Shown one piece after another: positions 1-64,000 of a stretch of 64,000 nt of DNA. The notes beneath the pieces are model-generated. The model saw only the letters and a program-made list of their open reading frames with translations. It did no database searches and was not told the DNA's origin. The stretch's first letter is position 1, and the number at the start of each line of letters is the position of its first letter. The translations under genes were made by a program, and so were the position numbers. This DNA is from Marinobacterium sediminicola (GTDB lineage Bacteria; Pseudomonadota; Gammaproteobacteria; Pseudomonadales; Balneatricaceae): positions 3,286,001 to 3,350,000 of the forward strand of contig NZ_CP092123.1 in NCBI RefSeq assembly GCF_022343685.1. Direction: 5' to 3'.

Positions 1-2033
<2,033 letters not shown>

Positions 2034-2111
2034 GAGGTCTCCTGTGGATCTCTCTGTGCCGCAGGTCCGACATTACAGGGTCAGACGGTTCGGCGTTTCT
2101 GTTACCTCTAT

Positions 2112-2139
2112 AGATAGGGCCAGTTGTTGCCGCTTCAAG
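2112..2139 (-). promoter_or_regulatory. Sigma-32 (heat-shock) type promoter of clpB
   Basis: On the minus strand CTTGAAG (2139-2133) is followed after 13 bases by CCCTATCT (2119-2112). The known RpoH consensus is CTTGAA, 13-15 bases, CCCCATnT. Transcription would start near 2105 and give a leader of about 70 nt before the clpB ATG at 2033. Heat-shock control of clpB is established in related bacteria; its use here is inferred from the match. Confidence 0.75.
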
Positions 2140-2267
2140 ATGGGGCGGCAATTAAATTAGTCATTTCTTATACAGAGGTCGACTTTCTTATTTTTGTAAT
2201 AGCACACTGCTACAACATTGCGCTGATCGATTGCCCGAGAGCAGTAACCCAACACAGGAACCGTGAC

Positions 2268-4181
2268 ATGAGTCAGCACGAACGCTTTGATCCCGAAGAT
2301 CATCCGGAACTGGAACAGACCGATTTTGACCGCCTGACCACCAAGGGTGTCAGCCGCCGCAACTTCCTCCGCGGCGGTGCTGCGGCGATGGGACTGTTCC
2401 TGGCCGCCAGCCCGCTGGCACAGGCGGTGGCCGCCGCAACGCGCCCGGCCCCGAGCACGCTGATCGGCTTCAAGGCCGTACCGGCCAGTACCGCCGACAG
2501 CTTCGTTGTGCCTGAGGGCTATGTCGCCAAGCCGCTGATCTCCTGGGGCGACCCCATTCTCAAGGGCGCGCCCGCCTTCGATGAGTCCGGCACCCAGAAC
2601 GCTGCCGCCCAGGCGGGCCAGTTTGGTGACAACACCGACGGCATGAGCTTCTTCCCGCTGGGCGAAGACCGCGCCCTGCTGGCGGTGAACAACGAATACA
2701 CCAACTACGAATACCTGTTCGCCCATCAGGGCAAGCAGGACCTGACTGCCGACGAGGTGAAAAAATCCCAGGCGGCGCACGGTGTATCCATCTTCGAAAT
2801 CCACCGCAACGCCAAGGGTGAGTGGCAGGTGAATCGGGATTCCGACTACAACCGCCGCATCACCGCCTACACGCCGATGGAGCTGACCGGACCGGTCGCG
2901 GGCCATGCCCTGGTGCAGACCGCCGCCGATCCCAAGGGCACCCGCGCACTGGGAACTTTCAACAACTGCGCCAACGGCCAGACGCCCTGGGGCACCTACC
3001 TGACCTGCGAAGAAAACTTCCACAAGTACTTCGCCTCGGCGCAGGATGAGGTCGAGCTGCCCTCGCGTGACCAGCGCTATGGTCTGAAAGCGGGCAACCG
3101 TGACTATCAGTGGTATCGCCACGACGAGCGATTCGATCTGGCCAAGCACCCGAACGAGCCGCACCGTTTCGGCTGGGTGGTCGAGATCGATCCGATGGAC
3201 CCGACCTCTACGCCGAAGAAGCGCACCGCTTTGGGCCGCTTCAAGCATGAGAATGCCGCCCTGACCATCGATCCGTCCGGTCACGTGGTGGTGTATCTGG
3301 GTGATGACGAGCGCGGCGAGCATCTGTACAAGTTTGTCTCCAGGGACAAGTACAACGCCGACAACCAGCAGGCCAACCGTGATCTGCTGGCAGAAGGCAC
3401 CCTGTACGTGGCCCGTTTCTCCGCCAACGATGGCGAGATCAAGGGTCAGGGCGAGTGGATCGAGCTGAGCCACGGCAAGAACGGACTCACCGCCGAGAAC
3501 GGCTTTGCCGATCAGGCGGAAGTGCTGATCTTTGCCCGTGAAGCCGCCACTCAGGTGGGCGCCACCACCATGGACCGTCCGGAATGGGTCGCCGTACACC
3601 CGGACAACAAGGCGGTGTTCTGCACCCTGACCAACAACAAGAACCGCGGCAAGGACGGCCAGCCGGTGGGCGGCCCCAACCCGCGCGCCAAGAACAACTA
3701 TGGTCAGATCGTGCGCTGGTGGCCGCATAACGGCGACCACACGGCCAGCACCTTTGACTGGGACCTGTTCGCCATCGCCGGCAACCCGACCCTGGCTGAA
3801 GGCCTCTATGCCGGCAGTGACAACATCACCGCCGACAACATGTTCAACAGCCCGGATGGCCTCGGCTTCGACGACGCCGGTCGCCTCTGGATCCAGACCG
3901 ACGGCAAGTACTCCAACAAGGGCGAGTTTGCCGGCATGGGCAACAACCAGATGCTCTGTGCCGACCCGCAGACCGGCGAGATCCGCCGTTTTGCCACCGG
4001 CCCCATCGCCTGCGAGATTACCGGTCTGGCGTTCTCACCGGATCATCGCACCGTGTTTATCGGCGTACAGCACCCGGGTGAAGATCTGGAACCGTCCCAC
4101 TTCCCGGCGGGCGGCAACAGCAAGCCGCGTTCCACCATCATGGTGGTGCAGCGTGAAGATGGCGGTGTGATCGGCGCCTGA
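2268..4181 (+). CDS. phoX: Tat-exported PhoX-family alkaline phosphatase (DUF839)
   Basis: PhoX-type phosphatases are calcium- and iron-dependent phosphomonoesterases that release phosphate from organic esters in the periplasm or outside the cell. The 637-residue protein starts at ATG 2268, preceded by AGGAA; the open frame extends further upstream but without a better start. A twin-arginine signal is plain: S-R-R-N-F-L at residues 29-34, then an Ala/Leu-rich stretch ending in Ala-Gln-Ala near 53. Family signatures follow: a TWGTYLTCEENF-like segment (here PWGTYLTCEENF), GDDERGEHLYKF and FNSPDGLGFDDAGRLWIQTDG-like blocks containing acidic metal ligands. It stands alone on the plus strand between two minus-strand genes and ends in its own terminator. 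I could not find a convincing Pho box. The family is secure; the substrate is inferred. Confidence 0.9.
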   Translation: MSQHERFDPEDHPELEQTDFDRLTTKGVSRRNFLRGGAAAMGLFLAASPLAQAVAAATRPAPSTLIGFKAVPASTADSFVVPEGYVAKPLISWGDPILKGAPAFDESGTQNAAAQAGQFGDNTDGMSFFPLGEDRALLAVNNEYTNYEYLFAHQGKQDLTADEVKKSQAAHGVSIFEIHRNAKGEWQVNRDSDYNRRITAYTPMELTGPVAGHALVQTAADPKGTRALGTFNNCANGQTPWGTYLTCEENFHKYFASAQDEVELPSRDQRYGLKAGNRDYQWYRHDERFDLAKHPNEPHRFGWVVEIDPMDPTSTPKKRTALGRFKHENAALTIDPSGHVVVYLGDDERGEHLYKFVSRDKYNADNQQANRDLLAEGTLYVARFSANDGEIKGQGEWIELSHGKNGLTAENGFADQAEVLIFAREAATQVGATTMDRPEWVAVHPDNKAVFCTLTNNKNRGKDGQPVGGPNPRAKNNYGQIVRWWPHNGDHTASTFDWDLFAIAGNPTLAEGLYAGSDNITADNMFNSPDGLGFDDAGRLWIQTDGKYSNKGEFAGMGNNQMLCADPQTGEIRRFATGPIACEITGLAFSPDHRTVFIGVQHPGEDLEPSHFPAGGNSKPRSTIMVVQREDGGVIGA

Positions 4182-4202
4182 CAGATCACACAGAACGACA
4201 AA

Positions 4203-4238
4203 GGGGCTGCTCTTTCATCGCGGGCAGCCCCTTTTTTT
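4203..4238 (+). terminator. Intrinsic terminator after phoX
   Basis: GGGGCTGC (4203-4210) pairs with GCAGCCCC (4224-4231) and is followed directly by seven T. It closes the single-gene phoX unit and keeps its transcription from running into the opposing pgeF. Confidence 0.88.
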
Positions 4239-4311
4239 GTGTCTTTCGTGCAGATCAGCAGACGTCAGCTAAAAGAGAATTCAGGACAGAGCCGTTGAAC
4301 AGCAAGGTCGG

Positions 4312-5040
4312 TTATGTGATCCAGATCAGGCTCGCCATGCGACCGGTCTGGCCGTCACGACGGTAGGAAAAGAAGCGTTCGTGCTCGTCATGGGTGCAAT
4401 GCTCGCCTCCCCGGATGGTCCGCACACCGGCGGCCTGCAGTCGGCGGCGCGCCAGCGCATAGAGATCAGCCATCCAGCGCCCCTCATGACGGGGTGACGG
4501 ACTGAACGCCAGCTCGGCATCCGCATCCACGGCCAGAAAGGCCTCACGCACCTCCGGTCCCACCTCGAAGGCTGCCGGACCGATGGCCGGACCCAGCCAG
4601 GCATTGACCTGGGCCGGATCATCAAAGGCTGCCAGGGTGGCTTCCAGCACGCCGTTGAGCAGCCCGCGCCAGCCGGCATGGGCGGCAGCCACACAACGGC
4701 CATCTGCGGCCGCGAACAGCACCGGCAGGCAATCGGCGGTCATCACCGCACAGACTACGCCGGGCTGGCGGGTCCAGCAGGCATCCGCTTCCCGCACCAC
4801 GCCATCATCCTGCGCTTCAACCACCTGAACACCGTGTACCTGCGTCAGCCATTGCGGCTGGCTGACACCCAGCGCCGTTTGCAGGCGCTGGCGGTTCTCG
4901 GCCACGGCGGCGGGGTCGTCGCCGACATGATCGCCCAGATTCAGGCTGTCCCAGGGGGCACCGCTGACACCGCCGTCACGGGTGGTGGTCAGCGCCTGTA
5001 CGCCGGGTGCCAGAGGCTGTTCAGGCAGAATCAGTTTCAT
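4312..5040 (-). CDS. pgeF: Laccase-domain protein PgeF/YfiH
   Basis: The family was named polyphenol oxidase but bacterial members have been shown to act as purine nucleoside phosphorylase/adenosine deaminase-type enzymes or as editing factors for peptidoglycan precursors (E. coli PgeF). The 242 residues match the usual length. The metal site typical of the fold is visible as His69 (TQVHGV), Cys104 (TADCLP) and His121 (AAHAGWRG). The start codon shares ATGA with the stop of rluD, so the two are translationally coupled, as in many gammaproteobacteria. The usual next gene, clpB, is here separated by phoX. Family assignment is secure; the physiological substrate is uncertain. Confidence 0.92.
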   Translation of the reverse strand: MKLILPEQPLAPGVQALTTTRDGGVSGAPWDSLNLGDHVGDDPAAVAENRQRLQTALGVSQPQWLTQVHGVQVVEAQDDGVVREADACWTRQPGVVCAVMTADCLPVLFAAADGRCVAAAHAGWRGLLNGVLEATLAAFDDPAQVNAWLGPAIGPAAFEVGPEVREAFLAVDADAELAFSPSPRHEGRWMADLYALARRRLQAAGVRTIRGGEHCTHDEHERFFSYRRDGQTGRMASLIWIT

Positions 5041-6005
5041 AGTTCGTAGTCGTACTCTTGAGCATCACGCTTGAGCACCGCCAGCAGCTGCTGCATGTCT
5101 TCGGGTAGGTCCACTTCCCAGGAAACCAGCTCACCGGTAGTCGGGTGCCAGAGCTCCAGTTTCTTGGCGTGCAGTGCCTGACGGCGGAAGTTGCGCAGCG
5201 TCTTCTGCATTGCCGGGCTGCACCCCTTGGGCAGACGGAAGCGACCACCGTAGAGCGGGTCACCCACCAGAGGATAGTTGATGTGGGCCATATGCACACG
5301 GATCTGGTGGGTACGTCCGGTTTCCAGCTTCAGACGAATATGGGTATGGGCGCGAAACTTCTCCAGTACCCGGTAGTGCGTCACCGCTTCCTTACCCAGA
5401 CCGACCACCGCCATCTTCTGTCGGTTCTTGGAATGACGCCCCATGGGTTCGTCCACGCAGCCGCCACCGGTCATCACGCCATTGACCACCGCTTCATATT
5501 CACGCCCCATGCTGCGTTCCTGCAGCTGGGCGACGATCTCGGTCTGCGCGGCAATCGTCTTGGCCACCACCATCAGGCCGGTGGTGTCCTTGTCCAGACG
5601 GTGGACGATACCGGCACGCGGTACCTGAGCGATGTCGGGGCAATGGTGCAGCAGCGCGTTCATCAGGGTGCCGCTGTCATGACCGGCGGCCGGATGCACC
5701 ACCAGCCCTGCCGGCTTGTTGATCACCAGAATGTCATCATCTTCGTAAATGATATCGAGCGGAATCGGCTCGGCTTCGTGGTGTTCGATCCGCGCCAGCT
5801 CGGTCCGCACCTCGATCCGCTCACCGCCATTGAGCTTGTCACGCGGGCGCTTGACCTCACCGTCGACCTTGAGATTGCCGTCCTTGATCCAGCCCTGAAT
5901 GCGGGAGCGAGAGTAATCCGGAAAGAGTTGTGCGGCGGCCTGATCAAGGCGTATTCCGAACATCTCGGCCGGTACCTGTACTTCGAGTTCTAGCTGTTCT
6001 GACAT
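5037..6005 (-). CDS. rluD: 23S rRNA pseudouridine(1911/1915/1917) synthase RluD
   Basis: RluD converts three uridines of helix 69 of 23S rRNA to pseudouridine, which supports ribosome assembly. The 322-residue protein begins with an S4 RNA-binding domain (about residues 18-80) followed by the RluA-type catalytic domain with H-R-L-D-K-D-T-T-G and the catalytic Asp138. The start MSEQLELEV (ATG 6005-6003) fits family N-termini; the open frame continues 132 bases upstream into the bamD promoter region and was not used. It overlaps pgeF by four bases at its end and is divergent from bamD, the arrangement known from E. coli and Pseudomonas. Confidence 0.95.
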   Translation of the reverse strand: MSEQLELEVQVPAEMFGIRLDQAAAQLFPDYSRSRIQGWIKDGNLKVDGEVKRPRDKLNGGERIEVRTELARIEHHEAEPIPLDIIYEDDDILVINKPAGLVVHPAAGHDSGTLMNALLHHCPDIAQVPRAGIVHRLDKDTTGLMVVAKTIAAQTEIVAQLQERSMGREYEAVVNGVMTGGGCVDEPMGRHSKNRQKMAVVGLGKEAVTHYRVLEKFRAHTHIRLKLETGRTHQIRVHMAHINYPLVGDPLYGGRFRLPKGCSPAMQKTLRNFRRQALHAKKLELWHPTTGELVSWEVDLPEDMQQLLAVLKRDAQEYDYEL

Positions 6006-6139
6006 CTGTATGATTCTTCGTCGGCGGAGGTTTGGGCATGGGCTCCGGTTATGTTTAAATAGACCGGAAATTACCGGCCAGTATAACTGAATACGGCCAG
6101 TCACGCCGAGTCCGGCTCCAGTATCAGGAATGATCAAAC

Positions 6140-7111
6140 ATGCGACCCTTGAAAGTCTTCGCCACAGTGGTGCTTTTCAGCCTGCTTTCCGCCTGCTCCT
6201 GGTTTGGGGGGGAAAAGGAAGTGGCTCCGGATGTTCCCGAACAACAGCTCTACGATGAGGCACTGAGTGCCCTGGAGGCGGACAACTTCGCCCTTGCAAT
6301 CGAGAAGCTTCAGTTGCTGGAAGCGCGTTACCCGTTCGGACGCTTCTCCGAACAGGCCCAGCTGGAACTGATCTACGCCTATTTCCGCAGCTACGAGCCT
6401 GAATCGGCCCGTGCCGCCGCCGACCGCTTCATTCGTCTGCACCCCAGCCATGACAATGTGGACTACGCCTATTACCTGAAGGGCCTGACCGCCTTCGAGC
6501 AGGACCGCTCCTTCTTCGAGAAGTATCTGCCGATCGATGTCAGCCAGCGTGACCCGGGTGCCGCACTGGAATCTTTCGAGAGCTTCTCCACCCTGCTCAA
6601 CCGCTACCCGGAAAGCGAGTACGCGCCGGACGCCCAGAAGCGCATGCAGTACCTGAAAAACCGTCTGGCGGCGCACGAGATTCATGTGGCCGCCTATTAC
6701 ATGAAGCGTGAAGCCTGGGTGGCGGCAGCCAACCGTGGCCGCTACGTGGTCGAGAATCTGCAGGAAACCCCGGCAGTCCCCGATGCACTGGCCATCATGG
6801 CCGAAGCCTACACCGAGCTGGGCATGCATGACCTGGCCAAGAACTCGCTGGAAGTGCTGCAGCTGAACTACCCCGAATACGAAATCCGTCCGTTCAAGAA
6901 GGCCAGCGCGACTCTGCTGCAGACCGCCACCTTCGGTCTGCTGGGTGGCGTGGAACCGGCAGAACCGGCCCGCCCCATTCCGCCGTCTGACCGCCTGCGT
7001 GCCCAGGCCCAGCAGCGTGCCGACGCCGAAGAGGACAAGAACGAACGCTCCCTGTTCAGCCGCATGACCTTCGGCGTCTTCGACGACGAGGAAACAGAAG
7101 AAGCCAAGTAA
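6140..7111 (+). CDS. bamD: Outer membrane assembly lipoprotein BamD
   Basis: BamD is the essential lipoprotein partner of BamA in the complex that folds beta-barrel proteins into the outer membrane. The protein has a lipoprotein signal peptide with lipobox L-S-A-C, Cys19 being the acylated residue and Ser following it, which agrees with outer-membrane sorting. The rest is a series of about five TPR-like helical repeats beginning with the [19 protein letters not shown] region. At 323 residues it is longer than the E. coli protein (245), with a charged C-terminal extension rich in Ala, Arg, Glu and Asp. The start has AGGA about ten bases upstream. It is divergent from rluD and followed by a terminator. 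Confidence 0.93.
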
Positions 7112-7134
7112 GCGTCCCTCTGACTGCACATACG

Positions 7135-7162
7135 AAAAAGGCCAGCATCTGCTGGCCTTTTT
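7135..7162. terminator. Bidirectional terminator between bamD and nadE
   Basis: AAAAAGGCCAGCA and TGCTGGCCTTTTT form a stem with a 2-4 nt loop. The A-run on one side and T-run on the other allow it to serve both bamD (plus) and the opposing thiO-nadE unit (minus). Confidence 0.88.
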
Positions 7163-7218
7163 ACGTTGAGCCTGTGGATAACATCACATAGCTACGCAGT
7201 GCGCGTGTCAGTGGCCGG

Positions 7219-8847
7219 TCAGATACCGGCCTTCCAGCCCGAGGTTATCGGGTAACGGCGATCGCGCCCGAAACCGCGCTGGGTGACGCGAGGGCCGACC
7301 GGTGCCTGACGGCGCTTGTACTCGTTGATGTCGACCAGACGCAGAACCCGGTTGACGTCGGCCGGTTCGAAGCCTTCGTCGATGATCGCCTGAGCGGAAT
7401 AGTCGCGCTCGACATAGAGTTCCAGAATCCGGTCCAGCACATCGTAATCCGGCAGGCTGTCCTGATCGGTCTGGTCCGGCGCCAGTTCCGCCGATGGCGG
7501 ACGGTCGATCACGCGCTGCGGAATCACCGGCGACAGTGAATTGCGGTAACGCGACAGGCGATACACCAGCGTCTTGGGAATATCCTTGAGCACATCGAAA
7601 CCGCCGGCCATGTCACCGTACAGGGTCGAGTAGCCCACGGCCATCTCGCTCTTGTTACCGGTGGTCAGCACCAGGTAGCCTTTCTTGTTGGAGATCGCCA
7701 TCAGCAATACCCCGCGGCAGCGCGCCTGCAGGTTTTCTTCGGTGGTATCCGGCGCATAGCCGGACAGCAGCGGCTGCAGCTGCTGCATGAAGCTGTCATA
7801 CAACGGCTCGATGGAGACGACGTCATACTGAATGCCCAGTGCCCGGGCTTCCGCCTCGGCATCTTCAACACTCATCGACGAGGTCCAGCGGAACGGCATC
7901 ATCACCGCTTCCACCCGCTCCGGACCCAGCGCATCCACCGCCACGGCCACAGTCAGGGCCGAATCGATACCACCGGAAAGACCCAGTACCACGCCGGGGA
8001 AGCCGTTCTTGTTGACGTAGTCACGCACGCCCATGACCAGAGCCTGGTAGACGCTCGCCTCCAGCTCCAGCGCGGGAGCAGACGTCTGCTCCGGTGTCAG
8101 CTGGCCGGTCGCCGGGTCAAAGCTCACCGTGTACAGCGCCTCTTCGCAATGCGCACCGCGGAACAGGGTTTCACCTTGTGCCGAAATCAGCAGCGAGTTG
8201 CCGTCGAAGATGAGTTCGTCCTGGCCTCCGGCCTGGTTCAGGTAGACCACCGGCACGCCGACCTGCTGCGCCCGCTGGGCCACCACTTCGGCCCGCTGGG
8301 TTTCCTTGCCCATGTGGTAAGGCGAGGCATTGAGGCTCAGCAGCAGATCCACACCGGCTTCGGCCAGTTGTTCCGTGGGGCCACTGTGCCAGATGTCTTC
8401 ACAGATGCTCAGGCCGATGCGTACGCCCTGATGCTCGAACACACCGGGCTGACTGCCGGCAACAAAGTAACGCTGTTCGTCGAACACCTGAAAGTTGGGC
8501 AGGCACTGCTTGGCATATTCGCAGATCAGCTCCCCGTCACGGATTACGCCCGCCATGTTGTAGAGCGCGCCCTCGACATAACGGGGGTAACCCAGCACCA
8601 GCGTGATACCGCTGACTTCCGCCTTGATACGCTCCAGCGCCTGATCGATACGCAGCTCCAGACTGGGGCGCAGCAACAGATCTTCGGGTGGATAGCCGCT
8701 CAGGGCCAGCTCGGGAAAGAGCACGAGATCAGCCTGGTGCTCATCCCGTGCCTTGAGTGCGGTTTCAATAACGCGGCTGGTATTGCCGGGGATATCCCCG
8801 ACCAGCATGTTCAGCTGGGCCATCAGGACCCGTAAAGGTGTGCTCAT
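7219..8847 (-). CDS. nadE: Glutamine-dependent NAD+ synthetase
   Basis: The enzyme amidates nicotinic acid adenine dinucleotide to NAD+ using ammonia from glutamine. The 542 residues hold an N-terminal nitrilase-like glutaminase domain (about 1-250) with the Glu in FPELALSG, a Lys in EYAKQCLPNF and the nucleophile in GLSICEDIW, and a C-terminal synthetase domain with the pyrophosphate loop LSGGIDSAL near residue 290. This is the long two-domain form and not the ammonia-only E. coli form. It follows thiO by 16 bases on the same strand and ends before a shared terminator. Confidence 0.95.
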   Translation of the reverse strand: MSTPLRVLMAQLNMLVGDIPGNTSRVIETALKARDEHQADLVLFPELALSGYPPEDLLLRPSLELRIDQALERIKAEVSGITLVLGYPRYVEGALYNMAGVIRDGELICEYAKQCLPNFQVFDEQRYFVAGSQPGVFEHQGVRIGLSICEDIWHSGPTEQLAEAGVDLLLSLNASPYHMGKETQRAEVVAQRAQQVGVPVVYLNQAGGQDELIFDGNSLLISAQGETLFRGAHCEEALYTVSFDPATGQLTPEQTSAPALELEASVYQALVMGVRDYVNKNGFPGVVLGLSGGIDSALTVAVAVDALGPERVEAVMMPFRWTSSMSVEDAEAEARALGIQYDVVSIEPLYDSFMQQLQPLLSGYAPDTTEENLQARCRGVLLMAISNKKGYLVLTTGNKSEMAVGYSTLYGDMAGGFDVLKDIPKTLVYRLSRYRNSLSPVIPQRVIDRPPSAELAPDQTDQDSLPDYDVLDRILELYVERDYSAQAIIDEGFEPADVNRVLRLVDINEYKRRQAPVGPRVTQRGFGRDRRYPITSGWKAGI

Positions 8848-8863
8848 CGATCTCCCGCTAATG

Positions 8864-9964
8864 TCAGCGTGCTTTTAAACGTCCAGCCGGAGAGTATGCA
8901 TCAGGATCGATCACGGGTGAACGTTCAAGCAGCAGATCGGCCAATAAACGGGTCGATGCCGGCGCCAGCACCAGACCATTGCGGTAATGACCGGTATTCA
9001 GGTGCAGCCCTTTCCAGCCGGGCACGGCACCAATGAAGGGTACGCCGTTCGGCGATCCCGGACGCAGTCCGGCCCAGTGGTGTTCGACTTCGTAATCGGC
9101 CAGTTCGGGAACGATGCGGGTGGCGGTATCGAACAGCGCCCGGCTGGCATCTTCCGTGGTGGACTTGTCGAAGCCGACATGCTCCAGAGTGCTGCCGACC
9201 AGAACCCGGCCATCGCTGCGCGGAATCACGTAGCGTCCATCCAGCATCACCACACGCTCGACCACACCCGGAACGGCCTTGAACACCATCATCTGACCAC
9301 GCACCGGCTCCACCGGCAGTTCCAGCCCCAGCTGCGCCAACAACTGACCGCTCCAGGCGCCTCCGGCCAGAATGACCTCATCTGCCTTGTGTTCGCCATG
9401 GGCGGTTTTCACGCCGTTGACGCGCTCACCGAAGGTGGTAAACCCGATCACCTCACTCTCTTCGCACAGAGTGATGTTGGGGTTCAGCTGCGCACTCTTG
9501 CGCAGCGCCTGTCCCAGGCGCGGGTTGCGGATGCTGGCGACTTCGGGCATCCAGATCGCCGATTCGAAACCGGGTGCCAGATGGGGTTCGGTGCGGTAGA
9601 TAAACTCGGCATCCACCTTGGTCAGCGGACGGTGAAAACGCTTTGCCCACGCCAGTGCATCGGCTTCGTCAGCCACGTTGATCATCAACATGCCTTTCTG
9701 GCGCAGCTCAGGGTCGCAGCCGGTTTCGGCCAGCAGCTCCTGCGCCAGATGCACGTAGCTGCTCTGCGACCAGAGCGCCAGTGCCGTGATCTCATCCTGA
9801 TAACGCCAGGGGTACAGCGGTGACACGATACCACCCCCTGCCCAGGATGCTTCACGCGCACTCTGGCCACGCTCAATCAGTTTTACCTTGGCTCCAGACT
9901 GAGCCAGCAGGCGTGCCGTCATCAAACCGATAACACCGGCACCCACAATCAGAAATTCGGACAT
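8864..9964 (-). CDS. thiO: Glycine oxidase ThiO (FAD-dependent)
   Basis: ThiO oxidises glycine to the imine used in the thiazole branch of thiamine synthesis. The 366-residue protein opens with the FAD-binding Rossmann motif G-A-G-V-I-G-L and has the DAO-family C-terminal HWAGLRPGSPNG and GHYRNGLVLAP segments that contact the flavin. GAGGGAG nine bases upstream of ATG 9964 decides the start; the in-frame ATG at 9982 would put this ribosome site inside the coding region. nadE follows after 16 bases. Related DAO-family deaminating enzymes cannot be excluded, but the length and both terminal motifs favour ThiO. Confidence 0.85.
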   Translation of the reverse strand: MSEFLIVGAGVIGLMTARLLAQSGAKVKLIERGQSAREASWAGGGIVSPLYPWRYQDEITALALWSQSSYVHLAQELLAETGCDPELRQKGMLMINVADEADALAWAKRFHRPLTKVDAEFIYRTEPHLAPGFESAIWMPEVASIRNPRLGQALRKSAQLNPNITLCEESEVIGFTTFGERVNGVKTAHGEHKADEVILAGGAWSGQLLAQLGLELPVEPVRGQMMVFKAVPGVVERVVMLDGRYVIPRSDGRVLVGSTLEHVGFDKSTTEDASRALFDTATRIVPELADYEVEHHWAGLRPGSPNGVPFIGAVPGWKGLHLNTGHYRNGLVLAPASTRLLADLLLERSPVIDPDAYSPAGRLKAR

Positions 9965-10448
9965 GAATCGACGCTCCCTCATTACGTCTTGGTAGTCAGT
10001 TCCACCCCTTGTGGAACCGATGATGAATCATGATGCCGGGGTCACCCGCTCCGAACGCACCCACCCGATCAGGAAAACAGCCAACGGCTCTTCCTGAACA
10101 CTCCCGGGCACCTGAATGCAGCATGGCCCTTGGGACCTGCCTGCGCAGTACCATCCGTCTGGTTAACGAGTAAATCTTCGCCCCGATCCCTGAGTATGGT
10201 CGCAGCTGGAGGAAAGTTCGCAACGCAAAACACTGTTTCGTCTGCGCTCGTAACGCTGTCCTGACCCAGATCAAAAAAGATCCGTTCTGCACTCGAACCG
10301 AGAGGTGAACTGCACATTGGGAGACGGACAGTGAACAACGTGGCAAGAGCCATGGATGGGCGATCCGGACACCACAGACGGGAATCGATCACCCCGCGCA
10401 AGAACGCGGCTACCCGGCACAGGAGCCGGGCAACCACGGGTTCAGCAC
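9965..10448. other. 484-nt stretch without a convincing gene between fkpB and thiO
   Basis: Two overlapping minus-strand open frames (122 and 116 codons) are present, but they have no recognisable domain and no ribosome site, and they are rich in Cys, Arg and Ser in a way expected of chance frames. Structure seen: a GTTCCAC-5-GTGGAAC inverted repeat at 9999-10017 upstream of thiO, and two adjacent hairpins just after fkpB (about 10393-10430). In many relatives ispH sits directly after fkpB; no IspH sequence is found here. Confidence 0.6.
9999..10017. repeat. Inverted repeat upstream of thiO
   Basis: GTTCCAC (9999-10005) and GTGGAAC (10011-10017) are perfect arms around five bases, 35 bases before the thiO start. 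It could be an operator or a leader hairpin; I do not recognise the regulator. Confidence 0.45.
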
Positions 10449-10883
10449 TCAGACCGCTTCGATCGCTTTGATTTCCACTTCGAAAATCAGCGTTTTGCCA
10501 GCCAGGGGGTGGTTAAAGTCCACGGTGACCTTGTCATCGTTGAAGTCGGTGATGACGCCCGGCAGTTCACCACCCGGCTCCTGGAAGGACACCACCAGCC
10601 CCGGTTCCAGCTCCATGTCCTTGAACTGGCTGCGCGGCATCACCTGAATGTTGCTCGGGTTGTGCATACCAAAGCCACGCTCGGGCGCGATGGTCAGTCG
10701 TGCCTGCTCGCCCTCTTTCAGCCCCAGCAAGGCCTGCTCAAAACCTTCGGGGATGTTGCCGTCACCGAAGGTGAACTGTGCCGGCGCGGCGCCAAAGTTG
10801 CTGTCGATCACCTGACCATCTTCAAGCTTGATCGCAAAGTGCAGCGTAATGGCCTTACCCGGGCCAATAACGGCGTCTGTCAT
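10449..10883 (-). CDS. fkpB: FKBP-type peptidyl-prolyl cis-trans isomerase, SlpA/FkpB type
   Basis: SlpA-like FKBPs catalyse proline isomerisation and carry an inserted-in-flap chaperone domain. The 144 residues begin with an FKBP beta-strand segment (HFAIKLEDGQVIDSNF), continue with GNIPEGFEQALLGLKEGEQ and the insertion region GFGMHNPSNIQVM, and end with the FKBP core DFNHPLAGKTLIFEVEI. The length equals that of E. coli SlpA (149). It follows lspA by 15 bases, the usual order, but ispH, which normally comes next, is absent. Confidence 0.93.
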   Translation of the reverse strand: MTDAVIGPGKAITLHFAIKLEDGQVIDSNFGAAPAQFTFGDGNIPEGFEQALLGLKEGEQARLTIAPERGFGMHNPSNIQVMPRSQFKDMELEPGLVVSFQEPGGELPGVITDFNDDKVTVDFNHPLAGKTLIFEVEIKAIEAV

Positions 10884-10898
10884 TCTTGGATTCCTGTT

Positions 10899-11405
10899 TC
10901 AGTCTGTCTCTTTGCCACTGAGGAAGAACATGTCGATCAGTAGCAGGCCGGTGCCCAGCGTGATGGCACAATCGGCGATATTGAATGCCGGGAAGTAGTG
11001 GTTGGCCCAGTGCAGCGAAATGAAATCGATCACATGGCCATGAACACTACGATCAAAGAGGTTGCCCAGAGCACCACCGAGTACCAGCGCCAGGCCGATA
11101 CCCAGGCAACGCTGACTGCGGGGCGTCCGCCACATCCAGTGCAGCAGGAAGCCACTCATGCCCACGGCAATGGCGACAAACAGCCAGCGCTGCCAGCCTC
11201 CCGCCGATGCCAGAAAGCTGAATGCCGCCCCCGTGTTGTACAGCAGGGTCAGATCAAACACCGGCAGCAGTGGCACCGGGCTGGCGTAGGTCAGCAGACT
11301 GTCAGCCAGATACTTGCTGAACAGATCGACAACCAGCACCAGCAGGGTCAACCAGAGCCAGCGCAGGGCGCTGGCTTCCTTGGTGGGAGTAGCGACGTTC
11401 GTCAT
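10899..11405 (-). CDS. lspA: Lipoprotein signal peptidase (signal peptidase II)
   Basis: LspA is the inner-membrane aspartyl protease that removes signal peptides of prolipoproteins after lipidation, and so would mature BamD in this same window. The 168 residues contain four hydrophobic segments, the conserved GNLFDR box and the catalytic pair in VIDFISLHW and FNIADCAI. Its ATG shares one base with the ileS stop (TGATG), which indicates translational coupling. The gene order ileS-lspA-fkpB is conserved in gammaproteobacteria. Confidence 0.95.
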   Translation of the reverse strand: MTNVATPTKEASALRWLWLTLLVLVVDLFSKYLADSLLTYASPVPLLPVFDLTLLYNTGAAFSFLASAGGWQRWLFVAIAVGMSGFLLHWMWRTPRSQRCLGIGLALVLGGALGNLFDRSVHGHVIDFISLHWANHYFPAFNIADCAITLGTGLLLIDMFFLSGKETD

Positions 11406-14221
11406 CAGGCAAATTCGCGCTGCTCGCCCTCGCCTTCCACATTGGTGACACAGCGACCGCAGAGTTCCGGATGTTCACTGTTGCTGCCCACCTCTTCGCG
11501 GTGGTGCCAGCAGCGGCCACACTTGGCGTGCGCGGACGCCGCCACGGCGACTTTCAGTCCTTCCACATCGGTCAGGCGGGCATCACCGGCCTCGCTCAGC
11601 GGCTTCAGGGTCGCTTCGGAGGTGATCAGCACGAAGCGCAGCTCATCGCCCAGACGAGACAGATCCGCGTGCAGCTCGTCATCCACATACAGGGTCGCTT
11701 CGGCGGCCAGGGAGGCCTTCACCAGCTTCTCGTTACGGGCATCTTCCAGGCACTTGTTGACGGCATCTTTTACCGCCATGACACGCTGCCAGAACTCACG
11801 ACCGAAGGGATCGTCCTCAGCCAGTTCGAACAGGTTTTCGTACCACGTGGTCAGCAGGACAGAGTCCTTGTGCTCGCCCGGCAGGACTTCGTAGATCTCA
11901 TCAGCGGTGAAGCTGAGGATCGGTGCGATCCAACGCACCAGGGCCTGCGCGATATGGAACAGCGCCGTCTGACAGGAACGACGGGCCAGAGAGTCCGGCT
12001 GCGTGGTGTACTGACGATCCTTGATGATATCCAGATAGAAACCGCCCAGTTCCTGCACGCAGAAATGGTGAACCTGCTGGTAGACATCGAGGAAACGGTA
12101 GCTGTCATAAGCCGCCACCACTTTCTGCTGCAGGCGAGCAGTCGCATCGACCGCCCAGCGATCCAGTGCCAGCATGTCGGCCGCGTCCACCATGTCGGTA
12201 GCCGGGTCGAAGCCGTTCAGGTTGGCCAGCAGGAAGCGTGCGGTGTTACGGATACGACGGTAGCTGTCAGCGGTACGCTGCAGAATCTGTGTGGAAACCG
12301 CCATCTCGCCGGAATAGTCGGTTGACGCCACCCACAGACGCAGAATGTCGGCACCCAGGGTGTCGGTCACCTCCTGCGGCGCGATCACGTTGCCGAGCGA
12401 CTTGGACATCTTGTAGCCCTTTTCGTCGACGGTGAAACCGTGCGTCAGCACCTGCTTGTACGGCGCGCAGCCGTTGATGGCGATGGAGGTTTTCAGTGAG
12501 GACTGGAACCAGCCGCGATGCTGGTCGGAACCTTCCAGGTACATATCGGCCGGGAAACGCAGACCGTCACGCTCACGCAACACGGCATGATGGGTCACGC
12601 CGGAGTCAAACCAGACATCCAGAGTATCGGTGACCTTGTCGTAGTCGGCCGCTTCGTCACCCAGCAGTTCGGCTGCATCCAGTTCGAACCAGGCATCGAT
12701 GCCGCCCTGCTCAATCTTCTGCGCGACCTGCTCGATCAGTTCAGCCGTACGCGGATGCAGCTCACCGGTCTGCTTGTGCGTGAACAGGGTGATCGGCACA
12801 CCCCAGGTCCGCTGACGGGAAACACACCAGTCCGGGCTCTGATCAACCATGGCTTCGATGCGGTTCTGACCCCACTCGGGGAACCACTGCACACCCTTGA
12901 TGGCATCCACCGCCTGGGATTTGAGTCCCTTGGCTTCCATGGACACGAACCACTGCGGTGTGGCGCGGTAGATCAGCGGCGTCTTGGTACGCCAGCAGTG
13001 CGGGTAGCTGTGCTGGAAGCGCTTCATGTGCACCAGCTTGCCTTCTCGCTCCAGTGCTTCACACACCGGGCCATCAGCCTTGTAGACATGCACACCGGCA
13101 AACTCGCCGGCCGCATCGGTATAGGTACCGTTGGCCTGCACCAGATTCAGGGTCCCCAGGCCGTACGCCTGCCCCACGGTAAAGTCTTCCATGCCGTGGT
13201 CGGGCGCGGTATGAACGGCACCGGTACCGGCATCGGTGGTCACGTGATCACCGAGGATCAGCGGCACCTGCTTGTCATAGATCGGGTGCTTGAGCTGCAG
13301 CAGCTCCAGCGCACTGCCGTTGCAGGTAGCCAGTACCTGATACTGCTGCACACCCCAGCGCGCCATGATGTCGTCAACCATATCCGCGGCCAGCACCATG
13401 CGATCCACACCCTGCTCGGTGTGCGCTTCCACCAGCGCGTAATCCAGGTTGCCGTTCAGGGATACGGCCTGGTTGGCCGGAATGGTCCAGGGAGTGGTGG
13501 TCCAGATCACGACGGACACCGGAGCCTCACCCGCAGCGGTATCGAACAGCGCCAGCACCTTGTCCTGATCCACGAAGGTGAAGCGTACATCGATGGCGGT
13601 GGACGTCTTGTCCTGATATTCCACTTCCGCTTCGGCCAGTGCGGACTGACCGACCACACTCCAGTAGACCGGCTTGTAGCCCTTGACCAGATGACCGTTC
13701 TCGATGATCTTGCCCAGCGCACGCACGATATTGGCTTCGGTGTCGAAGTTCATCGTCAGATAGGGGTTGTCCCAGTCGCCCAGTACACCCAGACGAATGA
13801 AGTCAGCTTTCTGACCGGCAACCTGTTCGGTCGCGTATTCACGGCACTTCTGACGGAATTCGCGATAGGGCACCTTCTCGCCGGCTTTGCCGATGAGGGT
13901 TTCGACCTTGTGCTCGATCGGCAGACCGTGACAGTCCCAGCCCGGCACGTAGGGCGCATCGAAGCCGCTCAGTGTCTTGGACTTGATTATCATGTCCTTG
14001 ATCACCTTGTTCACCGCATGACCGATGTGAATATTGCCGTTGGCGTAGGGAGGGCCGTCGTGCAGGATGAACGGCTCACGGCCCTTGCCCGCTTCGCGCA
14101 ACTGACGATACAGGTCGATTTCATCCCAGCGCGCCAGACGAGCGGGTTCGCGCTGTGGCAGGTTGCCACGCATCGGGAATGCCGTTTCCGGCAGATTCAG
14201 TGTCGCTTTGTAGTCGGTCAT
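11405..14221 (-). CDS. ileS: Isoleucyl-tRNA synthetase
   Basis: A class I aminoacyl-tRNA synthetase charging tRNA-Ile with editing of misactivated valine. The 938 residues show the HIGH motif as H-I-G-H in [12 protein letters not shown] near residue 68, the editing (CP1) domain with [12 protein letters not shown], the KMSKS loop in [10 protein letters not shown] near 606 and a C-terminal zinc finger (CGRCWHH and CGRCV). This is the bacterial, mupirocin-sensitive type by length and C-terminal zinc module. It sits 24 bases after ribF and overlaps lspA by one base. Confidence 0.97.
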
Positions 14222-14245
14222 AACAGGTCGCTTCCAGAGGTAAGG

Positions 14246-15184
14246 TCAGTCCCGGCCCGCCTGGGCGAACCAGGCGCGGACATGTTCAATATCGGCTTCT
14301 ATCTGTGTCTTGAGCGCATCCAGCCCATCAAAGGCGCGCTCCTCGCGGATGAAATGGAGGAATTCGACCCGCATCAGGCGGCCGTAGAGTTCCTCTCCGC
14401 AGTAATCCAGCAAATGGACCTCCAGCACCGGCTGGCGGCCGCTTACGGTGGGCCTCATGCCCACGTTGCAGACGCCGGGCAGGCAGCGTCCGTTGAAATG
14501 GGCATGCACGGCAAAAACCCCACGCAGGGGACATGCATAACGGTGCATGCGCACATTGGCGGTTGGTACGCCCAGCTGGCGGCCCAGCTTCTGGCCATGC
14601 ATCACTCGGCCGGTGACGGCATAGCGCCAGCCCAGCAGTTCGGCGGCCAGGTCAAAATCGTTCTGCTGCAGAGCACCCCGGATGCGGGTACTGCTGACAC
14701 GGTCCCCTTCCAGCTGGAAGGTAGTGGTGCCTTCGACGCTGAAGCCGTGGCGCTCACCGGCGGCACAGAGCATGTCGAAGTCACCACGGCGATCACAGCC
14801 GAAGCGGAAGTCATCGCCGACCACGAAATGTTTGACCGCCAGCCCCTGCAGCAGCAGTTCGTCGATAAAGGCTTCCGCCGACATGCTGCGCAGACGGGCA
14901 TTGAAGGTCAGGCACAGCACCCGATCTACGCCTTCAGCGGCCAACAGGCGCACCTTCTCGTCAAACCGGGTCAGGCGCGGCGGTACACGCTCACCACCGA
15001 AGAACTCACGCGGCTGCGGCTCGAAAATGATCGCCACACTGGGCAGCCCCAGCTCAGCAGCCTTGGCCTTGACCTGAGCCAGTACCTTGCGATGCCCCCT
15101 GTGGACGCCATCGAAATTGCCGATCGTGGCAACGCAGCCACGGTGTCGGTCTCGCAGATTGTGTAAGCCTCGTATCAGTTCCAT
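14246..15184 (-). CDS. ribF: Bifunctional riboflavin kinase / FAD synthetase
   Basis: RibF phosphorylates riboflavin to FMN and adenylates FMN to FAD. The 312-residue protein has an N-terminal nucleotidyltransferase domain with TIGNFDGVHRGH near residue 20 and a C-terminal kinase domain with GRQLGVPTANV and an RPTVSG segment near 230-240. It lies between murJ (81-base gap) and ileS (24-base gap) on the same strand. Its product feeds thiO and other flavoproteins. Confidence 0.95.
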   Translation of the reverse strand: MELIRGLHNLRDRHRGCVATIGNFDGVHRGHRKVLAQVKAKAAELGLPSVAIIFEPQPREFFGGERVPPRLTRFDEKVRLLAAEGVDRVLCLTFNARLRSMSAEAFIDELLLQGLAVKHFVVGDDFRFGCDRRGDFDMLCAAGERHGFSVEGTTTFQLEGDRVSSTRIRGALQQNDFDLAAELLGWRYAVTGRVMHGQKLGRQLGVPTANVRMHRYACPLRGVFAVHAHFNGRCLPGVCNVGMRPTVSGRQPVLEVHLLDYCGEELYGRLMRVEFLHFIREERAFDGLDALKTQIEADIEHVRAWFAQAGRD

Positions 15185-15265
15185 GCAGTTGCTGAACCAG
15201 CGCCAGAAATATGGACTGCGCAGTATATCGTACTCTGGCCACTGCGAGTACCGCTCAGAAAGTGT

Positions 15266-16822
15266 TCAACCACGCAAATGGCGCAGACGCAGGCCCGTTG
15301 CCAGCAGGGTCAGGAGGTAGACACCGCCCCCTGCCACGACCAGCAGTGCCATCCACTGAACCCGTGTCCATAGCCCTGCCTGCAGCCAGTCGCCCAACTG
15401 TTGCTGAATCAGCAGCAACGCGGCCACCAGTGCCAATGAGGCACTGAGCAGGCGGAACAGCATCACGCCCCAGCCCGGCTGCCAGCGGAACACCCCTTCC
15501 TTGAGCAGGCCGTGCAGCAGCCAGCCCGCATTGAGGAATGCCGAGAGCGAGGTTGCCAGCGCCAGCCCCGCATGATCAAGCGGCCAGATCAGGATCAGGT
15601 TGAACACCATGTTGGCCATCATCGCCTTGACCGCAATTTTCACCGGCGTGCGGGTGTCCTGGCGGGCAAAGTAGCCCGGTGCCAACACCTTGATCAGCAT
15701 GAAGGCCAACAGACCGAAGGCATAGGCGCGCAGACTCAAGGCCGACATCATGACGTCGCGGTCGGTCATCTCGCCATAGTGGAACAGGGTGGCGATCAGC
15801 GGTTCAGCCAGCAGCGCCAGCGCCAGTGCTGCCGGCACGCCGATCAGCAGGATCATGCGGATACCCCAGTCGAGCATCTGCGCAAAGCGCTCAGGATTCT
15901 GCGCTGCATGGGTGCGTGACAGACTGGGCAGGATCACCGTGGCGATGGCGATACCGAACACGCCCAGCGGCAGCTCGGACAGACGGTCGGAATAGTACAG
16001 CCAGGACACGCTGCCGGTTTGCAGGAAGGACGCCAGCACCGTATCCAGCAGCAGATTGATCTGCGCCACCGACACACCGAACAGCGCCGGCAGCATCAGC
16101 TTGAGAATCCGGCGCACCCCTTCGTCACGGAAGCTGGGCTGGGGTACCGGCAGCAGCCGCAGCCGGGCCAGAAACGGCAACTGGAACAGCAACTGTACCG
16201 CCCCTGCCATCAGCACCCCCCAGGCCAGCGCCATGATCGGCGTTTCCAGCATGGGGCTGAGCCAGACCGCGGAGCCGATCAGGCAAAGATTGAGCAGCAC
16301 CGGCGTAAAGGCGGGGATGGCGAAGCGTTCATAACTGTTCAGGATGGCGCCACAAAACGCGGTCAGGGAGATCAGCAGCAGATAGGGAAAGGTGATTCTG
16401 AGCATCTCAGAGGCCAGCGCGAACTTCTCGCCGCCGGTCATGTAAAACCCCGGCGCGAACAGTGCCGCCAACAGCGGGGCGCCGATGACGGCCAGCACGG
16501 TAACCGCCACCAGCACCGATCCCAGTGCGCCCGCCACCCGATTGACCAGCACCTGCACGGCGGCCAGATCACGCTGAGTGCGATATTCCGACAACACCGG
16601 TACAAAGGCCTGTGAAAAAGCCCCTTCAGCAAACAGACGGCGCAAAAAGTTGGGAACCTTGAACGCCACGAAGAAGGCATCGGCACTGCCGCTGGCACCA
16701 AAATAGCCCGCGATGACCACATCGCGCACAAGCCCAAGCACCCGCGACAGCAGCGTCATGATGCCGACGATGCCGCTGGAACGCAGCAGCCCTGCGCCCG
16801 ATTTCTTCGCCTCTTCCGTCAC
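15266..16822 (-). CDS. murJ: Lipid II flippase MurJ (MviN)
   Basis: MurJ carries lipid-linked peptidoglycan precursor across the inner membrane. The 518 residues are almost all hydrophobic and agree with the 14 membrane segments of the family. Family blocks seen are LGLVRDVVIAGYFGAS with the essential Arg region near 30, AFFVAFKVPNFLRRLFAEGA, and QAFVPVLSEYR. It starts with MTEEAKKSGAGLL, is divergent from rpsT with the promoter region between, and heads the murJ-ribF-ileS-lspA-fkpB set. Confidence 0.96.
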   Translation of the reverse strand: MTEEAKKSGAGLLRSSGIVGIMTLLSRVLGLVRDVVIAGYFGASGSADAFFVAFKVPNFLRRLFAEGAFSQAFVPVLSEYRTQRDLAAVQVLVNRVAGALGSVLVAVTVLAVIGAPLLAALFAPGFYMTGGEKFALASEMLRITFPYLLLISLTAFCGAILNSYERFAIPAFTPVLLNLCLIGSAVWLSPMLETPIMALAWGVLMAGAVQLLFQLPFLARLRLLPVPQPSFRDEGVRRILKLMLPALFGVSVAQINLLLDTVLASFLQTGSVSWLYYSDRLSELPLGVFGIAIATVILPSLSRTHAAQNPERFAQMLDWGIRMILLIGVPAALALALLAEPLIATLFHYGEMTDRDVMMSALSLRAYAFGLLAFMLIKVLAPGYFARQDTRTPVKIAVKAMMANMVFNLILIWPLDHAGLALATSLSAFLNAGWLLHGLLKEGVFRWQPGWGVMLFRLLSASLALVAALLLIQQQLGDWLQAGLWTRVQWMALLVVAGGGVYLLTLLATGLRLRHLRG

Positions 16823-16912
16823 AACCTATCCCTACCACTTGCAAAAATGTGCGCCGATCATAGCTCTGATTAGAAAACAGACAAAGTCCAGCGTCTAAAG
16901 CGGGTCATTTGG

Positions 16913-16941
16913 TTGACATCAATGACCGGTACATGAATAAT
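16913..16941 (+). promoter_or_regulatory. Sigma-70 promoter of rpsT
   Basis: TTGACA (16913-16918), a 17-base spacer and AATAAT (16936-16941) give a full -35 match and five of six at -10. Transcription would start near 16948, leaving a leader of about 60 nt before rpsT. Confidence 0.8.
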
Positions 16942-17008
16942 GTCGCGTCTAATTTTCGGCATTACAGCGCCGTAATCTGATCAACTCAATTATTGAAGGA
17001 GCCGGATC

Positions 17009-17275
17009 GTGGCTAATTCCGCAGGATCCAAAAAACGCGCTCGTCAGGCGGAGAAGCGTCGTCAGCACAACGCTAGCCTGCGCTCCATGGCGCGCACGTA
17101 CATCAAGAAAGTAATCGCTGCTATCAACAGCGGTGACCAGGCTGCTGCACAGGAAGCATTCAAGGTCGCTCAGCCGATCATGGACAGCTCCGTAAACAAG
17201 GGCATCTTCCACAAGAACAAGATCGCCCGCACCAAGAGCCGCCTGACCGCTCGCATCAAGGCAATGGCAGCGTAA
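17009..17275 (+). CDS. rpsT: Small ribosomal subunit protein S20
   Basis: S20 is a primary 16S rRNA-binding protein of the 30S body. The 88 residues are highly basic, with the usual N-terminus Met-Ala-Asn-Ser-Ala, the [12 protein letters not shown] helix and the conserved [12 protein letters not shown] segment near the end. GAAGGAG lies just upstream. It is a single-gene unit with a strong promoter and terminator, opposite murJ, as in pseudomonads. Confidence 0.97.
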
Positions 17276-17291
17276 GCTACCGCCTGATCAA

Positions 17292-17327
17292 GCACAAAAA
17301 AACCGGCATCAGCCGGTTTTTTTGTGC
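17292..17327. terminator. Bidirectional terminator between rpsT and proB
   Basis: A perfect 16-bp stem, GCACAAAAAAACCGGC with GCCGGTTTTTTTGTGC, encloses a four-base loop. A- and T-runs inside the arms make it usable by rpsT and by the opposing proB. Confidence 0.92.
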
Positions 17328-17341
17328 CTGTCATTCAGGGG

Positions 17342-18466
17342 TCAGGCCAGCACCAGATTATCCCGGTGCACCAACTCCTCTTCACCCATAAAGCCAAGCA
17401 ACGCTTCGATATCACGGCTCGGGCGGCCGATAATCCGGCGCGCATCCTCGGCACCGTAGTTGGCAAGACCTCTCGCCACCACACGCCCCATCTCATCCAT
17501 CATGATGACCATCTCGCCACGGGAGAAATCTCCCGACACGGAACGCACCCCCGCCGGCAACAGACTCTTACCCCGCTCGGTCAATGCCGCGACAGCACCC
17601 GCATCCAGCACCAGCGTGCCACGCGCCTGAAGGTGACCAGCAATCCACTGCTTGCGCGCAACCATCGGCTCACGCTCAGGCAGCAACAGGGTACCGACCT
17701 GCTCCGCGGCATGCAGTTTCAGCAGCACATCAGGCTCACGCCCACTGGCGATCACCGTAACAGCACCGGAACGTGCCGCCAGCTTGGCTGCCCGCACCTT
17801 GGTCGCCATGCCACCACGCCCCAGCTTGCCACCGCCCCCGGCCATGGCTGCCAGGCGCTCATCCTCGGCCATCGCCTCGGAGATCAGTTCGGCATCAGGA
17901 TTGGAGCGCGGGTCCGCTGTATACAGGCCATTCTGGTCAGTCAGCAGGATCAGGGCATCCGCCTCGACCGCATTGGCCACCAGCGCACCCAGGGTATCGT
18001 TATCGCCAAAGCGTATCTCACTGGTGACGACTGTATCGTTTTCATTCACGACAGCGACAACACCCAGCTCGATCAGGGTACGCAGGGTCGAGCGGGCATT
18101 CAGGTAACGCTTGCGGTTGGACAGGTCGTCGTGGGTCAGCAGCACCTGAGCCGTATGCATGCCGTGGCGACGAAAATTGGTTTCATAGGCCTGTACCAAC
18201 CCCATCTGCCCTACAGCCGCAGCCGCCTGCAGACGGTAAATCTCACGCGGTCGTTCGGACCAGCCCAGACGGGTCATCCCTTCCGCCACGGACCCAGACG
18301 ACACCAGAATCACTTCGACACCGCGCCGCGTCAGCTCGACCAACTGATCGACCCAACCGGCAATGGCGATCTGATCCAGCCCCTGACCATCATTGGTCAG
18401 CAGCGCACTACCAATTTTGACCACCCAGCGCCCCGGCTGGGCCAAGCCTTTACGTCCCGCTGTCAC
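17342..18466 (-). CDS. proB: Glutamate 5-kinase
   Basis: ProB phosphorylates glutamate in the first step of proline synthesis and is feedback-inhibited by proline. The 374 residues hold an amino acid kinase domain ([10 protein letters not shown] near 18, SSGSVAEGM near 56, NENDTV near 140, GTGGM-equivalent LGRGGMATK near 218) and a C-terminal PUA domain (about 280-360). It follows obgE by 15 bases, the same obgE-proB order seen in many pseudomonads and relatives. Confidence 0.95.
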
Positions 18467-18481
18467 CTTGTTCTTACTCCG

Positions 18482-19699
<1,218 letters not shown>

Positions 19700-19781
19700 T
19701 CATTCCGGGGGTACCCTTCAGCATACACCCTCGACCGGATACCCGGCAGCCAGCGACTGTCCGACACCCGGATTTACAACG

Positions 19782-19810
19782 AAAAAAGCTCCGCCTGGGC
19801 GGAGCTTTTT
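19782..19810 (-). terminator. Terminator between rpmA and obgE
   Basis: AAAAAAGCTCCGC and GCGGAGCTTTTT form a strong stem with T-run on the minus strand. It should end or reduce rplU-rpmA transcription before obgE. Confidence 0.85.
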
Positions 19811-19831
19811 AACGCGGTCATCACTCACTGC

Positions 19832-20089
19832 TTAGGCAGGAACGACGCTCACGTATTTGCGGTTTTTCGGACCCTTGGTCTCGAACTTCACAACGCCATC
19901 AGCGGTTGCGAACAGAGTGTGGTCCTTGCCCAGGCCAACATTGGTGCCAGCGTGGAACTTGGTGCCGCGCTGACGAATCAGGATGTTGCCTGCTGCAACA
20001 GCCTGGCCGCCGAAGCGCTTGACGCCGAGGCGTTTCGATTCTGAGTCGCGTCCGTTACGCGTTGAACCACCAGCCTTCTTATGAGCCAT
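19832..20089 (-). CDS. rpmA: Large ribosomal subunit protein L27
   Basis: L27 reaches the peptidyl transferase centre with its N-terminus. The 85 residues begin [10 protein letters not shown], the typical gammaproteobacterial form that needs no N-terminal cleavage, and contain [19 protein letters not shown]. It follows rplU by 23 bases on the same strand and ends before a terminator. Confidence 0.97.
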
Positions 20090-20112
20090 TCTTCAATCTC
20101 CTATTCGGTTTC

Positions 20113-20424
20113 TCAGGCACTGATGCCAGTGATCTTGACTTCAGTGAACCACTGACGGTGACCCTGACGCTTCATGTGGTGCTTGCGGCGACGGAACTTG
20201 ATGATGGTCACTTTATCGCCACGGCCGTGAGAAACGACTTCAGCAGCCACTTTGGCACCATCTACAACCGGCGCACCAACTTTGATGTCATCGCCATTGC
20301 CGACCAGCAGGACGCGGTCGAATTCGATGCTGGAACCTGCTTCAGCAGCCAGTTTTTCCAGCTTCAGTGTCTGTCCTTCCTGCACACGGTACTGCTTACC
20401 GCCGCTTACGATTACTGCAAACAT
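20113..20424 (-). CDS. rplU: Large ribosomal subunit protein L21
   Basis: L21 binds 23S rRNA in the presence of L20. The 103 residues start Met-Phe-Ala-Val-Ile-Val with GGAG seven bases upstream; a possible start four codons earlier lacks a ribosome site. Typical segments are [10 protein letters not shown] and [10 protein letters not shown]-like [19 protein letters not shown]. It heads the rplU-rpmA pair and has a leader of about 110 nt containing two hairpins. Confidence 0.97.
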
Positions 20425-20482
20425 GCTTTTCTCCAAGGTTAACCTGCCCGGCTACTGGATACGAAACCTACTTCTAATGGCC

Positions 20483-20517
20483 GGGATCCTGAGGATCTCT
20501 GGCACCCTATGGTAGGG
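20483..20517 (-). promoter_or_regulatory. Paired hairpins in the rplU leader (possible L21-type control element)
   Basis: GATCC-TGA-GGATC (20485-20497) and CCCTA-TGG-TAGGG (20505-20517) are perfect inverted repeats seven bases apart in the untranslated leader of rplU. Autogenous L21 leaders are known in other bacteria; whether this is one is a guess. Confidence 0.35.
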
Positions 20518-20546
20518 AGCGTCGGTGGACAGGTTTAAGGCGCGGT

Positions 20547-20576
20547 ATTTTACTGCATTTCCCGACTTTACCGCAA
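20547..20576 (-). promoter_or_regulatory. Probable promoter of rplU-rpmA
   Basis: On the minus strand TTGCGG (20576-20571), an 18-base spacer and TAAAAT (20552-20547) place a start near 20540, giving a leader of about 115 nt. Confidence 0.55.
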
Positions 20577-20635
20577 GCATTTTCACGGTTTTCTGCCCTT
20601 TTCCGACCCTGTACGGCACCGCCAAAGCCCCCGAC

Positions 20636-20664
20636 TTGACACTCTCGGGACCGCCGCCTAGCAT
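20636..20664 (+). promoter_or_regulatory. Sigma-70 promoter of ispB
   Basis: TTGACA (20636-20641), a 17-base spacer and TAGCAT (20659-20664); the expected start near 20671 leaves a 30-nt leader to the ispB ATG. Confidence 0.7.
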
Positions 20665-20700
20665 GCGGCGGGTGTTCAGTCCATATACAGAACCCCGTCC

Positions 20701-21669
20701 ATGCAGCCACACCAGCTAAATCCGGCGATTGAGCCGCAGTTTGATGCCGTTACCGACTATATTCTTAACCACCTGGGCTCCAATGTCCCGCTGGTGGAAA
20801 AGATCGGCCACTACATCGTTTCCGGCGGCGGCAAGCGCCTGCGCCCTCTGCTGGTACTGCTGAGTGCCAATGCCTGTGGCTATAAAGGCGAACAGCACAT
20901 CCCGCTTGCGGCCGTAATCGAATTTATCCACACGGCCACTCTGCTGCATGACGATGTCGTCGACAACTCCGAGCTTCGCCGTGGAAATGCTACCGCCAAT
21001 GCCAAGTGGGGCAATGCGCCCAGCGTTCTGGTCGGCGATTTCCTCTATTCCCGTTCCTTCCAGTTGATGGTCGAGATCGGTCGCATGGAAATCATGCAGG
21101 TGATTTCCAACGCGACGACAGTGATTGCCGAAGGCGAAGTACTGCAGCTGCTGAATCAGCGCAACCCGGATACCACCGAAGAATCCTATATGCAGGTCAT
21201 CCTCGGCAAGACCGCGATGCTGTTCGAGGCGGCAACAGAAGTTGGAGCAATTCTGGCCGACGCGCCCGCCGACCACCGCGAAGCGCTGCGTCTTTACGGC
21301 CGCCATCTGGGCATCGCCTTCCAGATCGTGGATGATCTGATGGATTACCTATCTGACAGCGCGACCATGGGCAAGAATGTTGGTGACGACCTGGCAGAAG
21401 GCAAGGCTACGCTGCCTTTGATTTATGCCATGCGCGTCGGCGACGACGAAGAGCGCAAGCTCATCCGTCATGCCATCCGCGAGGGTGGCCTGAACGATCT
21501 GCAACCGGTGATGGATATCGTCCAGCGCACCGGAGCCATCGACTACACTCGCCAGCAAGCCCAGGCCGAGCTGGACAAAGCCGCCCGAGCACTGGATACC
21601 CTGCCGGCCAGCTCTTTCCGTGACACGCTGATCACGTTGACCGAGCAGGCACTTGGCCGCACCAGCTGA
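20701..21669 (+). CDS. ispB: Long-chain (octaprenyl-type) polyprenyl diphosphate synthase
   Basis: A trans-prenyltransferase that builds the side chain of ubiquinone from farnesyl and isopentenyl diphosphates. The 322 residues contain the first aspartate-rich motif D-D-V-V-D in LLHDDVVDNSELRRG (near 84) and the second D-D-L-M-D in FQIVDDLMDY (near 210), with GGGKRLRPLL near 43. It is divergent from rplU-rpmA, as in E. coli and Pseudomonas, which supports IspB. The product chain length (C40 or C45) cannot be read from sequence. Confidence 0.93.
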   Translation: MQPHQLNPAIEPQFDAVTDYILNHLGSNVPLVEKIGHYIVSGGGKRLRPLLVLLSANACGYKGEQHIPLAAVIEFIHTATLLHDDVVDNSELRRGNATANAKWGNAPSVLVGDFLYSRSFQLMVEIGRMEIMQVISNATTVIAEGEVLQLLNQRNPDTTEESYMQVILGKTAMLFEAATEVGAILADAPADHREALRLYGRHLGIAFQIVDDLMDYLSDSATMGKNVGDDLAEGKATLPLIYAMRVGDDEERKLIRHAIREGGLNDLQPVMDIVQRTGAIDYTRQQAQAELDKAARALDTLPASSFRDTLITLTEQALGRTS

Positions 21670-21675
21670 CCCGAG

Positions 21676-22293
21676 TCACTGACGCGTGAGGTGGTACACC
21701 ACTTCACGCCGCTCATTTTCCACCTCCGCCTGATCCAGACGCACGACGGTAAAACCGGGCTCGAACAGCTGCCGGACTTCAGCCTCAGTGACGGAGAAAG
21801 GGGGGCCTTCGCCACCGGGAAACTCCAGGGTCACCAGCAACATTTCAACCCCTGACGACAGCTGCCTGCGCAGATGGGCAGCGTAGCTGCGCCGCATGGG
21901 TGGTGGCAGCGCGATCAATGCCGCGCGGTCATACACGGCGGCCACTTCACCCCAATGCTCAGCACCCAGCTCGAGGAAATCGGCACACCAGAGCGTGATG
22001 CCGTCGCGCTCTCGTGTATGCCCTTCCGGAACCGCCACAGGCGTTACCTGGGTACCGTGCTCGACAAAGAAGTCGCGACAGGCTAGATCACTGAGCTCGA
22101 CTCCAACCACCGGATGCCCCTGCTCACGCAGCCAAAGCATATCGCTCGACTTTCCACACAGGGGCACCAACACCCGAGCGTCCCCGGAAACGCCCAGACG
22201 GGACCAGTATTGCCGCAGCCAAAGGTTGATATCGGCCTGGTGGAAACCGATACGCCCCTCCTGCCAGCGGGCATGCCAGAATGCATGTTCCAT
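21676..22293 (-). CDS. tpm: Thiopurine S-methyltransferase family protein
   Basis: Bacterial Tpm enzymes methylate thiopurines and also selenium and tellurium oxyanions, using S-adenosylmethionine. The 205 residues start MEHAFWHARWQEGRIGFHQ with GAGGGG upstream, then the SAM-binding VLVPLCGKSSDMLWL (near 45), AVYDRAALIALPP and LVTLEFPGGEGPPFSV. It is convergent with ispB (six bases between stops, no clear terminator) and divergent from fabA. The metalloid role is family knowledge, not shown here. Confidence 0.92.
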   Translation of the reverse strand: MEHAFWHARWQEGRIGFHQADINLWLRQYWSRLGVSGDARVLVPLCGKSSDMLWLREQGHPVVGVELSDLACRDFFVEHGTQVTPVAVPEGHTRERDGITLWCADFLELGAEHWGEVAAVYDRAALIALPPPMRRSYAAHLRRQLSSGVEMLLVTLEFPGGEGPPFSVTEAEVRQLFEPGFTVVRLDQAEVENERREVVYHLTRQ

Positions 22294-22415
22294 CCTTACA
22301 CCCCTCATTAGCCCTATGGATGAGCAAATTACATGACACAGCTCGTGCCTGAAAGGCCGCAAACCGGTATAATCGCCGAAATATTGATGAAATGCCTCTG
22401 GAAATACGGTTTCTT

Positions 22416-22931
22416 ATGACACGACCTTCCTCATTTGAACGCGAAGAGCTGCTGAAGTGCGGCTACGGCGAAATGTTCGGCCCTGGCAATGCGCAGCTTC
22501 CGGTCGGCAACATGCTGATGCTGGATCGCATCATCAACATCAACACCGAAGGTGGTCAGTACGGCAAGGGCGAGATCATTGCCGAACTGGATATCCACCC
22601 CGACCTCTGGTTCTTCGAGTGCCACTTCCCCGGCGATCCGGTGATGCCCGGCTGTCTGGGTCTGGACGCCATGTGGCAGCTGGTCGGATTTTTCCTGGGC
22701 TGGCGTGGCAATGAAGGCCGCGGCCGTGCGCTGGGTTCCGGTGAGGTCAAGTTCACCGGCCAGGTACTGCCTACTGCCAGCAAGGTGACCTACCACATCG
22801 AGCTCAAGCGTGTCATCGAACGCAAGCTGGTGATGGGCATTGCAGATGGCACCGTCGCCGTTGATGGTCGTGTGATCTACACTGCCAAGGACCTGCGCGT
22901 TGGCCTGTTCAAACAGACCGACAGCTTCTGA
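22416..22931 (+). CDS. fabA: 3-hydroxyacyl-ACP dehydratase/isomerase FabA
   Basis: FabA dehydrates 3-hydroxydecanoyl-ACP and isomerises the trans-2 double bond to cis-3, the branch point of anaerobic unsaturated fatty acid synthesis. With the start at ATG 22416 the protein is 171 residues, the family length, and the catalytic pair falls at His70 (FFECHFPGD) and Asp84 ([13 protein letters not shown]). An ATG eight codons upstream is in frame but adds residues absent from relatives. TATAAT at 22368-22373 lies upstream. fabB follows after 74 bases. Confidence 0.97.
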
Positions 22932-22965
22932 GCCTGAACTTCAGGCTCGTTGATCTGCCTATAAT
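22931..22965 (+). promoter_or_regulatory. Palindrome and -10 box between fabA and fabB
   Basis: AGCCTGA-ACT-TCAGGCT (22931-22947) begins at the last base of the fabA stop codon and is followed by TATAAT (22960-22965). It may be an operator or weak attenuator with a second promoter for fabB. No T-run follows, so it is not a normal terminator, and the arms do not match the FabR palindrome I know. Confidence 0.4.
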
Positions 22966-23005
22966 AAGACTGCACATTGTTGATTGATTTGAAGAGAGGC
23001 TACAC

Positions 23006-24223
23006 ATGCGACGCGTCGTAGTGACCGGTATGGGAATCGTATCCTGCCTGGGTAACGACCTGGAAACAGTTCTGGACTCACTGAAGCAGGGCCGCTCCGG
23101 TATCAAGTTTCAGCCGGAATACAAAGAACTCGGCTTCCGCAGCCAGGTGGCCGGCAGCATCGATATCGACCTGGATGCCCTGATCGACCGCAAACTGCGT
23201 CGTTTCATGGGTAATGCATCCGCCTACGCCTACCTGGCGATGAAGCAGGCGATCGAAGATTCAGGTCTGAGCGAAGACCAGGTGTCCAACGTACGTACTG
23301 GCCTGATCGCCGGTTCCGGTGGTGCTTCCTCTGCGGATATCGTCGAGACCGCTGATATCCTGCGCGAAAAGGGCGTGCGTCGTGTAGGCCCCTACCGCGT
23401 AACCCGTACCATGGGCTCTACCGTGTCAGCCTGTCTGGCAACCCCGTTCAAGATCAAGGGCGTGAACTACTCCATCACCTCCGCTTGCGCGACCAGTGCG
23501 CACTGCATCGGTAACGCCATGGAGCAGATCCAGCTGGGCAAGCAGGATGTCATCTTTGCCGGTGGCGGTGAAGAACTGCACTGGTCCCTGAGCGTCATGT
23601 TCGATGCCATGGGTGCACTGTCCAGCAAGTACAATGACACTCCGGAAAAAGCCTCCCGCGCCTACGATGCCAACCGTGACGGCTTCGTCATTGCTGGCGG
23701 TGCCGGCATGCTGGTACTGGAAGAACTGGAGCACGCCAAGGCACGTGGCGCCAAGATCTACGCCGAACTGGTGGGCTACGGCGCCACTTCAGACGGCTAC
23801 GACATGGTGGCTCCGTCCGGTGAAGGCGCGGTTCGCTGCATGCAGCAGGCAATGTCTACCGTTGACGGCAAGATTGACTACATCAACTCCCACGGCACCT
23901 CCACTCCGGCCGGTGACATTCAGGAGCTGAAAGCGATGAAGCAGACCTTTGGCGACGATATGCCGCCGGTCAGCTCCACCAAGTCTCTGACTGGCCACTC
24001 GCTGGGTGCGACTGGCGTTCAGGAAGCGATCTACTCGATCCTGATGCAGCAGAACAACTTCATCTGCGCCTCTGCCAACATCGAAGAGCTGGATCCGGAA
24101 GCCGAAGGCATGCCGGTCGTCACCGAGCGCAAGGACAACGTCGATCTCAAGCGCGTCATGTCCAACAGCTTCGGCTTTGGTGGCACCAACTCCACACTGG
24201 TGTTCGAGAAGTACGAGGGCTAA
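23006..24223 (+). CDS. fabB: 3-oxoacyl-ACP synthase I FabB
   Basis: FabB elongates cis-unsaturated acyl-ACP made by FabA. The 405 residues carry the condensing-enzyme triad: Cys161 in [11 protein letters not shown], and the two His in [11 protein letters not shown] (near 296) and [12 protein letters not shown] (near 331). AGAGAGG precedes the ATG. The immediate fabA-fabB order and the FabB-type sequence (not FabF) indicate the Escherichia/Pseudomonas pathway for unsaturated fatty acids. A bidirectional terminator follows. Confidence 0.97.
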
Positions 24224-24268
24224 GCGATATCCCGCCCAAGGTGGCTCTGCAAGTCAGCAGCCACCCAT

Positions 24269-24297
24269 AAAAAAACCGCTCATGGAGCGGTTTTTTT
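24269..24297. terminator. Bidirectional terminator between fabB and plsC
   Basis: AAAAAAACCGCTC, a three-base loop and GAGCGGTTTTTTT. Runs on both sides suit the convergent fabB and plsC units. Confidence 0.9.
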
Positions 24298-24312
24298 ATG
24301 CCTGCAAAAGAG

Positions 24313-25068
24313 TCAGTCCAGACTCCCCTGGGCACGCATGGTGCTTTCCAGCCAAACCGTCGCAACCTCATGGACTTCCTCCACGCTCTTGCCACGGGTA
24401 TCGATCGCCGGTCCAACAGCCACTTCCACGGTTCCCGGGTACTTGATGAAGGATTTACCGGGCCAGAACAGCCCCGCATTGTGGGCCACAGGTATCATAG
24501 GCACTTCGCTGCTGACCGCCAGCATGGCGCCGCCCTTGTTCCATTTACCCAGTTCACCGGTGGGTACCCGCGTCCCCTGAGGAAAGATCAACAGCGGAAT
24601 GCCATCTGCCAGACGCGCCTTGCCCTGCTCCAGCAACTGCTTAAGCGCGCCTCGGCGCTTGCTACGGTCCAGAGCGATCGGCTTGAGCAGCGCCAGCGCC
24701 CAGCCAAACAAGGGGATGCGTAACAGTTCCTGCTTGAGGACTACCGCTTGAGGACGGATCAGCAACTGAAAATAGAGCGTTTCCCACTCGCTTTGATGAT
24801 TGGCGATGACCACATAGCTGCCAGCTGAGGGCAAGTGCTCGCGCCCTGTCACCTTAACCTTGACGCCGCAGCAAATTCTCAGCCAGGCGATATAGAAATA
24901 GTTGATCAGGGTCAGAAACTTGAAGCGAGCCCGAAACGGCAGCAAAGGCCCCACGATCAGGCAGATGATGGAGAACACCATGGTCACCGGGTAGAAGCCG
25001 GCGTAATACAAAAGTGAACGCAGAAACAGCAGTGGTGTTGCCTTGGACTCAGTCTGGGAGGTTGTCAC
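24313..25068 (-). CDS. plsC: 1-acyl-sn-glycerol-3-phosphate acyltransferase (PlsC family)
   Basis: PlsC-type enzymes acylate lysophosphatidic acid to phosphatidic acid at the inner membrane. The 251-residue protein has hydrophobic segments near 15-60, then the catalytic box N-H-Q-S-E-W-E (an HX4E variant of HX4D, also known in other proteobacterial members) near 95 and F-P-Q-G-T-R near 167. The start is GTG at 25068, one base after the moaD stop, with GGAGG inside the end of moaD, so it is read as part of the moaC-moaD message. Other lysophospholipid acyltransferase specificities are possible. Confidence 0.85.
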   Translation of the reverse strand: MTTSQTESKATPLLFLRSLLYYAGFYPVTMVFSIICLIVGPLLPFRARFKFLTLINYFYIAWLRICCGVKVKVTGREHLPSAGSYVVIANHQSEWETLYFQLLIRPQAVVLKQELLRIPLFGWALALLKPIALDRSKRRGALKQLLEQGKARLADGIPLLIFPQGTRVPTGELGKWNKGGAMLAVSSEVPMIPVAHNAGLFWPGKSFIKYPGTVEVAVGPAIDTRGKSVEEVHEVATVWLESTMRAQGSLD

Positions 25069-25069
25069 C

Positions 25070-25321
25070 TCAGCCTCCTGTTACCGGTGGGAAAAACGCC
25101 ACCTCGTCGTTATCGGATAGAGTGGCATCCAAAGCTGCCACTTCCTGATTGATCGCGCAGATGAGATCGGGGGCTGAAAGCACCTGATGCCAGGTTTCCC
25201 CCCTCAGCTGCACCAGCCGCTCAATCAGCTCGGCCAGAGTGGTCACACCGTCAGGCAAAGCCATCTCCTCTTCATCACAACCCAGCTGCTCACGGATTCG
25301 GGCGAAATAAACCAGTTTCAT
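25070..25321 (-). CDS. moaD: Molybdopterin synthase sulfur-carrier subunit MoaD
   Basis: MoaD carries the thiocarboxylate sulfur used with MoaE to convert cyclic pyranopterin monophosphate to molybdopterin. The 83-residue beta-grasp protein starts [14 protein letters not shown] and ends in the required Gly-Gly (FFPPVTGG). Its ATG shares ATGA with the moaC stop. The partner moaE, usually next, is not in this window; plsC follows one base later. Confidence 0.93.
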
Positions 25322-25803
25322 GGCTGTTCCTCCCGGTGCCAGTCTCCGCTCTTGCCGCCGGTCTTCTCGACCAGCTCGATGCCGCCGATACGCATCCCCT
25401 TGTCCACCGCCTTGCACATGTCATAGAGCGTCAGTGCAGCAATGCTGACAGCGGTCAGGGCCTCCATCTCAACACCGGTCTGACCACTGAGCCGACAGCG
25501 CGCCTCGATACTGACGCGGTTGTGCTCGGGCTCGGGATTCAATTCAACCTTGACCGAGCTGAGCATCAGCGGATGGCACAATGGAATCAGGTCAGGCGTT
25601 TTCTTGGCGGCCTGAATACCGGCAATGCGCGCGACTGCCAGCACGTCCCCCTTGGGATGGCCACCTTCGAGAATCAGCTTCAGGGTTTCCGGCTGCATTT
25701 CGACCCAGCCACACGCCAGCGCTTCGCGCACCGTCACCGCCTTATCGCTGACGTCGACCATACGGGCCTGACCGCGGGCGTCCAGATGGGTCAACTTGCT
25801 CAT
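25318..25803 (-). CDS. moaC: Cyclic pyranopterin monophosphate synthase MoaC
   Basis: MoaC acts with MoaA in the first step of molybdenum cofactor synthesis, rearranging 3',8-cyclo-GTP to cPMP. The 161 residues have the family blocks [28 protein letters not shown] and [19 protein letters not shown] with the conserved DMCKAVDK that includes the catalytic Lys and Asp. Its ATG overlaps the stop of the upstream acyltransferase by four bases (ATGA) and its stop overlaps moaD in the same way. Confidence 0.96.
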
Positions 25804-26921
25804 GAATGCTCCTGTTCAGCCTGCCGCTGATTGATGACGGGATTGGCGTACATCTGCTGCAGGAAAGGTCGAGCTTCAGCGTCGACACTGGCCAGGCGCG
25901 CTTCGAACGCCTGCCGTTGCTCGGCATCGACCTCTTCCCCTGCCGCCGCCAGATTGGTCGGGTGCAGCCGGTAGTTGAGGTGAATCTGACGATCAATCTC
26001 GGCCGCCAACTGTTCGGGCGATTCGAATTCGCCGCTCAACGGGGTTCCAAAGGCAACATGCACAGCCCCCTTGTCGCCAGTAATGCCCCGCACGATGCTG
26101 TTGATATCTTCGAACTCCGACTTCTGGTAACTGCCATGCAGCGCCACGGCCGCCAGCTCCTGCGCCTTGAGAGCATCACAGGGATCCAGTTCATAGGAGA
26201 TGGACACCGGCACAATATTCAGTCGCTCCACCATTTCACTCAGGGAGCGTTGCTTGCGGTGAGACATGTAGAACATCTTCATCAACGCCGGATCCGTCCG
26301 GTCATTGCCATCCTTGGCCCGCCCTTCGCGTTGCGCAATCCAGACCGAGTGCCCCCCGCAGACGCTGTGATCAATATAGGCCGAGAGCTGAGTCAGTGCC
26401 GTCATCATTTCACGCCCCTTGGCAGAGCGGTTGACGATGAAGCTCTTGTTCAGCCGCATAAGATCGGAGACATATGGCTTGCGCAACAGGTTGTCACCAA
26501 TGGCAATACGCACAGTGGACATGCCGCCCTGATAACGCACCCAGTTCACGAAAGCGGGATCCATGGCGATATCACGGTGATTGGACACAAACAGATAGGC
26601 CTCGTTCGAGTCCAGTCGCTCCAGCCCTGAACAGCTCACCCGGGTGGTCGTGCGGGCGATCATCTTCTGCATGTAGCTGGCCACCATCATCTGGAAGCCC
26701 TGTACATCCTCGATATCACCTACACGGGCTGCCACGGCAATGCGCACCAGCGGTCGCAGCAACCAGCCCAGCGGCCCTGAAGCATTTGGAAACTGGTAAC
26801 GCGTCAGGGCCGAAATGCATTCATCATCCCGCACCAGACGCTGCAGGACGGCTTCGACTTCGTTATCTCGATAGGGGCGGATCTCCTGAAAGGGATCTTG
26901 TACCTGGCGTTGTGCATTCAT
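25800..26921 (-). CDS. PlsC/PlsB-like acyltransferase family protein with an HX5D box
   Basis: The 373-residue protein has an acyltransferase core in its middle third: N-H-R-D-I-A-M-D near residues 116-123 in place of the usual N-H-x4-D box, an REGRAKDG segment near 205 that corresponds to the glycerol-phosphate binding block, and [11 protein letters not shown] near 243. It belongs to a group annotated as 1-acylglycerol-3-phosphate acyltransferases in proteobacteria and Bacteroidetes; the true substrate is not known to me. No clear membrane anchor or signal peptide is seen. It lies 83 bases after moeA and overlaps moaC by ATGA, which couples lipid acylation and molybdopterin genes in one message. 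Confidence 0.75.
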
Positions 26922-27004
26922 TCGCGGCTATCAGCCTCTAGCTGCTGAAAAGCACACATTTTACCCTGTTGAGGCGCGCTTTTGCATACCGGCGGCATGC
27001 GCCG

Positions 27005-28201
27005 TCAGCCTGACAGCACACTGAAAGGCAGAAACGCCAATGGCTGCCCCGGCTCAACACAACTGTCTGCCGGCACCCTGACCAGCCCTTCTGCCTTAAG
27101 GCTGTTGCTCAATACCCCTGAACTCTGGTTGCCTTGAGGTACCAGGCGGCCCTCTTCTACCCGCACGCGCAAGAATTCGTCACGACCAATGGGCCTTTGA
27201 CGACTGAATCCGGCGGGCAGCGTCCAACCGGACAAAGGCTTGTACCGCAGCCCCTGAAGCCGCCTCAAAGCCGGCAATGCGAGCAGGTAAAAAGTCACCA
27301 GGCTCGAGGCCGGATTACCCGGCAGCCCAATAAACGGCGTCCCCGCAACATGACCTGCGGCAAAGGGTTTGCCCGGTTTGAGCTTGATGCGCCATATCTG
27401 CAGCGCACCCAAGGCCTCTACCTGATTGCGCACATGATCCTCTTCGCCTACGGAGACCCCACCACTGGAAAGGATCAGGTCACTGTCGGCGGCTGCCTTG
27501 CGCAATACATCTGCCGTGGCTTCTGCCGTATCGACTGCGTGCCAGGTGCTGATCGAAACCACACCGGCCTGCTGCAAAAGCCCGGTGATCAGAAAACGAT
27601 TGGCATCGTAGATTTGCCCCGGCGCCAGCGGCTGACCTGGCTGCACCAGCTCATCGCCAGTGGACAATAGAGCCACCCGAGGGCGTCGATAAACCCTGAC
27701 CCGTTCGATGCCTGCCGATGCCAGTACCCCCATCGCCTGTGCCGAAAGCAGCTCACCTGCCGCCAGCAACGCCTCACCGGCCTGAATATCCTGCCCACGG
27801 GGACGGATATTCTGCAAAGGACGCACACCGGCCGTAAAGCGCACTCCAGTGCCCTCCTCGACCGACTCCTCCTGCATGATCACCGCATTGGCTCCTGCGG
27901 GAATGGGCGCACCGGTGAAGATCCGTGCTGCCGTACCCGGCTCCAATGGCACGGGAGCCGAGCCGGCCGGAACGCGCTGGGAGACCGGCAGGACCGACAC
28001 CGCCTGAAGATCCTCCACCCTGACAGCGTAACCATCCATGCTGCTGTTGGCCTCTGGCGGCACGTCCACATCGGCCACAACCGGCTCGGCCAGAACACGT
28101 CCCCAGGCATCCTTCAGATACAACTCTTCGACTTCTGAAGGCGATGGCATCAGCTCAAGCAGTTGATGAAGCGCTTCCTCGACCGGGATCAACGGACTCA
28201 T
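27005..28201 (-). CDS. moeA: Molybdopterin molybdenumtransferase MoeA
   Basis: MoeA inserts molybdate into adenylated molybdopterin. The 398 residues show the expected domains: N-terminal PEANSSMDGYA (near 45-60), the MogA-like domain with STGDELV and SGGVSVGEEDHV, GLPGNPASSLV near 293, and a C-terminal beta-barrel. It overlaps the moaB stop by ATGA. An 83-base gap separates it from the following acyltransferase. Confidence 0.95.
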   Translation of the reverse strand: MSPLIPVEEALHQLLELMPSPSEVEELYLKDAWGRVLAEPVVADVDVPPEANSSMDGYAVRVEDLQAVSVLPVSQRVPAGSAPVPLEPGTAARIFTGAPIPAGANAVIMQEESVEEGTGVRFTAGVRPLQNIRPRGQDIQAGEALLAAGELLSAQAMGVLASAGIERVRVYRRPRVALLSTGDELVQPGQPLAPGQIYDANRFLITGLLQQAGVVSISTWHAVDTAEATADVLRKAAADSDLILSSGGVSVGEEDHVRNQVEALGALQIWRIKLKPGKPFAAGHVAGTPFIGLPGNPASSLVTFYLLALPALRRLQGLRYKPLSGWTLPAGFSRQRPIGRDEFLRVRVEEGRLVPQGNQSSGVLSNSLKAEGLVRVPADSCVEPGQPLAFLPFSVLSG

Positions 28202-28722
28202 GCACGAGCCTCCCGAGCCGCCTGCAACAGGCCGACGAAGTTACAGGGCTTGAACCGGCTATCCAGCTGCTCAGCCAACAGCTGATCCCAGCCTGTGGCA
28301 CAGGCCCCGGTAGACCCCGGCAGGCAGGCAATCAGAGTACCATTGGCCAGTCCAGCCAAGGCACGTGACTGAATGGTGGAGGTGCCAATTTCACCCTGGG
28401 AGATGCTCCGAAACAGTTCACCGAATCCCTCTACCTGCTTGTCCAGCAAAGGCGTCACCGCTTCGGGAGTAGAATCACGCAGAGCAAATCCCGTCCCCCC
28501 TGTGGTGATCACCACCTGAACACCGGCATCCGCAATCCAGGCTGAGAGCCGTGCACGGATCTGGTAGATGTCATCTGCCACTATCCCCCGATCGGCCAAA
28601 CGGTGACCGGCCTGCTGCAGGCGTGCTACCAACAGATCGCCGGAGCGGTCGGTTTCGGGAGTACGGGTATCGGAGATGGTCAGGACCGCTATATCCAGCG
28701 GTTGCAGTCTGTTGTCGTTCAC
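28198..28722 (-). CDS. moaB: Molybdenum cofactor biosynthesis protein B
   Basis: MoaB/Mog-type protein, thought to adenylate molybdopterin before MoeA. The 174 residues contain the nucleotide-binding ITTGGTGFALRDSTPEAV (near 80-97), the conserved Asp of the family and ALAGLANGTLIACLPGS near 125. Its stop overlaps the moeA ATG; it follows moaA by 35 bases. MoaB and MogA are hard to tell apart, but length and the partner moaA favour MoaB. Confidence 0.9.
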   Translation of the reverse strand: MNDNRLQPLDIAVLTISDTRTPETDRSGDLLVARLQQAGHRLADRGIVADDIYQIRARLSAWIADAGVQVVITTGGTGFALRDSTPEAVTPLLDKQVEGFGELFRSISQGEIGTSTIQSRALAGLANGTLIACLPGSTGACATGWDQLLAEQLDSRFKPCNFVGLLQAAREARA

Positions 28723-28757
28723 CGGCTTTCCTCATCGGTTATCGGATCAACAGGGGC

Positions 28758-29753
28758 TCAGCCCCCGGTCATGTTCATGAAACGCAAAATCTGGGGTTCT
28801 TCATCCAGAGTGAAATGATGGCGCTCAGGCTTGATCTGCATCGCATCGACTATCGCCTGGCGCAACTGTTCCGCATCACAGCCCGGCTGGCGCAGTAGTG
28901 CTCGCAGATCGACGGAATGTTCGTTACCGAGACACAGCAGTAAACGCCCCTCCGCCGTTACCCGCACACGGTTACAGTCGCCACAGAAGTTATGGCTGTG
29001 CGGCGAGATAAAGCCAATACGGCTGTCGCTGTCTGGCATGCGGAAATAACGGGAGGGCCCACCTGTGCGTTCGGCAGTTGGAATCAGGGTATAGTGTTCG
29101 GCCAGTCTGGCCTGGAGACTGTCACTGGAACAGAAGGCTTCAGACCGATCATGCTCACTGATGCGCCCCAGCGGCATCTCCTCAATGAAACTGATATCAA
29201 GCCCCCGAGACCGTACATACTCGACCAGTGCCGGTACTTCATCCTCGTTGCGCCCATGCAACACGACGGTGTTCAGCTTGATACGGGTGAAGCCCGCATC
29301 GCAGGCGGCATCGATCCCGGCCAGCACCTGGTCCAGTCGGCCGTTACGGGTCAGATTGCGAAAACGCTCGGGATCCAGACTATCAAGGCTGATGTTCAGC
29401 CGACTGACGCCCGCCTGGCGCAGCGGCTGAGCAAAACGCTGCAACTGGGAACCGTTGGTGGTCAGGACCAGCTCAACCGGCAATTCTCCCAAGCGCTCGA
29501 TCAGCCAGAGCACATTGCGTCTGACCAGTGGTTCGCCACCCGTCAGCCGAATCTTGCGTACGCCCAGCTCCGTAAATGCCTGCGCCAGCGCCAGCATCTC
29601 CTCCAATGACAGAACCTGCTCACGAGGAAGGAACTGCATCTGCTCACTCATGCAGTAGACACAGCGGAAGTCGCAGCGATCCGTCACTGACAGTCGCAGG
29701 TAGTGGATCTGCCGCCCGAAGCGATCAATTAGGGCTGTATCATTCTGACTCAT
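28758..29753 (-). CDS. moaA: GTP 3',8-cyclase MoaA
   Basis: MoaA is a radical SAM enzyme that starts molybdenum cofactor synthesis from GTP. The 331 residues have the radical SAM cluster at Cys27, Cys31 and Cys34 ([10 protein letters not shown]), GGEPLVRRN near 73, a second cluster in [18 protein letters not shown] and the C-terminal Gly-Gly tail essential for activity. It heads moaA-moaB-moeA and is divergent from the SirB2-like gene. Confidence 0.96.
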
Positions 29754-29883
29754 GATTCAAAAGACCCTGGCCGCCGGTTATAGTTCTGTTCACGGATCGG
29801 CTGCTACACGCCGTGCCTGCGTCTCAGTATATGCACAAAACCCAATTATTGGTTACGGGGATAGACTCACCTTGAATACATAC

Positions 29884-30258
29884 ATGATTCTGAAGCACAG
29901 CCACCTGACAATGGTGGGCCTGAGCATCGCGCTCTTTCTGCTGCGCGCCTTTCTGCTCTACACCTGGCCTCGAGCACTCAATACCCGTTGGCTGAAGGTT
30001 GTACCGCATGTTATTGACACCTTGCTATTGCTCAGCGCGATCGGCCTGATGCTGGTCATTGAACAGTATCCCTTGACCCATCATTGGCTGACAGCCAAGG
30101 TGCTGGGTCTGGTCGCCTATATCGGCTTTGGTACGGTAGCGCTGAAACGGGGACGGAATCTCAAGACGCGCAGCCTCGCATTGATCGCGGCCTTGCTGAG
30201 TCTTGGCTATATTCTGGGGGTTGCCATGACCCATTCGGCAACACTGGGGATGGTGTGA
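29884..30258 (+). CDS. SirB2-family inner membrane protein
   Basis: A 124-residue, very hydrophobic protein with about four membrane segments (GLSIALFLLRAFLLY, VIDTLLLLSAIGLMLVI, LGLVAYIGFGTVAL and the last around SLALIAALLSLGYILGVAMTH), a pattern and sequence typical of SirB2. The function of the family is not established. The start is uncertain: ATG 29884 gives the family N-terminus, TTG 29872 is close by, and neither has a strong ribosome site. It is divergent from moaA and convergent with the RmlD-like gene. Confidence 0.8.
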   Translation: MILKHSHLTMVGLSIALFLLRAFLLYTWPRALNTRWLKVVPHVIDTLLLLSAIGLMLVIEQYPLTHHWLTAKVLGLVAYIGFGTVALKRGRNLKTRSLALIAALLSLGYILGVAMTHSATLGMV

Positions 30259-30281
30259 TCGGCCAGAGAAACGCGGCGAGC

Positions 30282-31193
30282 CTAGAGTTCGCCGTATATT
30301 TCCCTGATGACACGCTGCAACTCACTGCGCCAGGGGCGTTGGCGTATGCCGAAGGTAGAAAGCAGCTTGCGGCATTTGAGCACCGACGAAGCCGGACGCT
30401 GGGCCAGCGCCTGCAGATTGGATGAGGCCACCGGCTGCAGCCGTTCGACTTTCAGCTCTTCGTATTGGCGTGCCGCCGCGAGAATAGCCTCACTGAAACC
30501 ATAACGCGTGGTGATTTCGGCACCGCAATAGTGATAGGTCCCCCAGACATCGATACCGCAGGTCAGCTGACGCAGTATGGCCAGGAGTACACGCGCAACA
30601 TCTTCCGCCGATGTGGGGCAGCCACGGCGATCATCTGCCGCCTCGATAAGGCTGTCGTGGCGCGCCTGCTCCAATGTCCGCAGAAGAAAGTTCTCGCCAC
30701 GGGCACTGAACACCCAGCTGATTCTCAGAATCAGATGCTGAGGCTGAGCCGCCCTGATCGCTTCTTCACCCAGCCATTTGCTACGACCAAAAACGCCCAG
30801 GGGAGAAGCTTCATCCTCTTCACCATAACCACTGGCATAGTGCCCATCGAATACGTAATCGGATGACAGATGAAGCAAAGGGATGCTCAGTGCAGCCGTT
30901 GCCAGCGCGAGATTGTGCGCCCCGTCACGATTAATCGACAATGCCTGATCCTGCTGGCGTTCAGCCGCATCAACACGATTGAAGCCGGCACAGTTGATCA
31001 CATAATCCGGCAGATGTTTCTCCAGCTGTTTGCGGACAGCTGCGGGGTCAGTGATATCCAGCTGACGTCGACCCAGCGCAACAGGCTCAACGCCCGAAGC
31101 TTGCTCCAGCAGTTCGGTCAGTGCGTGACCTACCTGGCCCGCCGCCCCGACGATGAGAACCTTGGCTGAGGTTGTATAAGCGCTCGCTGGCAT
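30282..31193 (-). CDS. RmlD-like sugar-nucleotide reductase with Phe in place of the catalytic Tyr
   Basis: Members of the RmlD family reduce dTDP-4-keto-rhamnose to dTDP-rhamnose. The 303 residues show the NAD(P)-binding G-A-A-G-Q-V-G at 16-22, the INCAGFNRVDAAE block near 66-78 and LSSDYVFDG near 109-117. At the Tyr-x3-Lys site the sequence reads V-F-G-R-S-K-W: Phe135 stands where the proton-donating Tyr is expected, while Lys139 is kept. No other rhamnose genes (rmlA, B, C) lie nearby. It may be an altered reductase or a nucleotide-sugar binding protein; I would not call it RmlD. Confidence 0.75.
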   Translation of the reverse strand: MPASAYTTSAKVLIVGAAGQVGHALTELLEQASGVEPVALGRRQLDITDPAAVRKQLEKHLPDYVINCAGFNRVDAAERQQDQALSINRDGAHNLALATAALSIPLLHLSSDYVFDGHYASGYGEEDEASPLGVFGRSKWLGEEAIRAAQPQHLILRISWVFSARGENFLLRTLEQARHDSLIEAADDRRGCPTSAEDVARVLLAILRQLTCGIDVWGTYHYCGAEITTRYGFSEAILAAARQYEELKVERLQPVASSNLQALAQRPASSVLKCRKLLSTFGIRQRPWRSELQRVIREIYGEL

Positions 31194-31319
31194 ACTGGAA
31201 ATTTTGACCTTAACGACTGAAAAAGGTGACTTTTACGCTGTTGCGGTAAACCCGAGCATACCCCAAAGCATGGCACCGGCACACCTGTCATTGACGAAAA
31301 AATTCACCCATAAAAGTCA

Positions 31320-31346
31320 AAAGCCCCGCAACGAAGGCGGGGCTTT
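31320..31346 (-). terminator. Terminator after ssb
   Basis: AAAGCCCCGC and GCGGGGCTTT form a 10-bp stem; on the minus strand TTTTGACTTTT follows the stem. It separates ssb from the RmlD-like gene. Confidence 0.8.
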
Positions 31347-31367
31347 CAGGCGCAGAAGCAGTGTAGC

Positions 31368-31874
31368 TTAGAACGGGATATCGTCGTCAAAATCATCAAA
31401 GCCAGGCGCCGGCTGCTGGGGAGCCTGCTGCTGCGGCTGCTGCGGCGCCTGTTGACGTCGAGGGGCCTGCTGCTGCGGCTGACCGTATCCCATCGGATCA
31501 GGCTGTGACTGGTAGCCGCCGGCGTCACCTGCGCCACCACGACCGTCGAGCATCTGCATTTCACTGGCAACGATTTCGGTGGTGTAACGATCCTGACCAT
31601 CCTGACCCTGCCATTTGCGAGTACGCAAAGAGCCTTCTACATAGACCTTGGATCCCTTGCGCAGGTATTCACCCGCGATTTCGGCCAGACGGTTAAAGAA
31701 CACCACCCGGTGCCACTCGGTCCTTTCCTGCATCTGACCGGTCTGCTTGTCTTTCCAGCTCTCGCTGGTTGCCAGTGTTACATTGGTAACGGCATTGCCG
31801 GACGGCATGTAGCGCACCTCAGGATCGCCTCCCAGGTTGCCGACCAGAATCACCTTATTGATGCCACGCGCCAT
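31368..31874 (-). CDS. ssb: Single-stranded DNA-binding protein SSB
   Basis: SSB coats single-stranded DNA as a tetramer and recruits repair and replication proteins. The 168 residues start [20 protein letters not shown] with GGGAG upstream; an OB fold fills about 1-110, a Gln/Pro-rich linker about 118-157, and the acidic tip ends in D-D-D-I-P-F, the partner-binding motif. It is divergent from uvrA, as in many gammaproteobacteria. Confidence 0.97.
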
Positions 31875-31990
31875 CAGTTGTCTCCCGTTGTTCGATTGAA
31901 TCTTGCTGCAGCGTCCTGCCGCTTCATTAGTGGTTGAGAATACCACACAGCGCCTTCCTATAGTAAGTCACGCCCATAGCGCAACGGCGG

Positions 31991-32019
31991 TTTAGCCACC
32001 TGCAGCAAACCTCTATAAT
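31991..32019 (+). promoter_or_regulatory. Probable promoter of uvrA
   Basis: A perfect TATAAT (32014-32019) with a weak -35 TTTAGC (31991-31996) at 17 bases. No CTG-N10-CAG LexA box could be found in the ssb-uvrA intergenic region. Confidence 0.5.
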
Positions 32020-32050
32020 GGTTCTTTTTGCCAGTTACAGCGGAGCAGTA

Positions 32051-34873
32051 ATGGACAAGATTCTGGTCAGGGGCGCCCGTACCCACAACCTGAAAAATGT
32101 GGACCTCGATATCCCGCGCGACCAGCTCATCGTGATCACCGGTCTGTCCGGGTCGGGTAAATCCTCACTCGCCTTCGATACCCTTTATGCAGAAGGACAG
32201 CGACGTTACGTCGAATCGTTGTCGACCTATGCGCGCCAGTTTCTGTCGATGATGGAAAAGCCGGATGTGGACCACATCGAGGGTCTGTCACCGGCCATCT
32301 CCATCGAGCAGAAATCCACCTCGCACAATCCCAGATCCACCGTTGGTACCATTACCGAAATTTACGACTATCTGCGCCTGCTGTTTGCCCGTGCCGGTGA
32401 GCCCCGCTGTCCGGATCACGACCTGCCTCTGGCCGCACAGACGGTCAGCCAGATGGTAGACCAGGTACTGGCCCTGCCGGAAGGCAGCAAGGTGATGCTG
32501 TTGGCACCCATTGTCCAGGGCCGTAAGGGTGAACACCTCCATACTCTCAACCAGCTGCGTACTCAGGGATTCGTCCGTGCCCGTATTGATGGGCTGGTGG
32601 TCGACCTGGATGATGCTCCGGCACTGGACAAGAATCGCAAGCATGACATCGAGGTGGTGATTGACCGCATCAAGGTCCGGGATGACCTGCAGACGCGACT
32701 GACCGAGTCCTTCGAAACGGCGCTGGAACTGGCTGACGGGATCGCCAAGGTGGCACCAATGGAAGACAGGCTTGAAGAGATGGTGTTCTCGGCCCGCTTC
32801 GCCTGTCCAACCTGTGGCCACAGCATTCAGGAGCTCGAGCCACGCCTGTTTTCGTTCAACAACCCTCATGGCGCCTGTCCTTCCTGCGATGGACTTGGCG
32901 TACGCCAATTCTTTGACCCCCGAAAGCTGGTACAGGATGCCTCACTGCCCCTGGCACAGGGGGCCATTCGTGGCTGGGACAAACGCAGCCTCTATTACTA
33001 TCAGCAACTACAGGCTGTCGCCGATCATTACGGTTTCGATCTGGATACCCCCTTTGAACAGCTGTCTGACAAGCATCGAAAGGTGATACTGGAAGGTAGC
33101 GGCAATGAAGAGGTCGCCTTCTATTACCGTAATGATCGCGGTGTCCGGGTACAGAAGCTGCACCCGTTTGAAGGCGTCATCAACAATCTGGAACGTCGAT
33201 ACCGGGAAACCGAATCGGAAAGCGTGCGTGAAGATCTGGCCAAGTTCCTGAATATGCAACCCTGCCCGTCCTGCCACGGCACCCGTCTGCGACGCGACGC
33301 GCGTCATGTCTATATCGACGAGCACACTCTGCCGCAGATCGTACGTATGCCGATCGGCCAGGCACAGCAGTACTTCAACACGCTCCATCTGAGTGGCAAA
33401 CAGGGCGAAATTGCAGAGAAGATCCTCAAGGAGATACGGGACCGACTCACCTTCCTCGTCAACGTGGGGCTGGATTACCTGTCACTTGAACGAAGTGCAG
33501 AGACCCTGTCAGGGGGCGAGGCACAGCGTATCCGACTGGCAAGCCAGATCGGTGCCGGACTGGTAGGCGTCATGTACGTGCTCGACGAGCCGTCCATCGG
33601 ACTGCACCAGCGTGACAATGAACGCCTGCTGGAAACCCTGAAACACCTGCGAGATCTGGGCAATACCGTCATTGTGGTGGAGCATGACGAAGATGCCATT
33701 CGCATGGCTGACTATCTGATCGACATTGGCCCCGGCGCCGGCGTGCACGGGGGCCATGTCATTGCTGCCGGCAAGCCGGAGCATATTATGGCCACACCCG
33801 AGTCCATCACTGGCCAGTACCTCAGTGGAGAACGCTCAATCGCCATCCCGAAACAACGCAAGGAGGCTGATCCTGAACAGATGCTGCGATTGATCGGAGC
33901 CACTGGCAATAACCTCCAGGGCGTCGATCTTGAAATCCCGGTGGGATTATTGACCTGCATAACCGGTGTATCCGGTTCGGGCAAGTCCACTCTGATCAAC
34001 AATACCCTCTACCCGGTTGCCGCAACCGAACTGAACCATGCCACCACACTGGATGCGGCCCCACACGAGCGTATTGAAGGTCTGGAGCTGTTCGATAAGG
34101 TGATCGATATTGATCAGAGCCCCATTGGGCGGACGCCTCGGTCAAATCCGGCCACCTACACCGGTATTTTCACCCCCATTCGGGAACTGTTTGCAGGGAC
34201 GAAAGAAGCACGCTCCCGCGGCTACAAACCGGGTCGATTCAGTTTCAACGTAAAGGGTGGTCGATGTGAGGCCTGTCAGGGCGATGGCGTGATCAAGGTC
34301 GAGATGCATTTCCTGCCCGATATCTATGTCCCTTGCGACATCTGCAAAGGCAAACGCTATAACCGGGAAACGCTTGAAGTCACTTACAAGGGCAAAAGTA
34401 TCGACGAAGTGCTCGAAATGACCGTCGAAGATGCACGGGAATTCTTCGATGTGATCCCTGCTCTGGCCCGCCGCCTGCAGACGCTGATTGATGTAGGTCT
34501 GAGCTATATACGACTGGGCCAAGCGGCCACCACACTGTCCGGCGGTGAAGCACAAAGGGTCAAGCTGGCACGGGAACTGAGCAAACGCGATACGGGCAAA
34601 ACACTGTATATCCTCGACGAACCGACAACGGGTCTACACTTCTACGATATCCAGCAGCTGCTCAACGTACTCGACCGACTGCGCGATCACGGCAACACCA
34701 TTGTGGTGATCGAACATAACCTGGACGTGATCAAGACCGCTGACTGGATTGTCGATCTGGGACCGGAAGGTGGCAGCGGGGGTGGCCAGATCATCGCCAA
34801 AGGCACGCCCGAACAGGTGGCCGCCAGCGCAGTCTCGCACACCGGCCGCTTCCTCAAGCCGTTGCTCGGCTAA
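32051..34873 (+). CDS. uvrA: Excinuclease ABC subunit A
   Basis: UvrA finds bulky DNA lesions and loads UvrB in nucleotide excision repair. With the start at ATG 32051 ([14 protein letters not shown]) it has 940 residues, the length of the E. coli protein. Two ABC modules are seen: Walker [10 protein letters not shown] near 32 and GVSGSGKST near 640, signatures [11 protein letters not shown] and [11 protein letters not shown], and zinc modules CPTCGH with CPSCDG and CEACQGDG with CDICKGKRY. The open frame begins 33 bases earlier inside the promoter and was not used. Confidence 0.98.
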
Positions 34874-34923
34874 CAAATCAGGGGCGAATCCTCTCGCCCC
34901 CGATTCAAGTTATCCACAGACAC

Positions 34924-34956
34924 AAAAAAACCCGGGCCTTACGGACCGGGTTTTTT
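34924..34956. terminator. Bidirectional terminator between uvrA and rplQ
   Basis: AAAAAAACCCGG and CCGGGTTTTTT flank a ten-base loop. It closes uvrA on the plus strand and the long ribosomal run on the minus strand. Confidence 0.9.
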
Positions 34957-34975
34957 AATGCTGTCGCAGTAATGA

Positions 34976-35371
34976 TTAATCTTCAGCAGATTCTTCAACT
35001 ACAGCCAGGCCAGCAGGACGATCAACCAGCTCAACGTAAGCCATCGGTGCTTTATCGCCTGCGCGGTAACCGCATTTCAGAATGCGGATATAACCACCCG
35101 GACGAGTCGCGTAACGCGGGCCCAGTTCGTTGAACAGTTTACCAACAGCTTCGTTGCTGCGGGTACGGGAGAACGCCAGACGACGGTTAGCAACCGAGTC
35201 GGTCTTGGCCAGAGTGATCAGCGGCTCAGCAAAGCGGCGCAGTTCTTTTGCTTTAGGCAGAGTAGTCTTGATCAGTTCATGTTCGAACAGAGACACTGCC
35301 ATATTCTTGAACATCGCTTTGCGGTGAGCACTTGTACGATTCAAGTGTCGACCAGATTTACGATGACGCAT
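34976..35371 (-). CDS. rplQ: Large ribosomal subunit protein L17
   Basis: L17 lies at the rim of the peptide exit tunnel. The 131 residues begin Met-Arg-His-Arg-Lys-Ser-Gly-Arg with [15 protein letters not shown], the invariant family start, and end in an acidic tail. It is the last gene of the alpha operon, 38 bases after rpoA, and is followed by the shared terminator. Confidence 0.97.
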
Positions 35372-35409
35372 TTTCTAAATCCTTTGTAACTAGGGTTACG
35401 AAGTCAGAC

Positions 35410-36414
35410 TCAAGAGGCAACCTTGTCATCGCCTTTCAGACTGGCCGGAGGCCAGTTTTCCAGACGCATGCCAAGCGACAGACCTTTGGATGCCAGCACA
35501 TCCTTAATCTCGGTCAGTGACTTCTTGCCCAAGTTAGGAGTCTTCAGCAGTTCTACTTCGGTGCGCTGGATAAGATCACCAATGTAGTAGATCTGCTCTG
35601 CTTTCAGACAGTTCGCGGAACGTACAGTCAGCTCAAGGTCATCGACCGGACGCAGAAGAACAGGATCAATCTCCGGTTCATTCGGCTCTGCACGGGTCTG
35701 TTCGCCAGCATCTTCAAGATCGACAAACACAACCAGCTGCTGCTGCAGAATGGTTGCCGCCCGACGGATGCACTCTTCAGGGTCGATCGTGCCGTTAGAC
35801 TCGATGTCGATCACCAGTTTATCCAGATCGGTACGCTGTTCTACACGCGCGCTTTCTACAGCATAAGATACGCGCAGAACAGGGCTGTAGCTGGCATCCA
35901 GCTGCAGACGTCCAATGGCACGAGTTTCGTCTTCGTCGCTCACACGTGCGTCAGCCGGGACATAACCGCGGCCACGCGTCACACGCAGCTGCATGTTCAG
36001 CGAATGACCCGGGTTGAGGTGCGCAATCACATGTTCCGGGTTTGCAACCTCAACGTCCTGGTTCAGCTGGATATCACCAGCAGTCACCGGACCGGCCTCT
36101 GACTTGGAAAGAGTCAGGAGCGCTTCATCACCGTTATGCAGAGCAAGAGCAACACCTTTGAGGTTCAGCAGGATCTCAATGACATCCTCCTGAACACCCT
36201 CGATGCTGCTGTACTCGTGCAGTACACCTTCGATCTCTACTTCCGAAATTGCACAACCCGGCATGGAAGAGAGCAGGATACGGCGCAGCGCATTGCCCAG
36301 AGTATGGCCGAACCCCCGCTCAAGCGGCTCAAGAGTCACTTTAGCGCGGGTTTTGCTAATCTCCTGCACGTCAATGTGACGTGGGTATAGAAACTCGTTT
36401 ACTGAACGCTGCAT
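35410..36414 (-). CDS. rpoA: RNA polymerase alpha subunit
   Basis: The alpha dimer nucleates core assembly and its C-terminal domain contacts UP elements and activators. The 334 residues begin [16 protein letters not shown]; the N-terminal domain (about 1-235) holds [17 protein letters not shown], and the C-terminal domain (about 250-315) has [14 protein letters not shown] with the DNA-binding Arg, and [13 protein letters not shown]. The preferred start is ATG 36414 with GGTGGA upstream; the frame extends 16 codons further without family support. Confidence 0.97.
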
Positions 36415-36439
36415 AGTTCCACCAGTCAAGAGTTCAAAA

Positions 36440-37060
36440 TTACTTCGAGTAGAGCTCGACAATCAGGTGCTCGTTGATGTCGGCTGACAGATCACTACGT
36501 TCCGGCAGGGACTTGAAAGTACCTTCCATCTTCGCAGCATCAACTTCAACCCACTCAACCGGGGCACGCTGAGCAGCCAGATCCAGAGCGTGCTTGATAC
36601 GCAGCTGGTTTTTGGCTTTTTCACGAACTGCTACTACGTCGCCAGCCTGTACCTGGTAGGAAGGAATGTTCACAACCTGACCGTTTACAGTGATCTGGCG
36701 GTGAGAGACAACCTGACGTGCTTCTGCACGGGTAGAACCATAACCCATGCGGTATACAACGTTGTCCAGACGGCCTTCCAGCAGCTGGAGCAGGTTTTCA
36801 CCAGTTGCACCCTTACGGCGTGCAGCTTCTTTGTAGTAACTACGGAACTGACGTTCCAGAACGCCGTAGATACGACGAACTTTCTGTTTTTCACGCAGCT
36901 GCAGACCGTATTCAGACAGACGACCGCGACGGGCGCCGTGAACACCAGGTACTGTTTCTGCTTTGCACTTGCTATCAAGCGCGCGGACACCGCTCTTCAG
37001 GAAGAGGTCGGTGCCTTCACGACGGGACAGCTTGCACTTAGGTCCAAGATAACGAGCCAT
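36440..37060 (-). CDS. rpsD: Small ribosomal subunit protein S4
   Basis: S4 is a primary 16S rRNA assembly protein and, in E. coli, the translational repressor of the alpha operon. The 206 residues start [20 protein letters not shown]; the S4 RNA-binding domain (about 96-160) contains [20 protein letters not shown]. It lies between rpsK (15 bases) and rpoA (25 bases). A hairpin-rich leader that could hold its target lies before rpsM. Confidence 0.97.
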
Positions 37061-37075
37061 ATTACCGTCTCCAGA

Positions 37076-37465
37076 TTAAACGCGACGCTTCTTCGGCGGA
37101 CGACAACCGTTGTGCGGAATCGGTGTCACGTCCGTGATATTTGTGATTTTGTAACCACAACCGTTCAGGGCACGAACGGCGGATTCACGACCCGGTCCCG
37201 GGCCTTTCACAAACACGTCGAGGTTTTTCAGACCGTATTCCAGAGCTGCCTGACCGGCACGCTCGGCCGCAACCTGAGCTGCGAACGGGGTGCTCTTACG
37301 GGAACCACGGAAGCCGGAGCCACCTGCAGTCGCCCAGCTCAGAGCGTTACCCTGGCGATCGGTAATAGTGATGATAGTGTTGTTAAAAGAGGCGTGGATG
37401 TGCGCGAGGCCATCCGCAACCTGCTTTTTAACCTTTTTACGAGTGCGATTACCTGGCTTAGCCAT
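37076..37465 (-). CDS. rpsK: Small ribosomal subunit protein S11
   Basis: S11 forms part of the 30S platform near the mRNA exit. The 129 residues contain [17 protein letters not shown] and [13 protein letters not shown], and end in [15 protein letters not shown]; the internal Asn-Gly in that end segment is the known isoaspartate site in E. coli S11. Order rpsM-rpsK-rpsD is the standard alpha operon. Confidence 0.97.
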
Positions 37466-37484
37466 ATTCGGAAATTCCTATCGC

Positions 37485-37841
37485 TTACTTACGGATCGGC
37501 TTACGCGGTCCTTTACGGGTACGCGCATTCGTCTTGCTGCGCTGACCACGCACCGGCAGGTTACGACGGTGGCGCAGGCCGCGGTAGCAACCGAGGTCCA
37601 TAAGACGCTTGATGTTCATGTTGACTTCACGGCGCAGATCGCCCTCAACAGTCAACTTGGCAACTTCACCACGAACATTATCGAGCTGCTCTTCAGACAG
37701 GTCTGCGATCTTAGTGCTCGGCTCAATACCGGTCGCATCACAGATCTGTTTGGCAGTCGTGCGGCCAATCCCGAAAATGTAAGTCAGAGAAATTACCGCA
37801 TGCTTATTGTCAGGAATATTGACGCCAGCTATACGGGCCAT
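37485..37841 (-). CDS. rpsM: Small ribosomal subunit protein S13
   Basis: S13 sits in the 30S head and bridges to the 50S subunit. The 118 residues start [20 protein letters not shown] and end with the basic tail [12 protein letters not shown]. It opens the alpha operon; a good promoter and a 7-bp leader hairpin lie upstream. Confidence 0.97.
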
Positions 37842-37861
37842 TCAATGTACTCCATATTAGT

Positions 37862-37885
37862 GTTCTGGGAGATGCTCACCAGAAC
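37862..37885 (-). promoter_or_regulatory. Hairpin in the rpsM leader (possible S4-type control site)
   Basis: GTTCTGG (37862-37868) and CCAGAAC (37879-37885) form a 7-bp stem about 20 bases before the rpsM ATG. In E. coli S4 represses this operon at a pseudoknot around the rpsM start. The position fits, but a pseudoknot is not demonstrated here. Confidence 0.4.
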
Positions 37886-37904
37886 CAATCATTCTTTAGT
37901 TCGT

Positions 37905-37959
37905 GGAAGGCGCGCAATGATATACCCTGATCAAAAATAAATCAAGGCTGCGCGCTTCC
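37905..37959 (-). promoter_or_regulatory. Promoter of the alpha operon, bracketed by an inverted repeat
   Basis: On the minus strand TTGATT (37945-37940), 17 bases and TATCAT (37922-37917) form a good sigma-70 promoter. It is flanked by GGAAGGCGCGC (37905-37915) and GCGCGCTTCC (37950-37959), arms that are complementary but for one extra G. Transcription would start near 37910, about 70 nt before rpsM. Confidence 0.65.
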
Positions 37960-37978
37960 ACTCCCGGCCAGCTGTGGA

Positions 37979-38095
37979 TTAACCCTGGCGCTGCTTGTGT
38001 CGGGGTTCCACTTTGCAGATCACGCGCACGGAACCGTTGCGGCGTACGATCTTGCAGTTACGGCAAATCTTTTTAACAGATGCGCGTACTTTCAT
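37979..38095 (-). CDS. rpmJ: Large ribosomal subunit protein L36
   Basis: A 38-residue protein, read directly from the minus strand: it starts [20 protein letters not shown] and ends [11 protein letters not shown]. Cys11, Cys14, Cys27 and His33 form the zinc ribbon, so this is the zinc-binding form; under zinc shortage many bacteria use a cysteine-free copy elsewhere. It follows secY by 17 bases and is the last gene of the spc operon. Confidence 0.96.
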
Positions 38096-38112
38096 GATCC
38101 ACCTCGTTAGGC

Positions 38113-39438
38113 TTAGCGCAGCAAACCTGCGCCGCCCTTAAGATTCGATTTTTTCATCAGGGACTCATACTGGTGCGACATCAGATGCGATTGCACCTGC
38201 GCCATGAAGTCCATCACCACAACCACTACGATCAGCAGTGAAGTACCGCCGAAGTAGAAAGGCACGTTCCACGCCACCACCAGAAACTGGGGCATCAGTG
38301 AAACTGCCGTGATGTAAAGCGCACCGAACAGAGTCAGGCGGCTCAGCACGGAATCAATGTACCGTGCAGACTGATCACCAGGACGAATCCCCGGAATAAA
38401 GGCACCTGATTTTTTCAGGTTATCGGCTACGTCACGCGGATTGAAAACAATCGCAGTATAGAAGTAGCAGAAAAATACGATCGCAGTCGCGAACAGCAGA
38501 ATGTACAGCGGCTGTCCCGGACCCAGAGCCAAAGCCACGTCCTGCAACCATTCCATACCTTCAGACTGGCCAAACCACTGACCAACTGAAGCAGGAAACA
38601 GCAGAATACTGGACGCGAAGATCGGCGGAATAACACCCGCCATGTTGACCTTCAGCGGCAGATGACTGGACTGAGCCGCATAGACACGGCGACCCTGCTG
38701 ACGTTTCGCATAGTTGATGGTGATGCGACGCTGGCCGCGCTCCATGAACACAACAAAACCAACAGTGGCAATCGCCAGGACAGCAATGGCCAGCAACGCC
38801 AGGATGTTGAGATCACCCTGACGCGCCGCTTCAAAGGACTGACCGATCGCACTGGGCAGACCCGCCACAATACCGGCAAAGATCAGAATCGAGATGCCGT
38901 TACCGATGCCATGCTCAGTGATCTGCTCACCCAGCCACATCAGGAAGACAGCACCAGCCACCAGAGTCACGACAGCAACGAAGTAGAAGCTGAAGTCTGC
39001 CACGAAGGCAACGCCCTGGTTTGCCAGACCAACCGCCATACCAAACGCCTGCAACGTCGCAAGAACGACTGTTCCGTAGCGTGTGTATTGGCTGATTTTA
39101 CGCCGCCCGGCTTCCCCTTCTTTTTTCAACTGCTCGAGCTGAGGGCTCACGACGGTCATCAACTGCATAATGATAGAGGCAGAGATGTAGGGCATGATAC
39201 CCAGTGCCAGGATCGACATGCGCTCCAAAGCACCACCCGAAAACATGTTGAACAGACTGAGGATGGTTCCCTGGTTCTGATCAAACAGCGCAGCAAGGCG
39301 ATCAGGATTGATTCCCGGCACCGGGATATGTGCCCCGATGCGGTAAACAATGATCGCGATCAGAACGAATCTGAGACGAGCCCAAAGCTCTTTCAGACCG
39401 CTCTGCATGCCTGCCGGTATTTGTCCTTGTTTAGCCAT
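38113..39438 (-). CDS. secY: Protein translocase subunit SecY
   Basis: SecY is the channel of the Sec translocase in the inner membrane. The 441 residues have ten hydrophobic segments, the plug-side [11 protein letters not shown] near 33, and [20 protein letters not shown] near 235-255, the cytoplasmic loop that contacts SecA and the ribosome. It directly abuts rplO without a gap, as usual in the spc operon. Confidence 0.97.
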
Positions 39439-39873
39439 TTACGCCTCGACTTTGCCGCCAGCAGCCTCGATCGCAGCCTGTGCACCTTTGGTCACTTTCA
39501 GACCTTTAACGGTGACTGCCTTGTTGATCTCACCAGACAGAATCACACGTGCAGATTTGATCTCTTCACGAATGATGTCAGCCTGTTTCAGCGCAGCCAG
39601 ATCGACAACGTCGACACCGGCAGCAGCCAGTTCGTTCAGACGAACTTCAGCCACGTAACGCGCCTGACGGGAGGTGAAACCGAATTTCGGCAGACGACGC
39701 TGAATTGGCATCTGACCGCCTTCAAAACCCGGATTGACGCTGCCGCCAGAGCGGGATTTCTGACCCTTGTGACCACGGCCACAAGTTTTACCCAGACCGG
39801 AGCCGATACCACGACCTACACGCTTGGGAGCGTGCTTGGAACCAGCGCCCGGGCGCAGAGTATTCAAACGCAT
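39439..39873 (-). CDS. rplO: Large ribosomal subunit protein L15
   Basis: L15 is a late-assembly 50S protein with a long Gly/Lys/Arg-rich N-terminal extension. The 144 residues start [20 protein letters not shown] and contain [16 protein letters not shown] and [14 protein letters not shown]. It follows rpmD by 13 bases and meets secY directly. Confidence 0.97.
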
Positions 39874-39886
39874 TGGGTGACTCCTC

Positions 39887-40069
39887 TTACTCGCCTTCTA
39901 CACGAACCATGTAGTTGACTTTGTTGATCATGCCACGCACCGCCGGGGTATCTTCCAGCTCAACAGTGTGGCCGATACGACGCAGACCCAGGCCTTTAAC
40001 AGTCTGGATGTGCTTCGGCAGACGACCGATGGTGCTGCGTACCAGGGTAACCTTTACAGTGTTAGCCAT
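39887..40069 (-). CDS. rpmD: Large ribosomal subunit protein L30
   Basis: A 60-residue L30 with the family core [20 protein letters not shown] and a C-terminal [10 protein letters not shown]. It lies three bases after rpsE and 13 before rplO, in standard spc order. Confidence 0.96.
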
Positions 40070-40072
40070 GGT

Positions 40073-40576
40073 TTAACCCTCCAGAATGTCTTCGACGGTT
40101 TTGCCACGCTTGGCTGCAACATCTTCCGGAGCAGACATCTGCTTCAGACCGTTGATGGTTGCACGCACTACGTTTACCGGGTTGGTAGAGCCGTAGCACT
40201 TAGCCAGTACGTTGTGAACACCAGCCAGTTCGAGAACTGCACGCATCGCACCACCGGCGATGATACCAGTACCCTCAGAAGCGGGCTGCATGTAAACCTT
40301 GGAAGCACCGTGACGGGCTTTTACCGGGTACTGCAGAGTGTGGCCGTTCAGCTGAACGCTGATCATGTTACGGCGCGCCTGCTCCATCGCTTTCTGGATA
40401 GCAACAGGTACTTCACGCGCTTTACCGCGACCGAAGCCTACGCGACCGTTACCGTCACCAACGACAGTCAGCGCTGTGAAACCGAAGATACGACCGCCTT
40501 TTACCACTTTAGCGACGCGGTTTACCTGAACCAGCTTCTCTTGCAGTTCACCGTCTTTCTGTTCGTGATTTGCCAT
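40073..40576 (-). CDS. rpsE: Small ribosomal subunit protein S5
   Basis: S5 acts in decoding accuracy and mRNA unwinding. The 167 residues contain [19 protein letters not shown] with the loop (about 22-30) where spectinomycin-resistance changes occur; the Val-Val-Lys-Gly-Gly-Arg sequence here is of the sensitive type. The double-stranded RNA-binding-like domain is followed by [15 protein letters not shown]. Confidence 0.97.
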
Positions 40577-40587
40577 ATTAGAAACCT

Positions 40588-40938
40588 TTAGAATTCCAGG
40601 CCGCCTTCGCGAGCAGCATCAGCAAGAGCTGCAACACGACCGTGGTATTTGAAACCGGAGCGGTCAAACGCTACCTTGGATACGCCTGCTTCTTTAGCAC
40701 GGCTGGCGATCAGAGCACCCACTTTCTTGGCTGCTTCGATGTTACCGGTAGCACCTTCACGCAGTTCCTTCTCGACTGTGGAGGCAGAAGCCAGAACCTG
40801 GCTGCCGTCAGCAGAGATAACCTGCGCGTAAATGTGACGCGGAGAGCGGTTCACGCAAAGGCGAACTGCGCCCTGCTCACGCATCTGCATGCGCGAACGA
40901 CGCGCACGACGAATACGAGCTTGCTTTTTATCGTTCAT
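40588..40938 (-). CDS. rplR: Large ribosomal subunit protein L18
   Basis: L18 binds 5S rRNA. The 116 residues have the basic N-terminus and the family blocks [15 protein letters not shown] and [19 protein letters not shown]. Gaps to its neighbours rpsE and rplF are 11 and 9 bases. Confidence 0.97.
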
Positions 40939-40947
40939 GACCCTGCC

Positions 40948-41481
40948 TTACTTCTTCTTAGCCTCTTTACGGCGTACATATTCATCAGCATAACGAACAC
41001 CTTTGCCTTTGTACGGCTCAGGCGGACGGAATGCGCGAATTTCTGCAGCCACCTGTCCAACACGCTGCTTGTCAGCACCGCTGACAATGATAGTGGTGTT
41101 GTTCGGGGTTTCGGCAGAAACACCTTCGGGCAGTTCGTAATCGATCGGGTGAGAGAAGCCCAGCGTCAGGTTAAGCGTATTGCCTTTTGCCTGCGCACGG
41201 TAACCAACACCCAGCAGAGTCAGGGTCTTGGAAAAGCCTTCGCTAACACCGACAACCATGTTGTTGACCAGAGCACGAGTGGTGCCGGTCAGAGCCATGG
41301 ACTGCTTGGCGCCATCACGCGGAGCAAATACCAACTGACCTTCAGCCTGTTCAACAGAAACAGACGGGTGCAGGTCCAGGTTCAGCAGACCGTTCTTGCC
41401 CTTGATGGACAGAGCCTGGCCAGCCAGCTTAACTTCAACACCTGCCGGTACAACTACGGGTTTCTTCGCAATTCGTGACAT
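40948..41481 (-). CDS. rplF: Large ribosomal subunit protein L6
   Basis: L6 lies near the factor-binding centre next to the sarcin-ricin loop. The 177 residues have two similar alpha/beta domains and the C-terminal signature [20 protein letters not shown]. It starts [19 protein letters not shown] and follows rpsH by 11 bases. Confidence 0.97.
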
Positions 41482-41492
41482 TGGAATACCTC

Positions 41493-41885
41493 TTAGAAGA
41501 CCGTGCAGATGACTTCACCACCGATGCCTGCTTTGCGAGCAGCGCGATCAGTCATGACGCCTTTGCTGGTAGAGACAATTGCGATACCCAGGCCATCTGC
41601 CACTTTCGGCAGATCTGCTGCGCTCTTGTAGATACGCAGAGACGGACGGCTTACGCGCTTGATCTCTTCGATAACCGGCTTGCCTTCGAAATACTTCAGT
41701 TCGATAGACAGTACAGGTTTAACATCACCTTCAACAGAGAAGTCGGCGATGTAGCCTTCGTCCTTCAGTACAGTTGCAACAGCAACCTTCTGCTTGGAAG
41801 ACGGCATGGCAACATGGGCTTTCTCAGCCATGTGTCCGTTGCGGATACGGGTAAACATATCCGCGAGGGTGTCTTGCATACTCAT
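41493..41885 (-). CDS. rpsH: Small ribosomal subunit protein S8
   Basis: S8 is a primary 16S rRNA-binding protein and the known translational repressor of the spc operon in E. coli. The 130 residues start [18 protein letters not shown] and end [11 protein letters not shown]. An 81-base gap precedes it after rpsN, longer than most in this operon. Confidence 0.97.
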
Positions 41886-41966
41886 GCTATTAACGTCCTC
41901 TTAAGTGCAGCGCAGTGCGGTAGCAGGACGAACCTGCCCTGACCACTGAGCTTACCGTTTGCAAGC

Positions 41967-42272
41967 TTACCAGCTTGCCTTCTTCAGGCCCGGAACATCG
42001 CCGCGCATTGCAGCTTCACGCAGCTGGTTACGGCACAGTCCAAACTTGCGGTAAACCGCATGCGGACGACCGGTAACCTGGCAACGACGCTGTTTGCGCA
42101 CCGGGCTGGCATCACGCGGCAACTTCTGCAGCGCGACCTGTGCATCCCAAACTTCATCTTCAGAGCTGTTCGGGTTTGCGATAATTGCTTTGAGCTCAGC
42201 ACGCTTGGCAGCGTACTTGGTAGCGAGTTTTTCGCGCTTGAGCTCACGCTGAATCATTGAAACCTTGGCCAT
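41967..42272 (-). CDS. rpsN: Small ribosomal subunit protein S14
   Basis: The 101-residue long form of S14 starts [16 protein letters not shown] and contains [21 protein letters not shown], but lacks the paired CxxC motifs, so it is the zinc-independent type. It stands in its usual spc position between rplE and rpsH. Confidence 0.97.
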
Positions 42273-42288
42273 TATGGGAACCCCTGCC

Positions 42289-42828
42289 TTATTTCTTGAA
42301 CGGGAACTGCAGAGCGGTCAGCAGTGCACGACCTTCGTCGTTGTTCTTCGCGGTGGTGGTGATGGTGATATCCAGGCCACGCAGTTTGTCGACTTTGTCA
42401 TAGTCGATTTCCGGGAAGATGATCTGCTCTTTAACGCCCATGCTGTAGTTGCCACGGCCATCGAAAGATTTCGGGTTCAGACCACGGAAGTCACGGATAC
42501 GCGGGATAGAGATATCTACCAGACGATCCAGGAATTCCCACATCTGCTGACCACGCAGAGTGACTTTACAGCCGATCGGCCATCCTTCACGAACCTTGAA
42601 GCCCGCGATGGATTTACGAGCATTGGTCACTACCGGCTTCTGACCTGCGATAGCAGTCATGTCAGCAACGGCATTTTCCAGCTGCTTCTTGTCACCCAGA
42701 GCTTCACCCACACCCATGTTCAGGGTGATTTTGGTGACACGCGGAACGGCCATAACGTTCGGGCTGTTCAGCTCTTCTTTCAGCTTCTGCTTGATTTCGT
42801 TTTCGTAAAGCGCTTTCAGTCTTGACAT
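42289..42828 (-). CDS. rplE: Large ribosomal subunit protein L5
   Basis: L5 binds 5S rRNA and contacts the P-site tRNA. The 179 residues contain [39 protein letters not shown] and [20 protein letters not shown]. It follows rplX by 14 bases. In E. coli the S8 repressor site is at the start of rplE; I could not confirm the equivalent fold here. Confidence 0.97.
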
Positions 42829-42842
42829 TGCACCAACCTCTC

Positions 42843-43166
42843 TTACTTATCACCGCCGACGTGTTCGCCGGTGGACTTGAAGAAACGTACCTTGGTGCCG
42901 TCTTCAAGCAGCTTGAAGCCTACACGATCACCTTTACCGGTCTGCGGGTTGAAAATTGCTACGTTTGAAGTAGCGATAGCCGCTTCCTTCTCAACGATTC
43001 CACCCTGACGACCCAGCATCGGGTTCGGCTTCTGGTGCTTTTTGACCATATTGATGCCAGACACGATCAGACGATCGTTTTCGAGCACGCGCATTACCTT
43101 GCCACGCTTGCCCTTGTCTTTACCTGCGATAACGATGACTTCATCGTCGCGACGAATCTTACGCAT
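42843..43166 (-). CDS. rplX: Large ribosomal subunit protein L24
   Basis: L24 initiates 50S assembly. The 107 residues start [20 protein letters not shown], the KOW motif, and continue with [21 protein letters not shown] 99-base gap with a terminator-like hairpin separates it from rplN. Confidence 0.97.
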
Positions 43167-43204
43167 TATTTTACCTTGTCGTTTCCTGCTACCCTCTCAT
43201 GCTC

Positions 43205-43237
43205 AAAAACGCCAAACCCTGTCGGGAATGGCGTTTT
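43205..43237 (-). terminator. Terminator-like hairpin inside the spc operon, between rplN and rplX
   Basis: On the minus strand AAAACGCCA pairs with TGGCGTTTT (43237-43229 with 43214-43206), with an inner CCC/GGG pair, and the run of T continues to 43205. It looks like an intrinsic terminator or attenuator, yet more than a dozen essential genes lie downstream. Confidence 0.6.
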
Positions 43238-43265
43238 CTTCATAAGAACCACTCAAAGAGCGGTC

Positions 43266-43634
43266 TTACAGCACTTCAGGCGCCAGGGAAATGATCTTCA
43301 TAAACTTCTCAGTACGAAGTTCACGCGTTACTGGCCCGAAGATACGAGTACCGATCGGAGCGTCGTTGGCGTTCAGCAGAACCGCAGAGTTAGTATCAAA
43401 GCGGATCAGTGAGCCGTCAGGACGACGAACACCTTTACGGGTACGTACTACGACAGCCTTAAGTACCTGGCCTTTCTTTACCTTGCCACGCGGAATTGCT
43501 TCCTTGACGGTCACCTTGATGATGTCGCCAACAGAGGCGTAGCGGCGGTGAGAACCACCCAGGACCTTAATACACTGCACACGCTTGGCGCCGCTGTTGT
43601 CAGCAACATCAAGCATCGTTTCAGTCTGAATCAT
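43266..43634 (-). CDS. rplN: Large ribosomal subunit protein L14
   Basis: L14 contacts 16S rRNA across the subunit interface. The 122 residues start [19 protein letters not shown] and contain [20 protein letters not shown] and [11 protein letters not shown]. It is the first spc gene; an 86-base gap with an 8-bp inverted repeat (TCACCGCA / TGCGGTGA) lies between it and rpsQ. Confidence 0.97.
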
Positions 43635-43720
43635 GGTCTACTCCACAAACTGTATAAACCGTCACCGCAACATCATTTCAGCTGCGGTGAACTGGCATAA
43701 TGGAGCAAAGGCGCACTAGT

Positions 43721-43984
43721 TTACACCTTTGCTGCACGCTCTTCAATGCGAACAAGAGACCAAGTTTTGGTCTTTGACAGCGGACGGGATTCGGCGATTG
43801 TCACCAGGTCACCCATCTGACACTCATTCTTCTCATCGTGAGCATGCAGTTTGGTGGAGCGCTTCACAAACTTACCGTAGATCGGGTGTTTTTCCTTACG
43901 CTCAACCAGAACTGTGATGGTTTTATCCATCTTGTCACTGACGACCTTACCGGTCACAGTCCGAGTACGTTTTTCCGCGCTCAT
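43721..43984 (-). CDS. rpsQ: Small ribosomal subunit protein S17
   Basis: S17 is a primary 16S rRNA-binding protein of the 30S body. The 87 residues include [19 protein letters not shown] and the conserved [16 protein letters not shown]. It overlaps rpmC by ATGA and is the last gene of the S10 operon. Confidence 0.97.
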
Positions 43985-44175
43985 TTGGTCACCTGCTTTT
44001 CGTTCAGAAGAGTCTTAACGCGAGCAATATCGCGACGAACCTGACCCAGCAGGTGAGTCTGTGCCAGCTGGCCAGTGGCTTTCTGCATACGCAGGTTGAA
44101 CTGGTCCTTCAGAAGACCCAGCAGAGCCTGCTGAAGCTCTTCAACGGACTTGTCACGCAGTTCAGTAGCTTTCAT
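43981..44175 (-). CDS. rpmC: Large ribosomal subunit protein L29
   Basis: L29 lies at the tunnel exit beside L23. The 64 residues form two helices, starting [20 protein letters not shown] with [16 protein letters not shown]. It shares one base with the end of rplP and four with rpsQ. Confidence 0.97.
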
Positions 44176-44588
44176 TACATCACCGTCCGTTTAACAATTG
44201 TGGTGGAAACCGGCAGCTTGGCAGCAGCCAGAGCAAAAGCTTCAGAAGCCAGTTCTTCAGGCACACCGCTCATTTCGAACAGAACCTTACCCGGCTGGAT
44301 CTGAGCTACCCAGTACTCCACGCTACCCTTACCTTTACCCATACGTACTTCCAGCGGCTTGGTAGTGATCGGCTTGTCCGGGAAAACACGGATCCAGATC
44401 TTACCACCACGCTTGACGTGACGGGTCATGGTACGACGGGCCGCTTCGATCTGGCGAGCAGTGATACGGCCACGACCGGTCGCTTTCAGTGCAAATTCAC
44501 CAAAGCTGACCTTGCTGCCGCGCTGTGCCAGGCCGCGGTTGCGACCTTTCATTACCTTACGGTATTTCAGTCGTTTCGGTTGCAGCAT
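44175..44588 (-). CDS. rplP: Large ribosomal subunit protein L16
   Basis: L16 helps place tRNA in the A site. The 137 residues start [20 protein letters not shown] and contain RIRVFPDKP-like [20 protein letters not shown] with [10 protein letters not shown]. It overlaps rpmC by a single base and follows rpsC by 11 bases. Confidence 0.97.
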
Positions 44589-44599
44589 TGACGTCTACC

Positions 44600-45280
44600 T
44601 CACTTACCTTTCTTCTTGGGCGCGTTCTTCTCAGCACGTACCTGTTCGATACCGCCGAGGATCTCGCCCTTGAAGATCCAGACTTTAACGCCGATCACAC
44701 CATAAGTAGTGTGGGCTTCGTAGGTAGCGTAATCGATGTCCGCACGCAGAGTGTGCAACGGAACACGACCTTCACGATACCATTCAGTACGAGCAATCTC
44801 GGCACCGCCAAGACGTCCGCTAACCTGAATTTTGATGCCTTTGGCGCCCTGACGCATGGCGTTCTGAACCGCGCGCTTCATCGCACGACGGAACATGACG
44901 CGACGTTCCAGCTGGCTGGCAACGCTCTGTGCAACCAGTTTCGCATCCAGATCCGGCTTGCGTACTTCCTCGATGTTGATGTGAACAGGCACACCCATCA
45001 TCTGGGAAACAGCGTTACGCAGCTTCTCGACGTCTTCGCCCTTCTTGCCGATCACGATACCCGGACGAGCCGTGTAGATGGTGATCTTGGCATTCTGTGC
45101 CGGACGCTCGATTTCGATGCGGCTTACAGATGCATTCTTAAGCTGCTCATCCAGGTACTTACGAACCTGAAGGTCATTCAGCAGCTTTGCAGAGTATTCA
45201 GCCTTGTCGGCGTACCATACAGAGGTATGGTCCTTAACGACACCAAGCCGAATACCGGTCGGATTGACTTTCTGACCCAT
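44600..45280 (-). CDS. rpsC: Small ribosomal subunit protein S3
   Basis: S3 binds mRNA at the entry channel and has helicase activity with S4 and S5. With the start at ATG 45280 ([20 protein letters not shown]) it has 226 residues; six further in-frame codons upstream lack family support. A KH domain (about 39-107, [15 protein letters not shown]) and [20 protein letters not shown] are visible. Confidence 0.97.
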
Positions 45281-45305
45281 ATTGAACTCTCCTAGCAATC
45301 AGCTC

Positions 45306-45635
45306 TTAGTCTGCCACCTTGACGGTGATATGTGACGTACGCTTCAGGATGCGATCAGCGCGACCCTTGGCACGCGGCCGGATACGCTTCATGGTCATCC
45401 CTTCATCGACGAAGACAGCTGACACGCGCAGATCATCAATATCGGCACCTTCGTTATGCTCCGCATTCGCGATAGCAGACTCCAGAACCTTCTTGACCAG
45501 GTGCGCACCTTTCTTCGTGCTGAACGCCAGGATATTCAGAGCTTCGCCCACAGATTTACCACGGATCTGATCAGCGACCAGTCGGGCCTTCTGGGCGGAG
45601 ATGCGGGCGCCTGTGTGCTTGGCGATAACTTCCAT
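45306..45635 (-). CDS. rplV: Large ribosomal subunit protein L22
   Basis: L22 lines the exit tunnel. The protein has 109 residues if read from the second of two adjacent ATG codons, the one six bases after GGGGG and matching family N-termini ([20 protein letters not shown]). The beta-hairpin that reaches the tunnel contains [20 protein letters not shown] and shows no macrolide-resistance deletion. Confidence 0.96.
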
Positions 45636-45646
45636 CATCTACCCCC

Positions 45647-45925
45647 TTACTTCTTCTTGGCCTTCTTGTCGGCTGCATGACCGCGGTATGTACGTGTCGC
45701 AGCGAACTCGCCCAGTTTGTGGCCGACCATGTCTTCGGTGATGAAAACCGGGACATGCTGACGACCGTTGTGTACTGCAATGGTAAGACCAACGAACTGC
45801 GGGAACACAGTTGAACGGCGTGACCAGGTCTTGATCGGACGACGTTCGTTAGCTTCGATTGCAGCCTCTACCTTCTTCAACAGGTGAAGGTCGATAAAAG
45901 GACCTTTCTTCAGTGAACGTGGCAC
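45647..45925 (-). CDS. rpsS: Small ribosomal subunit protein S19
   Basis: S19 forms a complex with S13 in the 30S head. The 92 residues start [20 protein letters not shown] and contain [20 protein letters not shown] and [20 protein letters not shown], the invariant core. Confidence 0.97.
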
Positions 45926-45937
45926 AGCTGATTCCTC

Positions 45938-46765
45938 TTATTTAGCCTGACGACGGCGTACGATCAGTTTATCAGTACGCTTGTTCTTGCGAGTCTTGTG
46001 ACCCTTGGTCGGCACGCCCCACGGAGTAACCGGGTGACGACCACCAGAGGTACGACCCTCACCACCACCATGCGGGTGATCAACCGGGTTCATCGCCACA
46101 CCGCGAACGGTCGGACGAACACCACGCCAGCGCTTGGCACCAGCTTTACCCAGCTGACGCAGGCTGTGCTCAGAGTTGCTCACTTCACCCAGAGTAGCGC
46201 GGCAATCGACCAGCACTTTGCGGGTCTCGCCAGAACGCAGACGCAGAGTAGCGTATGCACCTTCACGGGCTACCAGCTGTGCAGAGGTTCCTGCTGAACG
46301 CGCGATCTGAGCGCCTTTGCCAGGCTTCAGTTCTACGCAGTGAACAGTACTACCCAGCGGAATGTTACGCAGCGGCAGAGTGTTACCGATTTTGATATCA
46401 GCGTCATCGCCAGAGACGATGCGCGCACCGGCCTGCAGACCTTTCGGTGCGATGATGTAGCGACGTTCACCGTCAGCGTACTTCACCAGCGCGATGTTGG
46501 CAGAACGGTTGGGATCGTATTCCAGACGCTCGATCTGAGCCGGGATACCATCCTTGTTGCGACGGAAGTCGATGATACGGTAGTGGCTCTTGTGACCACC
46601 GCCGATATGACGAGTCGTAATACGACCGTTGTTGTTACGACCACCAGTCTTGCTTTTCTTTTCGACCAGCGCAGCAAACGGCTTGCCCTTGTGCAGACCT
46701 TCGCTGACCACCTTAACGACATGACGACGTCCAGCAGAGGTCGGCTTTGCTTTAATAACTGCCAT
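45938..46765 (-). CDS. rplB: Large ribosomal subunit protein L2
   Basis: L2 is needed for peptidyl transfer and subunit joining. The 275 residues include the [20 protein letters not shown] block and near residue 229 the conserved His in [14 protein letters not shown], which is essential for activity in E. coli. It sits between rplW and rpsS with 12-14-base gaps. Confidence 0.97.
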
Positions 46766-46779
46766 GGTTCAACCCCTCG

Positions 46780-47076
46780 TTATTCGCCTGCCAGGAAATC
46801 GATTTCAGAGCCTTCAGCCAGACGAACGTACGCTTTGCGAACATCGCTACGCTTACCCATGCCACGCATGGTGCGCTTGGTTTTACCCTTGATGTTCAGG
46901 ACGTTTACGCCTGCAACCTTTACGTTGAACAGCTCTTCAACGGCTTTCTTGATTTCCGGCTTGGTTGCATCTTTAGCCACGCGGAAAACAACCTGCTCGC
47001 TGCCTTCAGCTACGATTGTGGCCTTTTCAGAGATGTGCGGTCCGAGCAGCACTTTGTAAATGCGTTCCGGGTTCAT
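46780..47076 (-). CDS. rplW: Large ribosomal subunit protein L23
   Basis: L23 is the docking point for trigger factor and SRP at the tunnel exit. The 98 residues contain [20 protein letters not shown] and the loop [20 protein letters not shown]. Its ATG overlaps the rplD stop by four bases. Confidence 0.97.
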
Positions 47077-47678
47077 GCCAACACCTCCTCAATTTTCTTC
47101 AGAGCAGGAACTGTCACCAGGACCTTCTCGAAACCAACCAGGCTAACCGGGTCGATACCTGCCGCATCGCGCACGTCAACGTGCGGTACGTTACGAGCAG
47201 CCAGATACAGATTCTGCTCGACGTTTTCGGTGATCAGCAGCGCGTTGTCCAGCTTGAGTTCATCCAGCTTGGCAACAAACTGCTTGGTCTTCGGTGCTTC
47301 CAGCTGGAAGTCTTCAACAACAACCAGACGCTCCTGACGAACCAGCTCAGACAGGATGCAGCGCATCGCAGCGCGGTACATCTTCTTGTTTACTTTCTGA
47401 GCAAAGTTACGCGGCTGAGCGGCGAAGGTTACACCACCCGCACGCCACAGCGGTGAACGGCTAGTACCCGCACGGGCACGACCGGTACCTTTCTGACGGA
47501 ACGGCTTGGCGCCACCACCAGAAACTGCGGAACGGTTTTTCTGCGCTTTAGTACCCTGACGACCTGCTGCCATATAGGCAGTCACGACCTGGTGTACCAG
47601 CGCTTCATTGAACTCTTTACCAAATGCCAGATCGGATACTTCAACCGATCCAGTGGCTCCAGTCAGATTCAGATTCAT
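47073..47678 (-). CDS. rplD: Large ribosomal subunit protein L4
   Basis: L4 is a tunnel protein and in E. coli the autoregulator of the S10 operon. The 201 residues contain [20 protein letters not shown] and [19 protein letters not shown], the loop that reaches the tunnel. Because the rpsJ leader here is short, the E. coli mode of L4 attenuation may not apply. Confidence 0.97.
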
Positions 47679-47689
47679 GGCAATCCTCC

Positions 47690-48328
47690 TCAGGCGCGTG
47701 CTTTAACAGCAGGTTTAACGATGACGTCGCCGCCGGTGGCGCCCGGGATTGCACCCTTGACGATCAGCAGGTTGCGTTCTGCGTCAACGCGTACGACTTC
47801 CAGAGTCTGTACGGTGCAACGCTCGGCACCCATGTGACCGGCCATCTTTTTACCTTTGAATACACGACCCGGGGTCTGGCACTGACCAATGGAACCCGGA
47901 GCACGGTGAGAAACGGAGTTACCGTGAGTCGCGTCCTGAGTAGCGAAGTTCCAGCGCTTAACGCCACCCTGGAAACCCTTACCTTTGGATTGACCGGTAA
48001 CATCGATCTTCTGACCTGCTTCGAAGCGCTCAACTGTCAGCGTATCGCCAACGTTGATTTCCTCGTCACCATTCAGACGGAACTCCCACAAACCGCGACC
48101 GGCTTCTACACCAGCTTTGGCAAAGTGACCAGCTTCCGGCTTGCTCAGGCGATTAGCCTTCTTGCTACCAGTAGTCACCTGTACCGCCGCATAACCGTCG
48201 TTTTCGACAGTCTTGATGCTGGTTACACGGTTCGGTTCCATTTCGATGACGGTGACTGGCACGGACACGCCATCTTCAGTGAAGATGCGGGTCATACCCG
48301 CTTTACGTCCGATAAGTCCTACAGACAT
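47690..48328 (-). CDS. rplC: Large ribosomal subunit protein L3
   Basis: L3 starts 50S assembly and reaches the peptidyl transferase centre. The 212 residues begin [20 protein letters not shown] and hold [20 protein letters not shown], with the Gln that is methylated by PrmB in E. coli. A 111-base gap lies before it after rpsJ. Confidence 0.97.
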
Positions 48329-48439
48329 GTTTTTACCTCTTGCCAGTTGTGTACGGGGCTGTCACCCACTATGGCTGCCCTTTTCAGGCGCATTCCACAA
48401 ATAGCGCTTCATTAATTGAATAATTCTGCGCAGTGCGTA

Positions 48440-48751
48440 TTAGCCGAGGCTGATCTGCACTTCTACACCCGCAGCGAGATCCAGCTTCATCAGTGCGTCG
48501 ACAGTCTTTTCTGTCGGCTCAACGATGTCCAGAACACGCTTGTGCGTACGAATCTCATACTGATCGCGCGCGTCTTTGTTGACGTGCGGAGAAATCAGTA
48601 CAGTGTAACGCTCTTTGCGAGTAGGAAGTGGGATCGGACCACGCACCTGAGCACCTGTCCGCTTAGCAGTCTCAACGATCTCCTGAGCAGATGAGTCGAT
48701 CAGGCGATGATCAAAAGCCTTCAGACGAATTCTGATTTTTTGGTTCTGCAT
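48440..48751 (-). CDS. rpsJ: Small ribosomal subunit protein S10 (NusE)
   Basis: S10 is a 30S head protein and, as NusE, a transcription antitermination factor with NusB. The 103 residues start [18 protein letters not shown] and contain [20 protein letters not shown], with the same length as E. coli S10. It opens the S10 operon behind a near-consensus promoter. Confidence 0.97.
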
Positions 48752-48821
48752 TCTGATCACGCATTTCCTGTAAGTTTTTTAACGGCAATAGCCGACCTCC
48801 CCTCGAATGAAGGGGACGCAA

Positions 48822-48850
48822 ATTTTACTCATTGAGCAAGTTAGCGTCAA
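48822..48850 (-). promoter_or_regulatory. Promoter of the S10 operon
   Basis: On the minus strand TTGACG (48850-48845), 17 bases and TAAAAT (48827-48822), each five of six to consensus. The predicted start near 48815 gives a leader of about 64 nt that begins with a hairpin, AGGGG with CCCCT (48811-48815 / 48799-48803). Confidence 0.75.
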
Positions 48851-48900
48851 CCAAAAGTTTAATTTTTAACCAGCCAGGTCAACATTATTACCAGGTACAA

Positions 48901-48926
48901 AAAAAGCCCTCCGAAGAGGGCTTTTT
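48901..48926 (-). terminator. Terminator after tufA
   Basis: AAAAAGCCCTC, CGAA loop and GAGGGCTTTTT make a perfect 11-bp stem with T-run, 23 bases after the tufA stop. It marks the end of the str-type unit before the S10 promoter. Confidence 0.92.
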
Positions 48927-48948
48927 CAGTTCATATCATGCGAGAAAA

Positions 48949-50142
48949 TTACTCGATGATTTTGGATACAACGCCGGCGCCGACAGTACGACCACCTTCG
49001 CGGATTGCGAAGCGCAGACCATCTTCCATCGCGATCGGGTTGATCAGGGTAACAGTCATCTGGATGTTGTCACCCGGCATTACCATCTCAACACCTTCCG
49101 GCAGCTCACAGGCACCAGTGATGTCTGTGGTACGGAAGTAGAACTGCGGACGGTAGCCTTTGAAGAACGGAGTGTGACGACCGCCTTCTTCTTTGCTCAG
49201 TACGTATACTTCGCCTTCGAACTTGGTGTGCGGAGTGATTGAACCCGGCTTGGACAGTACCTGACCACGCTCAACTTCGTCACGCTTGGTACCACGCAGC
49301 AGCGCACCAACGTTCTCGCCTGCACGACCTTCGTCCAGCAGCTTGCGGAACATCTCAACACCAGTACAGGTAGTCTTGGTGGTGTCCTTGATACCAACGA
49401 TCTCGATCTCGTCACCCACTTTCAGGATGCCACGCTCGATACGACCGGTTACTACGGTACCACGACCAGAGATAGAGAATACGTCCTCGATCGGCATCAG
49501 GAACGGCAGGTCTACCAGACGCTGCGGCTCAGGAATGTACTCATCCAGAGTCTCAACCAGCTTCTTGACAGCAGAAGTACCGTAACCGTTCTCGTCTTCG
49601 CCGTTCAGAGCCATCAGCGCAGAACCCACAACGATCGGAGTGTCGTCGCCCGGGAATTCGTACTGATCCAGAAGCTCACGAACTTCCATCTCTACCAGTT
49701 CCAGCAGCTCTTCATCGTCAACCATGTCCGCTTTGTTCAGGAACACAACGATGTAAGGTACGCCTACCTGACGAGACAGCAGGATGTGCTCACGAGTCTG
49801 CGGCATGGGGCCGTCAGCAGCAGAACATACCAGGATAGCGCCGTCCATCTGAGCAGCACCAGTGATCATGTTCTTAACGTAGTCAGCGTGTCCCGGGCAG
49901 TCTACGTGCGCGTAGTGGCGAGTCGGTGATTCGTACTCTACGTGTGAAGTAGAGATGGTGATACCACGCTCACGCTCTTCCGGTGCGTTATCGATACCGT
50001 CGAAAGCAACGGCAGCGCCGCCCCATACTTCTGCACATACGCGAGTCAGCGCAGCGGTCAGAGTGGTTTTACCGTGGTCAACGTGGCCGATGGTACCTAC
50101 GTTAACGTGCGGCTTGTTACGTTCAAATGCTTGTTTAGCCAC
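48949..50142 (-). CDS. tuf: Elongation factor Tu
   Basis: EF-Tu delivers aminoacyl-tRNA to the ribosome. The 397 residues carry the G motifs GHVDHGKTT (near 19), DCPGHADY (near 81) and NKADMVDDE (near 136), then beta-barrel domains with [20 protein letters not shown]. Many gammaproteobacteria have a second tuf near the tRNA genes upstream of rplK; only this copy is within the window. It follows fusA by 32 bases. Confidence 0.98.
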
Positions 50143-50174
50143 AATTAAATCCTCTTGATTCAGTAATTGGCTTA

Positions 50175-52268
50175 TCAGTTCTGCTTGATAACGGCTTCGG
50201 CGATATTCTGCGGAGCTTCAGCGTAGCACTCGAACTCCATGGAATACGTCGCACGACCCTGAGACGCAGAGCGCAGGTCAGTAGCGTAACCGAACATTTC
50301 ACCCAGGGGTACCTGAGCATTGATGATCTTGCCGGAAGTGCTGTCTTCCATACCCTGAACCAGACCACGACGACGGTTCAGGTCGCCCATCACGTCACCC
50401 ATGTACTCTTCAGGGGTTACAACTTCAACTTTCATCATCGGCTCAAGCAGGCACGGATTTGCTTGCTGTGCATACTTCTTGAGAGCCTGAGATGCGGCGA
50501 TTTTAAACGCCATCTCGTTGGAGTCAACTTCATGGAAGGAACCGTCATACAGACGTGCCTTCAGACCGATGAGCGGATAACCGGCGATAACACCGTTCTT
50601 CATCTGCTCTTCGATACCTTTCTGGATTGCCGGGATGTATTCCTTCGGAATTACACCACCAACGATCTCGTTCACGAACTCCAGCCCTTCATCATCACTC
50701 GGGCTGAACTCGATCACTACGTGACCGTACTGACCACGACCACCGGACTGACGAGCAAACTTGTGGTTTGCCACAACAGAGCTGCGGATACGCTCACGGT
50801 AGGCCACCTGCGGCTTACCGATGTTCGCTTCCACCTTGAACTCACGCTTCATACGGTCAACGATGATGTCCAGGTGCAGCTCACCCATACCGGAGATGAT
50901 GGTCTGACCGGTTTCTTCATCAGTTTCAACACGGAAAGACGGGTCCTCCTGGGCCAATTTACCCAGTGCAACACCCATTTTCTCCTGGTCGGCCTTGGAC
51001 TTCGGCTCTACCGCAACAGCGATTACGGGCTCAGGGAACTCCATGCGCTCCAGAACAATCTTGTTGTCCAGATCACACAGGGTATCACCAGTGGTCACAT
51101 CCTTCAGGCCGATCAGGGCCGCGATGTCACCTGCCAGTACTTCTTTGATCTCTTCACGGCTGTTGGCGTGCATCTGCACCATACGACCAACACGCTCTTT
51201 CTTCTGCTTGACAGAGTTGTACACGCTGTCACCAGAGTTCAGAACACCGGAGTAGACGCGAACGAAGGTCAGTGTACCTACGAACGGGTCGGTTGCGATC
51301 TTGAATGCCAGCGCAGAGAACGGTGCATTGTCATCAGCTTCACGAGTCGCAACAGTTTCAGCCGCGTCGTCAAGAGTACCTTCGATCGCCTTAACTTCAG
51401 TCGGAGACGGCAGGTATTCGATGACCGCATCCAGAACCGCCTGAACGCCCTTGTTCTTGAATGCAGAACCGGCTGCCATCAGAACGATTTCGTTAGCCAG
51501 AGTACGCTGACGCAGACCGGCCTTAACTTCTTCGTCTGACAGCTCACCTTCTTCGAGGTACTTGTCCATCAGTTCTTCACTGGCTTCGGCTGCCGCTTCG
51601 ATCATCATCTCGCGGTATTCTTCAGCCTTCGCCTGCAGATCAGCCGGGATATCTTCCAGCTCGTAGGTCATACCCTGATCTGCTTCGTTCCACATGATTG
51701 CTTTCATGCGGATCAGGTCGACAACGCCCTTGAAGTTGTCTTCCGCACCGATCGGGATATTGATCGGCACAGTTACAGCGCCCAGGCGCTTCTTCAGCTG
51801 AGACTCAACCATGAAGAAGTCTGCACCGGCGCGGTCCATCTTGTTGACGAACACCATACGCGGTACTTCGTACTTGTTGGCCTGACGCCATACAGTCTCG
51901 GTCTGCGGCTGTACACCGGAAGATGCACACAGAACCACTACAGCACCATCCAGTACTCGCAGTGAACGTTCTACTTCGATAGTGAAGTCAACGTGCCCCG
52001 GAGTATCGATGATGTTGATGCGGTGCTGGTCGAACTGCTGGTTCATACCCGCCCAGAACGTGGTAGTAGCAGCAGAGGTGATGGTAATACCACGCTCCTG
52101 TTCCTGCTCCATCCAGTCCATGGTAGCGGCACCGTCATGCACTTCACCGATCTTGTGAGACAGACCTGTGTAGAACAGGATACGCTCTGTAGTGGTGGTC
52201 TTGCCGGCGTCTACGTGAGCGCAAATACCGATATTACGGTAGCGCTCGATAGGTGTCTTACGAGCCAC
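50175..52268 (-). CDS. fusA: Elongation factor G
   Basis: EF-G drives translocation and, with RRF, ribosome recycling. The 697 residues contain [15 protein letters not shown] (P-loop near 17), DTPGHVDFT near 89, NKMDRAGAD near 143 and, in domain IV, the tip region near 500-515 ([13 protein letters not shown]). It follows rpsG by 18 bases, the standard str order. Confidence 0.98.
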
Positions 52269-52286
52269 GACAATTTCCTCTGATGT

Positions 52287-52865
<579 letters not shown>

Positions 52866-52894
52866 CTAAGCGGCCACCTGCTGGAACAGCGCTA

Positions 52895-52909
52895 CCGTCG
52901 GACCGACGG
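52895..52909 (-). promoter_or_regulatory. Hairpin in the rpsL-rpsG gap (possible part of an S7 site)
   Basis: CCGTCG and CGACGG around a three-base loop, directly after the rpsL stop, in a 154-base spacer whose E. coli counterpart is the S7 repressor-binding region. Position and structure fit; binding is not shown. Confidence 0.35.
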
Positions 52910-52911
52910 AA

Positions 52912-53286
52912 TTAGGACTTGGGACGCTTGGTACCGTACTTGGAACGACCCTGTTTACGATCGTTAACACCAGAGCAGTCCAAAGAACCGCGAACAGTGT
53001 GGTAACGAACACCCGGGAGGTCCTTTACTCGACCGCCACGGATCAGAACAACGGAGTGTTCCTGCAGGTTGTGACCTTCACCACCGATGTAGGAAGACAC
53101 TTCAAAGCCGTTGGTCAGACGCACACGACATACTTTACGCAGAGCCGAGTTCGGCTTCTTCGGAGTAGTAGTGTAAACACGGGTACATACACCGCGACGC
53201 TGCGGACATGCCTGAAGCGCACGAACGTCGCTCTGCTGTACCTTGCGCTTACGCGGCTTGCGTACCAACTGGTTGATTGTTGCCAT
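52912..53286 (-). CDS. rpsL: Small ribosomal subunit protein S12
   Basis: S12 controls decoding accuracy. The 124 residues contain [17 protein letters not shown] and [17 protein letters not shown]; both Lys positions where streptomycin-resistance changes fall (about 43 and 88) are wild type, and the Asp modified by RimO is present. It is the first gene after rpoC, behind a promoter that overlaps the rpoC terminator hairpin. Confidence 0.97.
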
Positions 53287-53350
53287 TAAGCAAACTCCAC
53301 GTTTGGTTTATAAGCACCATTAAAAAGCCGGATTGCTATCCAGCACGAAA

Positions 53351-53378
53351 GGGCCGGAATTTTAATCAATTCCGGCCC
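53351..53378 (-). terminator. Hairpin after rpoC (partial terminator)
   Basis: GGGCCGGAATT and AATTCCGGCCC form an 11-bp stem with six-base loop, followed on the minus strand by TTTCG. The T-run is short, so termination may be incomplete. The same bases carry the -10 box of the rpsL promoter. Confidence 0.7.
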
Positions 53379-53388
53379 CCGACGTCAA
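53359..53388 (-). promoter_or_regulatory. Promoter of the str genes (rpsL-rpsG-fusA-tufA)
   Basis: On the minus strand TTGACG (53388-53383), 18 bases and TAAAAT (53364-53359). The spacer and -10 lie inside the rpoC hairpin. A start near 53352 gives a 65-nt leader before rpsL. Confidence 0.65.
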
Positions 53389-53402
53389 TTATTGAGCAAT
53401 AT

Positions 53403-56400
53403 TTACTCAGCGTCTGGCGACATGGAGGCGTTCAGTGCTTCCGTCAGTGCCTGCTGCACTTCTTCTGCACTTACAGTGACGCCCTCTGTTGCCATTTGAC
53501 GTTTACGCTTGCGTTCGCTGTGGTACGCCAAACCGGTACCTGCCGGAATCAGACGACCCACAACAACGTTTTCTTTCAGGCCACGCAGGAAGTCGCGCTT
53601 GCCGGTTACCGCACCTTCGGTCAGTACGCGAGTCGTTTCCTGGAACGACGCCGCAGAGATGAAGGATTCGGTTGCCAGAGATGCCTTGGTGATACCCAGC
53701 AGTACACGCTCGTACTTACAGGTAATCTTGCCTTCGGCTTCCAGACGCTTGTTCTCTTCAACGATAGCCGCGTATTCAACCTGGTCACCCGGAATGAAGT
53801 CAGAGTCACCGGCATCAACGATTTCAGCCTTGCGCAACATCTGGCGCACGATTACTTCGATATGCTTATCGTTGATCGCAACACCCTGGAGGCGATAAAC
53901 CTCCTGAATTTCGCTGACGATGTACTTGGCCAGTTCTTTAACACCCAGAATTCGAAGGATGTCATGTGCGTTCGACGGACCGTCAGACAGCACTTCACCC
54001 TTCTCAACGGTTTCACCTTCGAATACGTTCAGGTTTCGCCATTTTTGGATCATGGTCTCAACCGGATCACTGCCGTCATTCGGCGTAATCACGATGCGAC
54101 GCTTGCCCTTGGTTTCCTTGCCGAAGGTTACGCTACCGGACACTTCTGCCAGTACGGCAGACTCTTTCGGCTTACGCGCTTCGAACAGGTCGGCAACTCG
54201 TGGCAGACCACCGGTAATGTCCTTGTTGACCGAGCCTTCCTGCGGAATACGCGCCAGGATGTCACCGATCTGTACTTCCGCACCATCATTCAGGTTGACG
54301 ATCGCTTTAGCTGGCAGCAGGTACTGCGCCGGCATTTCGGTACCCGGGTGGTACACGTCGTTACCATTGGCATCGACCAGCTTGATCATCGGACGGATGT
54401 CCTTGCCAGCCTGCGGACGATCCTTCGCATCGAGAATTTCGATCGTGGACAGACCGGTCAGCTCATCCGTCTGACGCTTGATGGTAATACCGTCTTCCAT
54501 GCCGACGAACTCGACCTTACCCGCCACTTCAGTGACGATCGGGTGAGTATGCGGGTCCCAGTTGGCGACAACAGCACCGGCATCGACCTTGGAGCCGTCA
54601 CGTACCTTGATGATGGCACCGTATGGGAGCTTGTAGCGCTCGCGCTCACGGCCGTGCTCATCGGTGACGCCCAGCTCACCGGAACGGGAAGTGGCCACCA
54701 GGTTACCATCGGTACGCTCTACAAACTTCAGGTTATGCAGACGAATCTCGCCACCGTTCTTCACCTGAATGCTGTCAACCGCAGCCGCTCGAGAAGCCGC
54801 ACCACCGATGTGGAACGTACGCATGGTCAGCTGTGTACCCGGCTCACCGATTGACTGAGCGGCGATTACACCGACAGCTTCACCACGGTTGACCAGATGC
54901 CCACGACCCAGGTCGCGACCATAACAGTTGGAGCAAATACCGTGCTGAGATTCACAGGTGATTGCAGAGCGAACCACGATCTCATCAATACCGCTGTAGG
55001 CTTCATCATTTTCCAGACGATGCACCCAGGCTTCATCGATCAGGGTACCTGCCGGGATCAGCGTTTCGGTCTCGGCCGGGTTCAGCACGTCCTCGGCCAC
55101 AACACGGCCCAGTACTCGCTCACCCAGGGTCACGATCACATCACCACCCTCGATCATCGGCTGTACGATAACGCCACGATCGGTACCGCAATCTTCTTCC
55201 GTAATCACCACGTCCTGAGCCACGTCAACCAGACGACGGGTCAGGTAACCGGAGTTAGCGGTCTTCAATGCAGTATCTGCAAGACCCTTACGCGCACCGT
55301 GCGTGGAGATGAAGTACTGGAGTACGTTCAGACCTTCACGGAAGTTCGCTACGATCGGTGTCTCGATGATGGAGCCGTCCGGCTTCGCCATCAGGCCTCG
55401 CATACCGGCCAGCTGACGAATCTGAGCGGCGCTACCACGCGCACCGGAGTCGGCCATCATGTAGACGGAGTTGAACGACTCCTGCTCTATCTGATTGCCT
55501 TCAGCATCGGTCACGATATCCACTTTCAGGTTATCCATCATCTTCTTGGCCAGCAGCTCGTTGGCACGTGACCAGATGTCGATAACCTTGTTGTATTTCT
55601 CGCCCTGAGTTACCAGACCGTCAGCGAACTGACGCTCGATCTCTTTAACTTCGGCATCCGCTTCGGCGATGATTTCAACCTTCTCGGCCGGAATTTCGAA
55701 GTCGTTTACGCCGATAGAAGAACCGGACATGGTTGCCTGACGGAAACCGGTGTACATCAGCTGGTCAGCAAAGATAACCGTATCTTTCAGACCACAGCGG
55801 CGATAGGCTTCGTTCAACAGCTTGGAGATCGCCTTCTTCTTCATGGTCTGGTTGACCAGAGAGAACGGCAGTCCCGCCGGAACAATATCGAACAGCATGG
55901 CACGACCGACAGTGGTGTCCTGCAAGCCATAGCGCTCTTCTACGTTGCCTTCGATATCACGGATAACTTCACGGATACGGACCTTGATACGCGCCTGCAG
56001 ATGCACCTGACCGGCGCCGTGGGCACGCTGGACTTCCTTGATGTCAGAGAAGACCATGCCTTCGCCCTTGGCAGCGACACGCTCACGGGTCATGTAGTAC
56101 AGACCCAGTACCACGTCCTGAGACGGCACGATGATCGGCTCGCCGTTCGCCGGTGACAGGATATTGTTGGTCGACATCATCAGCGCACGGGCTTCGAGCT
56201 GGGCTTCCAGTGTCAGCGGCACGTGTACTGCCATCTGGTCACCGTCAAAGTCGGCGTTGTAAGCCGCACAGACCAGCGGGTGCAGCTGAATCGCCTTACC
56301 TTCGATCAGGACCGGTTCGAACGCCTGGATACCCAGACGGTGCAGTGTCGGCGCACGGTTCAACAGAACCGGGTGCTCACGAATCACTTCATCGAGGATA

Positions 56401-57629
56401 TCCCAAACCAGCGGCTCTTCGCGCTCGACCATCTTCTTGGCGGCCTTGATAGTGGTCGCGTGACCACGCAATTCCAGCTTGGAGAAGATGAACGGCTTGA
56501 ACAGTTCCAATGCCATTTTCTTCGGCAGACCACACTGGTGCAGGCGCAGGTAAGGACCGACCACGATTACGGAACGGCCGGAGTAATCCACACGCTTACC
56601 GAGCAGGTTCTGACGGAAACGACCCTGCTTACCCTTGATCATATCGGCCAGGGATTTCAGCGGACGCTTGTTGGATCCGGTAATGGCACGACCGCGACGG
56701 CCGTTATCCAGCAGTGCATCGACGGACTCCTGCAGCATGCGCTTCTCGTTGCGCACGATGATGTCCGGTGCATTCAGGTCCAGCAGTCGCTTCAGACGGT
56801 TGTTACGGTTGATCACGCGACGATACAGATCGTTCAGATCGGAGGTCGCGAATCGGCCACCATCCAGCGGTACCAGCGGACGCAGGTCCGGCGGCAGAAC
56901 CGGCAGCACTTCCATGATCATCCAGGCAGGATTGTTGCCGGACTTCAGGAAAGCTTCGAGCAGCTTCAAACGCTTGGACAGTTTCTTGATCTTGGTTTCG
57001 GAGTTGGTCTGCGGCAGCTCTTCACGCAGTTGCTGACACTCTTCTTCAAGATCGATGGAAGCCAGCAGTTCCTTGACCGCCTCGGCACCCATGCGCGCAT
57101 CGAATTCGTCGCCAAACTCTTCCAGCGCTTCAAAGTACTGCTCGTCGTTCAGCATTTGTCCACGCTCCAGCGTGGTCATGCCTGGTTCGATTACGACAAA
57201 GGACTCAAAGTAAAGCACACGCTCGATGTCACGCAGGGTCATATCCAGCATCAGACCGATACGGGACGGCAGTGACTTGAGGAACCAGATATGAGCAACC
57301 GGAGAGGCCAGCTCAATGTGACCCATGCGCTCACGACGCACTTTGGTCTGGGTCACTTCAACGCCACACTTCTCACAGATAACACCACGGTGCTTCATGC
57401 GCTTGTACTTGCCGCACAGACACTCGTAGTCCTTCACCGGGCCGAAGATCTTGGCGCAGAACAGGCCGTCACGCTCCGGTTTGAAGGTACGGTAGTTGAT
57501 AGTTTCCGGCTTTTTAACTTCACCGTAGGACCAGGAACGGATCATGTCCGGTGATGCCAGGGATACGCGAATGGAGTCGAACTCTTCGGACTGTCCCTGG
57601 GACTTCAGCAGATTCAGCAAATCTTTCAT
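53403..57629 (-). CDS. rpoC: RNA polymerase beta' subunit
   Basis: The 1408-residue catalytic subunit has the N-terminal zinc ribbon ([19 protein letters not shown]), the magnesium-binding N-A-D-F-D-G-D-Q-M near 460, the trigger-loop region and the second zinc site ([19 protein letters not shown]). The length is close to the E. coli subunit (1407). It follows rpoB by 77 bases and precedes a partial terminator. Confidence 0.98.
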
Positions 57630-57706
57630 TGTCTATAGCTCCTCGCGGAGTTCTCTGCGCCGGAGCCCTTTATCGAAAAGGGCCCCGACTGGTGATCATT
57701 CAGGAC

Positions 57707-60700
57707 TTATTCGCTCTCAAGCTCGATATCAATACCGAGTGAGCGGATTTCCTTGATCAATACGTTGAACGATTCCGGCATGCCCGGTTCCATACGATGA
57801 TCGCCGTCGACGATGTTCTTGTACATCTTGGTACGGCCATTCACATCGTCCGACTTCACGGTCAGCATCTCCTGCAGGGTGTAGGCGGCACCGTAAGCTT
57901 CCAGTGCCCAGACCTCCATCTCACCGAAACGCTGACCACCGAACTGCGCCTTACCACCCAGCGGCTGCTGGGTAACCAGGCTGTAGGAGCCGGTGGAACG
58001 TGCGTGCATCTTGTCGTCGACCAGGTGGTTCAACTTCAGCATGTACATGTAACCTACGGTTACCGGACGGTCGAAGAGGTCACCGGTGCGGCCATCGTAC
58101 AGGCGTACCTGACCACTGTCGTCCATATCTGCCAGACGCAGCAGCGCCTTGATTTCACTTTCCTTGGCACCATCGAATACCGGCGTTGCCAGCGGTACGC
58201 CACGACGCAGGTTAGCCGCCAGTTCCAGGATTTCATCATCACTGAAGCTGTCCAGATCTTCCTGATGACCGGCAGGACGACCACCATGTTCACCATTGTA
58301 GATCTGGTGCAGGAATTCACGCAGCGCCTTGACCTTCTCGGCCTTGGCCTGCTCCTGCTCAAGCATGGCATTGATCTTGCGACCCAGTCCGGTCGCCGCC
58401 ATACCCAGGTGCGTCTCCAGGATCTGACCCACGTTCATACGTGAAGGTACACCCAGAGGGTTAAGGACGATGTCTACCGGCTCACCATGCTTGTCGTAAG
58501 GCATGTCTTCCACCGGCATGATCACGGAGATAACACCCTTGTTACCGTGACGACCCGCCATCTTGTCACCCGGCTGTACGCGACGCTTGGTGGCCACGTA
58601 AACCTTGACGATCTTCAGTACGCCCGGAGCCAGATCATCACCGGTCTGCAGCTTGCTCTTCTTGTCTTCGAAGCGCTTGTCGAGTTGCTCACGACGCTCT
58701 TCCAGCTGCTTCTTGGCCAGTTCCAGTTCTTCGCTGATCGCTTCGTCTGCGACACGAATCTTGAACCATTCGGACTTCTTCAGACCTGCCAGGAACTCGT
58801 CACTGATGACTTCGCCCTTCTTCAGGCCAGCGCCGCCTTCAGCACTCAGGCCAACCAGCTTACGCTGCAGACGTTCGAAGGTTGCCTGCTCGACAATCCG
58901 GAACTCTTCGTTCAGGTCCTTGCGGATCGCATCCAGCTCGGACTTTTCGATAGACAGAGCACGCTCGTCTTTCTGTACACCATCACGGGTGAACACCTGA
59001 ACGTCGATCACCTTGCCGACAGTACCGGTCTTCACGCGAAGAGAAGTGTCCTTAACATCGGACGCTTTTTCACCGAAGATCGCACGCAGCAGCTTCTCTT
59101 CCGGTGTCAGCTGGGTTTCACCTTTTGGTGTCACTTTACCGACCAGAATGTCGCCCGGCCCCACTTCAGCACCGATATGTACGATACCGGCTTCATCCAG
59201 CTTGGCCAGCGCGGACTCGCCCACATTGGGGATATCGGAAGTAATTTCTTCCGGCCCCAGCTTGGTATCACGAGCCACACAGGTCAGTTCCTGAATGTGG
59301 ATAGTGGTAAAACGGTCTTCCTGAACCACACGCTCGGAGATGAGGATGGAGTCCTCGAAGTTGTAACCGTTCCAAGGCATGAACGCGATACGCATGTTCT
59401 GGCCCAGTGCCAGCTCACCCAGATCGACAGACGGGCCATCGGCCATCACGTCACCACGCTGTACCACATCACCCGGGTTCACAATTGAACGCTGGTTGAT
59501 ACAGGTGTTCTGGTTGGACCGCACGTACTTGGTCAGGTTGTAGATATCCACACCGGCATCACCGGCCTGTACTTCGTCATCGTGAACACGAACCACGATG
59601 CGCGCAGCATCTACGGACTCGATCACACCGCCACGACGAGCAACCACACAGACACCGGAGTCCTGAGCCACGTTGCGCTCGATACCGGTACCCACCAGCG
59701 GCTTCTCGGCACGCAGAGTCGGCACGGCCTGACGCTGCATGTTGGAACCCATCAATGCACGGTTGGCGTCATCGTGTTCAAGGAACGGAATCAGGGACGC
59801 TGCAACGGATACCACCTGACGCGGCGACACGTCCATGTACTGGACACGTTCCGGGCCCATTACGGTGAATTCGTTCAGGTGACGCACTGCAACCAGTTCA
59901 TCAGTCAGACGACCTTCATCATCCATGGCTGCAGAGGCCTGGGCGATGACATACTTGTTTTCTTCAATCGCGGACAGGTAATCGATTTCGTCGGTTACCT
60001 TGCCATCGACGACACGACGGTACGGTGTTTCCAGGAAGCCGTAGTCGTTGGTGCGGGCGAATACCGCCAGCGAGTTGATCAGGCCGATGTTCGGACCTTC
60101 AGGAGTCTCGATCGGACATACACGACCATAGTGAGTCGGGTGTACGTCTCGCACTTCGAAGCCAGCACGTTCGCGGGTCAGACCACCCGGACCCAAGGCA
60201 GACACACGTCGCTTGTGCGTCACTTCGGACAGCGGGTTGTTCTGGTCCATGAACTGGGACAACTGGGATGAACCGAAGAACTCCTTGATCGCAGCGGCCA
60301 CCGGCTTGGCGTTGATCAGATCCTGAGGCATCAGGTTGTCGGACTCAGCCATGGACAGACGTTCACGCACGGCGCGTTCAACACGAACCAGACCGACACG
60401 GAACTGGTTCTCGGCCATTTCACCGACGGAACGGATACGACGGTTACCCAGGTGGTCGATGTCGTCGACAGTGCCCTTACCGTTACGGATGTCGATCAGG
60501 GTCTTCATCACGTCCAGAATGTCATCCTTATCCAGGATGCCATTGCCAGTCACTTCTTCGCGACCCAGGCGACGGTTGAACTTCATACGACCAACCGCGG
60601 ACAGGTCATAGCGTTCGTCAGAGAAGAACAGGTTCTCAAACAGCCCTTCAGCTGATTCCTTCGTGGGCGGCTCGCCCGGACGCATCATGCGGTAGATTTC

Positions 60701-61807
60701 GACCAGTGCTTCAAGCTGGTTGCGGGTCGGGTCGATACGCAGAGTGTCTGAAATGAACGATCCACAATCCAGATCGTTGGTGTACAGTGTCTCGATGCGA
60801 TCAATGCCCAGCACCTGCATCTTGCCGATCAGCTCTTCGGTGATCTCGGCGTTGCAGTTGGCGATCAGCTCACCGGTCGTCGGATCGACCAGGTTACGTG
60901 CCAGCGCCTTGCCGATCAGGTATTCAGCCGGAACATTCAGCTGCTGCATACCGGCCTTGGCCATCTGACGAATGTGACGCGGGGTGATACGACGACCCGC
61001 TTCCACAATGACGTTACCTTCCGGGTCCTTGATTTCGAAGGACATGGTTTCGCCGCGCAGGCGTTCCGGAATCAGGTCCATCCAGATGCTGTCGTCTTCC
61101 AGAGTCCAGCCAGTGGTATCAAAGAAGGTTTCCAGAATCTCTTCCGCTTCGTAACCCAGCGCACGCAGCAGAATCGTTGCCGGCAGTTTACGGCGACGGT
61201 CGATACGTACGAACAGGCTATCCTTGGGATCGAACTCGAAGTCGAGCCAGGAGCCACGGTAGGGAATGATACGTGCGGAATACAGCAGTTTGCCGGAGGA
61301 GTGAGTCTTGCCCTTGTCATGGTCAAAGAACACACCCGGTGAACGGTGCAACTGGGACACGATTACACGCTCGGTACCGTTTACAACAAAGGTACCGTTT
61401 TCAGTCATCAGGGGCATTTCGCCCATGTAGACTTCCTGCTCCTTGATGTCTTTGACCGCCTTGGTAGACGAATCGCGGTCATAGATCACCAGGCGCACTT
61501 TGACGCGCAGAGGCGCTGCGTAGGTGATACCACGCTGCTGACACTCTTTCACGTCGAATACGGGTTCGCCCAGGCGGTAGCCGGCGTACTCGAGGGCTGC
61601 GTTGCCAGAGTAAGAGACAATTGGAAATACGGAATTGAACGCAGCGTGCAAGCCTTCGTCACGACGTCCTTCGCCAGCGCTGCCGTCCTGCAAGAAGCGA
61701 CGGTAGGAGTCGAGCTGAATCGCCAACAGGTATGGCACATCCATAACCTGCCGCAACTTAGCGAAATTCTTGCGAATGCGTTTCTTCTCAGTATATGAAT
61801 AAGCCAT
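57707..61807 (-). CDS. rpoB: RNA polymerase beta subunit
   Basis: The 1366-residue beta subunit starts [20 protein letters not shown]. The rifampicin-binding region is wild type: [20 protein letters not shown] followed by [10 protein letters not shown], so rifampicin sensitivity is expected. The C-terminal clamp ends with [20 protein letters not shown] and the acidic [11 protein letters not shown]. An attenuator-like hairpin lies in the 180-base gap after rplL. Confidence 0.98.
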
Positions 61808-61910
61808 CAGTGTTCCCCAGCATCTGCACCCAGGTTGAGAAGCCAGTCCCCCTCGCAGGCCTGCGAACGGGCTGTGTAGCCATTATTTATTTGCTGTCTA
61901 TAAATAACGG

Positions 61911-61940
61911 AAAAAGGCCGGTGGCGTAACGCCACCAGCC
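61911..61940 (-). terminator. Attenuator-like hairpin between rplL and rpoB
   Basis: On the minus strand GGCTGGTGGCG pairs with CGCCACCGGCC around a three-base loop, followed by TTTTT. This is a strong intrinsic terminator by form, placed where E. coli has the attenuator that lowers rpoBC relative to the ribosomal proteins. A weaker AAGCAG/CTGCTT hairpin lies just before it. Confidence 0.8.
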
Positions 61941-61987
61941 ATACGCTTTTCAAGCAGTTTTACGCTGCTTTTTGCGCATCAACGCGA

Positions 61988-62356
61988 TTACTTGAGCTCA
62001 ACAGTCGCGCCAGCTTCTTCCAGCTCTTTCTTCAGAGCTTCAGCTTCTTCTTTAGAAGCGCCTTCTTTCACTGTAGACGGAGCGCCGTCAACCAGTTCTT
62101 TGGCTTCTTTCAGGCCCAGACCGGTAGCGCCACGAACAGCCTTGATGACGTTTACTTTCTTGTCACCAGCAGAAGCCAGAACAACGGTGAACTCAGTCTG
62201 CTCTTCAGCAGCACCAGCGTCGCCAGCCGGGCCAGCCATTACGGCAGCAGCAGCGGTAACACCGAATTTTTCTTCCATTGCTTCGATCAGAGCAACAACG
62301 TCCTTAACAGACATTTCAGCAACAGCGTTGATGATATCTTCGTGAGTCAGAGACAT
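61988..62356 (-). CDS. rplL: Large ribosomal subunit protein L7/L12
   Basis: L7/L12 forms the stalk that recruits translation GTPases. The 122 residues have an N-terminal dimer helix region ([20 protein letters not shown]), an Ala/Gly hinge (near 37-52) and the C-terminal domain with [20 protein letters not shown]. Four copies bind L10, whose gene lies 70 bases upstream. Confidence 0.98.
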
Positions 62357-62426
62357 GATTCAAATCCTGATAATTGGGTAGAGCGATAGCTCGTTAAAAC
62401 TTTCAAGAAACAGCCAAGAAGAAGTC

Positions 62427-62921
62427 TTAGGCAGCTTCCTGCTCTTTCTGGTCGCGAATTGCCGCAATGGTACGAACCAGCTTGCCAGCTGCAGCTTCTT
62501 TCATGACGCTCATCAGCTTGGCGATAGCTTCGTCGTAAGTCGGCAGGCTTGCCAGCATTGCGATGTCAACCACTTCGCCTTCGAACGCAGCAGTTTTCAG
62601 TTCAAACTGCTCGTTGCTCTTCGCGAAATCCTTGAGGATACGCGCACCGGCACCCGGGTGCTCGGTGGAGAATGCGATGATGGTCGGACCGACAAAGCTG
62701 TCCTGCAGACATGCGTAGTCAGTGCCTTCTACTGCGCGACGAGCCAGGGTGTTACGTACGACTTTCAGCCATACGCCATTTTCACGGGCTTCTTTTCGCA
62801 GAGCAGTCATCTGCTCTACAGTTACGCCGCGAGAATCGGCAACAACTGCAGACAGAGCAGACTTGGCAGCTTCCTGGACTTCAGCGACGATCGCTTTTTT
62901 GTCTTCGAGTCCTAATGCCAC
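62427..62921 (-). CDS. rplJ: Large ribosomal subunit protein L10
   Basis: L10 anchors L7/L12 to the ribosome, and the complex represses its own mRNA in many bacteria. The 164 residues start [20 protein letters not shown] and contain [20 protein letters not shown] and [20 protein letters not shown]; the Ala-rich C-terminal helix binds L7/L12. A 218-base structured leader precedes it. Confidence 0.97.
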
Positions 62922-63139
62922 GATTTACTCCTGGATTTAGTCTTTCGACTGTTTACCAACCACCCCTTGCGGGGCTTCTGAGTACGGTGGTTTTTGATTC
63001 GCGTGAATCTCACCGTCTGCGCAGGCTGGTGTTTCCATTAAGATGCCGCCACCCGAAGGTGGAACATCACCTGCGGTCTTTGACGGCCTTCGTCTCTGTA
63101 TTACAGGTCACGAAGACCCTCAAAAAACCTTTACGTCGA
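62922..63139 (-). promoter_or_regulatory. Structured leader of rplJ-rplL (probable L10 leader)
   Basis: The 218-base gap between rplA and rplJ holds two clear hairpins on the minus strand: CCACC-UUCG-GGUGG (63062-63049), a stable UUCG tetraloop stem, and AACCACC with GGTGGTT (62992-62986 / 62964-62958) enclosing CCCC-GCAA-GGGG. In E. coli the L10(L12)4 complex binds the leader of rplJ and represses both genes. Position fits; the kink-turn was not verified. Confidence 0.5.
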
Positions 63140-63835
63140 TCAGAAGCTCAGAGAGGACTGATCGATCGCCAGACCCGGGCCCATGGTAGTGGACAGGGTC
63201 ACTTTCTTAACGTATACGCCTTTGGCAGACGCAGGCTTCAGCTTCTTGAGCTCAGCCAGCAGTGCTTCCACGTTTTCCTTGATAGCCTGGCCTTCGAAGC
63301 CTAGCTTGCCAACGGAGCAGTGGATGATACCGTTCTTGTCGGTACGGAAACGCACCTGACCAGCCTTGGCATTGTTGACAGCAGTGGCCACATCAGGAGT
63401 CACTGTACCAACTTTCGGGTTCGGCATCAGACCACGCGGACCCAAGATCTGACCCAGCTGACCGACCACACGCATAGCGTCCGGAGTTGCGATCACAACG
63501 TCAAAATCCAGGTTACCAGCCTTGACCTGCTCAGCCAGATCATCGAAGCCAACCACGTCAGCACCTGCTGCTTTCGCTTTCTCAGCGTTTTCACCCTGAG
63601 CGAATACGGCAACACGTACATCTTTACCAGTACCGTTCGGCAGCACGCTTGAGCCACGCACAACCTGATCAGATTTACGCGGATCCACACCCAGGTTCAC
63701 AGCAACGTCAACAGACTCGGTGAACTTGACTGCAGAGATCTCACCCAGCAGCGCTACTGCGTCTGCAACCGGGTACAGCTTGCCGCTTTCAACCTTCTCA
63801 CGGATCGCCTTCTGGCGCTTAGTCAGCTTAGCCAT
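63140..63835 (-). CDS. rplA: Large ribosomal subunit protein L1
   Basis: L1 forms the mobile stalk at the E site and represses the rplK-rplA message in E. coli. The 231 residues start [18 protein letters not shown] and contain [19 protein letters not shown] and [20 protein letters not shown], the conserved RNA-binding parts. Its ATG shares one base with the rplK stop (TAATG). Confidence 0.97.
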
Positions 63836-64000
63836 TACTCATCACCCTCTACGACCAGACCCATGGAACGTGCGCTACCTGCGATGGTACGAACAGCTGC
63901 ATCCATATCGGAAGCAGTCAGGTCCGGCATCTTGGTGGTCGCAATCTCTTCCAGCTGAGCACGGGTAACAGAACCCACTTTCTCAGTATTCGGACGTGCA
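63835..64000 (-). CDS. rplK: Large ribosomal subunit protein L11 (C-terminal part)
   Basis: Only the last 54 residues are inside the window, starting in the A-R-P-N-T-E-K-V segment and ending [10 protein letters not shown]. This is the RNA-binding domain of L11, which holds the GTPase-associated centre of 23S rRNA. The stop TAA overlaps the rplA ATG by one base. The 5' part and its control region lie beyond the window. Confidence 0.95.

Follow-up and report, generated by a model that had tools for sequence, protein, structure and literature searches.

A pair of acyltransferase genes that probably captured moaC and moaD, leaving moaE behind, in the family of Marinobacterium

In Marinobacterium sediminicola, the molybdenum (Mo) cofactor genes moaC and moaD lie between two genes for predicted acyltransferases, which we denoted as AT1 and AT2, in the order AT1-moaC-moaD-AT2. 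An old operon capture is the likely origin of this arrangement. At the base of the family of Marinobacterium or close to it, the pair AT1-AT2, convergent with fabB-fabA, would have taken in moaC and moaD between its genes, and an ancestral moaC-moaD-moaE block beside mnmA and nudJ would have split, with moaE left behind at that site; a link between the demand for lipids and the demand for Mo cofactor would have played no part. The unit shares its Mo genes and the moaC-moaD order with the classical moaCDE/moaABCDE operon, from which it differs by the separation of moaE and by the acyltransferase genes that adjoin moaCD on both sides without interruption. Splitting and merging of operons is a known kind of rearrangement. 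Here the splitting seems traceable through a probable source site, a gene that stayed behind, an insertion site, and the scar of a probable later deletion that kept the relay of reading. We met no published description of the order AT1-moaC-moaD-AT2 in titles and abstract openings, which does not prove its absence from print.

Gene organization of the locus

The window analyzed is a stretch of 64,000 nucleotides of the M. sediminicola genome. Seven genes, from moaA to AT2, run along its minus strand (Table 1). A preliminary description of the window had placed them correctly, and the gene families that it named were confirmed by NCBIfam and Pfam models. AT2 falls just beyond the coordinate range of that description (25070-29753). 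The ATGA overlaps that it reported between AT1 and moaC (25803-25800) and between moaC and moaD (25321-25318) are both exact, and AT2 does start, at a GTG codon, one base past the moaD stop; its ribosome site (AGGAGG) falls within the end of moaD. An overlap of 4 bases joins moaB and moeA.

Table 1 Features of the acyltransferase and Mo cofactor gene locus of M. sediminicola (positions in the window)
Feature	Position	Strand	Supporting match or remark
moaA, GTP 3',8-cyclase	28758..29753	-	TIGR02666 383.8 bits, over cut-off
moaB	28198..28722	-	TIGR02667 260.3 bits, over cut-off
moeA	27005..28201	-	Pfam MoeA_N, MoCF_biosynth and MoeA_C over cut-off; NCBIfam MoeA model below equivalog cut-off
moeA-AT1 gap, 83 bases	26922..27004	-	Boundary of the coupled unit
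AT1, GPAT-like acyltransferase, 373 aa, HX5D motif NHRDIAMDP	25800..26921	-	PF01553 37.4 bits, over cut-off; weak PlsB model match
moaC	25318..25803	-	TIGR00581 226.8 bits, over cut-off
moaD	25070..25321	-	TIGR01682 78.5 bits, over cut-off
AT2, PlsC-like acyltransferase, GTG start	24313..25068	-	PF01553 85.6 bits, over cut-off; TIGR00530 87.8 bits (cut-off 102.95)
fabB, convergent with AT2	23006..24223	+	NF005935 748 bits
fabA, upstream of fabB	22392..22931	+	TIGR01749 305 bits

The seven genes had been presented as one row. Their order was right, but tight coupling is limited to AT1-moaC-moaD-AT2, which 83 bases separate from moaA-moaB-moeA. In all 17 genomes with an intact moeA directly upstream of AT1, the spacing between these two genes was 65-303 bases. 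Furthermore, moaA-moaB-moeA does not belong to the stable unit, because another Marinobacterium genome (G005) keeps AT1-moaC-moaD-AT2 intact and has moaA, moaB, and moeA upstream only as fragments. Judging from the gene geometry, AT1, moaC, moaD, and AT2 are most likely co-translated as one coupled unit, and they would be read from a shared message. A scan of the locus gave no signal above shuffled sequences, with 2 promoter-like sites (1.8 in shuffles) and 2 terminator-like sites (4.8 in shuffles), and an Rfam search of window positions 20000-35000 gave no match, hence no Mo-cofactor riboswitch at the gathering threshold.

Distribution of the unit among relatives

Our survey comprised 57 genomes, including that of the window (G000), of which 36 belong to the family of Marinobacterium (16 genera, G000-G035) and 21 to other families. 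It should be noted that "the family" denotes family f1 in the code of the search tool, and that NCBI places Marinobacterium in Oceanospirillaceae. AT1 was followed by AT2 in 36/36 family genomes, either directly or with moaC or moaC-moaD between them. Among these, moaC was found between the two genes in 29 genomes from 13 of the 16 genera, which contradicts the possibility, raised in the preliminary description, that the arrangement is unique to this strain. In 27 of the 29, moaD was also found there; in two genomes of genus g15, no moaD was found at that site.

The tight spacing is widespread as well. AT1 and moaC overlapped or abutted in 21/29 genomes, moaC and moaD in 18/27 (20 with G010 and G019, which were left out because their values near -255 are start-choice errors), and moaD and AT2 were at most 25 bases apart in 24/27, with start codons picked by homology, so that single values may be off. 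The junctions of genus g2 differ, with 7-23 bases between AT1 and moaC and 22-40 bases between moaD and AT2. A fabB match was present in the fetched regions of 29/36 family genomes, not always adjoining AT2.

Seven of the 36 family genomes have AT1-AT2 without moaCD between them (G002, G006, G007, G012, G016, G020, and G029). Four of these, G012 and G020 (genera g6 and g14) and G016 and G029 (genus g10), carry moaCDE clusters at other sites, and g6 and g14 may never have carried the insertion. AT1 and AT2 are also adjacent without moaCD at a Maribrevibacterium locus (L054), where inspection by eye placed convergent fabB-fabA next to them.

moaE and its probable source site

The preliminary description had noted the absence of moaE. 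The cluster lacks the gene, but the complete genome, a single contig of 3.55 Mb, has moaE at another site (1701081-1701419), with matches over cut-off that include the NCBIfam MoaE model, and the suggestion that moaE had been freshly lost thus fails. The contiguity of moaC, moaD, and moaE in a molybdopterin (MPT) synthase operon is not found in this genome, moaE being 1.6 Mb off. Both moaC and moaD are genuine members of their families (Table 1), and from these families they would be expected to work in cofactor synthesis with MoaE made elsewhere.

In M. sediminicola, moaE is flanked on one side by a NUDIX gene, which we take to be nudJ, next to a gene that we take to be mnmA, and on the other side by rluE. 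The NUDIX protein had no NCBIfam match at 1e-10, and the best match of the rluE product was the NCBIfam RluE model, at a score below that model's cut-off. In all 29 family genomes with moaC between AT1 and AT2, moaE stands alone beside mnmA, a count that includes G014, whose moaE is cut by the contig end. Of the 21 genomes from other families, 17 have moaC and moaE as neighbors, two have them apart (G041 and G054), and two lack both (G037 and G053). The moaC-moaE block lies beside mnmA in seven of the 17 (G036, G039, G044, G046, G051, G052, and G056), with rluE on its far side in five (G044, G046, G051, G052, and G056); the remaining ten blocks sit elsewhere, away from mnmA. No moaD was detected between moaC and moaE in the mnmA-site blocks of G036 and G044. 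From the presence of the block beside mnmA in seven different families, we infer that this site is ancestral for moaC-moaD-moaE. The solitary moaE at mnmA in all 29 genomes, together with the blocks at mnmA outside the family, therefore argues for a split operon in which moaCD moved and moaE stayed.

Loss of moaC and moaD

Both moaC and moaE were missing from the same five of the 57 genomes, three of which are Marinobacterium (G002, G006, and G007). In these three, the stretch from nudJ to rluE yielded no moaE, and no PF00384 enzyme was found. Their AT1-AT2 gaps are 24 (G002), -1 (G006), and -1 (G007). In a concatenated tree of 45 rows, which includes AT1 and AT2 and hence is not independent of the locus, G002 pairs with M. 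sediminicola and G006 and G007 branch at the base of the genus, and two losses of moaCD are therefore implied. At least four state changes are needed within the family on this tree. G054, a row from outside the family, falls within the family in the same tree.

The AT1-AT2 junction of G002 contains an in-frame minicistron of 13 codons, which starts at the position of the moaC start, overlapping the AT1 stop. Its end resembles that of moaD (4 of 9 residues alike) and is followed by one base and then by the GTG of AT2. Against a profile of the moaD 3' end, a test designed after the scar had been noticed at the junctions, the minicistron scored 9.0, compared with 41-45 for intact moaD ends. This score was reached by 3 of 211,180 windows, the minicistron itself included, and among 7,511 windows before a stop triplet only by the minicistron. 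The score of its first 18 bases alone was reached by 62 of the 211,180 windows. No scar was seen at the AT1-AT2 junctions of G006 and G007. The minicistron is probably a diverged remnant of moaCD, left when moaCD was removed and the coupling of AT1 to AT2 was kept. A lineage losing Mo cofactor synthesis would thus delete moaCD while AT1 and AT2 remain coupled.

Origin and maintenance of the arrangement

Instead of a single relocation, moaCD, or horizontally acquired moaCD, might have been inserted several times independently, with loss of the old moaCD. The unit-type MoaC rows are not united in the MoaC tree, and the one-clade test was borderline for MoaC of the family (p = 0.07) and for unit-type MoaC alone (p = 0.06), as would suit such a history, as does the deviating junction spacing of g2; for MoaE of the family, p was 0.41. 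The MoaC tests leave out G044, and the MoaE tree was built without G014, whose MoaE is truncated. The MoaC and MoaE trees neither confirm nor firmly reject a single relocation, and they hold too little signal to date the move. However, repeated insertion would have had to produce an identical place and gene order in 13 genera, with moaE at one mnmA site in 29/29 genomes, and we regard it as unlikely. In an AT1 tree with nine named loci, Maribrevibacterium L054 falls near g6, g14, g2, and g9 with weak support, so that this tree leaves undecided whether the pair preceded the insertion. Vibrio- and Tolumonas-type AT1 rows lie inside the family part of the AT1 tree, which is therefore not a species tree.

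The preliminary description had offered chance rearrangement or linked demand as explanations. Rearrangement stands, but as an old and family-wide event rather than a recent chance one. We found no point in support of a recent accident in one strain with moaE freshly lost, and such an accident has next to no probability given that the unit is present in 29/36 family genomes and moaE in M. sediminicola itself. Under a demand link, membrane Mo enzymes would require both phospholipid and Mo cofactor, and the two syntheses would for that reason be co-expressed. The tight coupling kept in 29/36 family genomes agrees with it, and conservation over so long a time might be a sign that co-expression is beneficial. 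However, AT1-AT2 lasts without moaCD in the other seven, including the three in which no moaC, moaE, or PF00384 enzyme was found. The number of PF00384 enzymes ranged from 0 to 6 per genome in the 14 genomes tested. In the five Marinobacterium genomes bearing moaCD, it was 0 (G001), 1 (G000 and G003), 2 (G005), and 3 (G004), G001 thus keeping the unit with no such enzyme found. Moreover, moaE and a second set of moaA, moaB, and moeA are located elsewhere in M. sediminicola.

Membrane-bound nitrate or formate enzymes had been suggested as an example of such demand, which a search of M. sediminicola for Mo enzymes of the PF00384 family does not bear out. The one PF00384 enzyme found is encoded near a nitrate-ABC-transporter-like permease, mobA-like and nirB-like genes, and the second moeA-moaB-moaA set, and no membrane subunit was noted in this cluster. 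The best NCBIfam matches of the enzyme were Fdh-alpha, NasC, and NasA, all below their cut-offs, as were those of the neighbors tested. By its gene context, the cluster is nitrate-assimilation-like and the enzyme may be an assimilatory nitrate reductase. Taken with the persistence of AT1-AT2 without moaCD, this makes a demand link highly improbable. Under operon capture, the arrangement would instead be retained because its reading frames overlap and breakage would disturb the relay of reading. The locus cautions that gene neighborhood need not show function, even where genes overlap and a whole family shares their order.

The two acyltransferases

AT2 shares the PF01553 domain with PlsC, the 1-acylglycerol-3-phosphate acyltransferase, and scored below the TIGR00530 cut-off (Table 1). 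It differs from PlsC in its motif I, HQSEWE, with Glu for Asp, and in a later motif, FPQGTR. From their families, AT1 and AT2 may both act in phospholipid synthesis.

AT1 is not a full-length PlsB. It shares the PF01553 domain and a weak match to the PlsB model TIGR03703 (31.9 bits, cut-off 618.5), with 373 aa against the 799 positions of the model. Motif I of PlsB is HX4D, whereas that of AT1 is HX5D, invariant in 51/51 rows of an alignment of its relatives. The distinction between HX4D and HX5D is drawn in one study (PMC4207751), and this and a second one (PMC8319176) describe five residues between the His and Asp of motif I in fungal GPATs and SalA, the latter contrasted with PlsC and OlsA (PMC8319176). 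AT1 has the HX5D spacing described for these enzymes.

The AlphaFold model of AT1 (pLDDT 87.4) is closest in fold to human GPAT1 (8e4y; Z 20.3 over 295 residues, rmsd 4.5), followed by PlsC (Z 13.0), plastid GPATs (12.0-12.1), and 7zkq_T, a complex I assembly chain (10.4). PatA (7.5-8.9) and a tRNA kinase (5.7) ranked lower, and the GPAT match thus stands well above unrelated folds. AT1 may therefore be described as a predicted GPAT-like enzyme, compact and PlsB-like at half the usual length, whose modeled fold best matches a mitochondrial GPAT and which has HX5D instead of HX4D.

We also considered AT1 as a replacement for PlsB and PlsY. AT1 was counted at ≥147 bits and PlsB at ≥100 bits, which lowered the AT1 tally from 53 to 51 in the 57 genomes, since the 817-835 aa frames of G037 and G053 are PlsB matches, and from 4 to 3 in 140 genomes of the class, where G163 (25 bits) was left out. 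Neither PlsB nor PlsY was found in 12 of the 57 genomes, and AT1 was present in 11 of these 12 and in 40 of the other 45, which is no association (Fisher p = 0.63), and replacement as judged by co-occurrence was rejected. The sole double-negative genome without AT1, G046, is 81% complete. Among the 140 genomes of the class, AT1 occurred in 1/9 double-negatives and 2/131 others (p = 0.18); three of these nine double-negatives are smaller than 1 Mb. Because PlsY is present in M. sediminicola, AT1 would not have to be the sole GPAT there. We tentatively raise the possibility, itself rather doubtful, that AT1 is an unrecognised compact HX5D glycerol-3-phosphate (G3P) acyltransferase making LPA in cells that lack PlsB and PlsY and paired with AT2, and that AT1-AT2 is a phosphatidic-acid module of two genes that captured moaCD. 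If AT1 is a GPAT, it may bear on what starts phospholipid synthesis in bacteria in which PlsB and PlsY are not found. An open reading frame of ~710 aa near AT1 outside the family looks by eye like a DinG-type helicase and was dropped from consideration.

Variation at the acyltransferase-moaCD locus

In Maribrevibacterium harenarium (locus L054), the GPAT-like acyltransferase gene AT1 is adjacent to the PlsC-like gene AT2, with moaCD absent there, and fabB-fabA are convergent with the pair, as judged by eye. In two members of Marinobacterium's family (G021, locus L141; G033, locus L153), the interval between AT1 and AT2 holds moaC, without moaD at the site. In a third member, G005, moaA and moeA upstream of AT1 are reduced to their two ends and moaB to its start only. 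The window genome (G000) carries a second set of moeA, moaB, and moaA, which share 55%, 71%, and 71% identity, respectively, with the window copies.

Location of second copies and remnants of moa and moe genes
Feature	Locus position	Genome position	Context
Second moeA, moaB, moaA copies	L231:7283-10060	G000:C1 about 2748280-2751060	Nitrate-assimilation-like cluster
moaA, moaB, moeA remnants	L125 (G005) 8194-8778		Upstream of AT1

The AT1 family

AT1 is predicted to adopt a GPAT-like fold, and 11 of the 57 relatives carry AT1 while neither PlsB nor PlsY was detected in them. The HX5D motif was invariant across the AT1 family (window 25800-26921 and relatives). The AT1 match in genome G040 (locus L158) contains a single in-frame TAG, possibly reflecting a pseudogene or a sequencing error.
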